Source: Vibrio sp. 10N.286.49.B1 (GTDB lineage Bacteria > Pseudomonadota > Gammaproteobacteria > Enterobacterales > Vibrionaceae). From it: 64,000 bases of DNA. Where the stretch lies: assembly GCF_002873335.1 (NCBI RefSeq), contig NZ_MCUW01000010.1, positions 198,640 to 262,639 of the forward strand. Reading direction: 5' to 3'. Of this stretch, positions 1 through 64,000 are shown piece after piece. Under the pieces are notes generated by a model, which made no database searches, was not told where the DNA came from, and saw only the letters and a program-made list of their open reading frames with translations. The translations under genes were made by a program, and so were the position numbers. Position 1 is the stretch's first letter, and each line of letters begins with the position of its first letter.

Positions 1-21
1 TGATACTGATACTGATACTGA
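1..21. repeat. TGATAC short tandem repeat at window edge
   Basis: Three and a half copies of the hexamer TGATAC open the window. The array may continue upstream of the window. It lies about 110 bp before the first gene; nothing else is seen in bases 1-128. Confidence 0.7.
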
Positions 22-128
22 ATGATTAATGTAAATAGTAATCACTAGAATAAAATGTCGCTATATTAATTCGTAAAATCGAATAATAGTAGTGTGCCTA
101 ATTGATAACATAATGATAGAGAAGAAAA

Positions 129-626
129 ATGAACGAAAATAAAGTCATCGCGATTGCACATTCACACAAAGATGCTGAGCATATTGTATCTACACTGGCA
201 GACCAAGGGTATATGATAGACAAAATGTCGATCATTGGTAAAAGCTACGAAACCCAAGAGCATGCCACCGGTTTTTATAACACGGGTGACCGAGTTAAAT
301 CTTGGGGAAAAACTGGCGCGCTTTGGGGTGGTATTTGGGGCGGATTAGTGGGCTCTGGTCTGTTTTTACTTCCTGGGGTTGGCGCTATCGTTGCGGCAGG
401 GCCTATCGTTGCCGCTATTGCTGGTGCGATTGAAGGTGCCGTGGTTACCGGTGGTATGACGGCTATTGGTGGTGCATTGGCAAGTATTGGTGTCCCTAAA
501 GACAGTATTATAAAGTACGAGACTGCAATCAAAACCGACAAATACCTTGTTGTCTTCGACGGTGACGAAAAAGAGCTTCAAACAGTGAAACAGTTTATTG
601 ATGAGCATGAGGGCAGTTCACTTTAA
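129..626 (+). CDS. Glycine-rich general-stress-type protein (DUF1269-like)
   Basis: A 165-residue protein. The N-terminal 50 residues look like a small alpha/beta domain. Residues about 60-120 are very rich in Gly, Ala, Ile and Val and can form a hydrophobic hairpin. A short charged alpha/beta tail ends the protein. This layout matches proteins annotated as general stress protein 17M-like or DUF1269; the molecular role is not known to me. The start follows GAGAAGAAAA a few bases upstream. No signal peptide is seen. It stands alone: the next gene is on the other strand. The family assignment is by overall look rather than a diagnostic motif. Confidence 0.6.
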   Translation: MNENKVIAIAHSHKDAEHIVSTLADQGYMIDKMSIIGKSYETQEHATGFYNTGDRVKSWGKTGALWGGIWGGLVGSGLFLLPGVGAIVAAGPIVAAIAGAIEGAVVTGGMTAIGGALASIGVPKDSIIKYETAIKTDKYLVVFDGDEKELQTVKQFIDEHEGSSL

Positions 627-777
627 TTTCTTGTTCAGGCACACGGAAGTGCTTCGTTTGCGTAAGTTGGAATGATTTTGCATCGCTATTTATATAGAAT
701 TTTTTCTTTAATTCTAATAACAAATGGTCGCTCTTTCGTGGGAAAAAAAACGACGCGCCCTTAATTCTTATATCGCT

Positions 778-1800
778 CTAGAGTCGACACAATAGCTGAT
801 TTCTTTTTTGTACAAGCCACACAATGACGACCACGAGCAGGCTCAAAACAACCCATATAAAGCCCATATCAAACGCTCGTTGTACAAACGGCTCAACGTT
901 GAATCCATTTGAATTGGTATAAAGTGTCAATGGAATCAGTGTGGCAGACAAAAAACTGATCTCAAAATTTGGGATGTCTTTATGTCTTAGCTCTTTATTA
1001 TACGAGTAATAAAATAGTGTACTTGTAGTGATCAGGAGCAATGCTGAAAACAAAGCGATATTGTTCGGATGACCCAGCAACAACATGTGAAAGACCATCG
1101 CTATCAAGCATCCTGTTATCTGTACTGGCAAGATGGAACGCACAACCACTCGCCCTTGTTTTATTGTTGAACGCAGCACAGCGTTTATGACGACCGACAA
1201 GCAAAATATGGCACTTTGAACATTAATGGTTAGAAACGTCATCAATGACGCCGCCACAATGAGAATGATGAAAATTTTGTGTAGCTCGGTAATATCCGAC
1301 ATCTCTACCGTGTCGTTTGATTTTGCAACATGACATTGATCTTTCTTAGGTGTTGGAAAAAGCTGAAAACAGAGCCAACTCAGTGGCAGCATAAACGTCG
1401 TAGCTTGGCAAACCACCATCAGTGAGTTCTCTATCACCATTCCGTTGGTCACGTTAATAAATCCATAGCAATAGAGAAAGATAGGTGAGGAAAAAGAAAC
1501 AATTTTACTTGGTGATTTGACGTACGATAACAACATCCAAAGAAAGACGCAGCTTAGCACTAGCGCAAAAAACTGGTTGTTATAAAACATCTCGGCAACA
1601 AACATACCTAATGAAATAGAAATGAGAAGCCTTGTTACAAATATGGTTATAACTCGAACATTAAAGTGTTGGCCCCCAATCATAGCGGGAGCAAGAAATA
1701 CAACAAGGACCACTTGTCCAATATGGAATATTTCTGCTAATACTATCGCTATTGTATAAAATAGACTGGTTCTTAAAATAGGATTAATGTTCATGACCAC
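778..1800 (-). CDS. DUF2955 inner-membrane protein, partner of HlyD
   Basis: An integral membrane protein of about 340 residues with roughly ten hydrophobic segments in two blocks (residues about 10-160 and 185-335) split by a hydrophilic loop near residue 150-180. That two-block layout and the N-terminal sequence match DUF2955, a relative of the FUSC/aromatic-acid efflux transporters. It sits 6 nt downstream of the HlyD-family gene, so the two are probably co-transcribed and form an inner-membrane pump plus periplasmic adaptor. The start may be GTG at 1800 or ATG at 1794; an AGGT lies just before the GTG. The substrate is unknown. No outer-membrane partner is adjacent. Confidence 0.75.
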   Translation of the reverse strand: MVMNINPILRTSLFYTIAIVLAEIFHIGQVVLVVFLAPAMIGGQHFNVRVITIFVTRLLISISLGMFVAEMFYNNQFFALVLSCVFLWMLLSYVKSPSKIVSFSSPIFLYCYGFINVTNGMVIENSLMVVCQATTFMLPLSWLCFQLFPTPKKDQCHVAKSNDTVEMSDITELHKIFIILIVAASLMTFLTINVQSAIFCLSVVINAVLRSTIKQGRVVVRSILPVQITGCLIAMVFHMLLLGHPNNIALFSALLLITTSTLFYYSYNKELRHKDIPNFEISFLSATLIPLTLYTNSNGFNVEPFVQRAFDMGFIWVVLSLLVVVIVWLVQKRNQLLCRL

Positions 1801-1806
1801 GCTTAC

Positions 1807-2868
1807 CTAGTAAATATATCTGAAGATTGAGATGAAATGCATCACGCAAGAGGTAAATGCGCTCCAAAATGGACTGTCTTCAGGCTGTATCATTACCGTT
1901 GATTTTGAACCAGAAACGAGGGTATCGGGAACATTATCAATTCGGATTGTTGTTCTAACTTGCTGACTTTGTCTGATCCAGCGATTGTCTCGCTGTACTA
2001 GTGCTTCGTAACCTATATTGTTGCTTGAACTTTGAGCAATCTGAACCGCACTGTCTCTTGATTCGATTTGACCGGAGAACACTTTGCCAGGTAACGCGTC
2101 AAAGACAACTAATACCGGTGCGTTGCTTAGCAGTGGTAACGCCTTTTCATTAAAGTTCGCAACGAGATCTGTGTTAGTACCAATCGTCATCGCAACTTGA
2201 GGTGCTTTTGTATCGATCGACTCCCCGATGTCGAGCTGTAAATTAGTCACCCAGCCATCGACAGGGGCATAGGTTACTGATTTTGCAATTTTACGGTCAG
2301 ATTTTTCCAGCAAGGCTTCAGCAAGCATTAATGTTCCGTTCTTGTCTCCTACTCCGAGTTTGATTTCCTTTGATGTCAGTTCTAGTTCCTTTGCTTCAAG
2401 TTCTCGTTGAGAGTCTAAATAAGCCATTCTAGAGTCGTCATATTTCTCCTGGCTAATGGTTCGATTGCGGTACAAGGTTTTATATCTTTCATAGTGTTTT
2501 TTGTTGTTATCGACTTCTTCTTTTTGTTTTTTGATCTGGGTTTTAGCAATCGCGATTTCAACTTCTAGGTTATCTAGATGCTGCTTGATGATGATCATGT
2601 TGGCCAAGGCGATATCTTTGTTTTCTACAAGTTCTTGCTTATCTATGCTAAAAATAGGTTCGCCTTTTTTGACAAAATGACCGTTTTTTATATAAACATT
2701 ATCGACAATACCTGCCACTTCGGCGGTGACCGACACCACTTCTTTTTGTAGGTAGGCATTCGTTGTAAAGGGCGCGTGAATGTCGCTTAATACCATACTG
2801 GCACCAAACATGAATAATATCGCTAATGTGGTTTTGCCAATGGTATTAGTAGCATTGCGTAAGTTCAT
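1807..2868 (-). CDS. HlyD-family periplasmic adaptor (membrane fusion protein)
   Basis: A 353-residue membrane fusion protein. An N-terminal membrane anchor at residues about 10-30 is followed by a biotinyl-lipoyl-like half (VTAEVAGIVDNVYIKNG), a long alpha-helical hairpin rich in Lys/Glu at about 75-185, the second lipoyl half (YAPVDGWVTNLQLDIGE) and a beta-barrel. These are the hallmarks of HlyD/EmrA-type adaptors that link an inner-membrane transporter to an outer-membrane channel. It is the first gene of a two-gene unit with the DUF2955 protein. About 300 bp upstream, up to the alginate lyase terminator, contain no gene. Confidence 0.85.
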   Translation of the reverse strand: MNLRNATNTIGKTTLAILFMFGASMVLSDIHAPFTTNAYLQKEVVSVTAEVAGIVDNVYIKNGHFVKKGEPIFSIDKQELVENKDIALANMIIIKQHLDNLEVEIAIAKTQIKKQKEEVDNNKKHYERYKTLYRNRTISQEKYDDSRMAYLDSQRELEAKELELTSKEIKLGVGDKNGTLMLAEALLEKSDRKIAKSVTYAPVDGWVTNLQLDIGESIDTKAPQVAMTIGTNTDLVANFNEKALPLLSNAPVLVVFDALPGKVFSGQIESRDSAVQIAQSSSNNIGYEALVQRDNRWIRQSQQVRTTIRIDNVPDTLVSGSKSTVMIQPEDSPFWSAFTSCVMHFISIFRYIY

Positions 2869-3118
2869 AACAGCCCTTTGTCTAACGTCGTTCTTATGTC
2901 ATAAATATAATCAGAGGTGATGTTGGTTCATCGCTTTTTATCAGGAGCGGTTCTTTAAATGTGCTCAAAGATTCTCAAGCCAGTTTCCTGTCGTCGCCAA
3001 CCACCCTCAAATTCGTTAGATTGAAGAGTACCGATGTTTGCGCTTTGCTTAAATATCTCAAGTTAATGAAGAGTTTTGCATGGAAGCAAGAATAGAAGTG
3101 AGTTTGTGTAGGGGATTT

Positions 3119-3148
3119 AAAAAAGCCTAGCGATGTTCGCTAGGCTTT
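3119..3148 (-). terminator. Intrinsic terminator of the alginate lyase gene
   Basis: A perfect 12-bp stem (AAAGCCTAGCGA with its complement) closes a 3-nt loop. On the minus strand it is followed by six T residues. It lies 16 bp past the alginate lyase stop. Confidence 0.9.
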
Positions 3149-3164
3149 GAAGCAGAAAAGGTGG

Positions 3165-4514
3165 TTAGTCGTGACTGTTGTCTAGTTTATAAAATGTCAC
3201 CTTGGCATAATCGTCATCGTTACTTGAATTATCTTGTAGATAAATGCCAGCTTTAAAGTACATGTAATTGTCAGCATCATCATAGCCACTGTTTGCCATG
3301 TTAACTTCTTTTGCCGCGATTTCAGCGCCATTTTTACTCAATACCACAATCAACTTATCGCCCTCAACCGTAATGGAATAACTGAACGTTTCATCCAATG
3401 CAATCCCTGAACTTGGGTTAGAGGTGCTATCTAAATTACCACTGCTATCGACCATATTACCGAGTAGGTTGTACCAAGTTTCATCCCCGCCACTTGCCTT
3501 AGAAGTCTCATGAGCAAAATAGACGGCTCCGTTGGAGTTACCCGGAAGCTTGTGATAATACAAGCGGATAGGTTCGTTTTTCTCTGCGTGGATTTGTCCC
3601 ACCACAATACGACCGACCTGCTCTTCATTTGATGACGTTGTTGTCACATGGTTGATGGCAAGTGTGGCATTCATTTGGCCATCAATACCTCCCCATCCGC
3701 TTTGGTCACCCGTTGGGATAGATGAGAATGCCCAATTGTTTTCTTTGCCTGACGTCGATTTTGATGTGTCTCCACGACGAAGCATTTCACGTAATTCTGT
3801 ACGGACATATTTAGTACCACTTGATGTAGTCACGCCTTTCACTGGGGTATAGAACACCATGCCGCCATCGCTACCAGTATAAAAGAACTCATCTTCATAG
3901 CGGTCATCAAGCGCGTTTTCTTTTACGGATGTTGCATAGCCGTCACCTTCATCGATAGGGATGCTTAAATACCAGTCAAGTAGGTCAAAATTTTCAGAGG
4001 GTGCGACGTTAGGGTCTAGGTTGGTATTCTCTGAGCTCGAGTTACCAAATATTGCTACTTCCTTAATATTGGTCCAAGTACTGCCTGCGGTATTCTCGAA
4101 TATTTTGATACGAACCCAGCGGGCAGAAATATCGGTAATATCGTAGTTTTCGTAGTAAGTCGAAGTGCCGCTGCTGCTGCCCGAATAGACTTTGTCCCAG
4201 GTGCTTGAACTCTCGTCTGCAAGTGTTCTGATTTCGAATCGATAAGACTGGGTATCACCCTTGCCCCATGCGATATCGAGATCTTCTACTTTTTGCACCG
4301 ATCCCAGATCCAACACGAGGTTGACGACACCTTCTGCCGCCCATCGTGACGACCAATCAGTGCTGCCATCGATCGCGTTCGATGCCGGATAACTATTATG
4401 AGCGCCGCCCCAATCAGAAGCGCTTTCGATGAGCAAAGGAGCGGCGGTGGATCCTGTGGATACTAAAGCAGTAAGTAGCAGTGATGGCGTTAATTTATGC
4501 AGCTTAAAAATCAT
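3165..4514 (-). CDS. Secreted alginate lyase, PL7 with N-terminal CBM32
   Basis: 449 residues. A Sec signal peptide spans about 1-25 (cleavage near STAA). Residues about 27-158 form an F5/8 type C (CBM32) carbohydrate-binding module. After a short linker, about 175-447 form the alginate lyase 2 (PL7) jelly roll. The three PL7 signatures are all present: RTELREML (238-245), QIH (307-309) and YFKAGIYLQ (419-427). In this family the Arg, Gln, His and Tyr of these motifs bind and cleave alginate by beta-elimination. The Ile in QIH is associated with activity on guluronate-containing blocks, which is an inference here. No other alginate gene is adjacent, so it seems to act as a lone exoenzyme. Confidence 0.93.
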   Translation of the reverse strand: MIFKLHKLTPSLLLTALVSTGSTAAPLLIESASDWGGAHNSYPASNAIDGSTDWSSRWAAEGVVNLVLDLGSVQKVEDLDIAWGKGDTQSYRFEIRTLADESSSTWDKVYSGSSSGTSTYYENYDITDISARWVRIKIFENTAGSTWTNIKEVAIFGNSSSENTNLDPNVAPSENFDLLDWYLSIPIDEGDGYATSVKENALDDRYEDEFFYTGSDGGMVFYTPVKGVTTSSGTKYVRTELREMLRRGDTSKSTSGKENNWAFSSIPTGDQSGWGGIDGQMNATLAINHVTTTSSNEEQVGRIVVGQIHAEKNEPIRLYYHKLPGNSNGAVYFAHETSKASGGDETWYNLLGNMVDSSGNLDSTSNPSSGIALDETFSYSITVEGDKLIVVLSKNGAEIAAKEVNMANSGYDDADNYMYFKAGIYLQDNSSNDDDYAKVTFYKLDNSHD

Positions 4515-4901
4515 ACAAAACCTTCCTGGTTTTTGTTATAGACATTGGCGTTTCAAAGCTAATCGATTACATTTTAACTTCACAAACCCAGAATAAAATA
4601 ATCATTTTCTGGTAAAACTTGAATGTAACTTACTAGCGAATATGAATTTTTCTATCGTACGTATCATAAGGTTCAGATAAATACTAAAATTAGCGTAGCA
4701 TATATCATTTTGGTGGCGAGGTTGCTTGTGTCACATATTTGCATTCAAATAATACAAATGTTGAATATTTGTTAACTCATCACACCTTGTTATGTCTTAT
4801 TAAATTTGTTTTCATGAAAATTGAGGGGTTGATGGAAATAGCGGTTCTTCCAGAATGGTTAGCGATTCTATTGGCTTGATAATCTTAACGTCAGTGGTGC
4901 T

Positions 4902-4930
4902 TTGATTGTTCAGAATTACTGAATAATCAA
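4902..4930. promoter_or_regulatory. 12-bp inverted repeat upstream of the alkene reductase
   Basis: TTGATTGTTCAG and CTGAATAATCAA are inverted repeats (11 of 12 match) around a 5-nt spacer, about 120 bp before the reductase start. The size and symmetry fit a dimeric repressor site. The 534-bp gap between 4514 and 5049 holds no gene and serves both divergent promoters. Confidence 0.4.
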
Positions 4931-5048
4931 TTTCGTTTTTAAGTCATTATCAACTGAAACAAAACAAATATACTGAACCCTCTAGCCATCAGTGTGATTA
5001 AAACGTGGCTTAAAACATCGATGAACTATGTGCCGTTCGAGGATTATG

Positions 5049-6140
5049 ATGAGTAAATTATTTGAAAAAACAGAATTAAAAACGTTAGACCTAAACAACC
5101 GTGTTGTTATGGCACCAATGACTCGCGCTCGATCCAGTCAACCCGGTAATATTCCAAACGAAATGATGGCTACTTACTACACACAGCGAGCCTCGGCTGG
5201 TCTTATTATCTCTGAAGCAACTCAGATTTCAGATGATTCGCAGGGCTATTCATTTACGCCTGGTGTTTATACGGATCAACAGGTTAAAGGTTGGCAAATG
5301 GTGACGAAATCAGTCCATGACGCGGGGGCGGCCATGTTTTGTCAGCTATGGCATGTGGGCCGAGTGTCTCATCCGATTTTCCAAAAAGGCCAGTTGCCTA
5401 TTGCGCCTTCAGCGCTTGCGCCTGTGGATACCCAAGTTTGGATTTCTGACGAGCACGGCAACGGCGATATGGTGGATTGTGTGTCACCGCGAGAGATGAC
5501 GCAGGCTGATATTGATCGCGTGATTGGTGATTTTGCTAATGCGGCAAAAAGAGCGGTTGAAGCGGGTTTTGATGGAGTGGAAATACACGGTGGCAATGGT
5601 TATTTAATCGACCAATTTTTGCGAACCAATTCTAACAAGCGAACCGACAACTACGGTGGTTCTCGTATGAATCGCGTAAGGTTTCTTATTGAAGTTGTTG
5701 ATGCTGTTATTGATGTCATTGGTGCCGACAAGGTTGGTGTTCGTCTTGCGCCATTCATTACATTCAAAGATATGGATTGCCCTGATATCGTCCCGACAAT
5801 TCTCGAGGCGTCAACACAGCTGCAAAATCGAGATATTGCCTACCTGCATTTGTCGGAAGCCGATTGGGATGATGCCCCGATTATCCCTGAGCAATTCCGA
5901 GTTGAACTGCGTGAACGTTTTAGCAATACGATTATTGTTGCTGGGGGTTATACCACCTTAAGTGCGGAAGATGTATTAAACAAAGGGTACGCCGATTTGG
6001 TCGCGTTTGGTCGCCCATTCGTCGCTAACCCAGATTTAGTGTTGCGCCTGAAAAATAAAAATGAGCTCGCTCAATTAGATGGCGCGACGTTGTTTGGTGG
6101 TAACGATATCGGTTATACCGATTATCCCATCGCGCGGTAG
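5049..6140 (+). CDS. Alkene reductase, old yellow enzyme family (NemA-like)
   Basis: An FMN-dependent TIM-barrel oxidoreductase of about 364 residues. Seen: the N-terminal MAPMTRARS stretch, HVGRVSHP, the substrate-anion-binding His/Asn pair in GVEIHGGNGYLIDQFLR, NYGGS, and the C-terminal FMN phosphate-binding part ending in AFGRPFVANPDL. Family members reduce C=C bonds of enones, nitroalkenes and nitrate esters with NADPH. Two adjacent ATGs exist (5046 and 5049); GAGGA at 5039 favours 5049. It is a single gene. A 12-bp inverted repeat upstream may be its operator. The natural substrate cannot be read from sequence. Confidence 0.9.
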   Translation: MSKLFEKTELKTLDLNNRVVMAPMTRARSSQPGNIPNEMMATYYTQRASAGLIISEATQISDDSQGYSFTPGVYTDQQVKGWQMVTKSVHDAGAAMFCQLWHVGRVSHPIFQKGQLPIAPSALAPVDTQVWISDEHGNGDMVDCVSPREMTQADIDRVIGDFANAAKRAVEAGFDGVEIHGGNGYLIDQFLRTNSNKRTDNYGGSRMNRVRFLIEVVDAVIDVIGADKVGVRLAPFITFKDMDCPDIVPTILEASTQLQNRDIAYLHLSEADWDDAPIIPEQFRVELRERFSNTIIVAGGYTTLSAEDVLNKGYADLVAFGRPFVANPDLVLRLKNKNELAQLDGATLFGGNDIGYTDYPIAR

Positions 6141-6354
6141 CTTCATCGAACATTGATTTCCTAGGCCAGTTTTGAGTGATTCGCTGCTCTTGACTGGCCA
6201 AATTGCCTTCGCAGACCCTCCAATTTCTATTTGAACTAATCGCGTGGGCGGTGACTTCCTCCGGTCTTGTATCTGCCTTTGTGCTCAGTTTCTCTTCTTT
6301 TACTCGCAACCGTACTCAATCCCTCTTTGATTAAAGTGATGTGCTACTGATAAT

Positions 6355-6403
6355 AATATAGTTGACAATATCAACGACTGGCAATATAGTTGCTTTTATC
6401 AAC
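6355..6403. promoter_or_regulatory. Tandem 21-bp operator-like repeats
   Basis: Two copies of AATATAGTTG-N5-ATCAAC start at 6355 and 6383 (28-bp period). Each contains the dyad GTTG-N7-CAAC. They end about 17 bp before the ribosome binding site of the DUF2798 gene, so a repressor bound here would block its promoter. No regulator gene is adjacent. The rest of the 291-bp gap after the reductase shows nothing clear. Confidence 0.6.
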
Positions 6404-6431
6404 CTTATTACTCATCCCTTGGAGGGAAATA

Positions 6432-6929
6432 ATGAATACGAATACAGTTGATCACTCAGATATTTCAATGTTGAGCCCCGCGAAAACACCGCTCGGTTAT
6501 AAGGTTGTTGTGGTAATAGGGATGATGATGTTGATGGGAGGGTCACTGACAGGAGTCATGACCTACGTCAACGTCGGTTACTCGGATGCTTTCGTTTCCG
6601 ATTGGCTTCGCTCATTTCTTACCGTTGCAGTAACGGTAATGCCGGCCGGAATGTTCCTTATGGGGGTCATGACTAAGCTATTCGAGCACCTAATGCCGGA
6701 TTCTAATGAGAAAAAGAGGAATCTTGCTATTGGCATGAGCATGGCGGTCGTCATGGAATCCTTAATGGCATTTACCACCGCACTCAACAATATTGGTTTT
6801 TCAGATCCCTCGGCGTTTTTATCGGCTTGGTTTAATGGATTAGTGGCAGCATTGCCTGTCGCACTGGTACTAATGACGGTGATATCAATTACGGTGAAGC
6901 CGAAACTTGAACGATTTTTGAAGAGCTAG
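6432..6929 (+). CDS. Membrane protein with two DUF2798 repeats
   Basis: A 165-residue membrane protein with four hydrophobic segments arranged as two copies of the same unit: a helix, a short loop containing YSDAF or FSDPS, then a second helix. This is the DUF2798 pattern, seen twice. The function of the family is unknown to me. The start is set by GGAGGG at 6421, 7 bases before the ATG; an upstream in-frame start lies in the operator region and is unlikely. The tandem operator-like repeats just upstream suggest inducible expression. A DUF3861 gene follows 57 bp downstream and may share the transcript. Confidence 0.75.
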   Translation: MNTNTVDHSDISMLSPAKTPLGYKVVVVIGMMMLMGGSLTGVMTYVNVGYSDAFVSDWLRSFLTVAVTVMPAGMFLMGVMTKLFEHLMPDSNEKKRNLAIGMSMAVVMESLMAFTTALNNIGFSDPSAFLSAWFNGLVAALPVALVLMTVISITVKPKLERFLKS

Positions 6930-6986
6930 CGCGTGGCTAGCCTCCAAATAACGAGTATGTATAAATAATGTAAGAAACAGAAGGTA

Positions 6987-7307
6987 ATGAATATGATGAT
7001 TAAAACAAAAAAAGAGACATGCTACCGCGTAACTATTGAAGAAGTGACTGCCGATCAAGAGGTTGGAAAAACACTGCAGTTTGAATTTGAAGATAGAGAA
7101 GACGTATTTAATGTGGTTGACAAACTAAAGCAGGGTAGTGGACTTGATGACGCCACCGCCACCAAAATGGGTGTCGCATTACGCCTATTAGGGCCGGTAA
7201 TGATGATTAATCGCAAGCATCCTTTGTTCGCTGACTTTATGCCGCACTTTAAGACGTTTATGCAAAACCTGAAGAGTACAGTGAAGGCTGCAGTAAAAGA
7301 TAAGTAA
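6987..7307 (+). CDS. DUF3861 domain protein
   Basis: A soluble protein of about 106 residues with a beta-rich N-terminal half (CYRVTIEEV...LQFEFEDRED) and a helical C-terminal half containing MGVALRLLGPVMM. This matches DUF3861, whose function is unknown to me. ATG codons at 6987 and 6993 are both possible; AAGG lies just upstream. It follows the DUF2798 gene by 57 bp and is closed by a strong terminator, so the two probably form a small unit. Confidence 0.7.
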   Translation: MNMMIKTKKETCYRVTIEEVTADQEVGKTLQFEFEDREDVFNVVDKLKQGSGLDDATATKMGVALRLLGPVMMINRKHPLFADFMPHFKTFMQNLKSTVKAAVKDK

Positions 7308-7345
7308 CCGTTTTAAGCGGGATTCTTTGTGAGTCGTCATTGCTT

Positions 7346-7380
7346 AATGAGAGCCAAAATGTCACTTTGGCTCTCATTTT
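7346..7380 (+). terminator. Strong intrinsic terminator
   Basis: A perfect 13-bp stem (AATGAGAGCCAAA and its complement) with a 7-nt loop is followed by T residues. It ends the DUF2798-DUF3861 unit and may also act for the convergent NnrU gene. Confidence 0.9.
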
Positions 7381-7416
7381 AACTGTAATAAAAGTGATAT
7401 TTTTAGATAAAACCCG

Positions 7417-7986
7417 CTAGCCGATCAATGGCATACCAATCAATTTCCCATGTAAAAACATCACAAAGCTGACAGTAAGCGCGATACCAATAATGACCGC
7501 AATGACATCGTTAAATCCAGACTCCGGTAAGCTTGGAATCGCCCTCTTTTCTCTTTTCTTCATTGAGATGATATCAAGTACTGCCCAGATCAAAAAAGAA
7601 CTAAAGAGAATGACATCGGCGAGCGTTCCGTTCACAAGCAGGTGACAGATAGCCCAAATTTTTACGGCAAGAAGTTGAGGATGCTTGGTAATGCGACCAA
7701 TTCTTCCAGGGAAGTAAGGGGCAACAAATAGCACCATAGCAAATAGCATTCCCAAGTAGGTAATATGACGCAGCCAATAAGGGGAAGAGTATAAAATCAC
7801 AGGGTCAAAACGAAGGGCCGCATATCCTTTGGCGATTAAGATAATACCGACAATGGATACGATTGAATAGAAGCCTTTCCACATTAGCGTGTTTTTGGCG
7901 GCAAGCCGATCGCGCGAGTCTTGTGCAAAGATTGAAATGGAGTGGATTCCAAGGAACAGGATTAATCCAATGATTAATAAGGCCAT
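7417..7986 (-). CDS. NnrU-family membrane protein
   Basis: A 189-residue protein with about six hydrophobic segments. The motif run WLRHITYLGM...GRIGRITKHPQLLAVKIWAICHLLVNG matches the NnrU family, which is related to methyltransferase-like NnrU and isoprenylcysteine carboxyl methyltransferase membrane proteins. In some bacteria nnrU is needed for nitrite/nitric-oxide metabolism; no denitrification gene is near here, so that role is not supported by context. ATG at 7986 with AAAGGAT upstream is chosen over a TTG two codons earlier. Confidence 0.8.
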   Translation of the reverse strand: MALLIIGLILFLGIHSISIFAQDSRDRLAAKNTLMWKGFYSIVSIVGIILIAKGYAALRFDPVILYSSPYWLRHITYLGMLFAMVLFVAPYFPGRIGRITKHPQLLAVKIWAICHLLVNGTLADVILFSSFLIWAVLDIISMKKREKRAIPSLPESGFNDVIAVIIGIALTVSFVMFLHGKLIGMPLIG

Positions 7987-8162
7987 GACCAATATCCTTT
8001 TGTTGGTTTAAAACGTTTGTTGAGAGTTTGCGATGTCTGGGTTGGTTGGCGTTGCTGGCATTAGTGTAGTACTTAATGATTCGCAAAACTTGTTTGAATG
8101 GCGAAAAGTCGTCATGGTGCTTGCCAGTTATTTTTTTGTGGTCGTGATTGCAGAAGCCTTGG

Positions 8163-8455
8163 TTAGTAAAAGTCACTCACGTAACCCGCATTTTGGTGAA
8201 TCTGATCGATAGAAACCCCTTTGTTTTCCAAAAATTGGCGTACGACGTTTCTTTCTGAGTAGTCACCGTACCAAGCGTCAATGTGAATGCGACTAGCAGC
8301 AGTATGCGCGCCCAGACATGAATACATTGTAGAGCCACGTGGATGATTTTCGGAGCCATTGATTCACGGCTTTTGCCAATCTCAATGGCGATTTCACATA
8401 AGCGATATGATTGATCCAACGTTAACGTAAGCCCTGGATAATCGGCAACGGTCAC
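8163..8455 (-). pseudogene. Small frameshifted gene, family not recognised
   Basis: Two protein-like stretches on the minus strand lie in different frames. The upstream one starts at GTG 8455 and reads VADYPGLTLTLDQSYRLCE and onward for about 35 residues. The second, from about 8352 to the stop at 8163, reads GAHTAASRIHIDAWYGDYSE and ends in AGYVSDFY. A single indel near 8350 would join them into one protein of about 95 residues. The composition of both stretches looks like real protein. I do not recognise the family. No convincing Shine-Dalgarno is seen. The rest of the 630-bp gap between NnrU and the PTS gene holds only the terminator. Confidence 0.4.
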
Positions 8456-8570
8456 TTCTGTTTGGTTTTAAAGGGTGGGTTGGTGCTGGAAGGTGTGTTC
8501 TAGACGCGAGAGGACTAGATAATACGTATTAGCTCGCCCTATTTCGATAGGGTTACAGAGGGATGGTTTA

Positions 8571-8607
8571 TAATAAAAGCGCCCGTCGATGACGAGCGCT
8601 TTTATTA
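8571..8607. terminator. Intrinsic terminator after the PTS gene
   Basis: A perfect 12-bp stem TAATAAAAGCGC with its complement around a 13-nt loop. It lies 16 bp past the PTS stop and has T-rich flanks on both strands, so it can work in both directions. Confidence 0.88.
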
Positions 8608-8622
8608 TTAGGCTTTAATTGG

Positions 8623-10563
8623 TTAGTTTATTGCAAGTTCTGCCTCAGCGACTTTCTGCTTTTTTACTTTGTTGTATCGCATCTTCTTAAGAGCAATTGC
8701 AACGGCTGCGGTTGTAATAACACCAATCGCCATCGCCACAAGAGCAAGTGCGGGTTTGTTAAAGGCGCCAAGTAAAACAACAATTGGACCACCGTGGGCT
8801 ACGCTACATGTTAGGCCGAAAGTAAAACCAAGCACACATGCGACTGCTGAACCAATCATGTTTGCTGGGATCACGGCAAATGGGTCACGTGCAGCGAATG
8901 GAATGGCACCTTCTGAAATACCTACCATGCCCATAGCGGTTGCTGCTTTAGCATTTTCGACTTCTTCGCGTTCAAAAAGATTCATACGGCTGCCAATGAA
9001 TGCGGCTAGTGCCATACCAAGAGGGGCGACGGGTATGGCGGCAGCTTGTGCCCCCATGAACTGGGTTTGTCCTTCAGCGATGAGGCCAACACTGAATAAG
9101 AAAGCGACTTTACCAAATGGACCACCCATATCAAACCCCTGCATTAATCCAATGACGAGGCCGATAATAATGACGTTGCCAGTCGAAAGGTTGGCAAGCA
9201 CAGTATTCATCGTTTCCATGATACCGGCAATAGGCGCACCAATGATGAAAATAAAGACGGCAGCAATGAACAATGAACCGGCGATCGGAGCGATCATTAT
9301 TGGCACTAGCGGTTGAATCATTTTCGAGTAGTTAAAGCCGACAATCCATTTAACGAAGTAGCCCACAAGAAGGCCTGCGATAATGGCACCGATAAATCCA
9401 GTACCGGCATCAGCGTCATAAAAAGAACCATTGTTTGCTATCCAGCCACCAATTAAACCGGGTGCTAGGCCAGGACGGTCTGCAATTGCATATGCAATAT
9501 ATCCAGCAAGGACTGGGATCATCAAGGTGAAGCCAACAACCCCTACATCGAGAATTTTGTTCCAAAAACTGCCTTCTGGTATTGCGAGCCCGCCAGGTGT
9601 TGCTTCCCCACCGATTGCTAAAGAAATTGCAATCAAGATACCGCCCACAACAACAAATGGGATCATGTGTGAAACACCATTCATTAAATATTTGTACAAA
9701 TCTTGCCCTGAAGCGCTAGAAATGGCTGTATTGGAATCCGCTTTAGCTTGGCCGTCACCCGTGTAAATTGGCGCGTCTAAAGCTTGAGTGATTAACTTGT
9801 CCGCGTCTTTAATCGCTTTTTTCACGCCAGTAATAATGACGCGTTTTCCAGAAAATCGATTGAGGTCGACTTGCTTATCACAGGCTACAACGATGGCATC
9901 TGCTCGGTCGATCTCTTCTTGAGTCGGAATATTTCGCACACCGACCGAACCGTTTGTTTCTACTTTACATTCGTAGCCCATTTCAGCGGCGGCTTTTTCT
10001 ATCCCCTCAGCCGCTAAGTAAGTATGAGCAACGCCAACAGGACAGCCTGTGACACCAATAATGAAGCCTTTCACGGTGTCGCTTTGCGTATCCACCTTTA
10101 GAGAGGTATTCGCATCATTATCTGAGGTGAGAAGCGCGAAGGCTTCTTCGTTTGTTGTTGCTGCTTTTAGCTGCTCTAAAAAGGAGGGCTCAATAATTTT
10201 GGACGAGAGTTTAGCAAGAACCTCGATATGAAAATCGGAGGCGGTTTCTGGAGAGGCAATCATAAAGAATATCTTTGATAGCTCACCGTCCTCAGCACCG
10301 TAATTGATACCTTGTTTACTTACTCCTACAGCAATCGCTGGAGAGGATACGGCTGAACTCTTCGCATGTGGGAGCGCAATACCGTCTTCAAACCCGGTGT
10401 TGCCGGTATTTTCTCGTGCCCATACGTCTTGGACAAATTGGGCTTGGTCAGTAACTTTTCCAGCGTCGACAAGTACATTTGCTAATTCATTAAATACCGA
10501 CTCTTTATCGGTCGCCGTTAAATCAAGCTTGATTAACTGCGTGTTGAGGATCTCTTTCATCAT
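8623..10563 (-). CDS. PTS fructose-type transporter, fused EIIA-EIIB-EIIC
   Basis: A 646-residue fusion with all three EII parts of the fructose/mannitol (Fru) superfamily. EIIA spans about 1-150, with the phosphoryl His66 in ALPHAKSS. EIIB spans about 165-265, with the phospho-Cys174 in GVTGCPVGVAHTY. The multi-pass EIIC spans about 290-635. It takes up a sugar or polyol while phosphorylating it, with phosphate from HPr. Fusions of this order transport fructose or, in MngA, mannosylglycerate; the true substrate here is unknown. It is a single-gene transcript on the minus strand with a palindromic operator 39 bp before the start, also found at the PhyH and GRE promoters. This ties it to the GRE cluster and suggests it imports that pathway's substrate as a phosphate ester. 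Confidence 0.93.
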   Translation of the reverse strand: MMKEILNTQLIKLDLTATDKESVFNELANVLVDAGKVTDQAQFVQDVWARENTGNTGFEDGIALPHAKSSAVSSPAIAVGVSKQGINYGAEDGELSKIFFMIASPETASDFHIEVLAKLSSKIIEPSFLEQLKAATTNEEAFALLTSDNDANTSLKVDTQSDTVKGFIIGVTGCPVGVAHTYLAAEGIEKAAAEMGYECKVETNGSVGVRNIPTQEEIDRADAIVVACDKQVDLNRFSGKRVIITGVKKAIKDADKLITQALDAPIYTGDGQAKADSNTAISSASGQDLYKYLMNGVSHMIPFVVVGGILIAISLAIGGEATPGGLAIPEGSFWNKILDVGVVGFTLMIPVLAGYIAYAIADRPGLAPGLIGGWIANNGSFYDADAGTGFIGAIIAGLLVGYFVKWIVGFNYSKMIQPLVPIMIAPIAGSLFIAAVFIFIIGAPIAGIMETMNTVLANLSTGNVIIIGLVIGLMQGFDMGGPFGKVAFLFSVGLIAEGQTQFMGAQAAAIPVAPLGMALAAFIGSRMNLFEREEVENAKAATAMGMVGISEGAIPFAARDPFAVIPANMIGSAVACVLGFTFGLTCSVAHGGPIVVLLGAFNKPALALVAMAIGVITTAAVAIALKKMRYNKVKKQKVAEAELAIN

Positions 10564-10601
10564 AATGCGGATCTCTTCTATCGTTGTTATGTGTAGGGTT
10601 A

Positions 10602-10615
10602 TATGTATTTACAAA
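10602..10615. promoter_or_regulatory. GntR-type operator copy 1 (PTS promoter)
   Basis: TATGTATTTACAAA matches the palindrome TTTGTATTTACAAA at 13 of 14 positions, 39 bp before the PTS start codon. The same site occurs at 11927 and 13766. A weak FNR-like half site (TTGAT at 10653) lies further upstream. Confidence 0.65.
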
Positions 10616-10766
10616 TTATCATTTATCTTAGAGTGTCTTCCTCTGGTTAAAATTGATTTATGTCATGTTTTTTATATCGCTAAGCCTGTGTATGCTGAAT
10701 TGTGATACGTATAACGAAATATCTAACGTAAAGTATGAGCTTAATCACAATTAAAAATTTGTCATA

Positions 10767-11810
10767 TCAAATGCTAGGCTGTGCAATAGTGAGTAGATAC
10801 GGTAATTTGCGTTCTCCACGCCATTGGCAAATCAATATTTTTTGATCATTGAGAGGAAGTACATCATGGATATGATTAAATAAAGAATCGTATTCTGTTT
10901 GCAAAGACTGTAATTCGCCATCTATGTATATTGCGGGATCTGCACCAATAGTGTGTTGTATTATGCCTAACTCATCGACACTCAATACAAATCCGCTTTT
11001 GTCTTTTCGGTTTGCGTAATTCTCTAAATCGTCGTCACTAACCGTTGGCCCAGACCAACAAATGCCACAAAATAGCAAATGTTCATAAACTACAGCTCGA
11101 CAAGGGTAGGCCCCCGGTAGAGGTATAGAACGTAAGAACTCTCCTTCTAATGAGAAGAACTTTAGTTTCGATTGTTTTCGAGATGACACGACGAGTTGTG
11201 GCGCTTTTCCATGCTTTGTTGGACGGTAATCAAGGGTGATCCCATGAGGGTTAAAAAGAGAATTATCACAAGGGTGATTCAGTGTACCGCCAAAGCTAAA
11301 TTTGTGATCCCCCGCATTATCGAAACAATGGATGAAACTCGCCCCATATCCATCAGCAATATAAATATCGCCATTTGGTGCAACACATGTTTCTGTTGGG
11401 TTATAGGTAAAAGGTGGGTCATAGAGTCCTAATTCAATAGGGTCGGGTAGTTTTCTAATGATGTCACCGTTTAACGAAGTTTGTACGACTTCTCCTCGTC
11501 CTTTTTGGACAATGCCATCGACTTCTACCACGCCAGTTTGAGTGATCAATAAATATTCGATCTCGCCTGACTCATATAGCGTCAAACCATGACAGCCGTT
11601 GTATCCTAAGGTCCAGCTTTGCAGGAAGTCCCCTTGCGCTGAGAAAACAAGAATATTGTTGTCTGGGTGATCAACACTAAGAAATATACGACCATCGCGG
11701 CTTTGTGCCATCTCATGACAGTTCTCGATGTGAATGTAATCGGGAACGTCACACCAATTGGTATCAACAGTATATTGTGTGAGTGGGTTGGTCTCTAAAA
11801 TGCTTTTCAT
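10767..11810 (-). CDS. NHL/SMP-30-like six-bladed beta-propeller protein
   Basis: 347 residues with recurring propeller blades that contain Asp-Gly-x-Ile-Tyr/Phe strands (SRDGRIFLS, APNGDIYIADGYG, NPHGITLDY), typical of NHL/six-bladed propellers. No signal peptide or lipobox is seen, so it should be cytoplasmic. Relatives include lactonases, peptidylamidoglycolate lyase and binding scaffolds. His and Asp residues in HEMAQSRDG, NGCHGLT and NPHGITLD could form a central metal site. It is divergent from the PhyH gene, with a shared 181-bp control region carrying the cluster operator, and lies upstream of the PTS gene on the same strand. Its reaction is unknown; lactone hydrolysis or sugar epimerisation would fit a sugar pathway. 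Confidence 0.7.
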   Translation of the reverse strand: MKSILETNPLTQYTVDTNWCDVPDYIHIENCHEMAQSRDGRIFLSVDHPDNNILVFSAQGDFLQSWTLGYNGCHGLTLYESGEIEYLLITQTGVVEVDGIVQKGRGEVVQTSLNGDIIRKLPDPIELGLYDPPFTYNPTETCVAPNGDIYIADGYGASFIHCFDNAGDHKFSFGGTLNHPCDNSLFNPHGITLDYRPTKHGKAPQLVVSSRKQSKLKFFSLEGEFLRSIPLPGAYPCRAVVYEHLLFCGICWSGPTVSDDDLENYANRKDKSGFVLSVDELGIIQHTIGADPAIYIDGELQSLQTEYDSLFNHIHDVLPLNDQKILICQWRGERKLPYLLTIAQPSI

Positions 11811-11926
11811 GGTTTCCTTTAATGCGCGCTTGGTTAATGTATCAGCGATTACTCATGAGTGATTTTTATGTTCACTCCATTCATTTAACAAATCTATAGC
11901 TTGATTAACATAACGATTTTTTGTAA

Positions 11927-11940
11927 TTTGTAAATACAAA
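11927..11940. promoter_or_regulatory. GntR-type operator copy 2 (PhyH/propeller promoters)
   Basis: TTTGTAAATACAAA, the exact reverse complement of TTTGTATTTACAAA, sits in the divergent control region, 52 bp before the PhyH start and 117 bp before the propeller start. The arms TTTGTA/TACAAA form a perfect dyad around two bases. Confidence 0.7.
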
Positions 11941-11991
11941 AAAATGACTCGAGAGTGAATGGGTCTAATTAAATGAGAACGGAGAAGTGCA

Positions 11992-12780
11992 ATGACCATA
12001 CTGACACCTGAAAAGAAAGTGGCTATCGACGAGCAATTTTCGTTAATCGAGCAATATCAACGTGAAGGATTTGTATTGCAGAAAAAACCCTTGTTTGCAT
12101 CCGAACAGTTCAGCGAGTTACAAGATATATTCGAATCGTTGTTGCTAGAAAGTACAGATGTTCGCGCAGATGAGTTAAATCGTCCGCATTACAATAACCC
12201 GCGTTTATTCAAGTTCTTAACTGCAGAACCGGTGTTGAAGTTGGTTGAATCGATTATTGGACCTAATATTGGGCTTTGGAGCAGCCACTTCATTTGTAAA
12301 GAGCCACTTACAGGTCGAAGAACACCTTGGCACGAAGATTCAAAATATTGGGAAGGTCGAATTGATAGAATGGACAAGCTTGCCACTATTTGGTTGGCTA
12401 TTGATCCGTCTAATCGCCAGAATGGTTGTATGAGGGTGATCCCTGGAACTCATCATAACGAAGATAATTTTGATTATGTCGCCGTCGATAAAGCGACCAA
12501 TACATTTTCGACAGAGTTGCACCATAGATACTTTGATGAAAATGATGCGGTTTACTTTGAATTGGAACCGAATGAATGTTCAGTCCATGATGGTCGCATA
12601 TTTCATGGGGCACTTGCTAATAACAGCTTAACTAGACGATGTGGCTTTACAATGCGATACGTTTCATTAGATTGTAAGATAAATCAAGATCATCCAGACA
12701 ATGAAACGCATCGTTTATACCACGTAAGCGGAGATAACGTTGCTCACAATAAGGTCGTTAAAGTACCCGATTTCAGTTGA
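11992..12780 (+). CDS. PhyH-family Fe(II)/2-oxoglutarate dioxygenase
   Basis: 262 residues with the phytanoyl-CoA dioxygenase fold. The iron-binding set is visible: H114 and D116 in PWHEDS, and H205 in GRIFHGALAN. R216, eleven residues later, is where the family binds the 2-oxoglutarate carboxylate. Members hydroxylate diverse small molecules using O2, so the substrate cannot be inferred. A GGAGA lies just before the ATG. The gene is divergent from the propeller gene and carries the cluster operator. Its need for O2 contrasts with the O2-sensitive GRE in the same regulon; it could serve an aerobic branch of the same substrate's breakdown. It is convergent with the GntR gene. Confidence 0.88.
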   Translation: MTILTPEKKVAIDEQFSLIEQYQREGFVLQKKPLFASEQFSELQDIFESLLLESTDVRADELNRPHYNNPRLFKFLTAEPVLKLVESIIGPNIGLWSSHFICKEPLTGRRTPWHEDSKYWEGRIDRMDKLATIWLAIDPSNRQNGCMRVIPGTHHNEDNFDYVAVDKATNTFSTELHHRYFDENDAVYFELEPNECSVHDGRIFHGALANNSLTRRCGFTMRYVSLDCKINQDHPDNETHRLYHVSGDNVAHNKVVKVPDFS

Positions 12781-12841
12781 TAGACGTTGGCTAGTTGTGA
12801 CTTCAAGCGCAATGATGTAAAGACATTTCTCGCTTAGATGC

Positions 12842-12873
12842 TATAACAATACTGAGTGCTCGGTATTGTTATA
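12842..12873. terminator. Bidirectional hairpin between convergent genes
   Basis: A 15-bp stem, TATAACAATACTGAG against CTCGGTATTGTTATA with one G-T mismatch, lies between the convergent PhyH and GntR genes. No long T tract follows, so efficiency is uncertain. Confidence 0.6.
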
Positions 12874-12889
12874 CATGTCGGTTATAGCG

Positions 12890-13576
12890 TTATCGAATTG
12901 AGACGGTTGTCAGTTCATTTGACGCCAATGTTTCTATTGTGTATTGCGCCAATACTGAATGCAAAAGATAAACGTGGTGGTGAATAGACAAGCATATGTG
13001 CTGTGGCTCCACTCTTAGTAAGAACGCTTCTTTGTCGTTTAATGCCTTACCTGAAATAGTCTTTGCATCATGGCTGATATTCTGTCCCGAATTATGTTCA
13101 ATAAAGTTGAGAACGGAATGCTCGCAATGCGCCTCTGTAAATTCTGGGAACAGATTTACTGGCATCCAGGTCTCTTCTAGAATTGCAGGCTCACCATTGA
13201 TAATACGCATCCGCTTAAAGTGGAAAAGTTCGACGCCAGCATTTAACCGAAACTTATCTGCTAGTGTTTGATTTGACCTTATTTTGTTGAATTCCAAGAC
13301 AATATTTTTAAGTTCAACATCGTTGTTTATCCGCTCAGAGATACTTGTTAGGTTATTGTCTTGATAAAATTCGGGTGGGTTGACGAACATCCCTGACCCT
13401 TGGCGAGAATGTACAAAAGATTCTTGTTTTAGTTTCTCGATTGCTTTTCTTAAAGTTGGACGGCTGACTTCGAATTTATCGGCTAAAGCATGTTCGCCTT
13501 CAAGTTGAGACCACGCAGGGCTTACACCAGTAACAATATCTGATTTGATAGCTTGGTAAACTTCAACGTATTTCAT
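12890..13576 (-). CDS. GntR/HutC-family regulator with UTRA domain
   Basis: 228 residues. An N-terminal winged helix at about 5-70 (ALADKFEVSRPTLRKAIEKL) is followed by a UTRA ligand-binding domain (about 90-225) with the typical FHFKRMRIINGEPAILEET stretch. HutC-type members usually repress transport and catabolic genes and are released by a phosphorylated sugar or other pathway metabolite. ATG at 13576 is preferred because the domain begins at MKYVEVYQAIKSDI and AGGA precedes it; an in-frame ATG 48 bases earlier is less likely. It is divergent from the GRE gene. The palindrome TTTGTATTTACAAA at three promoters of this cluster is the best candidate for its operator (inferred). Confidence 0.9.
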   Translation of the reverse strand: MKYVEVYQAIKSDIVTGVSPAWSQLEGEHALADKFEVSRPTLRKAIEKLKQESFVHSRQGSGMFVNPPEFYQDNNLTSISERINNDVELKNIVLEFNKIRSNQTLADKFRLNAGVELFHFKRMRIINGEPAILEETWMPVNLFPEFTEAHCEHSVLNFIEHNSGQNISHDAKTISGKALNDKEAFLLRVEPQHICLSIHHHVYLLHSVLAQYTIETLASNELTTVSIR

Positions 13577-13729
13577 TTCTACTTTTCCTACTGTTCTAGT
13601 GGCGCTAGCGGGCCGGTTAAACATGTTAAGACATATCGATATAACAATGTGGTTATGCCCAATGTTTTAATGTTTATCTTATCAGAGAATACCACTATGA
13701 ATACAGAGGTTATCAACGTTTGCTGGGAC

Positions 13730-13743
13730 CTGATCAAGATCAT
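13730..13743. promoter_or_regulatory. FNR-like box upstream of the glycyl radical enzyme
   Basis: CTGATCAAGATCAT has the FNR/CRP-family core TGAT-N4-ATCA intact; only the outermost base on each side departs from TTGAT-N4-ATCAA. It lies 87-100 bp before the GRE start. Anaerobic activation would suit an oxygen-sensitive enzyme. Confidence 0.45.
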
Positions 13744-13765
13744 CTTTCTGTAGAGTTTTTGTTTA

Positions 13766-13779
13766 TTTGTATTTACATA
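13766..13779. promoter_or_regulatory. GntR-type operator copy 3 (GRE promoter)
   Basis: TTTGTATTTACATA matches the palindrome at 13 of 14 positions, 51 bp before the GRE ATG and 22 bp downstream of the FNR-like box. Confidence 0.68.
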
Positions 13780-13829
13780 TTTTCAGTGTGGATTTATGGT
13801 TAACGTATAAATTGAACAGGAGTGATACC

Positions 13830-16121
13830 ATGTCATCAAAGATTACTAATAATCCAAGTCAAGTTGATGTAAACAAGAAAATCCCGTGTGAGAAGGGCGT
13901 CGAACATCAACTAAGCATCATGGAATCCTATACTCGAGCCCACCAATCTGAACCAGATATATACTTGCGTGAGGCTAAATGTTTAGCAGAGTTGTATCCT
14001 GTTTTATTTAGACAAATTGAAGCTGACGATTCTGTGATTGGACGTATTGATGCGCTACCAATTGGTTTTGGTAGCGTGACGTCTGTGGGCGGTGTAGGGC
14101 ATTACTGTAATTTCTCCAAGTTAGAAGAACTAAAGCTCGAGTTACCGACCATAATGCACGGTCGTATAGATGCGCTTCTTGAATATTGGGAAAAGCATGA
14201 TACTCGCTCTATTTATTTCAAAGAGACCATTACAGACACGACTCTGGGTAAGTTTGTGGACGTCAACTACCCTGCAATTGCGACTGCTCGCCTGAGTGGA
14301 ATGTATTTGGATTACAATAAGCTCATCGATCTTGGCTTAAACGGCATGAAAGAGTTAAATGCTGATAAACTCAAAACAGCACGAGCTATCAATGATAATA
14401 AGGCTGTTTCATTACATCAGGCGTTTTTGAATTGTCTTGCCATTGTAGAAAATGTTATCGACAAACACGTTGAACTTTGCGCGAAAGAGTTAGCTTCAAC
14501 AGAAGACTTGACGCGCAAGCACCAAATGAATGACTTGATTGACGCGTTGATGCACATTCGGAATAACAAACCCGCGACTTTTTTAGAAGGTATTCAACTT
14601 ACTTGGCTTTACAGTATGTGCTCTGGTGTAGTGAATTATGGCCGAATGGACGACTATCTCGGAGATTTATTGGTTGCAGATCTAGCTGAAAATCGAATCA
14701 CGGAAAGACAGGCAATCAATTATATCCGTTCACACTATCGGTTGATCGAGGCACGTAAAACGACGGTGAATGGTCGTGTTGTTATTGGTGGGCTTGGTCG
14801 AATCAATCCTGAGTCAGCCGATATCTATTGTCGTCTTGCGATTCAAGCGGTTAGAGAGAATAAAGATACTGAGCCTCAATTCACTCTTCGTATCCACAAA
14901 GGCATGAATCAAGATGTTTACCAGGATGCACTCGACGCGATTGGTGAAGGGTTAACCTACCCAATTTTGTACAATGATGATGTGAATGTTCCGGCTGTAA
15001 TGAAATCGATGCAAATTTCAGAGCAAGATGCGCAGCATTATGTTCCTTTTGGATGTGGTGAGTTTGTATTGTCTGGTAAAAGCGTCGGCACCCCAAACAC
15101 GTGTATTAATATCCTTAAGATATTGAATATAGCGCTAGCGGGTGGTGTAGATTTTTGGGATGGGCAAAATAAGGCTGGCGATGCGTTATTACTCGCACCC
15201 AAGGAAGTAAACAGCTTTGATGATGTTATGTCTAACTATAAAATTTTATTGGATTTTTATATTGATATCACCTCGAAAGCACAAGCGTTCTCTTATGAAG
15301 TAATGAACCAACAAGTTGGTTTTTTATTTACCAGTATGCTCACCGACGACTGTATTGGCCGCAGTAAAGCGTTGTTAGATGGCGGGGTTTATAAGTTAGG
15401 TGGTACTAATGAAACCTACGGCAACACCAATGCTTATGACTCTTTGGCAGCGATCAAGAAGGTCATATTTGATGATGGTAAATACAGTTATACCGAACTC
15501 ATTGACGCATTAGAAGTGGATTTTGACGGCTATGATCGTATGAAGTACGACCTTATTCATGCACCAAAATTTGGCAACGATGACGCTTATGTGGATGACA
15601 TAGCCATAGAGATGCACGAATACATTTGTAATGGCATTAAAGACTCCGCTGCAAAGGTTGGTATGGATAGCTATCTAGTGGTTATTATCAATAATCAAGT
15701 CAATACCGAATGGGGCCGAGCGACGAGCGCATCTGCTGACGGGCGTCATAAAGGCGTCTATATGAGTAACGCAAATAACCCGCAAAGTGGGGCTGATAAA
15801 AATGGTCCTACCGCCATGTTGAATTCACTAGCAAAACTGAAAGCGAACGTACATGCGGGATCGGTTCAAAATATGAAGTTCAGTAAAAATATGTATCTCG
15901 GCAAGCGCATGATTATCGAGTCGTTACTTGATGGCTATTTTGATCAGGGCGGGCCTCAAATTATGGTCAGTGTTGTCGGCAAAGGTGAACTTGAAGATGC
16001 TTACCATAACCCTGAGAAGTACCCCAATTTGGTGGTCCGTGTGGGTGGGTTTAGCGCTCGGTTTGTGAACTTGGACAAAGACGTGCAGTTGGAGATACTC
16101 AACCGCACTCTAAATGACTGA
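13830..16121 (+). CDS. Glycyl radical enzyme (PFL-like C-O or C-C lyase)
   Basis: 763 residues, the usual length for a GRE. The glycyl radical loop near the C terminus reads RVGGFSARF, with Gly740 as the radical site. The thiyl-radical loop reads VPFGCGEFVLSG, with Cys409 and Glu411. Cys followed by Glu at +2 is the pattern of the dehydratase/lyase GREs (diol dehydratases, choline lyase, YbiW/PflD), not of pyruvate formate-lyase, which has Cys-Cys. The residue between is Gly; I recall Val or Ile as usual there. The start is set by CAGGAG 7 bases before ATG 13830. The activase follows after an intrinsic terminator. Context (Fru-type PTS, UTRA regulator, Gfo/Idh enzyme) points to a phosphorylated polyol or anhydrosugar substrate, by analogy with E. 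coli PflD. The substrate is inference. Confidence 0.93.
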   Translation: MSSKITNNPSQVDVNKKIPCEKGVEHQLSIMESYTRAHQSEPDIYLREAKCLAELYPVLFRQIEADDSVIGRIDALPIGFGSVTSVGGVGHYCNFSKLEELKLELPTIMHGRIDALLEYWEKHDTRSIYFKETITDTTLGKFVDVNYPAIATARLSGMYLDYNKLIDLGLNGMKELNADKLKTARAINDNKAVSLHQAFLNCLAIVENVIDKHVELCAKELASTEDLTRKHQMNDLIDALMHIRNNKPATFLEGIQLTWLYSMCSGVVNYGRMDDYLGDLLVADLAENRITERQAINYIRSHYRLIEARKTTVNGRVVIGGLGRINPESADIYCRLAIQAVRENKDTEPQFTLRIHKGMNQDVYQDALDAIGEGLTYPILYNDDVNVPAVMKSMQISEQDAQHYVPFGCGEFVLSGKSVGTPNTCINILKILNIALAGGVDFWDGQNKAGDALLLAPKEVNSFDDVMSNYKILLDFYIDITSKAQAFSYEVMNQQVGFLFTSMLTDDCIGRSKALLDGGVYKLGGTNETYGNTNAYDSLAAIKKVIFDDGKYSYTELIDALEVDFDGYDRMKYDLIHAPKFGNDDAYVDDIAIEMHEYICNGIKDSAAKVGMDSYLVVIINNQVNTEWGRATSASADGRHKGVYMSNANNPQSGADKNGPTAMLNSLAKLKANVHAGSVQNMKFSKNMYLGKRMIIESLLDGYFDQGGPQIMVSVVGKGELEDAYHNPEKYPNLVVRVGGFSARFVNLDKDVQLEILNRTLND

Positions 16122-16132
16122 TACCTTTATTT

Positions 16133-16157
16133 GGGCATCTAAATGATGCCCTTTTTT
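16133..16157 (+). terminator. Intrinsic terminator between GRE and activase
   Basis: A 7-bp GC-rich stem GGGCATC/GATGCCC with a 5-nt loop is followed by six T residues. It lies 12 bp past the GRE stop and 26 bp before the activase start. Partial read-through would give far less activase than enzyme. Confidence 0.88.
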
Positions 16158-16182
16158 CTGACGTATACGTTAGGTGCTTTAT

Positions 16183-17121
16183 ATGCAAAATGTGGGTCAA
16201 GCAGTGAATCATGACAGTGTTACAGGGATTGTTTTCGATATCCAAAAATTCAGTGTTAATGATGGGCCTGGCGTACGCACGGCCGTATTCATGAAGGGTT
16301 GTCAGATGAAGTGCGTCTGGTGTCATAACCCTGAATCTTTGAGTAGCAAAAGGCAACTTGCGTTTAGCGAAACAAAGTGTGTAGGTTGCCGAGACTGTGC
16401 ATCGGTGTGCCCGAATGATGTCCATCAATTTGATGATAATGGTCATCACAGCGTCAATTTTGAGCTCTGTAACATGTGCGGCCTTTGTGTTGACGCATGC
16501 ATGCAAGATGCGTTGAAAATTTACGGAAAGTCATTATCGGTCGACGCTGTTTTTCAAGAAGTGATTAAAGATAAAGTGTACTTTGACAAATCAGGAGGGG
16601 GGATAACCCTTTCTGGTGGCGAAGCATTGAAACAATTCGAATTTTGTTTGGCTCTTGCTAAAAAATGTAAAGAAAATGGCGTTCATGTCTGTGTTGAAAC
16701 TAACGGCGCATCCAAAGCGTCTCATTATGAAGCCATCGCACCTTACGTCGATTTATTTTTGTTTGATTACAAGGCAACGGGACATAAATTACATAAAGAA
16801 CTGACCGGGATGACAAGGACGTTAGTCGACGAAAACTTACACAATCTGAATAAACTCGGAGCCCCGGTGATTTTACGTTGTCCTATTATCCCAGGTTATA
16901 ACCTTTCCGATGAGCATTTAAAGGCAATATCATTGCTGAGTGAATCGATGAGCAATATCGTTAAAACTGAGCTACTTCCTTATCATAATTTCGGGAAAGG
17001 AAAGGCAGCAGAGATCGGTCGCCAATATCATGTTGACGCTGCGTTACCAGAAGATGAAGAAATTGCCCAATGGCTAGAAAAAGTGAAAAGTTATGGCGAA
17101 GTTGATGTCACCCTCAGTTAA
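16183..17121 (+). CDS. Glycyl radical enzyme activating enzyme (radical SAM)
   Basis: 312 residues. The radical-SAM cluster motif CX3CX2C is at C40, C44 and C47 (KGCQMKCVWCHNP). It is followed by an inserted ferredoxin-like domain with two 4Fe-4S motifs, CX2CX2CX3C at C66-C76 and C96-C106. The GGE-type SAM motif is present as LSGGEALK. This insert is typical of activases for dehydratase/lyase GREs and absent from pyruvate formate-lyase activase. It abstracts a hydrogen from Gly740 of the upstream enzyme. ATG 16183 follows TTAGG by 8 bases; a GTG at 16174 overlaps that site and is less likely. Confidence 0.94.
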   Translation: MQNVGQAVNHDSVTGIVFDIQKFSVNDGPGVRTAVFMKGCQMKCVWCHNPESLSSKRQLAFSETKCVGCRDCASVCPNDVHQFDDNGHHSVNFELCNMCGLCVDACMQDALKIYGKSLSVDAVFQEVIKDKVYFDKSGGGITLSGGEALKQFEFCLALAKKCKENGVHVCVETNGASKASHYEAIAPYVDLFLFDYKATGHKLHKELTGMTRTLVDENLHNLNKLGAPVILRCPIIPGYNLSDEHLKAISLLSESMSNIVKTELLPYHNFGKGKAAEIGRQYHVDAALPEDEEIAQWLEKVKSYGEVDVTLS

Positions 17122-17189
17122 AACCACGCACTCGCGGTACAGTAGGCATTAAAAAACATCAATCGTTTACGAGATTAGGAGTCGATAGC

Positions 17190-18170
17190 GTGTTGAATTT
17201 AGCCACAATAGGGTCAAACTGGATCACGGAGTGTTTTGTCGAGGCCGCGTTAGCATCAGGCGTGTACCAATTAGTAGGGGTGTATTCTCGAGATATAGAA
17301 AAGGCACAGTTGCTGGCCGATAAGTATCTTGCTCCTCATGCTTACGATAATTTAAATCATTTAGCTCGAGACGAGCGTATTGATGCGGTATATATTGCCA
17401 GTCCTAACTCTCTGCATTTTGAGCAATCAAAAATGATGTTGGAAAGTGGTAAGCACGTTATATGTGAGAAACCACTGGCGTCAAACGTGCAAGAAGTACG
17501 AGAGCTATATCGTCTCGCCGAAGAGAATAATGTGGTTTTGTTTGAGGCCTTTAAGACTGAATATCTTCCCAATTTCGCGGTGGTTCGCAATGCTTTGGGG
17601 CGGGTAGGGCCAATGAAGCATGCCTTTTTCAACTATTGCCAATATTCCTCTCGGTATCAACGCTATTTAGATGGGGAACAACCGAATACGTTTAATCCTG
17701 CATTCTCAAATGGTTCAATCATGGACATTGGGTATTATTGCATTGCCGCGATGGTGAGCCTGTTTGGACGACCTCGCCATGTGTCGGCGCGTGCAGTACT
17801 GCTTGACTCGGGCGTCGATGGTGCCGGTCACGTGAGCTTAGATTATGGCGATTTTATCGCGACTGTACAGCATTCGAAAACCTCAAACTCCAAGCTGCCC
17901 AGCGAGATTCAAGGAGAGGCGGGAAGCCTGATATTGGAAAACTTCCCCGAAGGAAAAACCGTCACTTTGGCATTAAACGATGGGTCCAGCCAAGACCTAA
18001 CGTTAGATCAGCATGAGAATACAATGGTCTATGAAGCGCTTCACTTCCATCAACAAGTAACAGAAGGGAACGCGGATAAGTCGGCAATCGAAAGGTCGAT
18101 CATCACCGCAGAGGTGCTAACCGAAGTGAGACGACAAACGGGCGTACGATTTCCTGCCGATGGTATTTAA
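17190..18170 (+). CDS. Gfo/Idh/MocA-family oxidoreductase
   Basis: 326 residues. The N-terminal Rossmann fold starts at LNLATIGSNWIT, unusual because the common GxGxxG is reduced to IGSNWI. The family EKP motif is in HVICEKPLASN (about 90-100), and a C-terminal substrate domain contains SNGSIMDIGYYC. It resembles the YulF-like branch of NAD(P)-dependent sugar/polyol dehydrogenases. The start is GTG 17190, strongly supported by AGGAG 8 bases upstream. It is the last gene of the GRE operon and is closed by a terminator, so it probably oxidises or reduces the pathway's sugar, for example a keto/anhydro sugar. The substrate is unknown. Confidence 0.87.
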   Translation: MLNLATIGSNWITECFVEAALASGVYQLVGVYSRDIEKAQLLADKYLAPHAYDNLNHLARDERIDAVYIASPNSLHFEQSKMMLESGKHVICEKPLASNVQEVRELYRLAEENNVVLFEAFKTEYLPNFAVVRNALGRVGPMKHAFFNYCQYSSRYQRYLDGEQPNTFNPAFSNGSIMDIGYYCIAAMVSLFGRPRHVSARAVLLDSGVDGAGHVSLDYGDFIATVQHSKTSNSKLPSEIQGEAGSLILENFPEGKTVTLALNDGSSQDLTLDQHENTMVYEALHFHQQVTEGNADKSAIERSIITAEVLTEVRRQTGVRFPADGI

Positions 18171-18213
18171 GAGGTTTTATTTGTTAAGCCAGTCCAGTGA
18201 CATTTTTGGATAA

Positions 18214-18242
18214 AAAATGGAGAGCATCATGCTCTCCATTTT
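18214..18242. terminator. Bidirectional intrinsic terminator
   Basis: A perfect 13-bp stem (AAAATGGAGAGCA and complement) with a 3-nt loop and A/T runs on both sides lies between the convergent GRE operon and the binding-protein gene. Confidence 0.88.
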
Positions 18243-18263
18243 CCTGTTGATAGGTGGCGTGCG

Positions 18264-19037
18264 TTATAACTCAGCACCATATATATCAAATGTGAAGTAC
18301 TTGGCTGCGATTTTATCGTAGGTACCGTTGGCACGAATGGTATCAATCGCTTGGTTAAATTTCTCAGCAAGCACTTTGTCTTGTAATCGGAGTGCTAGCG
18401 CCGTGCCTTCTCCAATGTAGGCCTTATCGGTGACGGCTTTGCCTTTGAATTCAAATGATGCACCTTCCGGTTTTTCTAACAATGCCAAAGCGAGTTGATC
18501 GGAGTTGCCAAATGTGGTGTCGAGACGCCCATTTTGAAGGTCTAGGTACACCTCATCTTGTCCTGAATATCGTTTAATATCAGCGACGTCGGCAAAGTGG
18601 TCGGTGACGTAGCGATCATGAATTGTCCCTTGCTGAACTCCAATCGTCTTACCGGTTAAACCAGCTTTATCTGTGGTGAAGTCAGCGCTCTTTGCTGCCA
18701 CAAAGCGGGCGGGTGTTTGGTAGTACTTATTGGTAAAAAGTACCTTGCTCTTTCGCTCTTCAGTGATTCTCATTGAGGCCATGATGACGTCTGATTTTCG
18801 AGCTAATAGACCAGGAATGAGCGCGTCCCAGCTTTGAGAAACCCACGTACAGTCGAGTTTTGCTTCCTCGCATAGTGCGTCTGCAATTTCGATATCAAAA
18901 CCAACAGGTGTCCCTTCATTGTTCTTATAGTTGAATGGCGGGTAAGTAAAATCTGACGCGAGTCTGATTTCCTTAGCTTGTACCGCCGTGCATAAGAGAG
19001 CGGTAATGCAGGCAAAACTTAGTGCGATTTTTTTCAT
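18264..19037 (-). CDS. Amino-acid ABC transporter periplasmic binding protein
   Basis: 257 residues with a Sec signal peptide (1-21, VQA cleavage) and the SBP_bac_3 fold. The N-terminal IRLASDFTYPPFNYKNNEG and FDIEIADALC stretches, and SQSWDALIPGLLARKSDVIMAS, are typical of ArtJ/HisJ/ArgT proteins that bind arginine, lysine, ornithine or histidine. No permease or ATPase is adjacent, so it may work with a transporter encoded elsewhere. It lies 12 bp downstream of the HisC-like aminotransferase and is probably co-transcribed with it, linking amino-acid uptake to transamination. Confidence 0.9.
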   Translation of the reverse strand: MKKIALSFACITALLCTAVQAKEIRLASDFTYPPFNYKNNEGTPVGFDIEIADALCEEAKLDCTWVSQSWDALIPGLLARKSDVIMASMRITEERKSKVLFTNKYYQTPARFVAAKSADFTTDKAGLTGKTIGVQQGTIHDRYVTDHFADVADIKRYSGQDEVYLDLQNGRLDTTFGNSDQLALALLEKPEGASFEFKGKAVTDKAYIGEGTALALRLQDKVLAEKFNQAIDTIRANGTYDKIAAKYFTFDIYGAEL

Positions 19038-19049
19038 GGAAACGTCCTT

Positions 19050-20135
19050 TTATTGAGCCTGTACTGTGCGGCTTTTAGAATAATGAGTGAGTGTTTCAAT
19101 AACTTCGATCATGCTTTCTTTGCTGCCGATCGTAATTCGTACACACTGTGATAAAGCGGGTTCGTGGCTTTGGTTTCTTGTCACGATGCCGTTTTCTAAA
19201 AGAACGGCAAATAAGTCGATGTTTTCTTCTACCTTCAGCAACACAAAGTTGGTCGCGGATGGAAAAATTTGCTCGATGAAGTCAAATGACAATAAGGCAT
19301 GGCGAAACCATTCACGAGTTTCAATGAGTGATTGCGTTGCGTCCGATACGGTCTTGAGCCCCTTAGGTGATAGCGCATTGAGCACGATGCTGGCTGAGCA
19401 GTCTGGCATTGGGTAAGGGGGAATCAACTTGGCGACGTATGTCATGACTGCGTCACTGGCTAAGATAAACCCACAGCGCACGGCTGCCAAACCAAAGGCC
19501 TTTGATAAGGTTCGAATAACCACAAGGTGTGGGTACGATTCGATTAAGTCAACAATAGAAGATTGAAGCTCAAATTCTATATAAGCCTCGTCGACAACGA
19601 CTAATGACGATTGTTGAGTCCCCTCAAGTACCGCAACGATGTCCTCTTTTGGGATAAGGTTACCGGTTGGGTTGTTGGGAGAGCACAAAAACACAATATT
19701 GGTGTGTTGTGACTGGCGGATAATCTTGTCAACATCGAGATTAAAATCAGGAAGTAATGGTACATCAAGTGTTTTGATGGCGAGCGCATCAGCACAAAAT
19801 TCATACATGGCATAGGTCGGTGAGCAGATTAAAATCTGATCATGTCCCGGTTGGCAAAATGTACGAATCAATAAATCAATGGCTTCATCTGCGCCGCGTA
19901 CGGCCAGCGTCGCAGCTTGAGTATTGGCGTAGCCTTGATAAGCGCTGGCGATATCTTGAGGCAAAAAATCAGGGTAGCGGTTGTAGCTTTCATTAGGCTG
20001 TTCAGGATGCAGAGAGTGCTCCAATTCATTGGCATTTAACCAGATTCGACCATTGCCACCAATGCGTCTTGCTGACTGGTATGGTATCAGTTTTTTTACC
20101 GCCTCAGGTACTAGGCTTGCTACGAGATCGGTCAA
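19050..20135 (-). CDS. HisC-like PLP aminotransferase
   Basis: A class I/II aminotransferase of about 361 residues resembling histidinol-phosphate aminotransferase: PYQSARR near the start, LNANELEHS, SPNNPTGN, VVDEAYIEF, and the PLP lysine in RTLSKAFGLA. No other his gene is near, so it is a stand-alone paralogue that may act on another amino acid. The start is uncertain. TTG at 20135 is preferred because AAGGAAAGG precedes it. Another TTG at 20162 would add nine residues but has no good ribosome binding site. It is divergent from a LysR gene and co-directional with the amino-acid binding protein. The substrate is unknown. Confidence 0.82.
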   Translation of the reverse strand: MTDLVASLVPEAVKKLIPYQSARRIGGNGRIWLNANELEHSLHPEQPNESYNRYPDFLPQDIASAYQGYANTQAATLAVRGADEAIDLLIRTFCQPGHDQILICSPTYAMYEFCADALAIKTLDVPLLPDFNLDVDKIIRQSQHTNIVFLCSPNNPTGNLIPKEDIVAVLEGTQQSSLVVVDEAYIEFELQSSIVDLIESYPHLVVIRTLSKAFGLAAVRCGFILASDAVMTYVAKLIPPYPMPDCSASIVLNALSPKGLKTVSDATQSLIETREWFRHALLSFDFIEQIFPSATNFVLLKVEENIDLFAVLLENGIVTRNQSHEPALSQCVRITIGSKESMIEVIETLTHYSKSRTVQAQ

Positions 20136-20325
20136 TGTCCTTTCCTTTTTGTAAATACTCAATCATTTATAATGGGTAATAATTTATTTTTTGGTCATTA
20201 TTTAGAATGATTATTCGTAAATATCCCTTGATGTCTATTAGTTAACCAAAATGTAGTTGAAATAAGAATCGAAATAAACACATACTAGCCATGATAATAA
20301 TTCATATCTAAGGTGTCAGGCGAGT

Positions 20326-21222
20326 ATGAAGAAACCACTACCATCAACCAAAACATTGCAGTCTTTTCTAGCGACGGCAGCACACCTTAACTTCACGCAT
20401 GCCGCCAACGAGTTGAATTTGACGCAAGGGGCGATCAGTCGGCAGATTCAGTCGCTGGAGACGCATATTGGTAGTGAACTGTTTTTTCGGCACGCAAGAG
20501 GTCTGAGCCTGACGCCAAAAGGTCAGCGACTCGTGCCGTTGATAGAAGACGCAATTCATCATTTGCAATCTGCGTTGGCGCAGGTATCTGACTCGCCATC
20601 TAAGGTTCGGTTGAATGCACCAAGTTGTATTACGTCGTGGTTGTTACCACGGCTCATGACTTTTCAACAAGCGTACCCTGATATAGACGTTGAGCTTACC
20701 TCGACGATTAAACATGTCTTTGAGCCAGACTTTGACTCATTTGACGCTGTGATCGCCTACGGAAAATCCCCCAAACAAACGACGTTAATGAGTCAGTTAT
20801 TGTTTGAAGAACAGCTGGCACCGATTTGTCGAGCGGATAAAATTAGGCAAGAAGACAAAATAGAGAACAGTAGCAATGTGATTATGCCGGATAAGCTGCA
20901 CCATTATACCTGGCTTCATGCCAACACTGAGCAAAGTGATTGGAAGTTGTGGCTTAGCCATATACAAAAAAGGCAGCTTAGTAATTCGTCAAATCAACAT
21001 TTTGCCACACTTGATCAAGCGATGAACGCCGCGCTGCAGGGGTTTGGTATCGCGATTGGAGACGTTACACTCGCCGCTCAGGATCTCGAGCTTGCTCGAG
21101 TGGTAAGAGTGAGCGAAGAAACCGTATTTTCTGGCAGTGGTTATCATCTTATTCAGCCTAAAAATCGCCAATCGAGCGGTTTGTCATTGCTGGTGGCATG
21201 GCTAGGCGAAGCGAATAGCTAG
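20326..21222 (+). CDS. LysR-family regulator (GcvA-like)
   Basis: 298 residues. The N-terminal helix-turn-helix (FLATAAHLNFTHAANELNLT) is followed by QGAISRQIQSLE and a LysR substrate-binding domain from about residue 90. It is transcribed divergently from the aminotransferase/binding-protein pair, the usual position for a LysR activator of its neighbours. The 160-190 bp between the divergent starts is AT-rich and is the likely control region. The inducer is unknown. Confidence 0.9.
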   Translation: MKKPLPSTKTLQSFLATAAHLNFTHAANELNLTQGAISRQIQSLETHIGSELFFRHARGLSLTPKGQRLVPLIEDAIHHLQSALAQVSDSPSKVRLNAPSCITSWLLPRLMTFQQAYPDIDVELTSTIKHVFEPDFDSFDAVIAYGKSPKQTTLMSQLLFEEQLAPICRADKIRQEDKIENSSNVIMPDKLHHYTWLHANTEQSDWKLWLSHIQKRQLSNSSNQHFATLDQAMNAALQGFGIAIGDVTLAAQDLELARVVRVSEETVFSGSGYHLIQPKNRQSSGLSLLVAWLGEANS

Positions 21223-21449
21223 GCAAAGAGAATCGTTTGTCGGCGTACATAGGCATGAAGAACAGCGCTACAGACAACAACGAACCAGAAATGAATAAAC
21301 AACCTGATTCAGTGATGAAATGACTAACCATTTCGACATTTTCCCCTCATAATGCGCGTTTAGTTGTCGTCACTTCGACAAGCCTGGCAACATTCGACAT
21401 CGCCTTATTGGAGCTGCGATGACGTATGCCATTAAATAGGTATTAAAAA

Positions 21450-21659
21450 ATGCACTACATGAGTTTGCAATTAGACGCGCAAGCACAACAATTTGCCGAT
21501 GAACTGCTCGATGGGTTAGAAAATCAAGATGGGTGGATTAAGATGACGGCTCGGTATGCCGCATTGATCGATACTCGGCTTTCTGAGAGTCAGTATGTTG
21601 GGACGGTTACGTGGTTCAGTGATGAAGACTACATTGAACACCATATTGAGTACACTTAA
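21450..21659 (+). CDS. Small hypothetical protein
   Basis: 69 residues, acidic, without a membrane segment. I do not recognise it. It is mostly helical at the start (LDAQAQQFADELLDGLENQ) and ends with a run rich in Glu and Tyr. AGGT lies about 9 bases before the ATG, and an intrinsic terminator follows 25 bp after the stop, so it looks like a real monocistronic gene. A second ATG at 21459 is also possible. Confidence 0.6.
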   Translation: MHYMSLQLDAQAQQFADELLDGLENQDGWIKMTARYAALIDTRLSESQYVGTVTWFSDEDYIEHHIEYT

Positions 21660-21683
21660 AGAATTCACCCTTTAGCATGATTT

Positions 21684-21725
21684 GCAATCACCCCCCGATC
21701 ACAGGAATAAGGTGATTGCGTTTAT
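21684..21725 (+). terminator. Intrinsic terminator after the small gene
   Basis: A perfect 9-bp stem GCAATCACC/GGTGATTGC with an 18-nt loop and a T-rich tail (GTTTATT). Confidence 0.7.
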
Positions 21726-21809
21726 TATTAGTGCCAATGCGTTACATATGCACGCTTGCTGAAAAGGGTGTAATTAGCTTATTTATAACCAGCGCGATAT
21801 CAAGGGTAG

Positions 21810-22979
21810 CTAATCAACGTTGAGGAAAAAGGATTTACTCATAAAAGAGTAAATAACCAACTGACCCGCCATAATAGAACAAAACATCAATAGCGCGGAA
21901 AGCCCGATATTGGGTGTCGCTAGCACCGATGTTTCAAAGAACGACTCACTGGCGCCGACCATAATTCGGCTGCCAGGCACTAGAATTATGATGCCTTGAA
22001 CAATATAGACAATGGGCGGAGTCCCTCTCATTTTCCCGACGAGTAGCCCGTAAAGAGTAATGAGCATCGAGCTTATCCAAGTTCCAACGATCCAGTCAGG
22101 GGTAATCCAATGAGGTCCCCACATTCCAATGATTGCTGCAGGTAAGCTTATCGCAATATCCTTTGCATCAGCGTTAAAAATCACGCCAATACCAGTAGAA
22201 ATACCAACCAGAGCAACGAACTGCGTAATTGGAGGGATCTCGTTGATATAATTGGTGACATCAGGCGTTGAAATAAACAATCTAGAGATCGTAAGTCCCA
22301 AAACAATACCAATAAAAAGCTTCATGATGACAAACCCACTTTGTGCAAGAAGTTCAATGCCCGAACGGTAATCGTTAACAGAAAAGCTTGCGAGCGCATT
22401 GGTAATAGTGAGACCAGGGATAAATAGCACCACGGATGATATACAAAGCGCCAAAACGGGTAAATCAGGCGCGTAGCCAGACGCAATACCGACAACAATA
22501 CTTGCGATGAGGGCGACAATGAACTCGGTCAATATAGCGCTTTTATGACTCAATTGGCATTGTATCACCCAAGCTATTAGTCCTAAAAATACCGACAATA
22601 ACACCGCACAATAGGTACTCCCAACGAGCATTAAATAACAGGGTGGAAGTAAGATGTTGGCAATGCCAAGAGTGTAAAAAGAGTAACGACCCACCACTGT
22701 TATTGGCGAGTGGTTCTTCAGCGAACGTAATGTACTTACCAATTGTCTTAGGTTAACAGAGGGCGGGGTCTTGTTCTGTATAACGACGCTCTGATTAGGC
22801 TTCTCAATGATAGCCATAATCTTACTTGGAGTGACATCAATTGTAGCCTCAACCCCATGCTTTAATGCGTATTGCTCGGTGTACTTTGACACTGAATAGG
22901 GGGCGAACCCCGATTGATGTAGGTGATCAGCGAATTCTAGGATTGGTTGAATGACGTCGTGAGTATTGGTTGTAGCCAT
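21810..22979 (-). CDS. ThrE-type threonine/serine exporter
   Basis: 389 residues. A hydrophilic N-terminal domain of about 110 residues (FADHLHQSGFAPYSVSKY) precedes about ten membrane segments in two blocks. This is the layout of the ThrE (DUF1212 plus DUF3815) family, which exports threonine and serine in actinobacteria; many proteobacterial members have unknown substrates. Both halves appear fused here. The gene stands alone, divergent from nothing obvious and co-directional with the D-aminoacylase gene 185 bp upstream, from which it is probably transcribed separately. Function as an amino-acid exporter is a family inference. Confidence 0.8.
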   Translation of the reverse strand: MATTNTHDVIQPILEFADHLHQSGFAPYSVSKYTEQYALKHGVEATIDVTPSKIMAIIEKPNQSVVIQNKTPPSVNLRQLVSTLRSLKNHSPITVVGRYSFYTLGIANILLPPCYLMLVGSTYCAVLLSVFLGLIAWVIQCQLSHKSAILTEFIVALIASIVVGIASGYAPDLPVLALCISSVVLFIPGLTITNALASFSVNDYRSGIELLAQSGFVIMKLFIGIVLGLTISRLFISTPDVTNYINEIPPITQFVALVGISTGIGVIFNADAKDIAISLPAAIIGMWGPHWITPDWIVGTWISSMLITLYGLLVGKMRGTPPIVYIVQGIIILVPGSRIMVGASESFFETSVLATPNIGLSALLMFCSIMAGQLVIYSFMSKSFFLNVD

Positions 22980-23164
22980 TATGGAATCACTTGTTTGGAA
23001 AACGGAACGTTAAGTTTTATCTCATTACCAATGAATGGAATATCTCGAGTTAATATCGTGTTAGAGCCAGTATTGAGCTTTGTAATGCGCGACACGTTAT
23101 GAGTGTTGATTGGTCTTCTCATAACCGTCGCTAACATTGGTGCTTAATCGTTTTTATCGATTAG

Positions 23165-24832
23165 CTACAGAGAGGCCTCTCGTCTAATTGGTCGACCCGC
23201 CATCACATCTAACCGCATTTCACCTTTCTCGATAATAGGTTTGCCGTTTACAAGGACATACTCCATGCCGGTGGAAAGGGATGTTGGCTTGGTGTAGGTC
23301 GCCGTATCACGCAACGCTGTAGAATCAAAAATGACTAAATCAGCATCTTTCCCTACTTGTACGCGGCCTTTATTTTTCATCTGAGGAATGGAATTTTCTA
23401 GAATTCTACAAGCATTTAAGCTCGTTTTTTCCATGGCTTCGATAAGTGAAATAGCTTGATAATCATTAACATATTTACTGACGAAGCGAGCGAAGCAACC
23501 CGTTGATCTTGGATGGGCAAAAGCATTGTCTGGAAGAGGCCATACGTGACCCTCAATAACTTTGCCTTGATCGTCAGCCCAAGGCATGGCGTCGGAAGCG
23601 ATTGCTGCACCAGGAAATAATACAGAACGGTCCATTTTGTTACGGTCGTCTGGGTTCTCATCAGGTTTCAGGAAGTGCATGACGACAATAGATCCTGGAG
23701 CGCTGTTTTGAAGATCAGTGATTTTGTCTTGTGTCAGCGTTTTACCATTCATTTCCATGTAGCTTGCACTTGGGACTCCCCAGCGTTCTAACCAGTCATC
23801 ACCTCGAAACACTTCAGCGCCGACCACCGAAGAGCCGGCCCCGTATGGGTAAGCCTCTGTGGTGACGTGTATACCACGATCAATCGATGATTGAATGAGG
23901 TCGGCACAATCTTCAATGTCGCCAACAGAGGTACTATTTAGATGACAGATATGCATATGCGCGCCGGTTGTTGCCGCTAAGCTGATGAGCTCTTGATAAG
24001 CTTCAAAGCTTGATTTTGGTTCTGAGTTGTTCAAATAGCGAACATGCGTAAACGTTGGGACATCATAACGTTTGGCTAGTTTTGCTAACTCATAATATTC
24101 TTTGTGGCCATAGCCTGGTGCATAACCTGCGTTGACTCCAATCCCCAGCCCTCCTTCTTTCAGCCCTTGTTCAACAAGCGTTAGGATCTGATCGAGCTCC
24201 TGCGATGTGGCAAGCGAATTTTGCCAATTACTTTTCGAAAACGCTTTTTGGAACCACGCGATAGTGCCGTCAAAAGGAGGCATATCCTGCTCTTTAGCGG
24301 TGACACGAGCGTAAGTCCACGCAACAGAAGCCCCATAGTTAATAGGACGACCTTCTTGGGCGACATTGTCATAAAACTTGCCGATTGGCAGTAAGCCCGA
24401 TTCCATTTCTAGTGCAGTTGTTACCCCATCATAAGCCTGAGCACGTGCCGCGGGCAGTTGTTGTCCGTGGGCGTGCATATCAATAAAACCAGGGGCAACG
24501 ACTAACCCCTGTGCATCAATGATGCTCGTTCCTTGTAAGGGCTCTGTAGAGATCGCAGCGATGCGGTTGCCCTTGATGCCAATATGACGAATCGCATCTA
24601 AGTGTGTTTCTGGATCAAGCACGCGACCATTTTCGATGACCAGGTCAAAAGGACCATTTTCATTGGGCAGTATAGTAATTGGTTGATTAGAAAAATCGGC
24701 AGCCTCAGCATGCAGCACAGACGTAAATGGCAACGTTGCGGCACCTACTGCTAATTGCTTGAGCATGTGGCGTCTGGACTCGTTAGTGAGAGTCGGTTGT
24801 GTTTGTTCAAGATCAGCGTTTTCTTTCATCAC
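23165..24832 (-). CDS. N-acyl-D-amino-acid deacylase, Tat-exported (copy 1)
   Basis: 555 residues. The N terminus carries a Tat motif, SRRHMLK, followed by a hydrophobic stretch ending in HAEA, so the folded enzyme should be periplasmic. The amidohydrolase barrel shows the metal HxH at H120/H122 (IDMHAHGQQ), TTALEMESG with a Glu where many D-aminoacylases have Cys, THVRY and HICHLNS histidines, and the catalytic Asp in SDAMPW. Relatives remove the acyl group from N-acyl-D-amino acids (often D-Glu). A close paralogue lies at 26092 in the opposite orientation, with a COG0523 GTPase between. The exact substrate is not readable. Confidence 0.88.
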   Translation of the reverse strand: MMKENADLEQTQPTLTNESRRHMLKQLAVGAATLPFTSVLHAEAADFSNQPITILPNENGPFDLVIENGRVLDPETHLDAIRHIGIKGNRIAAISTEPLQGTSIIDAQGLVVAPGFIDMHAHGQQLPAARAQAYDGVTTALEMESGLLPIGKFYDNVAQEGRPINYGASVAWTYARVTAKEQDMPPFDGTIAWFQKAFSKSNWQNSLATSQELDQILTLVEQGLKEGGLGIGVNAGYAPGYGHKEYYELAKLAKRYDVPTFTHVRYLNNSEPKSSFEAYQELISLAATTGAHMHICHLNSTSVGDIEDCADLIQSSIDRGIHVTTEAYPYGAGSSVVGAEVFRGDDWLERWGVPSASYMEMNGKTLTQDKITDLQNSAPGSIVVMHFLKPDENPDDRNKMDRSVLFPGAAIASDAMPWADDQGKVIEGHVWPLPDNAFAHPRSTGCFARFVSKYVNDYQAISLIEAMEKTSLNACRILENSIPQMKNKGRVQVGKDADLVIFDSTALRDTATYTKPTSLSTGMEYVLVNGKPIIEKGEMRLDVMAGRPIRREASL

Positions 24833-25050
24833 TTTTGCCTATTACATAATCGAATATTGGTGTCCGAAATTAGACAAAATCGTGAAATTCATCAAGGTCA
24901 TTTTACGCCACTAAGCCCCACCCGCCGACGTGATGATAGGGATGATATAGCCATGAAATTCTGAAAGTCGAATGGCGCAATATGACCTAGGATAAGGTGT
25001 TTGTAACTCTTATAGTAAGCCTCATGAACACATAACATATGAGACGACGC

Positions 25051-26025
25051 ATGACTAAGAAACCCATTCCAGTGACCCTCCTTGCTGGCTTTTTAGGAGC
25101 GGGTAAAACCACGCTACTGAATCATATATTGACCAATGCTAATGGTATGCGCCTCGCGGTTATCGTTAACGATTTCGGTTCGATTAATGTTGATGCAGAG
25201 CTTGTTAAATCAGAAGATGACAACATGATTGCACTGGAGAACGGCTGTATCTGTTGCAATCTTGCTGAGGGGTTAGTGGTTTCTGTCATGAGGTTGCTCG
25301 CGTTAGAGCAACGACCGGATCATATTATTGTTGAAACGTCAGGGATTGCTGAGCCGAAAGAGGTCGCTCATCAATTCGAAGATCCTGAACTCCAGCAACA
25401 TTCACCACTTAATGCCATCATCACTACAATCGATGCTGAAAATGTATTGGCACTAGAAGGATCGATGGCTTCGCTTGCCGAACAGCAAATTCAAGTGGCT
25501 GATATTGTTTTAGTGAACAAAGTGGATCTCGTGGATGACTCACAGCTAGAAAAAGTTAAAGATTGGTGTCGCTCCCAAGCGCCGTTTGCCAAGTTGATTG
25601 ACATCGAATTTGGTCAGGTTGATTTGCCGATTTTATTTGAGGTTCCTGACAGGGGAAGAGACCTATCTCTAATGACAGTGGAGGATGACCACCATCATGA
25701 AAAGTGTGGGTCTGACTGTCAGCATATCAAGCACAATTTTGAAACATTCAGCTTCGAAACTGAGCTTCCTTTGTCTTTACAAACACTGTATCCGGTACTG
25801 CAACGGTTTTCGATTGATGCCTATAGGATGAAGGGCATATTGAATTTAGCCGACCGACCTGACCATCGCTGTATCTTCCAGTGCACGGGACAACGCGCAA
25901 CAGTTACCGTAGGAGATCCTTGGTTAGAGCAAGAAAGCAAGGTAACTCGGTTGGTGTTTATCGGCCCTAAAGGGGGGCTAGATATGGATGAAATGCAAAG
26001 AAAGCTAGAGTCGTTGGTAGTTTGA
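25051..26025 (+). CDS. COG0523 (CobW/ZNG1-type) GTPase metallochaperone
   Basis: About 324 residues. Walker A is GFLGAGKTT (13-21), the metal-binding CxCC is ENGCICCN (Cys 66, 68, 69), the GTP specificity motif is NKVD, and a CobW C-terminal domain follows. A His/Cys-rich segment, HHHEKCGSDCQH, lies between the domains. These proteins deliver zinc or other metals to client enzymes. It lies between two metal-dependent amidohydrolase genes, divergent from copy 1 and 66 bp upstream of copy 2 on the same strand, which suggests that those enzymes are its clients (inference). ATG 25051 is chosen by similarity of start; ATG 25039 is also open. Confidence 0.88.
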   Translation: MTKKPIPVTLLAGFLGAGKTTLLNHILTNANGMRLAVIVNDFGSINVDAELVKSEDDNMIALENGCICCNLAEGLVVSVMRLLALEQRPDHIIVETSGIAEPKEVAHQFEDPELQQHSPLNAIITTIDAENVLALEGSMASLAEQQIQVADIVLVNKVDLVDDSQLEKVKDWCRSQAPFAKLIDIEFGQVDLPILFEVPDRGRDLSLMTVEDDHHHEKCGSDCQHIKHNFETFSFETELPLSLQTLYPVLQRFSIDAYRMKGILNLADRPDHRCIFQCTGQRATVTVGDPWLEQESKVTRLVFIGPKGGLDMDEMQRKLESLVV

Positions 26026-26091
26026 TACCGCTGGAGTGCATGCGAACTTATTTATGAGTGTTCGTTACGACCAAAGACAAATAGAAGGCCA

Positions 26092-27774
26092 ATGACAATG
26101 TCGAAACTAAGAAATGAATCCATGTTAGATACCGAGCTCGATCACAACAAACGAAGAACATTGAAAACCTTGGCTGTCGGCGCGGCGGCGATTCCGTTCG
26201 CATCTGTTGTATACGCTGATGGTAATCAATTGGTAGAACAGCCCCAACTGCTACCAAATGAACAAGGTCCATTTGATCTTGTTATCGAAAATGGCCGAGT
26301 ATTAGACCCTGAAACTGGGTTAGATGCCGTACGTAGCATCGGTGTAAAGGGCCACCGAATAGCGGCTATTTCCAAGAGCAAGCTCAATGGAAATAAAGTG
26401 ATTGATGCGGGAGGTTTAGTCGTCGCTCCTGGGTTTATTGATTTACATGCACATGGCCAACAGCTCCCGGCTGCTCGTGCTCAGGCCTTTGACGGAGTGA
26501 CGACAGCATTAGAAATGGAGTCTGGGCTTCTTCCCATTGGTCGTTTTTACGAAATGACGGCACAAGAAGGCAGACCGATTAACTACGGAGCATCGGCGGC
26601 CTGGACTTACGCAAGGGTGATGGCGAAAGAACAAGACATGCCAGCACCTGACGCGACGATCACTTGGTTTCAAAAAGCATTTGCTAAAAAGAACTGGCAA
26701 AACTCCCTAGCGACAGATGATGAACTCAAGCAGATCCTTGCACATGTTGAACAAGGACTGCAAGAAGGTGGTCTTGGTATTGGTGTCAATGCGGGTTATG
26801 CGCCTGGTTATGGTCATAAAGAATATTACGAAGTGGCTAAGCTTGCGAAGCAATACGAGGTTCCTACTTATACCCATGTCCGTTATGTAAATAGTGTTGA
26901 ACCAAAGTCCAGTTTTGAGGCCTATCAGGAACTGATCAGTCTATCTGCTAGTACGGGCGCGCATATGCATATCTGTCATTTAAATAGCACGTCGGTTCAA
27001 GATATTGATGATTGCGCGGATTTGGTTCAATCTGCAATTGATAATGGCTTAGCTATTACGACAGAGGCATACCCTTATGGCGCTGGATCAAGTGCCGTCG
27101 GGGCTGAAATGTTTCGCGGGGATACATGGAAGAGTCGATTTGGTGTGCCCGATGCCAGTTATATGGAACTGAATGGACAACCGTTAACGCAGACAAAAAT
27201 CGACGATCTACAAAAAAATGATCCAGGCGCAGTGGTTGTGATTCACTTTTTAAAACCAGACGACAACAAAGAAGACTTACGTAAAATGAAGCGCTCGGTC
27301 TTATTTCCCGGTGCCGCGATTGCTTCAGACGCCATGCCTTGGATGGGCAGCACAGGGCAACTCATTGAGGGGGATATTTGGCCATTGCCAAACGATGCAT
27401 TTGCTCACCCGCGGTCAGTCGGATGTTTTGGACGCTTTGTTCAGCAATACGTTAAAGACTACAAGGCTATTACTTTACTTGATGCTATGGAACGAACGAG
27501 CCTGAACGCGTGTAGAATTATTGAAGATGCTGTCCCTCAAATGCGTAACAAAGGCCGGATTCAGGTAGGTAAAGATGCAGATATCGTGGTGTTTGATTTC
27601 CAAGAATTTAAAGACCAGTCGACCTTCACTCAACCGGCTAAATTGTCGACAGGTATGAAGCATGTTGTCGTGAACGGTCAACTGATCATTGAAAATGAAG
27701 AAATGGATCTCAACTCAATGGCGGGGCAACCGATCCGTCGGACAAACCATGAATCTAAAACGTCACGTAGTTGA
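26092..27774 (+). CDS. N-acyl-D-amino-acid deacylase, Tat-exported (copy 2)
   Basis: 560 residues and a close paralogue of the 23165-24832 product; by eye about three quarters or more of residues agree over long stretches. Tat-like KRRTLK motif followed by a hydrophobic segment ending in VYADG. Metal HxH at H119/H121 (IDLHAHGQQ), the same Glu in ALEMESG, THVRY, HICHLNS and SDAMPW. It should hydrolyse N-acyl-D-amino acids in the periplasm. ATG 26092 and 26098 are both near GAAGG. It probably shares a transcript with the GTPase gene. The C-terminal tail after the barrel is slightly longer than in copy 1. Confidence 0.88.
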   Translation: MTMSKLRNESMLDTELDHNKRRTLKTLAVGAAAIPFASVVYADGNQLVEQPQLLPNEQGPFDLVIENGRVLDPETGLDAVRSIGVKGHRIAAISKSKLNGNKVIDAGGLVVAPGFIDLHAHGQQLPAARAQAFDGVTTALEMESGLLPIGRFYEMTAQEGRPINYGASAAWTYARVMAKEQDMPAPDATITWFQKAFAKKNWQNSLATDDELKQILAHVEQGLQEGGLGIGVNAGYAPGYGHKEYYEVAKLAKQYEVPTYTHVRYVNSVEPKSSFEAYQELISLSASTGAHMHICHLNSTSVQDIDDCADLVQSAIDNGLAITTEAYPYGAGSSAVGAEMFRGDTWKSRFGVPDASYMELNGQPLTQTKIDDLQKNDPGAVVVIHFLKPDDNKEDLRKMKRSVLFPGAAIASDAMPWMGSTGQLIEGDIWPLPNDAFAHPRSVGCFGRFVQQYVKDYKAITLLDAMERTSLNACRIIEDAVPQMRNKGRIQVGKDADIVVFDFQEFKDQSTFTQPAKLSTGMKHVVVNGQLIIENEEMDLNSMAGQPIRRTNHESKTSRS

Positions 27775-27824
27775 GAGCAGGCTAGGCACACCATTTAGTT
27801 AATAGGCCTGTTTGTGTCATTTTA

Positions 27825-27854
27825 AGTAGAGAGCTGACACTCTCTACTGTTTTT
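27825..27854 (+). terminator. Intrinsic terminator after deacylase copy 2
   Basis: A perfect 9-bp stem AGTAGAGAG/CTCTCTACT with a 6-nt loop, then GTTTTT. Confidence 0.85.
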
Positions 27855-27907
27855 AGACTGAGTGATTCGTGGGATGTTTACGATACCTGACGAGAAGAAT
27901 GGCTTAA

Positions 27908-28867
27908 TTATTTGGAGTTTAGCGCTTGATACCTAGCAGGTGTTTGACCAGTCCAGCCAATAAAAGCACGATTAAAGTTAGAAGGGTCATTATATCCACA
28001 ACGCCATGCTGTTTCGCTAGGTGACAACCCCTCCTCGTTAAGCATTGATTTGGCTGCTTTGCAGCGAGACTGGTCCCTGAGCGCTCTAAAGCTGGTATTG
28101 TTCTCTGTTAATCGTCGTTGAAACGAACGAGCTGACATGTCTATCTGTTTGACAAACCAAGTGATATTGAACCAAGGAAGCGTCGCGTAGGTATCGATGA
28201 GATTTTTGATGTTATTTAACCAATTTTTACCTGTAGACAGGGTATTGAAGGGGATAAAGTCGGCAGGTAAGTCGATTGACAGGGCACCATAAGGTTCACC
28301 AAAACTAAATTTAACAGGGGCGAAACTCTTGGGAAGGTTTTTGTTTAAATGAGCAGGAGAGCTCATGAGCACTTGATTCGGCTTCCAACTGGCACCATTA
28401 AATTTACGGCAAAATGATAGTAAAGCAAAACTGCGAAACCATTCTGCTTGATCGTAGCCGGGCATTGTTGGCCGGTATGCGCCGCGATGGCAAAGAAACC
28501 ACTGCCCATTAATACATTCAACCCAAAGGACAATATGGCTACTGAACTCGGGCATGACCTCTATTATATGATGAATGGCACTGGCTAAATCGTCATAATT
28601 TGAGAGCGAACGGTCAAGTTCGGGTGATATTTGTTGAATAGAGATTAAACGGCCAACTTCCAAGCCAATTTTCTTTTGGGTGGATGCGACCATGGCCATC
28701 AGAAAGTTCATGGCATGTTGTGTCGGAACCCAAGCGGATTTACTCGTAAGATCTTGAGGAATATGGTGTTGACTTGCGATATCACGCCACGCAATGCCAT
28801 GCTGTTCAAAATAAGCAATAAAGGGAATAAGATTATTGGTCTGGCTGATGTTAATTTTATTTGGCAT
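27908..28867 (-). CDS. AraC-family regulator (arabinose-binding-like N domain)
   Basis: 319 residues. The N-terminal part (about 1-200) resembles the Arabinose_bd domain of OruR/ArgR-type regulators. The C-terminal helix-turn-helix pair contains MSARSFQRRLTENNTSFRAL and AWRCGYNDPSNFNRAFIGWTG, typical of AraC/XylS proteins. It is convergent with deacylase copy 2. Regulators of this subgroup often respond to amino acids, so control of the deacylase/GTPase genes is plausible but not shown. Confidence 0.85.
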   Translation of the reverse strand: MPNKINISQTNNLIPFIAYFEQHGIAWRDIASQHHIPQDLTSKSAWVPTQHAMNFLMAMVASTQKKIGLEVGRLISIQQISPELDRSLSNYDDLASAIHHIIEVMPEFSSHIVLWVECINGQWFLCHRGAYRPTMPGYDQAEWFRSFALLSFCRKFNGASWKPNQVLMSSPAHLNKNLPKSFAPVKFSFGEPYGALSIDLPADFIPFNTLSTGKNWLNNIKNLIDTYATLPWFNITWFVKQIDMSARSFQRRLTENNTSFRALRDQSRCKAAKSMLNEEGLSPSETAWRCGYNDPSNFNRAFIGWTGQTPARYQALNSK

Positions 28868-28966
28868 CAGAATATAATCACCGATTTTTTAGTGGTAGCT
28901 TAGTTTGACTCTGAAATGGGTATCTGAACATCTTTAGCCATATAAATCGAAATTCTCAATACCAAA

Positions 28967-28996
28967 TAGCTTAGTCATTAACTCAAGACTAAGCTA
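28967..28996 (-). terminator. Terminator-like hairpin after rhlE
   Basis: A perfect 10-bp stem TAGCTTAGTC/GACTAAGCTA with a 10-nt loop lies 20 bp past the rhlE stop; a short T run (TTTGG) follows on the minus strand. Confidence 0.65.
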
Positions 28997-29016
28997 CTAA
29001 ATATTAATAATTTCAA

Positions 29017-30309
29017 TTATTTAAGACGCGTTGTTTTATTTGATTTGTTCTTTATTGCACGTGCGAAACGCAGGCGGCGCTCTGCAGAGCTTTGTTCATC
29101 TGAGTTGTTGCTGCGGCTTTGACGGTCTTTATAAGCTGGTTTGTTGTGCATTTTGTCTAGCAATGCATCGCGGCTAGCCGGTTCATAACCAGCAAGTTGA
29201 ATACGCTTGATTCTTTGTTGAATCAGCTTTTCAATTTGTACTAGCGTTAGTTCTTCTTCGCGGCTTACAAAAGAAACAGCGTGACCTTGTTGTCCTGCTC
29301 GGCCGGTACGACCAATACGATGCACGTAATCTTCAGCTAGGAAAGGCATGTCGTAGTTAACAACGTGAGGTAGACCTTGAATGTCTAATCCACGTGCGGC
29401 CACTTCGGTTGCAACCATTACGCGTGCTTTACCTGTTTTGAACTCGTCTAATGCACGGCGGCGGGCACTTTGTGCTTTATCACCATGACAGAGCACGGCG
29501 TTAATGCCATCCAGTTTTAGCTCTTTAACCACTTCATTAGCGGTTTCTTTGTAGTTCACAAAAACCAGCACTTGTTGCCAGTTCTTTCTACCGATGAGCT
29601 CGGACAATAACTCACGCTTGCGAGTTTCATCTACTGGATAAACAACATGTGCGACGGTGTCGGCTGTTGAGTTTTCAGCACTCACGATGATGCGTTTCGG
29701 TTTCTTTAAAAGGTCTTGTGCTAATGCGTTCATTTGTGGTGATGAGGTCGCAGAAAACAGCATTGTTTGCGGATGGCGGCTTACCCCATTCATGATGGTA
29801 CGAATCGCACTGATAAAACCCATATCCAGCATACGGTCGGCTTCATCAAAGACTAAAAAGTCTAAGTGGGCGAAACTGACGTTGCCTAGCTCAAGGTGTT
29901 CAATTAGGCGGCCTGGTGTTGCAACAAGAATATCAACACCAGCACTAAGTTTGCGCTCTTGAGAGGACATTTTAGCGCCACCAAACACAGCGGCAACCGA
30001 GATGTCGACGTATTTTGTGTAGCTCTCGATGTTCGCTGCGATCTGGTCAACAAGCTCACGTGTTGGCGCTAGAATTAACGCACGTACTTTTGCACGGCCA
30101 CGTGGCTTCGGCTGTTCAACGATCTGCTGAATGATAGGCAAAGAAAATGCAGCGGTTTTACCGGTACCAGTTTGTGCGTGTGCAAGGATATCCTGACCAC
30201 GACGAGCGTGTGGGATAGCTTGTTGTTGAACGGGCGTGAGTTTTTCGTAACCACACTCAGTTAGTGCGCGCACAATATCCGGTGAAAAACCTTGTGATAA
30301 AAATGACAT
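29017..30309 (-). CDS. rhlE: DEAD-box ATP-dependent RNA helicase RhlE
   Basis: 430 residues. The motif series is complete: FSPDIVRALTECGYEKLTPVQ with Q motif, AQTGTGKTAAF (motif I), PTRELVDQI (Ia), TPGRL (Ib), DEAD with RMLDMGF (II), SAT (III), ATEVAARGLDI (V) and HRIGRTGRAG (VI). A basic, low-complexity tail (after about 370) likely binds RNA. The RMLDMGF extension after DEAD is typical of RhlE. Such helicases act in ribosome assembly and RNA turnover, often in the cold. It is a single gene. Confidence 0.93.
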   Translation of the reverse strand: MSFLSQGFSPDIVRALTECGYEKLTPVQQQAIPHARRGQDILAHAQTGTGKTAAFSLPIIQQIVEQPKPRGRAKVRALILAPTRELVDQIAANIESYTKYVDISVAAVFGGAKMSSQERKLSAGVDILVATPGRLIEHLELGNVSFAHLDFLVFDEADRMLDMGFISAIRTIMNGVSRHPQTMLFSATSSPQMNALAQDLLKKPKRIIVSAENSTADTVAHVVYPVDETRKRELLSELIGRKNWQQVLVFVNYKETANEVVKELKLDGINAVLCHGDKAQSARRRALDEFKTGKARVMVATEVAARGLDIQGLPHVVNYDMPFLAEDYVHRIGRTGRAGQQGHAVSFVSREEELTLVQIEKLIQQRIKRIQLAGYEPASRDALLDKMHNKPAYKDRQSRSNNSDEQSSAERRLRFARAIKNKSNKTTRLK

Positions 30310-30556
30310 TCTTTGTTCCTAAAAGCAGATGGCGGTTTTATATGGCTTTCATTTGAGAAAGAGAAAACAGCGGCTGACCAAAAATACGGTCGCTGATTAT
30401 AGAGGAATAATCGGCGTTGGTCGTGACTAATTTTGAATGATCGAATGAAATTTGTACAGGAAAGACGCTAACAGCCTGAAAAGAAACGTGTCACGGCATA
30501 GATGAATGCTACCAGCGTGCTTGTGACCAAAGGTTTTGGATCGAAAAACACCTTGG

Positions 30557-30600
30557 TTAACGGTTTTATCACCGTGAATCATCGGTGATAAAACCGTTAA
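30557..30600. other. Perfect 18-bp inverted repeat in rhlE upstream gap
   Basis: TTAACGGTTTTATCACCG and its exact complement flank an 8-nt loop. No T tract touches the stem; on the minus strand GTGTTTTT follows 8 bases later. It could end the DeoR-Gfo/Idh transcript or be a protein site. Nothing else is seen in the 370-bp gap (30310-30679). Confidence 0.75.
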
Positions 30601-30679
30601 GGCGCACGTTGAATCAGCTAAGGCCGATAACTTGTATCGTTAGTACGATTTAACGAGCTCTAGATTTCCGCGTTAACGT

Positions 30680-31741
30680 CTATTTGTCTAATACATCTAA
30701 TAAAGATGTTTTGTCTAACGGCAGGGTTTGACCTAGGCGGCTACTTTCCATCGCTAACTCAATGAGCTTGATGTTCCAAAGTGCATCTTTGGCACTGACG
30801 GGTGGGCATGAACCGTTCCGAATAGCGTTTGCTATTTCAGCAAAATACCCTTGATAGTGGCCCGGTTCGGTAGTGATGACTTCGACAGAATCGTCACGAT
30901 ACAAATGCCCGTAATGTTCAGGGTCTTCTTCTGTCCAATTTTCGTTGAGCGGCGAAACTCCGGCGATCAAGCGTGCTTCTTGAGGGTCTAACCCCGTTTT
31001 CTCATAGCTTCCTTGTGTTCCTTTTACACTAAATCTTGGGTTGGGTCCGGCACTAAAAAGATCACCATGTAAGCTCGTAATGTGGTTTGGGTAATGTAAG
31101 ACAACGTTAAAGTAGTCGACGTTGGATGAGCCTTCACGCAACATTAAGCATTGAGCGGTTACTGCATCCGGTAGGCCGAACAGAACCAACGCTTGGTCAA
31201 TAAGGTGAGAACCGAGATCGAAGAGAATACCGCCACCATTTGTGGTTTGTTCGCGCCAGCGCTGTCGGACCTCAGGACGAAAACGGTCAAAGTGTGATTC
31301 TATATACTTAACGTCACCGAGACGCTGCTCTTCGATTAGTTTTTTAACCGTGAGGAAATCGCCGTCCCAGCGACGGTTGTGGTAGACACTTAGGACACGT
31401 TGCTGCTTTACCGCCAACTCAATTAATGCTTCACCGTCTGATACCTGAGTGACAAATGGCTTTTCCAAGATGACGTGTTTGCCGTTCTCTAATGCTTTTT
31501 TTGCTAAATCAAAATGCACATCATTGGGCGCAGTAATAATGACCAGTTCAGCATCTGATTGGGTCAGAAGCTCATCAGCATTTTGATAGTGAGCGACATC
31601 GGGCCAATCCTTATTGACTGAGTCGGTTTGGCTGGTGCTGATCGCACTCAGCTCAAATTCTGGCATGCTAGCAATAAAAGGGATATGAAACGTTTTTGCT
31701 GAAAATCCGTAGCCAATGATGGCCGTTTTAATTGGGGTCAT
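30680..31741 (-). CDS. Gfo/Idh/MocA oxidoreductase (YdgJ-like)
   Basis: 353 residues. The Rossmann fold begins with TAIIGYGFSAKTFHIPF, the family's EKP motif is HVILEKPFVTQ, and the C-terminal domain contains NGGGILFDLGSHLIDQAL with the likely catalytic His. The start resembles E. coli YdgJ/YhhX-type proteins, whose substrates are poorly known. It is separated by 2 nt from the upstream DeoR regulator, so both are made from one message. It likely acts on a sugar or inositol-like compound with NAD(P)H. It is not similar enough to the Gfo/Idh enzyme at 17190 to be a recent duplicate. Confidence 0.88.
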   Translation of the reverse strand: MTPIKTAIIGYGFSAKTFHIPFIASMPEFELSAISTSQTDSVNKDWPDVAHYQNADELLTQSDAELVIITAPNDVHFDLAKKALENGKHVILEKPFVTQVSDGEALIELAVKQQRVLSVYHNRRWDGDFLTVKKLIEEQRLGDVKYIESHFDRFRPEVRQRWREQTTNGGGILFDLGSHLIDQALVLFGLPDAVTAQCLMLREGSSNVDYFNVVLHYPNHITSLHGDLFSAGPNPRFSVKGTQGSYEKTGLDPQEARLIAGVSPLNENWTEEDPEHYGHLYRDDSVEVITTEPGHYQGYFAEIANAIRNGSCPPVSAKDALWNIKLIELAMESSRLGQTLPLDKTSLLDVLDK

Positions 31742-31743
31742 GG

Positions 31744-32523
31744 TTATGCTCGCTGGCTCTTGATTGAAGGCGTGGTGAGGATCAGTTCAATATCATTGGC
31801 AGAAATGATATTGGCAATGGCGGCAGGTGGTGTTTTATCACAAATGATGACATCAACCTGTTCAAAGCCACACACATGAAAAAAGTGTTGCTGGTCAAAC
31901 TTGCTACTGTCGCAGACGAGTATGGTCATCTCCGCTTGAGCGATCATGGCTTGCTTCATCGAGGCTTCCAAATCACTGGTTGTCGATACGCCATGTACCG
32001 ATAATGCACACACACCAATAAATGCTTTATTAATTCTATATTTTGTAAGCTGTTGAATAGCATACGTTCCCAATATTGCTCGATGAAAAGGATTAAACTC
32101 ACCGCCTAATACGTGGACGCCGATGTTGGCGTCTGAATCTTTGGTCAGCGCTGACAAACCATCGACGGAATTAGTGACCACTGTGAGTGGCGCACGCAGG
32201 TAACTTGCCATCGCCGATAATGTGGTGCCTGTGTCCATTAAAATGAAATCGTTAGGATCAACAAAATTGGCGGCCGCTTGGCCAATATCCCGTTTTTCTT
32301 GGCTCATGGTTTTTTGTAGGTAAGCGGTGGCATGAGGGGTGACTGGTGCAGAAATTGCACCGCCGCGAATCCTTTGAATACCAGGCAACTGGGTTAATTT
32401 GACGAGGTCACGCCTTGCTGAATCTCTTGAAATTTCAAAGTGCTGGCACAGATCATTTAATGTGATCTTTCGTTTTTGCTCTAGCAATGCTTGAATTTCT
32501 AATAATCGTTCGTCTTGTGTCAT
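31744..32523 (-). CDS. DeoR-family transcriptional regulator
   Basis: 259 residues. An N-terminal winged helix (ICQHF-like region: LNDLCQHFEISRDSARRDL, RIRGGA) is followed by a DeoR C-terminal sensor domain (DTGTTLSAMASYL, TNSV, GG). DeoR-type proteins usually sense a sugar phosphate and repress sugar genes. It is the first gene of a two-gene operon with the Gfo/Idh oxidoreductase, 2 nt apart, so it probably controls its own operon. A 392-bp gap separates it from the symporter gene. Confidence 0.9.
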   Translation of the reverse strand: MTQDERLLEIQALLEQKRKITLNDLCQHFEISRDSARRDLVKLTQLPGIQRIRGGAISAPVTPHATAYLQKTMSQEKRDIGQAAANFVDPNDFILMDTGTTLSAMASYLRAPLTVVTNSVDGLSALTKDSDANIGVHVLGGEFNPFHRAILGTYAIQQLTKYRINKAFIGVCALSVHGVSTTSDLEASMKQAMIAQAEMTILVCDSSKFDQQHFFHVCGFEQVDVIICDKTPPAAIANIISANDIELILTTPSIKSQRA

Positions 32524-32850
32524 TCGCTTATTATTGCTTATTTTGGTAAGTGATGATGTGCGATTGTAAGGTAATGTAAGTGATTGTGCACGTGGTTATC
32601 GATGTGAAGATGACTTGATAATTTTGAATTAAGCCTGCCTCAAGAGCTAAATCTTAAGGCGCTATCTACCTTGATTTTAACCAATATGGGAAATAGTGTT
32701 CGACTGTCAATATAGTTTAGTTTGCATAAAATCGGTGAAGACCGCGCTGAAGTTTAATTTGTTGCTATGCTGAGCGGGGGATCGACTTGCTTAAAGTGGC
32801 ATTATCGAATGTGATTGAGTCTATGTTCTGGATACATTCTGATCTAAGTT

Positions 32851-32891
32851 GAAATTGGCATATCCATTAATAATCGGAATATGCCAATTTT
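32851..32891. terminator. Terminator-like hairpin after the SSS symporter gene
   Basis: AAATTGGCATATCC pairs with GGAATATGCCAATTT (one bulged A) around an AT-rich loop, 25 bp past the symporter stop. The rest of the 392-bp gap (32524-32915) shows nothing clear. Confidence 0.6.
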
Positions 32892-32915
32892 TCATTCTAC
32901 GGTTAGCTCAGTGGA

Positions 32916-34508
32916 TTACTTAGCAATCCCTAGCGGTGAAAAGACGACGTACAAAATAACTACACCAACACAGATAATTGCGGCCATCGGTTTTGCAAAC
33001 TTCCAATGCTCTAATTGAACGACATTCGCCAGTTTTGGTTGATATTCAGATGCACTAGGAAAGAGAGCCCCAATAATCAGCATCAGAATAGCTGTCGCGA
33101 CAAATAGCACACCAGTCAAATGTAGAAAATGGATATCAAATTTAAACACAAACATCGATAGAATATAGCTGATCATAAAGAACGCAACTCCGATATTTGC
33201 AGCCATTGTTGGGACTCTTCGTGTAATAAAACCGACAACAATAATGGTACACATTGGTGCCATATAAAAACTGTTAATTGTCTGAAAGTATTGGAAGAAA
33301 CCTTGTGGGGCATAATAGATAAATGGGGCAACAAAAATTGAGCCGAAGCCTATGATCCCACTGAACCTACGACCTACCTTAACTAATTTTGTATCACTCG
33401 CCTCAGGGTTAATCAGTGGCTTATAGACGTTTAAAGTAAACAAGGTAGAAGTACTGTGAAGCACATTATTGAACGAGCTCAGCACCGCGCCAAACAATAC
33501 TGCTGCAAAGAACCCAAGCATTGGTGCGGGTAGTACTTCGCGAACCAGTGCAGGATATGCAGCTTCTCCAGATTGTAATGAATCACCAAATAAGGCAAAG
33601 GCAATAACACCCGGCAGTAGTAAATAAAATGGGCCTGCAAGTTTAACAAGTCCAGCCCAAAGAACGCCTTTTTGACCTTCTGCTAAATTTTTTGCCCCTA
33701 GTGCACGTTGAATGATCGATTGATTTGTTCCCCAATAAAAAAGGTTGAGGATAAGCATACCCGTAAAAAAGGTTGAGATAGGTACTGGGTCATCATCTCC
33801 ACCAATCGCATTAAGTTTTTCTGGGTGCTCTGTCATCAATACTTGGAATCCATCCAAGGCGCTCCCGTGGCCAAGCGCAGCTAAACCGAAGAAAGGAATA
33901 AGAATTACACCACCAATAAGTAGCCCAACTCCGTTAAATGTATCGGCATACGTAATCGCTTTTAGGCCACCAAATACAGCATAGGAAACCCCAATAAAGC
34001 CTAGTGCAAAAACCATTACCCATAAACTACCCCAATATGAAATTTCGAGTACTTCAGGTACATTAAAAATACCACTTAAAGCAACAGAGCCCGTGTATAG
34101 AATTGGAGGTAACAGATTGAAAATATAGCCAAACAAGAATAGGAAAGTACATAAGTACATCGTACTTTTCCCATATCGATCTTCGATAAAGTCAGGAATG
34201 GTGCTGAACCCGCCACTTAGATATCGAGGTAACAAGTAGAGCGCAACTAAGACTAGCGTTAAAGCAGCACAGACTTCCCATGCCATAGGCGTCATGTTTG
34301 CTGTATAGCTTTGGGCATTAAGCCCTATTAGTTGTTCGGTAGAAAGATTGGTTAAGATAAGTGAAGACGCGATGATTATGCCACTCAAGCCTCTTCCCGC
34401 CAAAAAGTAAGAATTCGCATCTTCTTTTTCTGTGTTTTTTTTAACTTTTAACCATGAGCCAATGGCAACCATGGAGGTCAGTAGGACAAAGGTAATTGGA
34501 ACTATCAT
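32916..34508 (-). CDS. SSS-family sodium/sugar symporter (SLC5-like)
   Basis: 530 residues with about 13-14 membrane segments and the sodium:solute symporter signature around YAVFGGLKAITYADTFNGVG. An early YFLAGRGLSG stretch and LTNLSTEQLIGLNAQSY are typical of the sugar branch (SglT/YidK-like). It should move a monosaccharide or related compound into the cell with Na+. It is the last gene of a minus-strand operon with the kinase, isomerase-like protein, aldolase and dehydrogenase, so it probably imports that pathway's substrate, possibly galactose or a related galactan-derived sugar (inference). Confidence 0.9.
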   Translation of the reverse strand: MIVPITFVLLTSMVAIGSWLKVKKNTEKEDANSYFLAGRGLSGIIIASSLILTNLSTEQLIGLNAQSYTANMTPMAWEVCAALTLVLVALYLLPRYLSGGFSTIPDFIEDRYGKSTMYLCTFLFLFGYIFNLLPPILYTGSVALSGIFNVPEVLEISYWGSLWVMVFALGFIGVSYAVFGGLKAITYADTFNGVGLLIGGVILIPFFGLAALGHGSALDGFQVLMTEHPEKLNAIGGDDDPVPISTFFTGMLILNLFYWGTNQSIIQRALGAKNLAEGQKGVLWAGLVKLAGPFYLLLPGVIAFALFGDSLQSGEAAYPALVREVLPAPMLGFFAAVLFGAVLSSFNNVLHSTSTLFTLNVYKPLINPEASDTKLVKVGRRFSGIIGFGSIFVAPFIYYAPQGFFQYFQTINSFYMAPMCTIIVVGFITRRVPTMAANIGVAFFMISYILSMFVFKFDIHFLHLTGVLFVATAILMLIIGALFPSASEYQPKLANVVQLEHWKFAKPMAAIICVGVVILYVVFSPLGIAK

Positions 34509-34567
34509 AATGAGCTCTCTATATTATTATTTAATTTTCTAGCAGCTTGATTCTTTTCTCAAAAGCT

Positions 34568-34576
34568 GGGGGGGGG
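34568..34576. repeat. Run of nine G in an operon gap
   Basis: A G9 homopolymer lies between the dehydrogenase stop and the symporter gene on the plus strand (C9 on the transcript). It is outside coding DNA, 15 bp past the dehydrogenase stop codon on the symporter side, and could be length-variable. Confidence 0.6.
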
Positions 34577-34590
34577 TATTTGTTGTTTAC

Positions 34591-35703
34591 TTAGTTAACT
34601 GTGATCACCTTGATGCCTTCCATACGAATATTGGTTTCGATTGCTTCTGTGAGTTCAGATAGTGGGTATTCGTGTGTGACAAGTTTCTTAATTGGGAGCC
34701 CAATACGCTTGATGCCTTTCATGCACTCTATTGCGTTCGGATAATCTTCGGGACTATAAGCCCAAGAGCCCACTAGGGTGATCTCTTTGTTACAGATGTC
34801 CAGGTGCGGATTCATGGTTGTTTCGCCGTTATCAACAAAGAAACCCACTTCACATAGGCCGCCCCCGCGTTCAATTAATTTAAGAACAGTAGAGGCAGCT
34901 GAAGGAACACCGGTACATTGGAACGCAAACTTTGCTCCACGACCATTAGTCAGTGATTTAACTTTTTCAACAATGCCCTCTGTACCGTCATAGTCCATAA
35001 AGTTAATCGTCTCAGTTGCCCCTAACTCTTTGGCTAATTTCAGGCGGGATTCTTGACCATCGATCGCAATTATATTTTGCACTCCGAGAGTTTTTAGTAC
35101 TGCGATCACGGAGAGTCCGATAGGACCAGCACCTTGAATCAGTACCGTAGAAGCAAAGTTAATTAATTGCGTTGTTTTGGCGCGTTCAACGGCATGAACC
35201 GCTACAGCAACAGGTTCTATTAGGATACGTTCTTTTAGGTCAAAATCTGACACGTTAAAGAAAGTCGAACCTGACTTAAGTACGAGATACTCCCCAAACC
35301 AACCATTAAATCGGTTTTCAGGCTGATCACCCATAAGCCCATAACAACCCATATTTTCGCAGAGATTGGTTCGGCCAGGTGTGCTAACGCAAGGCTCACA
35401 CTCACCACATGGAATGATACTTGTAATAATTTTCGAACCGAGTCCGACAACGTTACCTACTGTATCTTTAGTGATTTTGCTACCTATTTGAACGATTTCG
35501 CCGGTTCCTTCATGGCCAAGGACGATAGGCATAATGCCAAATGGGTCATTGCGATATTCATGAACATCGGTACCACAAACACCACACCCTTCTATTCGAA
35601 TTAGAATTTCATCATCTTTAATACTTGGAAGTGGGTATTCCATAAATTGGATAGTTTTAATGTCCTTTAGGACAGCAACCTTAGCTTTATTTGGAATGTG
35701 CAT
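34591..35703 (-). CDS. Zinc-dependent alcohol dehydrogenase (MDR family)
   Basis: 370 residues of the medium-chain dehydrogenase type. The catalytic zinc site begins GCGVCGTDVHEY, GHEGTGEIVQIG follows, and structural zinc cysteines appear in CGECEPCVSTPGRTNLCENMGCYG. The nucleotide-binding motif is GAGPIGLSVIAVL, and Asp in AIDGQ suggests NAD preference. Relatives oxidise polyols, 2,3-butanediol or threonine. It lies between the aldolase and symporter genes in the same operon, so it could process a pathway alcohol or aldehyde such as glyceraldehyde or lactaldehyde. The substrate is unknown. Confidence 0.88.
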   Translation of the reverse strand: MHIPNKAKVAVLKDIKTIQFMEYPLPSIKDDEILIRIEGCGVCGTDVHEYRNDPFGIMPIVLGHEGTGEIVQIGSKITKDTVGNVVGLGSKIITSIIPCGECEPCVSTPGRTNLCENMGCYGLMGDQPENRFNGWFGEYLVLKSGSTFFNVSDFDLKERILIEPVAVAVHAVERAKTTQLINFASTVLIQGAGPIGLSVIAVLKTLGVQNIIAIDGQESRLKLAKELGATETINFMDYDGTEGIVEKVKSLTNGRGAKFAFQCTGVPSAASTVLKLIERGGGLCEVGFFVDNGETTMNPHLDICNKEITLVGSWAYSPEDYPNAIECMKGIKRIGLPIKKLVTHEYPLSELTEAIETNIRMEGIKVITVN

Positions 35704-35741
35704 AGTAATTTTTTCCTTGATTCATCATAAAATTGAGGTTT

Positions 35742-35772
35742 CCCGCACCAATACATCACTGCGTGGTGCGGG
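35742..35772. other. Intra-operon hairpin
   Basis: A perfect 9-bp GC-rich stem CCCGCACCA/TGGTGCGGG with a 13-nt loop in the aldolase-dehydrogenase gap. No T tract follows, so it may stabilise or process the message rather than end it. Confidence 0.6.
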
Positions 35773-35846
35773 TTGAATTTAGAAATTGAAGCGCGTTGTC
35801 AAAACTGTGTGACATCGACAGTTTTGTTGGACTGAATCAATCGCTT

Positions 35847-36686
35847 TTATACGATGGAGTTGACGGCTTTAAGACGATCTAAAACGACAGCTTGAACGTG
35901 AGGGATAACCTCTTTCATGATCGCTGGTGGGTAAGCGGAAGCGACATCTTGAGAAATCTTTGCATGGGCTTCTCGCATATAAGTGGTGTGGACAATCGTG
36001 CCGATGTTAATCTTGGCAATACCCATGGTAATCGCTCTTTGAATATCTTCATCGGCGATACCTGTCCCACCATGTAATACCAGTGGATTAGATACGGCAT
36101 TAGCGATCTGTTGTAAGCGGTCAAAATGGATTTTTGGCGTGGTGGGCGTAAAGCCATGAGCGGTACCGATACCAATTGCAACGCTATCCGGTCCCGCTTC
36201 TTCGCATAGAGCAACTACATCAGCGACGGAAGCGAGGTAGTCATCCTCGCTCTTAATGACTACATCTCGGCCCATAATTTTCCCAATCTCAGCTTCAACG
36301 GACACTCCCGCGCTACGAGCGTAATCTACGACTTCTCTTGTCATTTTTATATTGGTTCTAAGATCACTATGAGAGCCATCGATCATTACAGAATCGTAAC
36401 CATCATCAATAGCGCGCTTACATAGATCAACAGAAGTACTATGGTCTAAATGTAAGTAGATTTTTTGATTAGCAATTCGTTCAAAGCCATCCACCATTTT
36501 ACGGCACAAGTAAGTGCCATTTAGCTCTGCAACAGGAGGGTACGTCATCGCCATAAATGGCAGATTGAGTTCGTTTGCAGCTAGTGCAACGGCATGAAGG
36601 TCATAGATATCATTGATATTAAACCCAGCAAGGCATCGTGCTTCTTTACGGTATTGGTTGAGTAGCGCTGTTAAGTTTGTAGACAT
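35847..36686 (-). CDS. Class II ketose-(bis)phosphate aldolase (GatY/KbaY/FbaA-like)
   Basis: 279 residues. The zinc-binding motifs are present: LHLDHS, the GSH in DGSHSD, AHGFT in GIGTAHGFTP, and LHGGTGI. The phosphate-binding NIGT follows in KINIGTIVH. Family members split fructose- or tagatose-bisphosphates, or related ketose-1-phosphates, into dihydroxyacetone phosphate and an aldehyde. It is 28 bp downstream of the isomerase-like gene and two genes after the PfkB kinase, making an isomerise-phosphorylate-cleave pathway likely. The precise sugar is not readable from sequence. Confidence 0.9.
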   Translation of the reverse strand: MSTNLTALLNQYRKEARCLAGFNINDIYDLHAVALAANELNLPFMAMTYPPVAELNGTYLCRKMVDGFERIANQKIYLHLDHSTSVDLCKRAIDDGYDSVMIDGSHSDLRTNIKMTREVVDYARSAGVSVEAEIGKIMGRDVVIKSEDDYLASVADVVALCEEAGPDSVAIGIGTAHGFTPTTPKIHFDRLQQIANAVSNPLVLHGGTGIADEDIQRAITMGIAKINIGTIVHTTYMREAHAKISQDVASAYPPAIMKEVIPHVQAVVLDRLKAVNSIV

Positions 36687-36713
36687 AATTCATTTCCAAT
36701 TTAGTTGGTGCAA

Positions 36714-38228
36714 TTAATAATCAAGTTTCTTTGGCAGACCTCGGCCTGTCGTTGTTGCCGCTGTTGGTTCTAACTCACTGATGCCAGTCCAGTAATTGAA
36801 CTCTCTGAGGTCTTCAAGTAGGTGTCCACGAGCGACAATCCAGTGATGGTCCATACCGTGGTTCATGATGGAACTTGCTACAGATTTAGAGTTAAGTTCT
36901 GTTGGAGTGATTTCGCCGTAACAGCCTCTATAGCGCATTGGTGAATCGACAAGGTTTCCCTCAAATGAGAAAATGGTTGATGCATGAGGATATTGATATT
37001 TGGCAATGGTGACAGGCCCTGTTTCTTGTAGGAATTCGAACAGCATTCCGTAAGATGTTTCTGGATCGTAATTATCCAATATGCTGTGGTTACGTATTTC
37101 AAGCTGACAACCTTCACGCATCAATTTGGTTGATGTACCACCGCAGTGCCACATACCAATTTTATTCTCAGCATGATTAACGAAGGAGAAATCCATTAAT
37201 GTCGGTAGTCCTTGGCCCATAGTGATTTCATTTAAAACCGTCATGGTAAGCAACGCGCCCATGTCCGATTCATCCGCTACTGGGATGCCAAGGTCTTGCA
37301 CCAAAGAGCCGGCACCATCGCCAGATATGCCATAATTATCAAAGAGTTCCGGCCAGTTTTTCAATGCCACACCAATGTAGCCTTCTTTGTTCGCATAGTC
37401 AGCGATAGCCAGGGCGAGCCTAATTGACTTTTTCATCTCATCGCGCTTTACATCGCACTTTGCAACGACTTGCGAGCTTACTAGCTGATCGACTAATGGG
37501 ATCAATACGTCATCACTATATTTGGCCTCTCCATGGAGCCAAATGGTGTGCATGTCGATTCGTTCTATCGATAAACCAAAGTGCTTGGCAATCGACATTT
37601 CGTTGAGTTCACAGTCATAGAAACCGGGCACCCTCATCCCGCCTACCATCAATAATTTGGCATGTTTAAGGCGAGCTTTTGCTGACGTGGTACGAATAAA
37701 GCGGCCTAGTGATTCGTTTAAACTTTCAGCACCAGGCTCTTCAAATATCCATGAATATGGAATTTGCATTGACGAGAGGTTATTAAGTAAGAAATTTTGT
37801 CCGCATAAACGGTTAGCGGTTAGACTTCCACCAGTTGTTTCTGTATGGGACCAACTCAAGATCGGTACATTGTGATCAGCAAGCCAGAGTGCCAATGCCA
37901 AAGCCAAGTCACCTTGTATGTATGATGCTTGATAGACGATAAGCGCCTTCATGCCTCGAGCGTAATAATTTTCTAACAGAGCTAACATCTGCTCTTTAGT
38001 TTGAATTGGCTCCTCTTCTGCAAGCATTGAGTTATGTTGTGAAAAGACGCCAGTAACGTCCGATACTGCTTGTTTATAAGATTCTTTGGCTTTCGCCCAG
38101 TCAAAATGTAGCTCGAAACCAATACCGATAAACCCTACAGGTATATCGCTGCAGGTCGCTTTAGGGGTAATAAGTGATTTCATTTCTTGTTCAAGTATTC
38201 CAGAACGGAGCGGAAAATTAATGGTCAT
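36714..38228 (-). CDS. L-fucose/L-arabinose isomerase-family protein
   Basis: About 504 residues. The fold and C-terminal features fit the FucI/AraA-like sugar isomerase superfamily. Seen: SDMGALLTMTVL near residue 330, FVNHAENKIGMWHCGGTSTKL, and a C-terminal NHGMDHHWIVARGH. A Glu, Asp and His metal set could come from these segments (inferred). Members interconvert aldoses and ketoses, though many in this distant branch are uncharacterised. ATG 38228 is preferred over GTG 38237 because AGGTGA lies 5 bases before it. It follows the kinase by 15 bp and precedes the aldolase, so it most likely makes the ketose that the kinase phosphorylates. Confidence 0.78.
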   Translation of the reverse strand: MTINFPLRSGILEQEMKSLITPKATCSDIPVGFIGIGFELHFDWAKAKESYKQAVSDVTGVFSQHNSMLAEEEPIQTKEQMLALLENYYARGMKALIVYQASYIQGDLALALALWLADHNVPILSWSHTETTGGSLTANRLCGQNFLLNNLSSMQIPYSWIFEEPGAESLNESLGRFIRTTSAKARLKHAKLLMVGGMRVPGFYDCELNEMSIAKHFGLSIERIDMHTIWLHGEAKYSDDVLIPLVDQLVSSQVVAKCDVKRDEMKKSIRLALAIADYANKEGYIGVALKNWPELFDNYGISGDGAGSLVQDLGIPVADESDMGALLTMTVLNEITMGQGLPTLMDFSFVNHAENKIGMWHCGGTSTKLMREGCQLEIRNHSILDNYDPETSYGMLFEFLQETGPVTIAKYQYPHASTIFSFEGNLVDSPMRYRGCYGEITPTELNSKSVASSIMNHGMDHHWIVARGHLLEDLREFNYWTGISELEPTAATTTGRGLPKKLDY

Positions 38229-38243
38229 GGAGTTCACCTGTGA

Positions 38244-39146
38244 TTAATAGTTTTTGATAAACGATTTAACGTCTGAAGGGGATGGGAAATAGGTTCTTCC
38301 ACCAAAATAGGTCGCGACGATAGCGGCAAATGCTGAAGCGAAGATCATTCTTTCCGGTAAGGCGTCGCCTTGAAGTAGGCTGTACGCATAAGCGGCATGA
38401 TAGGCGTCACCGCAACCCGTGGTATCAACCACGGCCACCTCAAAACATGGTTGGTAGTGGATTTCGCCCTGTTGTAGACCCCAGCTACCATTAGCGCCAT
38501 CAGTGACTATTAGAAGTGCATCGGTGAGTTTACTCAGGGTTCGTAGGCAGTTTTCTGGGTCTTGTTCTTTGGATATGAACTGAGCAGCTTCCAGTGGCAG
38601 AATGACGTGGCTGCCAAGCTTGAGCATCGTTTTTAGCTGGGTAAGGTTACCTGCTTCCATATCGATAACAGAGGGAATACCTTTAAGTTTAGCTAACTCC
38701 AACAAGGCGATGTTGCCATCGACGTCATAACCATCGACATACAACAGCTTTGTGTTATCAAGCCATAAAGGGTCGATATCTGCTTTACTAAGAGCACGGT
38801 ATCCATTTGTGGTATAGAAAACCGTTCTTTCACCAGATTTGGCATCGACTTGAACTAGCGCTGTCGCGGGTACCATTGATGGTTCAGACAGCATCAAGCT
38901 GGTATCAACGCCGCATCGCTTTAGTTCATTACGAGCAATGTTACTTTGTGCATTTTCGCCAAGGTAACCTAAAAAGGCAGTACTTAGCCCTAAAGTTGCC
39001 ATACCGCATGCACCGTTGCCAGCAGGTGCTCCCCCTTGAATTATGATGTTGTCGACTTCGTGCTTGTTTCCTTGAGTATACTGCTCAGGCAGTGTCACAA
39101 GCAGGTCGATAACATTTAAACCTGAAACCAAAACATCAAATGTCAT
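38244..39146 (-). CDS. PfkB-family carbohydrate kinase
   Basis: 300 residues of the ribokinase/PfkB fold. The N-terminal GGAPAGNGACGMATLGL motif and the C-terminal PfkB signature DTTGCGDAYHAAYAYSLL are clear; the second Asp in it is the catalytic base. It phosphorylates a sugar hydroxyl using ATP. It is the first gene of the operon kinase-isomerase-aldolase-dehydrogenase-symporter, with GGAG before its ATG. It likely phosphorylates the ketose made by the isomerase to give a ketose-1-phosphate for the class II aldolase. Confidence 0.92.
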   Translation of the reverse strand: MTFDVLVSGLNVIDLLVTLPEQYTQGNKHEVDNIIIQGGAPAGNGACGMATLGLSTAFLGYLGENAQSNIARNELKRCGVDTSLMLSEPSMVPATALVQVDAKSGERTVFYTTNGYRALSKADIDPLWLDNTKLLYVDGYDVDGNIALLELAKLKGIPSVIDMEAGNLTQLKTMLKLGSHVILPLEAAQFISKEQDPENCLRTLSKLTDALLIVTDGANGSWGLQQGEIHYQPCFEVAVVDTTGCGDAYHAAYAYSLLQGDALPERMIFASAFAAIVATYFGGRTYFPSPSDVKSFIKNY

Positions 39147-39679
39147 TTGATTGCTCCATTAATAAGAGTGTTTGCTATTGGTATCAGACTACGAGTTATT
39201 TATGTGATGGGCTAAATACTCAATTTGATTTGGTGTGTACTATTTTTCCCTTTATGGTGTTTTATTGGTTTTAATTTCGGAAATTTAGAACTTGATCATG
39301 GTTTTTAAATCGCTACAAGTACCGTTTTTGATTTGCACATTCTTCCTTTATCCATAAAGCTCATTTACATGATGAGAGGTTTATATCAACGATGCAGTTA
39401 ATGTGGGGCGAAACTTTGTATCAATTCAAATGAATTGATTGGGGCCGTTATTTTAAGAATGGGTATTTTGAATTGCCGAAAAAATCAGTAGGGCTTGTTG
39501 AATTGGACACCATAAAGTGCCACGAAGCCGCCCAAAAAGGAGGGGGGGGATATGCACGGCTTATATAATGCACAAGCGTGCGGTTAAGTTTGTTATTCAC
39601 CCTAACCGCAGCCATGTTTTTGTTAACAGCAGTGGAACATATTGCTGTTGTTATAAAGGTTAACGTCAGAACTATTTTT
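39147..39679. other. 533-bp promoter-containing gap
   Basis: The gap between the GH50 copy A stop and the kinase start has no gene. It holds a run of eight G at 39542-39549 and two hairpins (TGCGGTTA...TAACCGCA near 39580-39610, and AACAGCA...TGCTGTT at 39625-39649) that may end the GH50 transcript. The sugar operon promoter should be at its right end. Confidence 0.5.
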
Positions 39680-41962
39680 CTATTTTAAGTCTCCATAACG
39701 ACTTTCATACAGCGAAGCATGAAACACTTTAGCGGCGTCAACCAAGTCTTGGTATGGTGTATCAGTGACCGTCACAAAACCGTTATTGTAGTTTTCGCCA
39801 TCCCAAGCACGTCCAGTGACAGGGGAGTCCAAGTATTGGAACCAGTGCGCTCCAACAAAATAGGGGTTATCGACAACACTTTGCATGTAATGCTTGAACA
39901 TATCACCGCGCCATTTTTGGGATTCGCCACTGATTGGTCCTGGATGGAACATGCCACTATCCATCGCTCCAAAGGCAAATTCACCAATAAAGCTTGGTTT
40001 ATCCAGTTCTTCTAGTCGACTCCAGTCTCCTTTTGACTGAAGATCATAGGCATATAGGTTATAAGACATGACATCTACATACGGTGCTGCTGCTTTTGTT
40101 GCTTCTGGTGTTACACCCCAATCCGCAAAGCGAGAGCCAAGATAAAGATGATTGGGTAATTCTTGCTTTACTTCTTCACTAACAATCTTGAAGAACTCGT
40201 TGGCGTGTAACGTTAAGAACATGGAAAAATCAGCTTTAAGCGCATCCGTGTATTCACCAGAGAATTGGTAGCCGTCTGAGAGGTCATCCCATGATGCGAG
40301 TTTCTCACCCCACGCAGTATTGAGAGCACTAATGTCACCATATTCACGTTTCAACGCGTCGACATAGGCGGATTTTGCGAAGCTATTTTTTGCGTCTAAA
40401 CGCAAGGCTCCGATGGCAAGAGAGTAGTGATTTGCATCAAGTTGCATGTTGCCCCATGTGAGCTCATTATCAACAAAAATACCAATACACCAAGGGGAAT
40501 CAACGACATCTTGAGCCACACCTTTCGCCATTGTTTTTACTGAGTTTCTAAACTCTGGATCAAATGGGTCGTGCATGGCCCCCCAATAGTCGTTACCCGT
40601 TTTTATTGTTTGGTGATTGCCTACGATCCAACCATGGGCAGTGTAGGGGACTTTCGTATTGCTGTAGTATCCGGTATCAGACCAGTTTCCTAATGAAGTA
40701 AAGCCCCAATCCATCATTCGAGATAATACAACCTCTCGCCAACTCGCCAGTGCTTCATTAAAGGATTCAGGGGCGAATTTACGTTGTAAGTTTGCGCCGT
40801 AGAATGAGAAAACTTCGCCGTGATCAAGAGGGCCATCATGGATCATTTTGCTGTATTGATAAGACTGGGCTAAGGAATCATTGTAGTCGGGTAGCCAACT
40901 GAACATATTGCGTCGCAAATCAGAAAGCTCAGTCTTCTCACCTTTTTGGTCTAGATACGGAACATCAGAAATTTCACTTGGCCGGTAGTTAGCCGTATCT
41001 GGTTTGTCAATTTTGGTAAAGCCAACGCCCGTTGTCGTATACGTATCATCTAACCTAATGTTGTCGAGACCTGTTGCAAAATAAAGGTAGCCTTCAGGAT
41101 CAACAAGTTCCCATTTACCTTTCACTTTTTCAGTGCGAAAGTAACCCGTCGCATTGAGTTTCGGACCTTCCTTCCATCCGCCAAATTTTGATCTGTCTGG
41201 CATTAAGCTGGCACTTTTTACGAGGTTGATGTCTTTCTTTGCTTGTTGTGCAAGTTGCTTGTCATCGGTAACTTTTTCATGCCAATTTTCTTCTTTGTAT
41301 TGGCCATATTGGTCAATCAGATTTTCAAAACGAGTGGAGTCAGCGGCGAGGTTAGGCAGTAAAGACACCGCCGATATTTCTAACGTTGCTTCGTTTTGTG
41401 GGTTCATTTGAAACAGTTGAATACTGACAATGTTACTGGTGTCTAGCTCATCCGCTCCCCAGCCGAACCCCATTTGCTGTGCCTGATACGCTTTTCTTGG
41501 AGGCAACCCTCTCATACCCGCATCAAATGTTTGGTCTAAATTTTTCAGGGTAAAATAATATGTCCCTTCATCATTGGGTGATAGTTGTACGTACCCTGTA
41601 CGACTGTGTTTGACGCCGTCTGCTTTACCACCCAGCTTGACATCTACTTCATCATCCACCCGCACATAGAGCTGGATGGGGGTATCACCGGTATATTTGA
41701 GATCGAAGCCTAGAGGGATGTCTTCGTATTGACTCCAGTCCCAGGTCTCATTTGGAGCGAAAACCTTTAGTCCTGGCCATTTTGAATTGGCTTCGCTTTC
41801 GCTTATGGCATCAAACTCAACAGTGAGAGTGTTTTCTTTTTTTCCAAAGGTGACATGGCTTGGTTGCATCTTTTCCATGATTTCGTTGGACGTAAGATCA
41901 AGTTCTTCCGCCGTGTTCAAGGTGTTTTGGTTGGTCCAGTATGATATTGGATTAAAGTTCAA
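39680..41962 (-). CDS. GH50 beta-agarase, copy A
   Basis: About 760 residues. An N-terminal beta-sandwich (about 30-215) precedes a GH50 barrel. Catalytic segments: acid/base Glu in GIFVDNELTWGNM and nucleophile Glu in FIGEFAFGAMDSG, then HWFQYLDSPVTGRAWDGENYN. GH50 enzymes are mostly exo-beta-agarases that release neoagarobiose. No signal peptide is seen. The start is unusual: no ATG opens the reading frame before the conserved part. TTG at 41962 is used here; ATG 41878 is another choice. An out-of-frame ATG at 41996 would join if one T were missing from a T5 run near 41967. It is divergent from GH50 copy B, from which it differs by many substitutions. Confidence 0.9.
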   Translation of the reverse strand: MNFNPISYWTNQNTLNTAEELDLTSNEIMEKMQPSHVTFGKKENTLTVEFDAISESEANSKWPGLKVFAPNETWDWSQYEDIPLGFDLKYTGDTPIQLYVRVDDEVDVKLGGKADGVKHSRTGYVQLSPNDEGTYYFTLKNLDQTFDAGMRGLPPRKAYQAQQMGFGWGADELDTSNIVSIQLFQMNPQNEATLEISAVSLLPNLAADSTRFENLIDQYGQYKEENWHEKVTDDKQLAQQAKKDINLVKSASLMPDRSKFGGWKEGPKLNATGYFRTEKVKGKWELVDPEGYLYFATGLDNIRLDDTYTTTGVGFTKIDKPDTANYRPSEISDVPYLDQKGEKTELSDLRRNMFSWLPDYNDSLAQSYQYSKMIHDGPLDHGEVFSFYGANLQRKFAPESFNEALASWREVVLSRMMDWGFTSLGNWSDTGYYSNTKVPYTAHGWIVGNHQTIKTGNDYWGAMHDPFDPEFRNSVKTMAKGVAQDVVDSPWCIGIFVDNELTWGNMQLDANHYSLAIGALRLDAKNSFAKSAYVDALKREYGDISALNTAWGEKLASWDDLSDGYQFSGEYTDALKADFSMFLTLHANEFFKIVSEEVKQELPNHLYLGSRFADWGVTPEATKAAAPYVDVMSYNLYAYDLQSKGDWSRLEELDKPSFIGEFAFGAMDSGMFHPGPISGESQKWRGDMFKHYMQSVVDNPYFVGAHWFQYLDSPVTGRAWDGENYNNGFVTVTDTPYQDLVDAAKVFHASLYESRYGDLK

Positions 41963-42173
41963 CCAAAAAGTTTGTAGGTGAACCTATTTCACTCATTGAA
42001 TTGTGACTGCAGCGACTGAAAGTGGTGAGATTTGAAAAAGATATTTGATTTAGCCCTTACAAACGGCATATTTACGTGTTTGTTCATTACATTTTGGTCG
42101 CGTTGATACCATGTGTAGGTTAAGTTGTTTTGATTATTTAAAAATAAAATGGCTTTTGCGATGCGGATCAAGG

Positions 42174-42203
42174 ATTGGTTTGTTATGTTGAGTTAGATTG
42201 GTT
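42174..42203 (+). promoter_or_regulatory. ATTGGTT direct repeats upstream of GH50 copy B
   Basis: Two ATTGGTT copies start at 42174 and 42197 (23 bp apart), 63-92 bp before the GH50 copy B start. The second, ATTGGTTGAC, matches the arm found upstream of the GH16 gene at 52359. This is a weaker variant of the 21-bp element. Confidence 0.4.
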
Positions 42204-42265
42204 GACAAATTTATTAAGTGCAGTGTGCTTGTCTTGGTACTGCCAGTTTTGAGGTAATTATCAAT

Positions 42266-44527
42266 ATGTCAGTATCAGCTAATGACGCCGTGACGTTTTC
42301 TGAACATGATACATCAATTTCGCTATTTGACTTCACTGAAGCAAATATTCCAAGCCAATTTTCGTTTGAAAACATTGAGGCGCATATTGTATCAAGCGGT
42401 GAAGGCATTACTGCTGGAAAACATGCGTTAAAAATTCATACCCACAGTAAAGAGAACTTTTATACGTCGATTGTCCTTGAGCCAAGCGACGGCGAAGTAT
42501 GGGATTGGAGTTTGTTGCCAGCGTTTAGTTTTGCTTTTGATGCTACCAATATCGGTCAACGTTCAACACAGCTTTTTATCAATTTGTTTGATCATAAAGG
42601 GCAGATGCATAGCCGTTGTGCCACAATTCCATCTCAAACAGATGATACCTACTTAGTTGAATTAAAAGGGGAGTTTCTAAAAGGAAAAACTAACTTTGAT
42701 TCTGGCTTACGTTCTAATCCGGCATCGTTTGATACTCCGTTTACTTACGCCACATGGATGTGGGGATTAATGAATGTGGATTTGACGAGTATCGTAAAAA
42801 TTGAACTGAGCATCCATGGCACTTTGATTGATCACGATCTAGTCTTTGACAATTTCCGATTGATGTTAAACCCAGAGCCAAACCCAACCTTTTTAGAAGG
42901 TGTGATCGACCAGTATGGTCAAAACCGTGATGCGTTTTATTCTGAAAAAGTAACGTCTGATGAAGATTTACTCGCGCGTACGAGTCGTGAATTGCAACTG
43001 CTTAAAGAAGGTGCGATGCCGGATAGAGGTAAATTTGGCGGATACATCGATGGTAAACGTCTGGAAGCAACCGGATTTTTTAGAACGGAGAAAATTGATG
43101 GTAAATGGTCGCTCGTTGATCCGGAAGGTTACCCCTATTTTGCAACGGGCATTGATATCATTCGCTTAGCTAATGCCTATACTATTACAGGGGTTGATTA
43201 CGACCATAATAAAGTGGAATCTCGTACCTCCGATGATGTCACACCAGAAGATTCCAAAGAGAAAGTCACCGTACCGTTTGCCGCCAAAGAAAGTGCGCAT
43301 GTTGCCAACAAAGCAAGGCGTGACATATTCCAATGGTTACCAAGTTATGAAGAACCTCTTGGTGACCATTATGCTTACATGCGTGAGTTGTTTGAAGGGC
43401 CTGTCGAACGTGGCGAAACGTTCAGCTTTTATGCGGCCAACTTACAGCGTAAGTATGGTCTAGACTACTTAGAGAAATGGCGTGAAGTCACACTCGATCG
43501 AATGTTGAACTGGGGTTTTACGTCTCTGGGCAACTGGACCAATCCAGAGTTCTACAGCAACGAGAAAATCCCCTTTTTTGCGAATGGTTGGATTATTGGC
43601 GACTTTAAAACCGTGAGTAGCGGTGATGACTTCTGGGCCGCACTACCTGATCCATTTGATCCGGTCTTTAGAGAGCGCGCTCGCGCTACAGTGACGCAAG
43701 TACGTGAAGAGATCAAAGAGACGCCATGGTGTGTTGGCATCTTTATAGACAATGAAAAAAGTTGGGGCCGAATGGGTACCATCGAGGGTCACCACGGTAT
43801 TGCAATTCATACCTTAGGCCGTGATATGGCGGACTGCCCAACCAAGTTAGTATTTGTTGACGCACTGAGAGCGAAATACACCACGATAGACGCATTAAAT
43901 GCCCGTTGGGGTACCAGTATTGCTTCATGGGACACGCTGGGAGCAGGCGTTAAAGGGCTAGATCATAACGAAGCGCAACTAGAAGACTATGGTATGTTGC
44001 TTGAAGTGTTTGCTTCCGAGTATTTCCGCGTTGTAAATGAAGAATTAAAAGCACAATTGCCAAATCATTTGTATCTTGGTGTGCGATTCGCAGACTGGGG
44101 AATGACACCAGACGTGGTACGTGCAGCGGCGAAACATTGTGACGTTATTAGTTATAACTATTACAAAGAAGGACTGCATCCTGAACCATGGAAATTCTTG
44201 CCAGAGATTGATATGCCAAGCATCATTGGTGAATATCATATCGGCTCAAAAGATGTCGGTTTTTATCATCCGGGGTTAGTCTGCGCGGCAAACCAACAAG
44301 AACGTAGCGAAATGTATGAGAGTTATATGCATACCGTTATCGATAATCCATATTTCGTTGGGGCACATTGGTTCCAATATATCGACTCTCCTATTGCGGG
44401 TCGCTCGTTTGACGGCGAGAACTACAACGTTGGTTTCGTGTCTACCGCGGATGTTCCTTATGAGCCAATGGTTGAAGCTGCCCAAAGACTGCATAGCCAG
44501 ATGTACAAGCGCCGTTATCAAAAATAA
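42266..44527 (+). CDS. GH50 beta-agarase, copy B
   Basis: 753 residues, paralogous to copy A over its whole length. An N-terminal beta-sandwich is followed by a GH50 barrel with the acid/base Glu in VGIFIDNEKSWGRM and the nucleophile Glu in SIIGEYHIGSKDVG, then HWFQYIDSPIAGRSFDGENYN. No signal peptide is seen, suggesting cytoplasmic action on imported neoagaro-oligosaccharides. ATG 42266 is chosen because GAGGTAAT precedes it; an upstream in-frame ATG at 42218 would add a non-conserved leader. It is head-to-head with copy A and upstream of the small secreted and FG-GAP proteins. Confidence 0.92.
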   Translation: MSVSANDAVTFSEHDTSISLFDFTEANIPSQFSFENIEAHIVSSGEGITAGKHALKIHTHSKENFYTSIVLEPSDGEVWDWSLLPAFSFAFDATNIGQRSTQLFINLFDHKGQMHSRCATIPSQTDDTYLVELKGEFLKGKTNFDSGLRSNPASFDTPFTYATWMWGLMNVDLTSIVKIELSIHGTLIDHDLVFDNFRLMLNPEPNPTFLEGVIDQYGQNRDAFYSEKVTSDEDLLARTSRELQLLKEGAMPDRGKFGGYIDGKRLEATGFFRTEKIDGKWSLVDPEGYPYFATGIDIIRLANAYTITGVDYDHNKVESRTSDDVTPEDSKEKVTVPFAAKESAHVANKARRDIFQWLPSYEEPLGDHYAYMRELFEGPVERGETFSFYAANLQRKYGLDYLEKWREVTLDRMLNWGFTSLGNWTNPEFYSNEKIPFFANGWIIGDFKTVSSGDDFWAALPDPFDPVFRERARATVTQVREEIKETPWCVGIFIDNEKSWGRMGTIEGHHGIAIHTLGRDMADCPTKLVFVDALRAKYTTIDALNARWGTSIASWDTLGAGVKGLDHNEAQLEDYGMLLEVFASEYFRVVNEELKAQLPNHLYLGVRFADWGMTPDVVRAAAKHCDVISYNYYKEGLHPEPWKFLPEIDMPSIIGEYHIGSKDVGFYHPGLVCAANQQERSEMYESYMHTVIDNPYFVGAHWFQYIDSPIAGRSFDGENYNVGFVSTADVPYEPMVEAAQRLHSQMYKRRYQK

Positions 44528-44547
44528 AGATTGTTTCAGTTAATCAC

Positions 44548-44575
44548 AAGGGCTGATATTCATTTATCAGCCCTT
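44548..44575 (+). terminator. Terminator-like hairpin after GH50 copy B
   Basis: An 11-bp perfect stem AAGGGCTGATA/TATCAGCCCTT with a 6-nt loop, 20 bp past the stop; no T run follows, so some read-through to the next gene is likely. Confidence 0.6.
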
Positions 44576-44591
44576 AACTCGGAGAGAGGCC

Positions 44592-45080
44592 ATGGCATTT
44601 TATAGAAAAATTGTCGTTTTGTTATTAATCAATACAATGCTTTCACCGTCATTGTTTGCCTGTGCATTTCATGATCTTGCCACTGACAACCTCACTGAAG
44701 AATTGTCTTATACCGTTGGCCATTACATTAAAGTCGGACGCACTCAAGGAAAGATTGAAGAACCAAGCAATGACAGTATGGCCATGTACTTGTTTTTGAA
44801 CTCATTACATAAAAAGTCCGCCGAACTAGCCATTTTTCATTTTCGACAGCCTATCGACGGTCACATGTCGACCATTGATGTGACGAGTAAGCCTACATTT
44901 ATTGAATACAACCCGGAGCGTACATTGCCAATGTTAATCACAGAAATGGACATATTATGGGGGTTAGCGCAGGGACGATTTACTTGGCAGTGGGTGAAAT
45001 CTGAAGGTTTGGCGACGATTAATGGTACAACTAAACAGCGGTCAAAATTAGATAAGATATTGAGTGAAACGTACAGTTAG
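44592..45080 (+). CDS. Small secreted hypothetical protein in the agar region
   Basis: 162 residues with an N-terminal signal peptide (about 1-23, ending before Cys/Ala in LFACAFHD). A lipobox is not clear. The mature part has a beta-rich middle and a C-terminal segment with MDILWGLAQGRFTWQWVKSEG, which by eye resembles the lipid-binding tail of SCP2-like folds; I am not confident of this. GGAGAG precedes the ATG. It lies between GH50 copy B and the FG-GAP protein on the same strand. Its function is unknown, and its position makes a periplasmic role in agar use plausible. Confidence 0.65.
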   Translation: MAFYRKIVVLLLINTMLSPSLFACAFHDLATDNLTEELSYTVGHYIKVGRTQGKIEEPSNDSMAMYLFLNSLHKKSAELAIFHFRQPIDGHMSTIDVTSKPTFIEYNPERTLPMLITEMDILWGLAQGRFTWQWVKSEGLATINGTTKQRSKLDKILSETYS

Positions 45081-45274
45081 TTAATGATTATTTTGGTGGT
45101 ATTACGTTGTCAATAATACGTGGCTTGGCAATGATGATTGATATTTAGTTTATTATCGTATTATATAACGCACTATATCTCCGTTATAAGTTTTATATCG
45201 ATTGGCTGATACTATGCGTCTTATATAATTTTTAACGTTAGCAGTATGATTTAATTATTAATTATTTTCCGGTT

Positions 45275-45415
45275 ATGGAAGATATATCAATCACTCACGT
45301 TAATTACCAAATACTTGAGTTGATTGTATTTTTTGGGTTCACGATGCTCACCGTGACACTGTTTATAATTATTAATAATTGTATTTTGGCCAGAAGTATC
45401 AATGTAAATTCATAG
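45275..45415 (+). CDS. Possible 46-residue single-pass membrane peptide
   Basis: An open frame of 46 residues with one strongly hydrophobic segment (LELIVFFGFTMLTVTLFIII) and no convincing ribosome binding site. It lies in the 396-bp gap before the FG-GAP gene. The gap is AT-rich, so the frame may be chance. No other feature is clear in the gap. Confidence 0.25.
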   Translation: MEDISITHVNYQILELIVFFGFTMLTVTLFIIINNCILARSINVNS

Positions 45416-45476
45416 CCTGTATTTATGATATATAGGGTAAATAATGTGAAATAATTATTAGCATTAGGGAAGAACG

Positions 45477-48400
45477 ATGAAAGGATTCAAAAAGGATTTA
45501 CTAGCGTTATCTTTAATTGGTTGTTTTTGCACATTGTCTACAACATCGTTAGCAAGCAGTACACCAGTTGTCGTTAAACCAGCGGTTCCGGTCGTATTTA
45601 GAGAAACGATAGATAGTACCGTTAAACGGCTTGTATTAGAACTAGATAATCTAGGAGAGTATGCAACCGTCAGCGTTTACGTTAATGGTCATTTGATTGT
45701 TGATAATATGAATGTGCCATCAAAAGGCAAACAAACGCTATCTGTATTAGTGAAGTTTTCTGATTTAGGCCGAGTAGCGTTAACCGTAAAGTCGTTAACA
45801 TCATCATTGGTGATCCATAATTTAACTCTAGAAACAGTTGATGATTTAATTGTCCCTCGTTATGAAGATATATCAGTGAAGGCTGGGCTTGATAAAGTTA
45901 ATTCGCTTAAATATGGAGGTCCGTCCGTTGCAGATATTAATAATAATGGTTACTACGACTTTGTCATTAATAATCATAATGAAGAAAGCAGCAAACTGTA
46001 TTGGAACAATGGTGATGGTACTGTAACCAAACATCATACAGATCTTTCTCGTTGGTATATGCATGATTTACACGGAACGTCATTCGCAGATTACGATAAT
46101 GATGGTGATTTAGATCTAATTTTGGCACAAGGTGGCGGTAACGGTAGAAACCCATCGAGAAATAACTTTTATCATAATAATAATGGTGAATTTGTGCTTT
46201 ACACGGGTGATGTCGGTATTGAACGCGGTGCTCGAGGCCGAGGCTCTAAGTGGGGAGACTTTAATAAAGACGGCAAGCTAGACTTTGTCATGATTAATGA
46301 GAGAGGGTTGTACAAAGAAACACCACAACATCATTTTTATGAAAATATGGGAGATGGTAAGTTTAAACTGCGTTCGGTTGAAGGTATTGAAAATGAAACG
46401 CCAGAGCGCGCATTAATTACGGACTTAAATAACGACGGTATTGATGACATCATTCTCTATGGTCACCGGGATACCATGTCAGTGTGGTTAGGAAATGGGG
46501 ATTTTACTTTTACGAATATTACCTCTCAGTTTCCTAAAGCCCTTCGCGATGCGAAACAAATTTCAGCGGTGGTTGATTTAGACATTGATAACAACGGTAG
46601 AACAGATTTGTATTTTGCCCGCGGGAATGAGTTTGAGCATGGCCGAGGAGAATCGCCTTCGGTTGATTTTGATCCAGAAACTAAACAGTTCTCCATTAAA
46701 CCACGCCCGTATTTTGGAAAAGAGCAGTGGGAATTTACCGCTGATGGAACATTAAAATTGGATAACTACTATTTCCTAGGACAAAATGGGTTTCGTCATA
46801 AAGACTATCCGATATTCTTAGGTAAAGATAAAAACGCGACGGCAGTCCCTTCAGGTGGCGAGTTTGAATTTTCTGCCGACGATGCACAGGGCTGGCCTGA
46901 TGACATAAATAAGAGTGGCGTCTATTTCGGACATATAGGAAACGGGCAATGGAAAGCAGCGCTAGTTCGAAAAGGGGACATATTTTGGGCGTACAAATTT
47001 AATCTTACAGGAGTCACATCTTACGATTTAGATTTTACGCCAGAAAATCGAAATCGTAGAGATTTCTTGATTAGAAATGATGGCGATAAATTCGTTGATG
47101 TGTCGGAAGAATGGCAGATCCCTCGTGGTGGTAATGCGCAAGGTGTGACTACGGGTGATTTTAATAACAACGGCAAACAAGACCTTCTCGTTTATCGTTG
47201 GGGTAATGTTAATCATCGTGTTTCTGACCTAATGTTGCTAAACAATAACGGTCGATTTGAAGCCGTCACTATGCATGGTGCGTCTGATGTTGGCGGTCCT
47301 GGTTATGGCGATATGGGACAAGCGTTTGACTTTGATATGAATGGTCGAACTGACATTTTAAGTGGCAGTGAGTTTGGTGAGTGGTATCTTTACAGTAACC
47401 AAACAGAAGGCATTGGTAATTATGCTTCGGTTAGAGTTGGCTACTCACCAAAAGATAACATTGATCCCATTGCTGCGACGGTCACTGTGAAAACCGCTGA
47501 TGGAGAGTGGCGCAAGCGAGTTGGGTCTGCCGGCGAAATTTTCTCTCAAAGTTTGTTGAATATCGTGCATTTTGGGGTCGGTGATGCTGAGGAAATTGAA
47601 TCTATTGTGGTGACTTGGAGAAACGGCGAGTCTGTAGCGTTTCGTAACAAAGCGGTGAATCAACAGTACTACACCGACAAATTAGATCCTGAGTCACTAG
47701 TGATTGAATCCGAGTTTGAACACATTCGTGAGAATACAGAAATTGCGCTTGGATTAAGTTCGTTGCCGTCAAAATCTGATGCATCTGTAGTATGGTCAAG
47801 CAGTAATAATGATGTCCTAGTTGTCAACCCGGCGGGTGTGGTCTCTGCCGTTGGGCAAGTTGGTCAATCTGCGACGATCTCAGCCTCAAGTAAGGTGGCG
47901 GAACTCAGTGCTAAGCGCACGTTTGAATTAGTGGATTGGTACCCTAACCCACTACAATTAGTGGAGCTATCAACAGACCAAGCATCGATGGTCGCTGGGG
48001 AAACCATGATGCTTGACGTTGCGATTCATCCGACCCAGCCTGATGATGGGACATTGAATTGGTCGAGTAGTGATGAAGCGATTGCGACAGTGACGGATGA
48101 TGGCCTCGTCAATGCTCTCAGCGCGGGTGACGTTACCATTACCGTACAATTTAAGGTTAGTGACACCATTGGTAGTGTGATAAAACTGACAGTTGAGCCA
48201 AATATAGAGGGCTTTGTGAGTATTATAAGCAGTGACGCATACGCTCGGCAGTCTATTGTGATTAAAGAAAATATGACGGTTAAGGTTAATTACCATGCGG
48301 GCACTGACAATAAAGTTATTTCGGCTGATGAAGGAGGGCTGCGAATTTGGCTGCGTCATTTCCAACGTAAATGGTTACCTCAACGTGACATTGTCTTAGT

Positions 48401-48581
48401 GGAAGCCGAGGCGATTGATACCGAGTCTGGGAACGCCAGTTTTACTATTCCTCTTGAGGGTGTTGTTCCGACCAATGAGTTGCCAGAAGGACACTTTTAC
48501 TCGCTTCGAGCGACATTTACCGCGAGTGATGGCACCATGCATAACCATGAGATTTATCCGCTTAACTTTGTGGCGGAATAA
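45477..48581 (+). CDS. Secreted FG-GAP/VCBS, ASPIC/UnbV and Big_2 protein
   Basis: 1034 residues with a signal peptide at 1-26 (cleavage after SLA). After about 120 residues of beta-rich sequence comes an FG-GAP/VCBS propeller with calcium-type loops DYDNDGDLD, DFNKDGKLD, DLNNDGIDD, DIDNNGRTD, DFNNNGKQD and DFDMNGRTD. An ASPIC/UnbV domain covers about 645-740, and two bacterial Ig-like (Big_2) domains with WSSSN/WSSSD motifs cover about 745-915. No catalytic motif is seen. It should be extracellular or surface-bound. Its place between agarase genes and the AraC gene suggests a sugar-binding or surface role, but this is inference. The first of its kind in this region, it is closed by a strong terminator. 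Confidence 0.85.
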   Translation: MKGFKKDLLALSLIGCFCTLSTTSLASSTPVVVKPAVPVVFRETIDSTVKRLVLELDNLGEYATVSVYVNGHLIVDNMNVPSKGKQTLSVLVKFSDLGRVALTVKSLTSSLVIHNLTLETVDDLIVPRYEDISVKAGLDKVNSLKYGGPSVADINNNGYYDFVINNHNEESSKLYWNNGDGTVTKHHTDLSRWYMHDLHGTSFADYDNDGDLDLILAQGGGNGRNPSRNNFYHNNNGEFVLYTGDVGIERGARGRGSKWGDFNKDGKLDFVMINERGLYKETPQHHFYENMGDGKFKLRSVEGIENETPERALITDLNNDGIDDIILYGHRDTMSVWLGNGDFTFTNITSQFPKALRDAKQISAVVDLDIDNNGRTDLYFARGNEFEHGRGESPSVDFDPETKQFSIKPRPYFGKEQWEFTADGTLKLDNYYFLGQNGFRHKDYPIFLGKDKNATAVPSGGEFEFSADDAQGWPDDINKSGVYFGHIGNGQWKAALVRKGDIFWAYKFNLTGVTSYDLDFTPENRNRRDFLIRNDGDKFVDVSEEWQIPRGGNAQGVTTGDFNNNGKQDLLVYRWGNVNHRVSDLMLLNNNGRFEAVTMHGASDVGGPGYGDMGQAFDFDMNGRTDILSGSEFGEWYLYSNQTEGIGNYASVRVGYSPKDNIDPIAATVTVKTADGEWRKRVGSAGEIFSQSLLNIVHFGVGDAEEIESIVVTWRNGESVAFRNKAVNQQYYTDKLDPESLVIESEFEHIRENTEIALGLSSLPSKSDASVVWSSSNNDVLVVNPAGVVSAVGQVGQSATISASSKVAELSAKRTFELVDWYPNPLQLVELSTDQASMVAGETMMLDVAIHPTQPDDGTLNWSSSDEAIATVTDDGLVNALSAGDVTITVQFKVSDTIGSVIKLTVEPNIEGFVSIISSDAYARQSIVIKENMTVKVNYHAGTDNKVISADEGGLRIWLRHFQRKWLPQRDIVLVEAEAIDTESGNASFTIPLEGVVPTNELPEGHFYSLRATFTASDGTMHNHEIYPLNFVAE

Positions 48582-48651
48582 ACATGATAATTGTTAATCA
48601 CAAAGCCTGTTGATACAGACATCGTCTGAAACTATCAGAAGTGTTAGGCGA

Positions 48652-48690
48652 AAAGCCCGACCTTGATTTCAAGGTCGGGCTTTATTTATT
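48652..48690 (+). terminator. Intrinsic terminator after the FG-GAP gene
   Basis: A 15-bp perfect stem (AAAGCCCGACCTTGA and complement) followed by TTTATTTATT. The rest of the 308-bp gap to the AraC start holds the AraC promoter and nothing else clear. Confidence 0.92.
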
Positions 48691-48889
48691 ACTCTTACCT
48701 ATTTGTTACACATGTTGGTCTTTTTACAGCTTAAACCAAGTACTATAAATGAGAGTGGAGACCGTTTTAGGGGTTGTCGCTTAAATTATGCGCAACATGG
48801 CGTAGTATATGTACTATTTTGTACGCTATATTGTTTTAGCAAGGTTTTAGTTGGAAAATAAGAACCTGACCATATTTCCAAGGATTATA

Positions 48890-49768
48890 ATGAGACCGAT
48901 ACTTGAACATGTGCCTAACACTGAACAGCAGTTTTTGTATTTTAATCGTTATGAAAAGATGAGCTTTACCTTCCCTTGGCATTACCATCCACAGTGGGAG
49001 CTTAATTATATTATTGAGGGGACGGGGTCGGCATACACAGGTAACACCATTCGTCATTTCGTTGCCAACGAACTGGCGTTGGTTGCGCCAAACGTTCCTC
49101 ATTGTTGGAAGAGTAATATTGGTACAAAGAGTGGTGTAAAGTCGATATTTGTTCAGTGGGATAATCGTTTTCTTGGTGATAATTGGTTGGAAAAGCCAGA
49201 ATTCACAAGTATCAAGTCTATGTTTGAAGGGTGTAAAGCTGGGCTATCGTTTCGCCATTCTGACGTCTTTGGTGAGCGTATGATTGGTTTGCAATTAAAA
49301 AGTCCATTCAAACGCATGTTAGGGTTCATTGATTTATTACATGATCTAAGTATGCAAACAGACATCATGCCATTAGGGGAAGGCATGATGATGACACCCT
49401 CCATGGCTGCGGACAAACGAATCATTGCCATTTTGGATTATGTCAGCCAACATTACGCAAAAAAAATAACGGCACAGAATATGGCAACATTGACCAATAT
49501 GACGCCCGTTTCTTTTAGTAAGTTCTTTACGCGAACCTTTGAAAAAACGTTTACTCAATTTCTCAATGAATATCGGATAAGTCAGGCGTGCAGTCTATTG
49601 ATATCGACTCGTCTAACGGTAGAACAAATTGCTGATCAGTGTGGTTATCAGAATATGTCGTTCTTTCATCGACAGTTTAAGCTATTAAAATCAGGAGTGA
49701 CGCCGATTGCATTTCGTCGCTCTTATCTGCAGGTCACTAATCAGGAACCTGCAGATAGTACGTTGTGA
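48890..49768 (+). CDS. AraC-family regulator of the agar region
   Basis: 292 residues. An N-terminal cupin-type sensor (WHYHPQWELNYIIEGTG, FVANELALVAPNVPHCW) precedes two helix-turn-helix units ending in RLTVEQIADQCGYQNMSFFHRQFK. AraC proteins of this cupin type usually activate sugar genes. ATG 48890 is preferred because AAGGAT lies 5 bases before it; a TTG at 48851 would add 13 residues. It is convergent with the GH16 gene, the two stop codons abutting with no gap. It is the best candidate for the protein that binds the 21-bp-spaced direct repeats near the GH16 and MFS genes, which is inference. Confidence 0.9.
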   Translation: MRPILEHVPNTEQQFLYFNRYEKMSFTFPWHYHPQWELNYIIEGTGSAYTGNTIRHFVANELALVAPNVPHCWKSNIGTKSGVKSIFVQWDNRFLGDNWLEKPEFTSIKSMFEGCKAGLSFRHSDVFGERMIGLQLKSPFKRMLGFIDLLHDLSMQTDIMPLGEGMMMTPSMAADKRIIAILDYVSQHYAKKITAQNMATLTNMTPVSFSKFFTRTFEKTFTQFLNEYRISQACSLLISTRLTVEQIADQCGYQNMSFFHRQFKLLKSGVTPIAFRRSYLQVTNQEPADSTL

Positions 49769-51013
49769 CTATTTTTTGACGGGTTTAAAGACGCGTATCC
49801 AGTCGACTAACATGGTGTTGCGGCCAGAAGTGTCAGCCAGCTCTTTGTCAGTCGGGTTTGACGTCCACCAACTTTGCAGCTCATTGTTAATAATGATATC
49901 CATTGGCTTATTGAACCCTTTACCATCTTGATAATTGTAGGGATCAATAACAGATGTTGGTGAGCGTTCACTTGCTTGCTTTAAATAAGAAAAGTTAAAT
50001 TCGCCTTGCTCTTTTTTATAAATATCAACTGCTTGATAGCCTTTACCATCGTCAGATAGATTCTTGTTGCCGTTAACTTTCGGGTAGCTGTAAGTCCACG
50101 TCCACTCGCCACGATTGAACATTTTTGTAGCAAAGGCATTGTTGTAGACAACACGAACGAGTTCGCCATTAATATAATATTCAAAGTGGAAAGGGTTAAC
50201 CCAGTTCACACCAATTTGAATGTATTGACGATCGCCATTGTTCCAAGTGTAATCTCCCCAACTTGCGTGCCCTTCACGATCGCCAAGCCACCAACTGTTT
50301 GTGTCTCGAGGTTGATAATCTGTAAATGGGTCACGGATGAATGAGTGGTGGCTAAGATGAATATACTGCGAGAAATGGCCATTATTGTTGTCTTTGCCGG
50401 GATACGCTTCGAGAATATCAATCTCTTGCGTGTCATCAGGGCTGAGTAACCATACTGCCGTTGCGAGTGAAATATCAGCAAGACTCACACTGGCTTCAAC
50501 AAAGACAGGATACTCGACCTGAGTATTAGAGGTGATACAACCAGCATTGACTCCTGGCTTTCCTTGTTTTTCCGTGCTCGGATTCCGTGATAGGTAGAAT
50601 TCTAGATTGCCGTCTTGGACACCAATGTGATCGTGTTTCCAGTAGGTGGCGCCAGGGCCGTCCCACCCATTATGATAAAAGTTGTACCATTTACCTTCGC
50701 CGAAATCAGCGCGCTCAGTGGTAGGTTCAAATGTGTACTTGAAGTCATCTGAGATATGAGTTTGTGCTTGCCATTGTTGTTGCTCTCCCGCTGATGCAGG
50801 CACATCAAGTAACAAGTAATCACCTGCAGTTGGGTCGAGCCCGATTGCCTTGTAGCCGCCTTTCGACGCGGCCGTTAGTTCGGTTGTGCTGTCTGGGCCG
50901 GGTTGGGCTGAAATGACGCGCTCATAACCCGTTAATGTAGGTTTGGTGCTTGTTGATGCACAACCGGCTAAACCTATTGAGATCGACGTAATAATGAGGG
51001 TGCTTTTTTTCAT
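49769..51013 (-). CDS. GH16 beta-agarase lipoprotein, copy 1
   Basis: About 414 residues. A lipoprotein signal ends in the lipobox SIGLAGC with Cys18; the +2 residue is Ala, so outer-membrane sorting is expected. A linker of about 60 residues precedes the GH16 jelly roll. The catalytic motif EIDILE spans 197-202, with Glu197 as nucleophile and Glu202 as acid/base. Conserved GPGATYWKHDH and AGCITS segments match agarases of GH16 rather than lichenases. It should cleave agar at the cell surface. The start at 51013 has GGAT upstream. It is 89 bp downstream of copy 2, with a terminator between. Confidence 0.92.
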   Translation of the reverse strand: MKKSTLIITSISIGLAGCASTSTKPTLTGYERVISAQPGPDSTTELTAASKGGYKAIGLDPTAGDYLLLDVPASAGEQQQWQAQTHISDDFKYTFEPTTERADFGEGKWYNFYHNGWDGPGATYWKHDHIGVQDGNLEFYLSRNPSTEKQGKPGVNAGCITSNTQVEYPVFVEASVSLADISLATAVWLLSPDDTQEIDILEAYPGKDNNNGHFSQYIHLSHHSFIRDPFTDYQPRDTNSWWLGDREGHASWGDYTWNNGDRQYIQIGVNWVNPFHFEYYINGELVRVVYNNAFATKMFNRGEWTWTYSYPKVNGNKNLSDDGKGYQAVDIYKKEQGEFNFSYLKQASERSPTSVIDPYNYQDGKGFNKPMDIIINNELQSWWTSNPTDKELADTSGRNTMLVDWIRVFKPVKK

Positions 51014-51040
51014 TGAAATTGAATCCCTAGTATCAATCAT

Positions 51041-51084
51041 AAAAAAATGCCAAAGATTGCTAATGAGTTAACTAAGCTTTGGCA
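51041..51084 (-). terminator. Intrinsic terminator between the GH16 genes
   Basis: An 8-bp stem TGCCAAAG/CTTTGGCA with a 21-nt loop is followed on the minus strand by seven T residues. It ends the transcript of GH16 copy 2, 19 bp past its stop. Confidence 0.82.
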
Positions 51085-51102
51085 ATGTCGAGAGTTTGGG
51101 TG

Positions 51103-52359
51103 TTATTGCGCAACGGGTTTGAAGACACGTACCCAATCGACAAGCATGACATTCTTACCTGAATTATCTGCCAGTTCAGTATCTGTTGGATCATGCTCCC
51201 ACCAACTTTGGAATTCATTGTTTATGATGATATCCATTGGTTTGAAGAAACCTTTTCCGTTTTGATAGTCATAAGGGTCAATAACAGATGCTGGAGAACG
51301 CTCGCTGGCTTTTTTAAGGTAGCTGAAATTAAAATCATCACTATTTTGTTCATAAATTTCGACCGCTTGGTAACCCGTATTGTCACTCATTAGGTCGTTA
51401 TTACTATCGACTTTTGGATAACTGTAATACCATGTTGACGCGCTACCGGAGTACATCTTAGTGGCAAATGCATTGTTATAAAGCACTCGAACCAATTCAC
51501 CATTAATGTAGTACTCGAAATGATAAGGGTTGACCCAGTTCACGCCGATTTGTACGTATTGGCGGTTACCACTGTTCCAAGTATATTCTCCCCAAGTCTC
51601 ATGCCCTCCCATATGATGGTCGTCGTTTGAACCTTGCCACCAACTATTTTTATCGCGAGGTTGATAATCAGTGAAAGGCTCTCGAATGAAAGAGTGATGG
51701 CTTAGATGAATAAATTTCGAAAAGTAGGTATTCCCGTTTCCGCCGCCAGCGTACGATTCAAGAATATCGATTTCTTGGGTATCATCTGGGCTTAATAACC
51801 ACACTGCAGCAGCCAGAGAAATATCTGACATACTGACACTCGCCTCTACAAAAACGGGAAATTGAACTTGTTGGTTTGAAGAAATACACGCCGCGTTCAC
51901 ACCCGGTTTATCTTGTTTATCTATTCTGTCGCTTCGAGATACGTGAAACTCGGCTTTACCATTTTTTACCGTAACGTGATCGTGCTGCCAATAGGTTGAA
52001 CCTGGACCGTCCCAGCTAGAATGATAAAAATTGTACCAACGGCCATCTCCGAAATCTTTTCGCTCTGATGTGGCATCAAATTGGTACTGGAAATCATCGG
52101 ACATATCCGTCTGCTCTTGCCATGTCTGGTTGATGCCTGCATCTGCAGGCACAGCTAGATTATGGACGTCAGATGGTTCTTGGGTAACAGAAGCATAGCC
52201 GAGTCTAGAAACATCCGTTACTATCGTTGAGCTATCAGGTCCAGACTGAGGAGGTGCGACACCATTTTGCCCACCTGGATCCGTCGGACCATCGCTTGAG
52301 CCTCCGCCACAACCGACAAGCGCAGTCGTAATTACTGTTAGTAAAAAAGTACGTTTCAT
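51103..52359 (-). CDS. GH16 beta-agarase lipoprotein, copy 2
   Basis: About 418 residues. The lipobox ALVGC (Cys17) is followed by a Gly/Ser-rich stretch and a GH16 catalytic domain closely related to copy 1. The catalytic EIDILE is at 196-201. GPGSTYWQHDH and AACISS mark the substrate cleft. The +2 residue is Gly, so outer-membrane localisation is expected. ATG 52359 has AGGGA upstream; a TTG three codons earlier is less likely. The promoter carries a 28-bp element also found before the MFS porter. Tandem duplication with copy 1 is evident. Confidence 0.92.
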   Translation of the reverse strand: MKRTFLLTVITTALVGCGGGSSDGPTDPGGQNGVAPPQSGPDSSTIVTDVSRLGYASVTQEPSDVHNLAVPADAGINQTWQEQTDMSDDFQYQFDATSERKDFGDGRWYNFYHSSWDGPGSTYWQHDHVTVKNGKAEFHVSRSDRIDKQDKPGVNAACISSNQQVQFPVFVEASVSMSDISLAAAVWLLSPDDTQEIDILESYAGGGNGNTYFSKFIHLSHHSFIREPFTDYQPRDKNSWWQGSNDDHHMGGHETWGEYTWNSGNRQYVQIGVNWVNPYHFEYYINGELVRVLYNNAFATKMYSGSASTWYYSYPKVDSNNDLMSDNTGYQAVEIYEQNSDDFNFSYLKKASERSPASVIDPYDYQNGKGFFKPMDIIINNEFQSWWEHDPTDTELADNSGKNVMLVDWVRVFKPVAQ

Positions 52360-52433
52360 TGTTTCCAATCCCTTTAATGTATGTCTTTATACTTTGGATA
52401 AGCTTACACATTTCAATCAATGATCTCGTGGTC

Positions 52434-52461
52434 AACCAATTATATTCAGCTGGCAACCCAA
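52434..52461 (-). promoter_or_regulatory. Agar-region direct repeat element (GH16 copy 2 promoter)
   Basis: On the minus strand TTGGGTTGCC-N11-ATTGGTT, with the GGTT cores 21 bp apart, 75-102 bp before the GH16 copy 2 start. The same spacing occurs at 54171-54198. Two-turn direct repeats are typical of AraC-family sites. Confidence 0.55.
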
Positions 52462-52552
52462 TATGAAATGCTATTCTCGCCATTATTGTGACCTACTTGG
52501 TGATTTGTGCAGATAAAGTAACGGCTGAACCAATTGGAACAGCCTTAATACT

Positions 52553-54142
52553 CTAGGATGTTAGATTTTCTTTATATGCTCTTTTGGGATTTGAATTAGC
52601 TGACAATAGAACTTCAATTTGTTCAATGGATTTGTCCTTTGTTTCTGGCAATAGCTTGGTGATCAGTGCTAAACCGATACCGCTAAATATGGCGTACATT
52701 AAGAATGTGTTAGCAGCCCCTAAATTAGCCAGTTGCCAAGGGAAGAACTGCTGAATCAAGTAACTAGCAATACTAGTGACGATGGCTGAGATCGGTATGG
52801 CAGCGCTGCGAACTGAATTAGGGAATATCTCAGAAAAGAGCACCCACATAATTGGACCAATTGAGATATGAAATGCGGCAATAAAACCAAGAATGCCAAA
52901 TAAGACTAAATAGGAATTAACGATGATCGTTTTCTCAATAATACTCGCTTCATATTTCACCAATTCAATTGGAGAGTAGACCGTTGACAAAGCATCTTTA
53001 AATTCGACATCACTATTAAAAACTAATCCTTTGAATGACTCAAGTGGAGCAACGTCGATGGTTTCCGACAGTTGTTCAATGTTGGTATCTGTGAGCTCAA
53101 ACTTGGCACTGTTAAAGCCATACCAGCATGTAAGATGGCTGAGAACAGCGCAAGTCAGGCCGATAAGTAATAGTGGACGGCGTCCCAATTTGTCTATGAA
53201 CATAATCGCAAAGATGGTAAAAATGACGCTCGTTAAACCAATATATATCGCTTGTTGGAATGCCGCGTTACCACCAAATCCTATCTGTTCGAAAACTGTC
53301 GGTGCATAGAATAGAATGGCATTCATGCCTGTGATGCCTTGAACGATAGCGATCGTCACGCCAATCACCAATGCGGTGCGATACTTCGATGTAATGAGAT
53401 TTTTAAGTTGATGACTAAAGGGTGGCTGCTTATCTTCTTGCATCGTAGCGTTGACCTCTTTTACTGTATCCATCAATTCTTCAGGTGCATACAGCTTGCT
53501 CAGTACCTCTTTTGCTTCCTTAACTTTACCTCTGGTGATTAACCAACGAGGTGATTCTGGGACGGTAAACAACAACCCAAACCATAGTATTGCAGGAACC
53601 AGTTCTGACGCTAGCATGGTTCTCCAAATACCCTCTGATGAAAGTAAGTAGATGTTCTCATTAAGATTGATGACAAGGTAGTAGTTAATAAAATAAGCCA
53701 TGGATAAACCAATGACGATATTGAACTGGTTACATGACACCAATTTACCTCGTAATCGAGAAGGGGCGACTTCACCAATGTACATGGAGGCCAAAGATAG
53801 AGAACTGAAGGCAAGACCACCAATAAAACGAGCGGCGACAAGCATCTCATAACTCGTTGATAATGCGGAACCTATTGCGGAAAAAACATAGAGCCCTGCT
53901 ATCAGGATAAGGGTGTTTTTTCTTCCCCAAGTGTCGGCTATTTTGCCGGCAAAACATAAGGCGATGATTGCTCCAAGGCTCGGTGCACTTACCACCGTAC
54001 CAACCTGTAAATTAGACAACCCAAACTCCATACTAATATAGCGAATGGTTCCCGATATGATCGCGGCATCAAGGCCGAAGACAAACCCACCCAGAGCGAC
54101 AATCATCGCGTATCGAATGGCATTTTTAGTGTGATAGTTCAT
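52553..54142 (-). CDS. MFS sugar porter (galactose/xylose-proton type)
   Basis: 529 residues with 12 membrane segments. Sugar-porter signatures are seen: an early GFDAAIISG stretch, RFIGGLAFSSLSLASMYIGEVAP, PESPRWLITRGK, and DKLGRRPLLLIG. An unusually long loop of about 80 residues lies between the two halves near 350-430. It should import a monosaccharide, probably galactose, with protons or sodium (family inference). The promoter shares the direct-repeat element with GH16 copy 2. It is upstream of the two GH16 genes on the same strand but probably transcribed separately. Confidence 0.9.
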   Translation of the reverse strand: MNYHTKNAIRYAMIVALGGFVFGLDAAIISGTIRYISMEFGLSNLQVGTVVSAPSLGAIIALCFAGKIADTWGRKNTLILIAGLYVFSAIGSALSTSYEMLVAARFIGGLAFSSLSLASMYIGEVAPSRLRGKLVSCNQFNIVIGLSMAYFINYYLVINLNENIYLLSSEGIWRTMLASELVPAILWFGLLFTVPESPRWLITRGKVKEAKEVLSKLYAPEELMDTVKEVNATMQEDKQPPFSHQLKNLITSKYRTALVIGVTIAIVQGITGMNAILFYAPTVFEQIGFGGNAAFQQAIYIGLTSVIFTIFAIMFIDKLGRRPLLLIGLTCAVLSHLTCWYGFNSAKFELTDTNIEQLSETIDVAPLESFKGLVFNSDVEFKDALSTVYSPIELVKYEASIIEKTIIVNSYLVLFGILGFIAAFHISIGPIMWVLFSEIFPNSVRSAAIPISAIVTSIASYLIQQFFPWQLANLGAANTFLMYAIFSGIGLALITKLLPETKDKSIEQIEVLLSANSNPKRAYKENLTS

Positions 54143-54170
54143 TGGGTATTACCTACTACAAAGAAAGATG

Positions 54171-54198
54171 AACCAATAGTTCACTATAGGTAACCCAA
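54171..54198 (-). promoter_or_regulatory. Agar-region direct repeat element (MFS promoter)
   Basis: On the minus strand TTGGGTTACC-N11-ATTGGTT, spacing identical to 52434-52461, 29-56 bp before the MFS start. Confidence 0.58.
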
Positions 54199-54321
54199 AT
54201 ACTGTCTGGTTGATCACAATTGGTCGATCAATTAGGTTTATTTATGTGTTTTTATCAACCTATTTTGCTTTTGGATCGAAAAAAACACTATGACGGTGGT
54301 TTTTTCATTGTGAAAGTGAGA

Positions 54322-54550
54322 TTATTTCACCGTACCTGCGGTCATCCCAGACAAGATTTGTTTAGGAAGTGCAAAGAATACGCACTGCAAATGGTTTCAG
54401 CAGCGGAAAAATGATGTACCAATAAGTTTTCAAAAAGGAACTTCCATCTAGTCGAGCGGCTTCTTCGAGTCCTTTCGGAATCGCTTTTATAAAGCTCGTG
54501 TAAAAAAGATCTCGAAAGGCAAATTCCCCACCGCATAAACAAATAAAGAG
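54322..54550 (-). pseudogene. Truncated ABC sugar-transporter permease (MalG type)
   Basis: The minus strand encodes the last part of a carbohydrate ABC permease: FAFRDLFYTSFIKAIPKG, then EEAARLDGSSFLKTYW and IIFPLLKP, which is the EAA loop that contacts the ATPase. The frame then breaks: it stops at CTS, while a different frame holds ALPKQILSGMTAGTVK and a stop at 54322, the usual C terminus. An internal deletion plus frame change therefore separates the EAA loop from the tail. The N-terminal two-thirds is lost, cut at 54551 by the IS5 element. No ABC partner gene is in the window, so a sugar ABC system has been lost here. Confidence 0.8.
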
Positions 54551-55579
54551 GGTTTTGTTGCTGAATTCAGGCAAAGGGCAAACACTTGTTAAATTGTTCG
54601 TATTTTAAATGATATACTGAATTTGGGGCATACCTATCCCAGTTAGCTTATTGAGTACTTTGAGCATGGCGTAAGTCTCCCCAACTTGCGCGTTGTAATT
54701 GCGAAGCGTGAGTGAGGCTCCCATTATCTGCTTCACGCGATACATAGCGGTCTCAGATATTGAACGCTTATGACAACCATACTTCTGTTTCCACCTTTTG
54801 TGCGAGCCATATAGTTTTGGCAGCCAACCGCCAGATTACGTGGATGACCTTTTTCCCAGAAGGCTGCATAAGGGGACTGCTTTCCTAACCGTAATCGCCC
54901 TGTGGCACTCCCTAGGATCGCATGCGCCATCTCCGAGCTCTCCCTGAGTGAACGGCGTGTTTGTTTGAGCTGATTGGGGAGTACTTCCGCATCGGTCACT
55001 CCTGTTAATGTCAGTTCAGACGCGATAATTTCATGGGTATCAGTATCAAAAGCAAGATGGAGTTTACGCCAGACTCGACGCTTGCCATCGGTTCCATGCT
55101 TTTTTCTATTCGCCTTCACCTATACCTTGAGTCCAGTAGCATCAATGGCCAGATGCTGAATAGCACCTCGTGAAGAGGCTTTAAAGCAAAGCTCGACATC
55201 CTTAGCTCGGCGACTGATGCAAGAATAGTGAGAACAAACCAACGGGACGTTTGCCAATCTAAAAATGGAGTCGATGGATCCCCGTAGCGCCTTAAAAGGT
55301 AAGGAAAAGATGCGCTTTACCATGAGAGCAGTTGTGGTGGCCAAATTACTAAATAATCGTGGCCTACCACGTCTATTCTGTCTAGGTTGCTTCCACTCTG
55401 TTATCGCCTCTTAGTCAATCCAAAACGTGAGTGAACCTCGGTTAACTGGGGAGTTATTGTACTTGCGCCAGTTAGTAATTTTGTAGCGAGCCTTCGGCAT
55501 GAAATCAAAGTCAGTGAATGAATGTCCGTGATCTTATCGTAAGATTCTGATTTAGTTTACTCGATTTATGCACTACGCC
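54551..55579. mobile_element. IS5-family (IS903-group) insertion sequence, decayed
   Basis: About 1.03 kb. The left end GGTTTTGTTGCTGAATTC and the right end (complement of 55563-55579, GGCGTAGTGCATAAATC) both resemble the IS903 inverted repeat GGCTTTGTTGCATAAATC. The transposase inside is broken in several places. The length suits IS903 (about 1.06 kb). The flanking bases show no target duplication, so deletion or rearrangement followed insertion. Confidence 0.75.
54605..55500 (-). pseudogene. IS5/IS903-type transposase, inactivated
   Basis: The frame begins MPKARYKITNWRKYN at 55500 and continues RGSLTFWID, then meets a TAA stop before EAITEW. It runs on to AIDATGLKV with the first catalytic Asp, then TAG plus a shifted stretch where VYGEGEW would be expected. 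The middle part resumes at KHGTDGKRRVWRKLHLAFD. A single-base loss near 54820 shifts the rest; the C terminus LRNYNAQVGETYAMLKVLNK is in another frame and stops at 54605. At least three lesions, so it is dead. Confidence 0.85.
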
Positions 55580-55857
55580 TCTTGCCGAATGTGCTCAAAA
55601 TTTGGCCTGCCAAAAATATACATTGTTATACCATTTATTGCTAATGAAGCGTGCGATGGTTTGCTGTTGTGGTAATTCTGAGCGCAAATTGCACGTAATG
55701 TAACTAATAGTATGATTTTATTTGTTGAAATATGTTTACCATTTTGTGAGGTTTGGTGTTTTTTATAAAATTTAAGGTTGTATAAATATGTACCTGATCA
55801 AATTTTTGGATGGATTTTTTACTTCCGAAAGCGAAATGCTACTTTCGTCACGTTAAA

Positions 55858-55904
55858 TTGGGTTACCAATATTTAAACTTATCAACGTGAGTGTAACATT
55901 GGTT
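55858..55904 (+). promoter_or_regulatory. TTGGGTTACC/ATTGGTT pair upstream of the porin
   Basis: TTGGGTTACC (55858-55867), identical to the MFS element arm, and ATTGGTT (55898-55904) lie before the porin start, with GGTT cores 40 bp apart rather than 21. The wider gap 55580-55992 has no gene and is AT-rich. Confidence 0.4.
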
Positions 55905-55992
55905 AAGCAAACCCTTGCAAGTTTAACTGTAGTGTCTATCAGTGTCTTTTATAAGTAATCAATTAACTAACGATTTTAATGGGTAAATAAAA

Positions 55993-57450
55993 ATGAAAAG
56001 GAAATTTCTTTCACTTTCTCTTATCGCTGTTGCGGTAAGTAGCTTATGCGCACCAGCGGTGGCAAAAAATGCCACTAGAGATTTAGATGGTTTCAAATTT
56101 TCAGGTTTCGGCCGCGCCGCTGTCGGCGTTACGCAAGATCAGCTTGTGAGTAAAACCGCTGAGAAAGCACATAATGGCGTCAATATCATTCAAACGGCGG
56201 GTAACCCATATAAACCAACAGGTAAATTGGGTAACCAAGGAAGCCAAGCTGAACTTCATTTTGATTATGGTATTAGCCAAAATAATATGAACTGGGTTGT
56301 GCATACAAACCTTTTTACCGGTGCCAGTACTTATAACGATGATCCAACAAGACCAGCGTCAAATTACTTCTTTCTCGATGAATGGTGGGTTCATGGTACA
56401 GGTATTATAGATTCAAACCCGAATGCTGCGGTTTGGATGGGGAAACGTTATTACGGACGTTACGAAGCATCATTGAATGGATTTCAACATGTTAACCAAG
56501 ATGGTCTGGGTGGCGGTCTTGATAATTTCGATGTGGGTTTCGGTATGTTAAATCTTGCGGTTGTAAAGGATTCTTTCGGCGGCCCAACCAACGAGTTCTG
56601 CGAAGTAAAGGATATATGGGAACAATGTGCGGACGATTCGGTTGAAGGCTTCAGTGGTGGTAATGTTTCGTTTCTTACCAAGTTACACAGTATGCCCATT
56701 ACCGACAGCTTGAAAAGTGATGTGTTCTTCAACTACGGCCGCTATTTTGGCTCCGATGCCGATATGAAAGCTCATATTAGTGATGGAAATTATACGCGTT
56801 CTGCACGTGAAAATAACCCAGATTCATACCAATTGGGTTTGGCGCTCACACAAGGCGATCGAAGCGATTGGAACCGACTTCTTGTTCGTTATAGTAACAA
56901 AACCAGTACCTCAATGACGCAAAGTTGGTTGCATCGTCCAAGCTATCAAGTGGGTGGTTTTTTTGACGGTGTACAAGAAATTACTGATTCGGTTCGCTTA
57001 GCGTACATGCTTTCACATGAAACTGCGTCTTACGGTGATGATGTTAAAGATCTTAAAGTAAACCGAGCACTGCCTTATGAAAAAACGACATGGAACCAAG
57101 CAGCGGTTCGCGGTACTTATAGTTGGAGCAGCAAGTTCTCAACGGTACTTGAACTGGCTTATGACCAAATGGATTTTGAAGTCAACGCTAGAGGTGCAAC
57201 AACTGGAACAGACGGTACCAATTCTTCCGCAAAAGTAACGCTCGCTCAAGATATTCATCTAGGTAGTGGTTACTGGGACAGACCCGTTATTCGTCTGTTT
57301 GTTACGTACGGCCAACTCGATACTAATACTCTCGCATTCCAAAGCTACGGTACAGGTTCCGACTGGCAGGCGGGTTATAACCCATACATTACCGAATTGG
57401 GTAAGAGAGACGCGACAACTTTTGGCTTGATGTTTGAAACTTGGTGGTAA
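55993..57450 (+). CDS. LamB/maltoporin-family outer-membrane carbohydrate porin
   Basis: 485 residues. Signal peptide 1-24 (APAVA cleavage), then a beta-barrel with the maltoporin-type start FKFSGFGRAAVGV, KLGNQGSQAELHF, WMGKRYYGRYE and the C-terminal aromatic end GLMFETWW. The family forms trimers that pass maltodextrins and other sugars through a greasy slide. In this place it most likely passes agar oligosaccharides (inference). The upstream region shares a sequence arm with the GH16 and MFS promoters. A terminator follows. Confidence 0.9.
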   Translation: MKRKFLSLSLIAVAVSSLCAPAVAKNATRDLDGFKFSGFGRAAVGVTQDQLVSKTAEKAHNGVNIIQTAGNPYKPTGKLGNQGSQAELHFDYGISQNNMNWVVHTNLFTGASTYNDDPTRPASNYFFLDEWWVHGTGIIDSNPNAAVWMGKRYYGRYEASLNGFQHVNQDGLGGGLDNFDVGFGMLNLAVVKDSFGGPTNEFCEVKDIWEQCADDSVEGFSGGNVSFLTKLHSMPITDSLKSDVFFNYGRYFGSDADMKAHISDGNYTRSARENNPDSYQLGLALTQGDRSDWNRLLVRYSNKTSTSMTQSWLHRPSYQVGGFFDGVQEITDSVRLAYMLSHETASYGDDVKDLKVNRALPYEKTTWNQAAVRGTYSWSSKFSTVLELAYDQMDFEVNARGATTGTDGTNSSAKVTLAQDIHLGSGYWDRPVIRLFVTYGQLDTNTLAFQSYGTGSDWQAGYNPYITELGKRDATTFGLMFETWW

Positions 57451-57460
57451 TTTACCTGAG

Positions 57461-57482
57461 AGGCAACCTATTTAGGTTGCCT
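57461..57482 (+). terminator. Terminator-like hairpin after the porin gene
   Basis: A perfect 10-bp stem AGGCAACCTA/TAGGTTGCCT with a short loop, 10 bp past the stop. The remaining 440 bp to 57925 shows no gene. Confidence 0.7.
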
Positions 57483-57925
57483 TATTCAACATCGATGTTG
57501 AGTAATATTGCTTTTCTCAACAGTATTAAAAAAGAACAGAAGATTGATAGAGGTATGGATTGAATTGATTGTTATGATCATTTAGGAAGCTCTAAATTAG
57601 CTGCACTTAAGTGTTGTTATACGTTAGTGTCATGATGCAATTGCTTAGATGTTCTTCAATAGCATACCTGTAGCGTACAACAAGAACTTAGAAGTGATAA
57701 CTGATGGTCAGTAACAATAGTCTTCATATTGACGTGTTTTGAATTAGAGCGATTTTTTGAAAATAAAACGTAATTAACCTTTCATTCTATTATTTTATCG
57801 TATTCAAAATGATGGGTCTTAGATTAAATTATAACCAAATTATGCCACTTATTTAAGTGACATGAACTGCTAAGGTTAACTCGAGTCGCACTATTTAAAA
57901 ATGCTTATTATGAGCGGAGATCTAT

Positions 57926-58780
57926 ATGAAAAAAAGTAATTGTATAAATAGAATAGCAATAATACTGTTTGTTTTTTTGTTGCCGTTTAATTTGCATGCA
58001 GAAATAAAGACGCCTATGGTGTTTCCAGGCAAAGATAGTCTTATTTTAGAGCTTGTTGAACTGGCGCTTCAAAAAAGTGGTAAGTCACATACGGTTAACC
58101 ACGCTACTGAATATTTATCAGATGCAAGATTGGTGGAGGAAGTCCGCAATGGACATATCGATTTGATATGGGCTGGTGCATCTCAAGATCTACAAAATCA
58201 ATTGCAAGCAGTTAAAATACCAATTTTTAAAGGTCTTGCGGGATATCGAACCTTTGTTATTGAAAAAAACAGTCAATATAAGTTTGCAACTGTTAGAAAT
58301 ATCCATGATTTAAGAACCTTGAAAGCTGGGTTGGGGCGCTTTTGGTCAGATACTAAGATTTTAGAAGCAGCTCATTTAAACGTGATTAAACCAGTTAAGG
58401 CTGATAGTCTTTTTCATATGGTAGAAGGGGGACGTTTTGACTTTTTACCTCTTGGAGTCCATGAATCACGAGGTGTTGTGGAAGCCCAAGATGGTCTAAA
58501 TTTGGCGGTTGAAGATAACATTCTTTTGGTGTATCCATCGGCGATGTATTTTTACGTATCGAAACAAAATACAAGTCTCTTTCAAGACATTAATAACGGG
58601 TTGGAAATAGCGATAAAAGACGGCAGTTTTAACGAGATTTTTTATAACTCAGAGCTTATTAGAACTACATTTGAAACAAGTAAACTTACTGAAAGAGTTG
58701 TAATTAATATAGATAATCCATACTTGCCAAAAGATGCACCAATCGAGCGGAAAGAGCTTTGGTTAGATATTAATCGATAA
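57926..58780 (+). CDS. Periplasmic substrate-binding protein paired with an MCP
   Basis: 284 residues with a signal peptide (about 1-26, ending in LHA). The fold is that of small-solute binding proteins (SBP_bac_3-like), with an N-terminal LILELVELALQKSG helix and AGYRTFVIEKN in the hinge region. It has no membrane or ATPase partner but lies 15 bp before a chemoreceptor gene. The likely role is to bind a ligand and present it to the receptor. Ligand unknown; an amino acid, oligosaccharide or organic acid is possible. GGAG precedes the ATG. Confidence 0.78.
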   Translation: MKKSNCINRIAIILFVFLLPFNLHAEIKTPMVFPGKDSLILELVELALQKSGKSHTVNHATEYLSDARLVEEVRNGHIDLIWAGASQDLQNQLQAVKIPIFKGLAGYRTFVIEKNSQYKFATVRNIHDLRTLKAGLGRFWSDTKILEAAHLNVIKPVKADSLFHMVEGGRFDFLPLGVHESRGVVEAQDGLNLAVEDNILLVYPSAMYFYVSKQNTSLFQDINNGLEIAIKDGSFNEIFYNSELIRTTFETSKLTERVVINIDNPYLPKDAPIERKELWLDINR

Positions 58781-58795
58781 TGTAAGGGCGAATAA

Positions 58796-60274
58796 ATGAA
58801 TAATAGTTTAAGTAAAGCACTCTCAATTTTTCTTATAGTAGTCGGTTTTATTGGGATTTCTATTGGTGGCGGAGCCAGCTATTTTACGGTTAAAGATAGA
58901 TTAAATACCGATTACACTCAAGACGTGGAATCTACCGTTGGTTTGGCTGATGCGGCGTTGGTAGAAGCGATTTTTGCGTATGATTTTGAGCAAGCACAGG
59001 CTGTAACCGATGCTTTGATTAATTCTGAAATTTTGCGTTCTGTTGTTGTGGTTGATCAACGAGGAAAAGAGATATCTAGTTCCGGTATCTCAGTCAAAAA
59101 TTTGTCTAATACAGAGCATTCTGTTGTTCGTGGTGATGCAAAGATTGGTACTATTACCTTTCAATTTGATCCAGCAATTATTGGCCAAAGTATGCAAGAC
59201 GAAATGTTATTGATGATGTTTTCTATTGTCCTGGTGTTGGTGATGGTCGTAGTTAGCGTATACTTCTTTATGCGTTCAGTGGTTATTCAGCCTATCGATG
59301 ATGTGACTAATTCGCTGCATCGCCTGTCGACAGGTGATGCTGATTTGTCACAACGCATTTCGGTTAAAAGCAATAATGAAATTGGTCGGTTGACTAAGAA
59401 TTTTAACGATCTTATGGATAATCTGACCGATATGATTGGTAGTGTCGCCAATATTAGTGACAACATTAGCGATATTTCTAACACGTTGACTACGGTCGCA
59501 AGAAAGTCTCAAGACGATGCTCAATCTCAACAAGCATCAATGCAGACAGCGGCAACGTCACTTGAGGAAGTGAGCGTCACCGCAGAGGATGTATATCGCA
59601 ACGCTGAGGCAACACTGGCTAAGACTCAAGAGGCCATTAATTGTGTTGAAGAGGGTGGACGCTTAGTTGAGCAGAACGGCTCACTAGCGACAAGCCTTTC
59701 AGAGCAAATCAGCGAAACGTCACAGCGAATCGATGCTTTAATCCAATCTTCTTCTGACATTGGCTCTGTGGTTGAAGTGATATTAAGTATTGCAGAACAG
59801 ACAAACTTACTCGCATTGAATGCGGCAATTGAAGCGGCGAGAGCTGGTGACCAAGGGCGGGGTTTTGCTGTTGTCGCTGATGAAGTGAGAGCATTAGCTC
59901 AAAAAACGCAGAACTCCACATCAGAAATAGAAACTATTGTTTCGAGCTTACAATCTAATGCAAAAAGAGCAGCTGATTCGATGGATGCGAGTTTAGTATC
60001 ATCACAAGAGGTAACGGCTGCAGCGATAACGTTGTCAGCGAATTTACAGAAAATTTCGGTTGATATCGAGTCCATTAATAGTATGAATAGTGAAGTGGCG
60101 GTGGCGACAAAGCAACAAAGTGAGGTCACCAAAACCATCGCTATCAATATAGATGATTTAAATCAATTATCTTCATCTTTGTCGGCGAGTGCGACGGATG
60201 TAAATGCGAAAGTTGAAGAGATTCAAGTGGTTAACTGTGATTTGACCAGCAATATTGGTCGGTTTAATATGTAA
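58796..60274 (+). CDS. Methyl-accepting chemotaxis protein
   Basis: 492 residues. A first membrane segment at about 9-30, a short periplasmic domain of about 105 residues, a second segment at about 138-159, a HAMP domain at about 161-213 and the cytoplasmic signalling helix pair follow. The conserved tip (about 334-370) reads [20 protein letters not shown] followed by the [15 protein letters not shown] run. No C-terminal pentapeptide for CheR/CheB binding is seen. It is downstream of and probably co-transcribed with a periplasmic binding protein that may present its ligand. The periplasmic domain is too small for a large Cache fold. Confidence 0.92.
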
Positions 60275-60367
60275 GAGTATATTACTTTTTACCTTCGTTA
60301 TGTGATGCTTTAAACATATGTAATAAGTAGATTAAAGGCTGGCTCGTTCTGATATGAGGTGATACTT

Positions 60368-60460
60368 TTAGTTAAACGCTCGATGGACATCATCGGGCGT
60401 TTTGTATTTTAGAACTGTGTTCGGCCTCTTTTTATTATAGGGCCTAACTGACTCGCAACT
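60368..60460 (-). pseudogene. IS3-family transposase C-terminal relic
   Basis: On the minus strand the frame VRPYNKKRPNTVLKYKTPDD followed by VHRAFN and a stop at 60368 is the classic end of IS3-type integrase-core transposases. Only about 30 residues remain; no start or left part is visible. Confidence 0.75.
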
Positions 60461-60512
60461 ATTTCCCAAGTTCCTGCTATTTGTAATAGTTAGCTTTGGG
60501 ACTGTTTTTTTC

Positions 60513-61870
60513 GTAAGCTCTCCATAAACCCCGCATTCTCATCACCACCCACGAATAATAAGATCAACTCTCCAACCCAAAGGATATTTGAAATGGCAAA
60601 ACGACGCACCAATAAAGAATGGTAAACTCTTATCGAGCGCTATGAGAGCAGCAATATCACTCAATGCACCTTCTGTGAACAGACAGAACTGAGCCTATTA
60701 GCCTGTCCACGTGCTTTGCGAAACTAAGCTATCTACAAGCAACAACACCGTCGACGCCAGTCGGCTTTGTTAGAGCCAAAGTCGTCGAAAAGACGTCAAA
60801 ATATCAGGCAGCCCAGCTACCAACAGCCAGCATGACTCCAACTTGCCTCTTTGTAGCGATGCATTATTCGTATTTACCAATAAACAACGCGATAAAATCA
60901 AAGTGTTGTACTGGTATAAAACGGGCTTTGCCCTATAGTATAGACAACTTGAAAAAGCCACGTGTAAGTGCCCTTCTACAGAGAAAAACCAGGTGTTTAC
61001 CCTAACTCAACTCGAGCTCGATAGACTGCTTTCAGGCTTCACGATTATCGGCCATAAACCCGTTATAATAAACGTCATGAAAAACACGCCAGATATCAAC
61101 CAGAAAGTCAAGATGTTGCCGAGCTACAAGCGATGGTAACAGTACTGATGTCGGAGGAAAATGACAGGAAATAAGAGCTTCAATCGCTGTTTGAACAACT
61201 CAAGCTTGCCTTCGGTCGCCAGTTCGTAAAACGCCCGGAAGTGTTAAAATCTTACGATGAATCACAAGGTGACGTCTTCAGCAGTCGAATGTGAAGCTGA
61301 TAAGGAAGACGAAATTGAGGTGACGATAACCACAACAACGAAGATGCGTGGTAACCGTAAACCTAGCCTCGTGAGGTTATCGAACTTGATTTAGACGACG
61401 ATGAGAAGCAGTACGCTTGGGGCAAGCATGGCCTGCATAGAATCGGTGAAGAGCGCAGCTAGAAACTAGAGTTCACGCCAGCAGTACTCAAAGCACTAAG
61501 TATGCTTGCCGCCAATGCGAGATAACCAAGGACAACATCAAAAGCCAGCCCTACAGAGCATCATTCCTAAGAGTTTCGCAACTGAAAGCTTAATGGCTAA
61601 CATCAACCTTAGTAAGTACCAATACGCGATGCCACTTTACTGGCAGGAATCATTATTTACACAATCAGGTATAGAGCTATCAAGTAACACTATGGCAAGT
61701 TGGTAGTTATCCAAGCGAAAAGTTCGCTCCGTTGTATGCAGCTTCGAGAGAGTACCTACTCAACCAGGTACTTAAGGCAGAGAAACAGTGTTTCATGTGG
61801 ATTTACTGTTTGGGAGTGGATTCCTCTAAAACACCAGTACCAAATGCGAACAATATCGCGCAATATGCTT
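60513..61870 (+). mobile_element. IS66-family element, heavily degenerate
   Basis: Pieces of all three IS66 genes appear in order. TnpA-like: MAKRRTNKEW then TAA, from ATG 60593. TnpB-like: DKIKVLYWYKTGFAL, a stop where Trp is expected, then YRQLEKATCKCP, around 60890-60980. TnpC-like: ELQSLFEQLKLAFGRQF (about 61180), EVIELDLDDDEKQYA (about 61375), YACRQC, and CFMWIYCLGVDSS near 61790. The left end GTAAGCTCTCCATAAACCCC at 60513 resembles an IS66 terminal repeat. Stops, shifts and internal deletions leave no intact gene. The right end was not found. Confidence 0.75.
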
Positions 61871-61883
61871 ATAAGGTGGATAA

Positions 61884-61915
61884 AAAACGCCCGATGAAAT
61901 AGAACTGGGCGTTTT
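61884..61915 (-). terminator. Intrinsic terminator of the aldehyde dehydrogenase gene
   Basis: A 9-bp stem AAAACGCCC/GGGCGTTTT with a 14-nt loop. On the minus strand it ends in a run of T. It lies 52 bp past the dehydrogenase stop. Confidence 0.82.
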
Positions 61916-61966
61916 AGTCATTAAGTGTCATTTAGATCGGAACGTGTTAATACGCTAGCTATCGAA

Positions 61967-63415
61967 TTACTTATAATTTAGATATACGGTTTTTTTCTGC
62001 AAGTAACCTTCAAGACCATGTTTACCGTCTTCTCCGCCAATACCTGAGCGTTTGAATCCAGTGTGGAATCCATTAAACAACTCGCCATTTGGTCGGTTGA
62101 TATAGATTTCGCCCACTTCTAGTTCATTAACCGCCTGCATAATCTTACTCATGTCGTTGGTGTAAACATAACCAGAAAGGCCTAGATCGATATCATTAGC
62201 ATATTCAAGAGCCTGTTCGAAGCTACTGACAGGCATGGCAGATACGATTGGTCCGAACGTCTCTTCCTTCATTATATCCATGTCGTTCGTTACATTAGTA
62301 ATAATGGTAGGTGAAAACCAAAACCCTTTATCAAATGCTGCGCCTTCTGGTTTACCACCGCCGAGTTCGATTGTGGCACCTTGTTCTTTTGCACGATTGA
62401 CCATACGAGTGAGGTTTTCAATCTCTCTGGCGTTCACTTTTGGACCAATATCCGTATCGCTGGCAAACGGGTCACCCACTTTGAGTGTTTTCGTTTTGGC
62501 GATAAATTTAGTCATAAAGTTATCGTAAATCGCTTCGTGAATATACATACGCTCGTTAGATGTGCAAATTTGTCCACAGTTGCCAAAACCTGATTTAACA
62601 GCCAAGTCGACTACGTGATCAACGTCAACGTCCGCAAGCACGATAAACGGTGCTTTACCGCCCAGTTCTAAGTTGAGCGCGGTAATATTCTTAGACGCAG
62701 AGCGATAAAGAATAGAGCCTACTTCAGAGCTGCCTGTTAACGTTACTAGCTTGGTGATTGGGTTGCGAACCAGTTCATCGCCGACTACGGCGCCTTCGCC
62801 AGAGATAATATTAACAACACCTTTTGGAAAATTGCATTCAGTGATGAGTTTAGAAAATTCCAATACTGCAAGGGGGGTATCTGCAGGAGGCATGATAACC
62901 ATAGTATTCCCAGTAACCAGTGCATTACCAAGTTTTCTTGCTGCAAGTGCTAATGGATAATTCCACGCGAGTAATCCAACAGTTACACCAAAGGGCACGC
63001 GTTGAATCCAGATTTGCTCGTCTTGATTTTCGCTGGTAATTATCTCACCTTCTATACGTCGAGCGGATTCCGCAGCATAACGAAGAAAACCAACAGAACC
63101 GGCGACTTCGCCACGAGCGTCACACAGTGTCTTACCTTGTTCAGTGGTTAAAAGCTTTGCAAACGACTCGGTGTGCTCCTCCAATTTGTCTGCTAATTTA
63201 GAAACATATTGCGCTCGAGTTTGTGCAGGGAGTTTTGCCCAAGCTTTAGAGGCTTTTTCGCTAGACTTCAGTGCTTTTTGTGCGTCTTCTCGTGTAGCTT
63301 TTGGCGCGTAACCCACGATGTCCTCGTTACTAGGGTTAATAACTTCAATAGTCTCTGAATCAGAAGCTGCTAACCACTGACCATCGATGTATAAATTGCT
63401 ATATAAAATAGGCAT
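61967..63415 (-). CDS. NAD(P)-dependent aldehyde dehydrogenase (AldA-like)
   Basis: About 482 residues of the ALDH superfamily. The active-site Glu is in NLELGGKAPFIV and the nucleophilic Cys in GNCGQICTSNER; FGVTVGLLAWNYPLALAARK and GFWFSPTIIT also fit. It looks like the lactaldehyde/glycolaldehyde (AldA) and succinate-semialdehyde branches. In agar-degrading vibrios an ALDH of this type oxidises 3,6-anhydro-L-galactose; that role is plausible here but not proven. ATG 63415 has AGGATT upstream. It is divergent from a FadR-type regulator across a 296-bp control region. Confidence 0.88.
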   Translation of the reverse strand: MPILYSNLYIDGQWLAASDSETIEVINPSNEDIVGYAPKATREDAQKALKSSEKASKAWAKLPAQTRAQYVSKLADKLEEHTESFAKLLTTEQGKTLCDARGEVAGSVGFLRYAAESARRIEGEIITSENQDEQIWIQRVPFGVTVGLLAWNYPLALAARKLGNALVTGNTMVIMPPADTPLAVLEFSKLITECNFPKGVVNIISGEGAVVGDELVRNPITKLVTLTGSSEVGSILYRSASKNITALNLELGGKAPFIVLADVDVDHVVDLAVKSGFGNCGQICTSNERMYIHEAIYDNFMTKFIAKTKTLKVGDPFASDTDIGPKVNAREIENLTRMVNRAKEQGATIELGGGKPEGAAFDKGFWFSPTIITNVTNDMDIMKEETFGPIVSAMPVSSFEQALEYANDIDLGLSGYVYTNDMSKIMQAVNELEVGEIYINRPNGELFNGFHTGFKRSGIGGEDGKHGLEGYLQKKTVYLNYK

Positions 63416-63500
63416 ATGAATCCTCGTCGAATACAAATAATATACATCTAATATAACTCAAACACAGCCATTGGCAAACCAAATCATTCTATTGGTAGAT

Positions 63501-63577
63501 GTATTTGTGATTTCACTAACGTATTGATACACTAGTTATATAGTGTGTACGGTTCTTAAGATGTATATCACAAATAC
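63501..63577. promoter_or_regulatory. Divergent control region with nested inverted repeats
   Basis: GTATTTGTGAT (63501-63511) and its exact complement ATCACAAATAC (63567-63577) flank a second dyad, ACACTA-N6-TAGTGT (63529-63546). The symmetrical layout between divergent ALDH and FadR-type genes fits operator sites. The rest of the 296-bp gap shows nothing else clear. Confidence 0.5.
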
Positions 63578-63711
63578 TGCAATAATGGATGAACTCAACA
63601 AATTTGTTGCGCTTTAATTACACTTTCTTGATAAAAAAAGCTGTAACTAGTGGTAAAGTACAGACTTACTATAAAATAGGTTGACCGAATTAACCTGACA
63701 ACCCTGGAAAA

Positions 63712-64000
63712 ATGATGATTGAATCAAATAATACAAAACGACGGTACTATGATATCGGGTTACAAATTGAAGAACTGCTTCACTCTGGAGTTTTCAAAGC
63801 TGGTGAGCGTTTACCTTCTGAACGTGAATTAAGTGATCGGTTTGAAACCAGCAGGGCGACGATTCGCGAAGCTATCATTATGCTCGAGCTGAAAGGTTTA
63901 GTTATCGTTCGGCAGGGAGCTGGTATCTATTTTATTGATTCACCTGATAAAGCTTCAAATAGTGCTTTTATCCCTAAAAGTGATATAGGTCCTTTTGAGC
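63712..64000 (+). CDS. GntR/FadR-family regulator, truncated by the window end
   Basis: At least 96 codons, running off the window. The winged-helix region is complete: IGLQIEELLHSGVFKAGERL, PSERELSDRFETSRATIREA, and GLVIVRQGAGIYF. The C-terminal FCD ligand domain should follow beyond 64000. ATG codons at 63712 and 63715 are both possible; TGGA lies just upstream. It is divergent from the aldehyde dehydrogenase gene. FadR-subfamily repressors commonly control uronate and sugar-acid genes, consistent with a galactan or anhydrogalactose regulon. Confidence 0.88.
   Translation, partial: MMIESNNTKRRYYDIGLQIEELLHSGVFKAGERLPSERELSDRFETSRATIREAIIMLELKGLVIVRQGAGIYFIDSPDKASNSAFIPKSDIGPFE

Follow-up and report, generated by a model that had tools for sequence, protein, structure and literature searches.

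A Vibrio locus that joins a glycyl radical enzyme of a separate clade to a PhyH-type oxygenase: a candidate oxygen-switched regulon for a PTS-imported sugar derivative

Which nutrient would call for a glycyl radical enzyme (GRE), a PTS importer and a PhyH-type oxygenase encoded side by side? The question is raised by a locus of Vibrio sp. 10N.286.49.B1, studied here within a window of 64 kb (the whole stretch of DNA that was analysed). The source organism is a marine bacterium. Domain profiles confirmed all seven genes, with the domains that a sequence-only reading had assigned to them, at positions 8623..18170 (Table 1). That reading had described one cluster with a shared operator; the operator does lie in three promoters, but the seven genes do not form one tight unit. 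The core consists of the PTS, the UTRA regulator, the GRE and its activase, to which PhyH and a propeller protein are an add-on pair, and the Gfo/Idh oxidoreductase is a widespread Vibrio and enteric gene. Aldolase domains were, as had been claimed, absent from the nine cluster-region proteins scanned by profile, and a described pathway with this gene combination was not found in the open-access literature.

Table 1. Positions of the genes and predicted sites within the window
Feature	Position	Strand	Basis and remarks
PTS fructose-type EIIABC importer, conserved core	8623..10563	-	EIIA_2 + IIB + fructose-type EIIC
UTRA operator in PTS promoter	10604..10613	+	Sequence match
FNR-like box of PTS promoter (predicted)	10653..10666	-	2 of 10 consensus positions altered (weakened); 51 bp centre-to-centre to operator
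Six-bladed NHL/PAL-type propeller	10767..11810	-	NHL profile
UTRA operator, gap between propeller and PhyH	11929..11938	-	Sequence match; strict FNR-like core absent from gap
PhyH-family Fe(II)/2-oxoglutarate oxygenase	11992..12780	+	PhyH profile, 93 bits
GntR/UTRA regulator (TreR/MngR/YvoA-like)	12890..13624	-	Profile; presumed repressor of the regulon
FNR-like box CTGATCAAGATCAT 5' of GRE (predicted)	13730..13743	+	36 bp centre-to-centre to operator
UTRA operator, divergent UTRA/GRE promoter	13768..13777	+	Sequence match
GRE, uncharacterised clade	13830..16121	+	PF02901 391 bits, PF01228 82 bits
GRE-activating radical SAM enzyme with ferredoxin-type clusters (activase)	16183..17121	+	TIGR02494 328 bits (cut-off 174)
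Gfo/Idh/MocA oxidoreductase	17190..18170	+	Profile; generic gene

The GRE is a member of the PFL-like glycyl radical enzymes, with both Pfam scores above their cut-offs, Cys409 and Glu411 in a GCGE motif and Gly740 in RVGGF; Cys409 and Gly740 are invariant in all 21 aligned members of its clade. In a tree of 28 proteins, it falls in none of the sampled characterised clades and forms a deep clade of its own outside YbiW, PflD, CutC, HypD and PFL, whose support is 100/100 and whose stem measures 4.2 changes per site. It is 24–28% identical to YbiW and PflD, lacks a six-to-seven-residue segment aligned to ESNGH of YbiW, and with NF007437/PRK09983, which we take to be the PflD model, reaches 185 of the 1109 bits required. 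PFL itself is ruled out by 24.7% identity to the PFL of the same genome and the lack of a CysCys pair, and CutC, HypD, sulfopropanediol dehydratase, HPAD and IAD by scores far below the NCBIfam equivalog cut-offs. The clade is present in Vibrio, Enterobacteriaceae, Clostridia and Bacteroidota, and named clostridial relatives, among the 120 listed of 1879, show 55–64% identity. Matches were confined to the window's own genome in a class-level sample (1/369) and to two of 315 genomes in an order-level sample. A search of viral contigs (66 stretches) with the GRE alignment returned no relatives, and the Buttiauxella GRE gene had no match in E. coli genomes.

Among 227 Vibrio genomes, 13 were GRE-positive (214 others), and the complete core is kept together in 11 of these 13 and in seven of the eight enteric loci fetched; Buttiauxella, too, has PTS, UTRA, GRE and activase genes together. 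The PTS orthologues adjoining the GRE in Vibrio are 84–87% identical, and the UTRA orthologues in this genus 75–81%. The EIIABC protein scores 275 bits with TIGR01427 (cut-off 158). It resembles the 2-O-mannosylglycerate system MngA/MngR in its EIIABC domain order, its UTRA-type regulator and in having MngA as its top curated match (371 bits, followed by FruA with 354 bits, both under cut-off); however, the 370.7 bits fall well short of the MngA equivalog cut-off of 763, and none of the nine proteins scanned here has a glycosidase domain. The earlier proposal, in so far as it places a lyase-type GRE at the centre of a regulon fed by the PTS and governed by one operator, is supported, and neither outcome that was to count against it arose: the GRE is outside the sampled characterised clades, and the linkage of the core is conserved. 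The Gfo/Idh protein, which it had included, is not a specific partner: the gene lies near the activase in 3/13 GRE-positive Vibrio genomes, and homologues occur in 24 of 28 chosen genomes, including 9 of the 12 that are GRE-negative. Its nearest relatives are the uncharacterised 2ho5/4iq0 (187 bits), and 1,5-anhydrofructose (AF) reductase, at 61–62 bits, is ruled out.

The operator TGTATTTACA is real. Exact copies occur three times in the 64 kb, every one in an intergenic gap of the cluster, and the 15-base form WWTGTATTTACAWAT, picked post hoc from these three sites themselves, has three exact sites in the 5.15-Mb genome, each in a cluster promoter (composition expectation 0.33), and none when reversed as a control. 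Allowing one mismatch in TGTATTTACA gives 11 sites in 64 kb against 7.8 (sd 3.2) by chance, which is no excess and is uninformative.

A second signal concerns oxygen. Predicted FNR-like boxes of the TTGATnnnnATCAA type stand at a conserved position and deviate from the consensus at one or two sites. Of 13 Vibrio loci, 12 have the strict core 5' of the GRE, against 0.1 expected from composition with kinship ignored, and 11 have it at one fixed spacing; all eight enteric PTS/GRE gaps have it too. In the exception, L009, the aligned site deviates at a single core position; L047 is scored as present but not at the fixed spacing, its core being some 700 bp away from the operator. At the PTS promoter, where the best match 48–54 bp from the operator was compared, the box has one consensus change in 16/16 clusters lacking PhyH and two in 3/3 clusters holding it, two lineages having reached this by different substitutions; the row for locus L005 in the corresponding tree begins at an arbitrary codon close to the true start. 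Strict cores are absent from four propeller/PhyH gaps, which carries little weight alone (521 bp; 0.013 expected on the same basis), and the window's gap contains one match with two mismatches. Because FNR-like boxes precede the GRE and the PTS, the GRE seems to be one branch and the oxygen-dependent pair its alternative. This pattern is absent from the sequence-only reading.

PhyH has the HxD...H iron ligands and 2-oxoglutarate-binding Arg of its family (H114, D116, H205 and R216, all invariant) and a jelly-roll fold in the modelled structure. It is present in 4/227 Vibrio genomes, all four among the 13 that are GRE-positive (Fisher 6.6e-6, kinship ignored). In Persicobacter the trio recurs, with PhyH directly before the GRE and the propeller within 4 kb. 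In genome G445 some 22 kb separate PhyH and propeller from the GRE, and the pair adjoins the sole UTRA orthologue seen there; PTS and UTRA genes were not found within 20 kb around that GRE, and the propeller/PhyH gap has no TGTAnnTACA site. The oxygen-using pair is an addition in a few species, mostly governed by the switch that also governs the core, and this suggests that two chemistries serve a single nutrient. Counting against such a dual-branch model are the absence of PhyH from 9/13 GRE-positive Vibrio genomes and the occurrence of the propeller family with another GRE. In its favour is the position of E. coli ybiU two genes away from ybiW, as we take the ybiU family to have an oxygenase-like fold.

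The propeller exceeds the NHL cut-off (25 bits against 20), has four invariant His residues (H32, H74, H189 and H315) and, judged by eye, no signal peptide. Its modelled structure has the six-bladed fold of PAL, but TRIM-type NHL domains fit it better than PAL both by profile and by Foldseek E-value, and a PDB search with the single sequence returned TRIM/Brat NHL domains only. In the peptidylglycine alpha-amidating system, a copper hydroxylase, PHM, is paired with the lyase PAL; the oxygenase here is instead of the PhyH type, and the context is sugar rather than peptide.

These observations can be combined in an oxygen-switched regulon for a sugar derivative, in which one PTS-imported substrate would have two routes of cleavage, the GRE in the absence of oxygen and PhyH with the propeller in its presence; the chances that this is right or wrong seem to us about equal. 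The EIIABC protein would import a non-hydrolysable sugar derivative and phosphorylate it, probably at C6, and the UTRA protein would repress three promoters by binding TGTATTTACA until released by a sugar phosphate. In the absence of oxygen, FNR would activate the GRE/activase and PTS promoters, and the GRE, by a thiyl-radical elimination using Cys409 and Glu411, might break a C–O (less likely a C–N) bond of the phosphorylated substrate. With oxygen present, PhyH may hydroxylate the carbon of the same substrate from which that bond extends, giving a hemiacetal or hemiketal that the PAL-like propeller may then collapse. The product would be a mannose-type aldose phosphate, probably passed to ManA-like isomerases, as is proposed because of neighbouring genes in other genomes: a ManA gene abuts the activase–Gfo/Idh genes in one Vibrio, and genes for a ROK kinase and NanE lie ahead of the GRE in Parabacteroides, each clue being a single locus.

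A 1,5-anhydrohexitol such as 1,5-anhydromannitol is the leading guess for the substrate, a tentative one, and the next guess is an ether-linked carboxyalkyl or glyceryl mannose derivative. According to section 5.1 of a 2025 review (PMC12441222), C1 hydroxylation of 1,5-anhydromannitol to mannose has been described and the hydroxylase is still unidentified. The rhizobial AF pathway outlined there, a reductase followed by this hydroxylation, would match a reductase, an oxygenase and a mannose product, and AF reductase is among the Gfo/Idh matches; its hydroxylase, however, is described there as P450-like, and the Gfo/Idh protein here is closer to 2ho5. Plain hydroxylation of 1,5-anhydromannitol would also need no lyase, which counts against the model. 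The fuller proposal is that the GRE performs a new reaction, in which an otherwise non-hydrolysable sugar ether or anhydro phosphate is cleaved anaerobically by radical chemistry, and that an oxygen-dependent PhyH and PAL-like pair in the same regulon performs its equivalent in air, FNR choosing between them; it is put forward as a doubtful one.

The closest precedents are YbiW and PflD of E. coli, ring-opening GREs that use the PTS products 1,5-anhydroglucitol-6-phosphate and 1,5-anhydromannitol-6-phosphate, respectively (PMC12441222, section 5.1). Like them, the present GRE is PTS-fed, has a GCxE motif and lies beside its activase, and it might be a third anhydrohexitol-6-phosphate lyase of this kind, opening the ring ether to give 1-deoxyfructose-6-phosphate, which an aldolase splits. 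In V. rhodolitus a YbiW orthologue and an FSA aldolase adjoin the module, full-length FSA-like matches (193 bits or more; 46/227 Vibrio genomes, counted by hand, two of them above the curated cut-off) are enriched in GRE-positive genomes (8/13 against 38/214 others; Fisher 9e-4, kinship ignored), and in the related cluster L045 operator sites of the same type are followed downstream by a LacD-like aldolase gene. However, the matches of the eight GRE-positive genomes are just below the curated cut-off, and the other five genomes (one of them 79% complete) lack a full-length FSA. One of the five is the window's genome, with a weak, partial-type match (E 1.3e-20) that we take for a transaldolase, and because of this a plain PflD/YbiW role is disfavoured. 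LacD-like aldolases gave no match in the 13 genomes, which include no positive control. Together with the deep clade separation, the low identity and the lost segment, this makes such a lyase rather unlikely; the anhydrosugar substrate proposed in the sequence-only reading is retained as a possibility.

It is also conceivable that a pentitol 5-phosphate delivered by the PTS is the substrate, dehydrated by the GRE to 2-deoxyribose-5-phosphate for the general deoxyribose-phosphate aldolase, with PhyH and propeller as unrelated passengers. This would be glycerol-dehydratase-type chemistry, the nearest PDB sequence to the GRE is the B12-independent glycerol dehydratase, and a four-gene core without a dedicated downstream enzyme would be explained; the co-occurrence of PhyH with the GRE, the shared operator and the mannose-type isomerases would not, and we consider this improbable. 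Somewhat less remote, though still not favoured, is a separate oxidative dealkylation function of PhyH and propeller on a different compound, merely under the same UTRA operator. Both families are also found with no member of this GRE clade in the vicinity: in Catenovulum the propeller family accompanies a different PhyH and no listed GRE, and PhyH has relatives in many phyla (76% identity for that of Photobacterium, among those listed; 1/150 in a family-level sample). The separation of the pair from the GRE in G445 points the same way. Against this stand the nesting of PhyH within GRE-positive Vibrio, the recurrence of the trio in Persicobacter and the confinement of the weaker PTS box to clusters holding PhyH.

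If the oxygen-switched regulon is true, a single nutrient would be served by two enzymes of opposite chemistry, one a radical enzyme that oxygen kills and the other an enzyme that consumes oxygen, under one repressor with oxygen sensing on top, and PhyH would become a candidate sugar-ether hydroxylase for the aerobic C1 step of 1,5-anhydrohexitols described in PMC12441222. The present analysis also brings to light a deep GRE clade to which we found no reaction assigned, and the four-gene core offers a movable handle for screening in E. coli K-12.

All seven genes of the cluster proposed in the sequence-only reading were found, with the domains ascribed to them, in this genome of 5.15 Mb. Just 3' of the cluster, positions 18264–21222 encode an amino-acid-type substrate-binding protein, a HisC-like aminotransferase and a LysR regulator (from translations), which seem unrelated to it.

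Genes of the cluster and their positions in the window
Gene	Position	Strand	Remark
EIIABC PTS	8623–10563	-	
Propeller	10767–11810	-	
PhyH	11992–12780	+	
GntR/UTRA regulator	12890–13624	-	
GRE	13830–16121	+	763 aa counted from ATG
Activase	16183–17121	+	
Gfo/Idh	17190–18170	+	

The glycyl radical enzyme (GRE) occurs in 13 of 227 genomes of the genus. The surroundings of all 13 were read, and in 11 of them the GRE is clustered with PTS, UTRA regulator and activase: the window, L046, L048 and eight named contigs. At L010 the sequence ends before the PTS gene, and at L047, the locus of genome G445, no PTS or UTRA gene was found within 20 kb. Buttiauxella has all four core genes; in a sample of its family the GRE is present in nine of 295 genomes, Buttiauxella counted. 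Eight further enteric loci were fetched, and seven of them also hold all four, flanked by housekeeping genes; the core linkage is conserved. The eighth, L045, has a more distant GRE (51–52% identity), activase (33%) and UTRA regulator (53–55%), a FruA-type PTS gene (881 bits, above cut-off), and a LacD-like aldolase near additional operator-type sites. The Gfo/Idh gene could not be upheld as a specific partner: among the loci read, only the window, L047 (where a HAD gene intervenes) and L048 have it close to the activase, and homologues, mostly of 49–58% identity, occur in 24 of 28 chosen genomes, including nine of the 12 that lack the GRE. It is a generic gene.

No NCBIfam model matched the GRE above cut-off, and its nearest PDB sequences are B12-independent glycerol dehydratase (228 bits) and YbiW (200 bits). 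In a tree of 28 proteins it falls in a clade of Vibrio, enteric, Clostridia, Parabacteroides and Persicobacter sequences, set off by 4.2 changes per site (support 100/100) and separate from YbiW, PflD, CutC, HypD, a Moraxellaceae GRE and PFL; with such long branches its exact sister is unsure. Members retain GCxE and the glycine loop, and lack six to seven residues aligned with ESNGH of YbiW, a stretch that binds substrate in glycerol dehydratase, so eliminase-type chemistry in a differently shaped pocket may be inferred. The window's cluster is a putative PTS-fed GRE lyase system that works like those of YbiW and PflD, although its GRE belongs to neither clade.

Divergent GREs of another kind, with an activase and then a propeller (37% identical to that of the window), lie on plasmids of Acinetobacter towneri (L053:11414–15972) and Moraxella osloensis (L054:8414–12972), both aerobic genera. 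On a Catenovulum adriaticum plasmid (L056:11914–13980) a related propeller adjoins a distant PhyH (26%) among sulfatases and GH16 enzymes, with no GRE among the features listed. In Escherichia coli (ybiU-ybiV-ybiW-ybiY-fsaA), ybiW encodes a GRE and ybiU, a PF07350 (Gig2-like) gene, is found two genes away (L063:797–5607). Because YbiU presumably has an oxygenase-like fold, this neighbourhood is a suggestive parallel to PhyH plus GRE, possibly a second oxygenase–GRE pairing.

Full-length FSA aldolase has no match in the window's genome, nor in four more of the 13 GRE-positive genomes (one 79% complete); the remaining eight have one. The GRE product in the window's genome is therefore not simply 1-deoxyfructose-6-phosphate consumed by FSA. 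In V. rhodolitus (L006:13886–19002) an FSA aldolase, an activase, a YbiW orthologue 70.5% identical to the E. coli protein and, by eye, a DeoR-like regulator directly adjoin the module. A phosphomannose isomerase gene (ManA, 306 bits; cut-off 116) adjoins the activase–Gfo/Idh genes at L048, a ROK kinase and ManNAc-6-P epimerase lie 5' of the Parabacteroides GRE, and L047 has a ROK kinase, an AGE-type epimerase and a weak, below-cut-off phosphomannose-isomerase-like protein divergent to the GRE operon; all of these neighbours suggest that the product is a mannose-type aldose or the corresponding phosphate. A review describes two fates of 1,5-anhydromannitol: without oxygen, the PTS and PflD turn it into 1-deoxyfructose-6-phosphate, and in aerobic rhizobia a C1 hydroxylase not yet identified converts it to mannose (PMC12441222). 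Such routes would fit PTS, GRE, PhyH and ManA.

The shared operator noticed from sequence was confirmed: within the window, exact TGTATTTACA occurs only at 10604, 11929 and 13768, in the PTS, propeller/PhyH and UTRA/GRE promoters, and the 15-base form occurs three times genome-wide, each inside the cluster (0.33 expected from composition). The palindrome TGTAnnTACA precedes the GRE in 13/13 Vibrio loci and in 8/8 of the main enteric group (L008, L038–L044), and the PTS in 11/11 Vibrio loci holding one; three of four propeller/PhyH gaps contain it, the exception being locus L058. Another conserved block lies near the UTRA gene start in the UTRA/GRE gap (around 13625–13640 in the window), reading TGTTAACACATAT in most relatives.

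Promoters were also scanned for the FNR consensus. Of the 13 Vibrio loci, 12 have the predicted core TGATnnnnATCA 5' of the GRE, where composition would give 0.1, and in 11 its distance from the operator is the same. When 12 of those gaps are aligned, the core forms one of a small number of conserved blocks; all eight enteric PTS/GRE gaps have it. None of the four propeller/PhyH gaps does, which is also the chance expectation for their 521 bp; that of the window has one FNR-like match with two mismatches. Each of the 19 PTS promoters examined has an FNR-like box at a distance of 49–51 bp from its operator. Searches of the open-access literature yielded no pathway with this gene combination, as the first reading had supposed, and no account of a PhyH/PAL-like pair sharing its operator with a GRE whose promoter, like that of the PTS, carries a conserved FNR-like box.

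The PTS box departs from consensus once in 16/16 clusters without PhyH and twice in 3/3 with it, a small sample uncorrected for kinship. The GREs of L005 and L048 group together in the tree (91/86), where that of the window is unresolved; because the window and this pair gained different extra changes, the weakening likely represents two events. A weaker box beside PhyH would be expected if, given an oxygen-dependent branch, uptake also has to take place in air.
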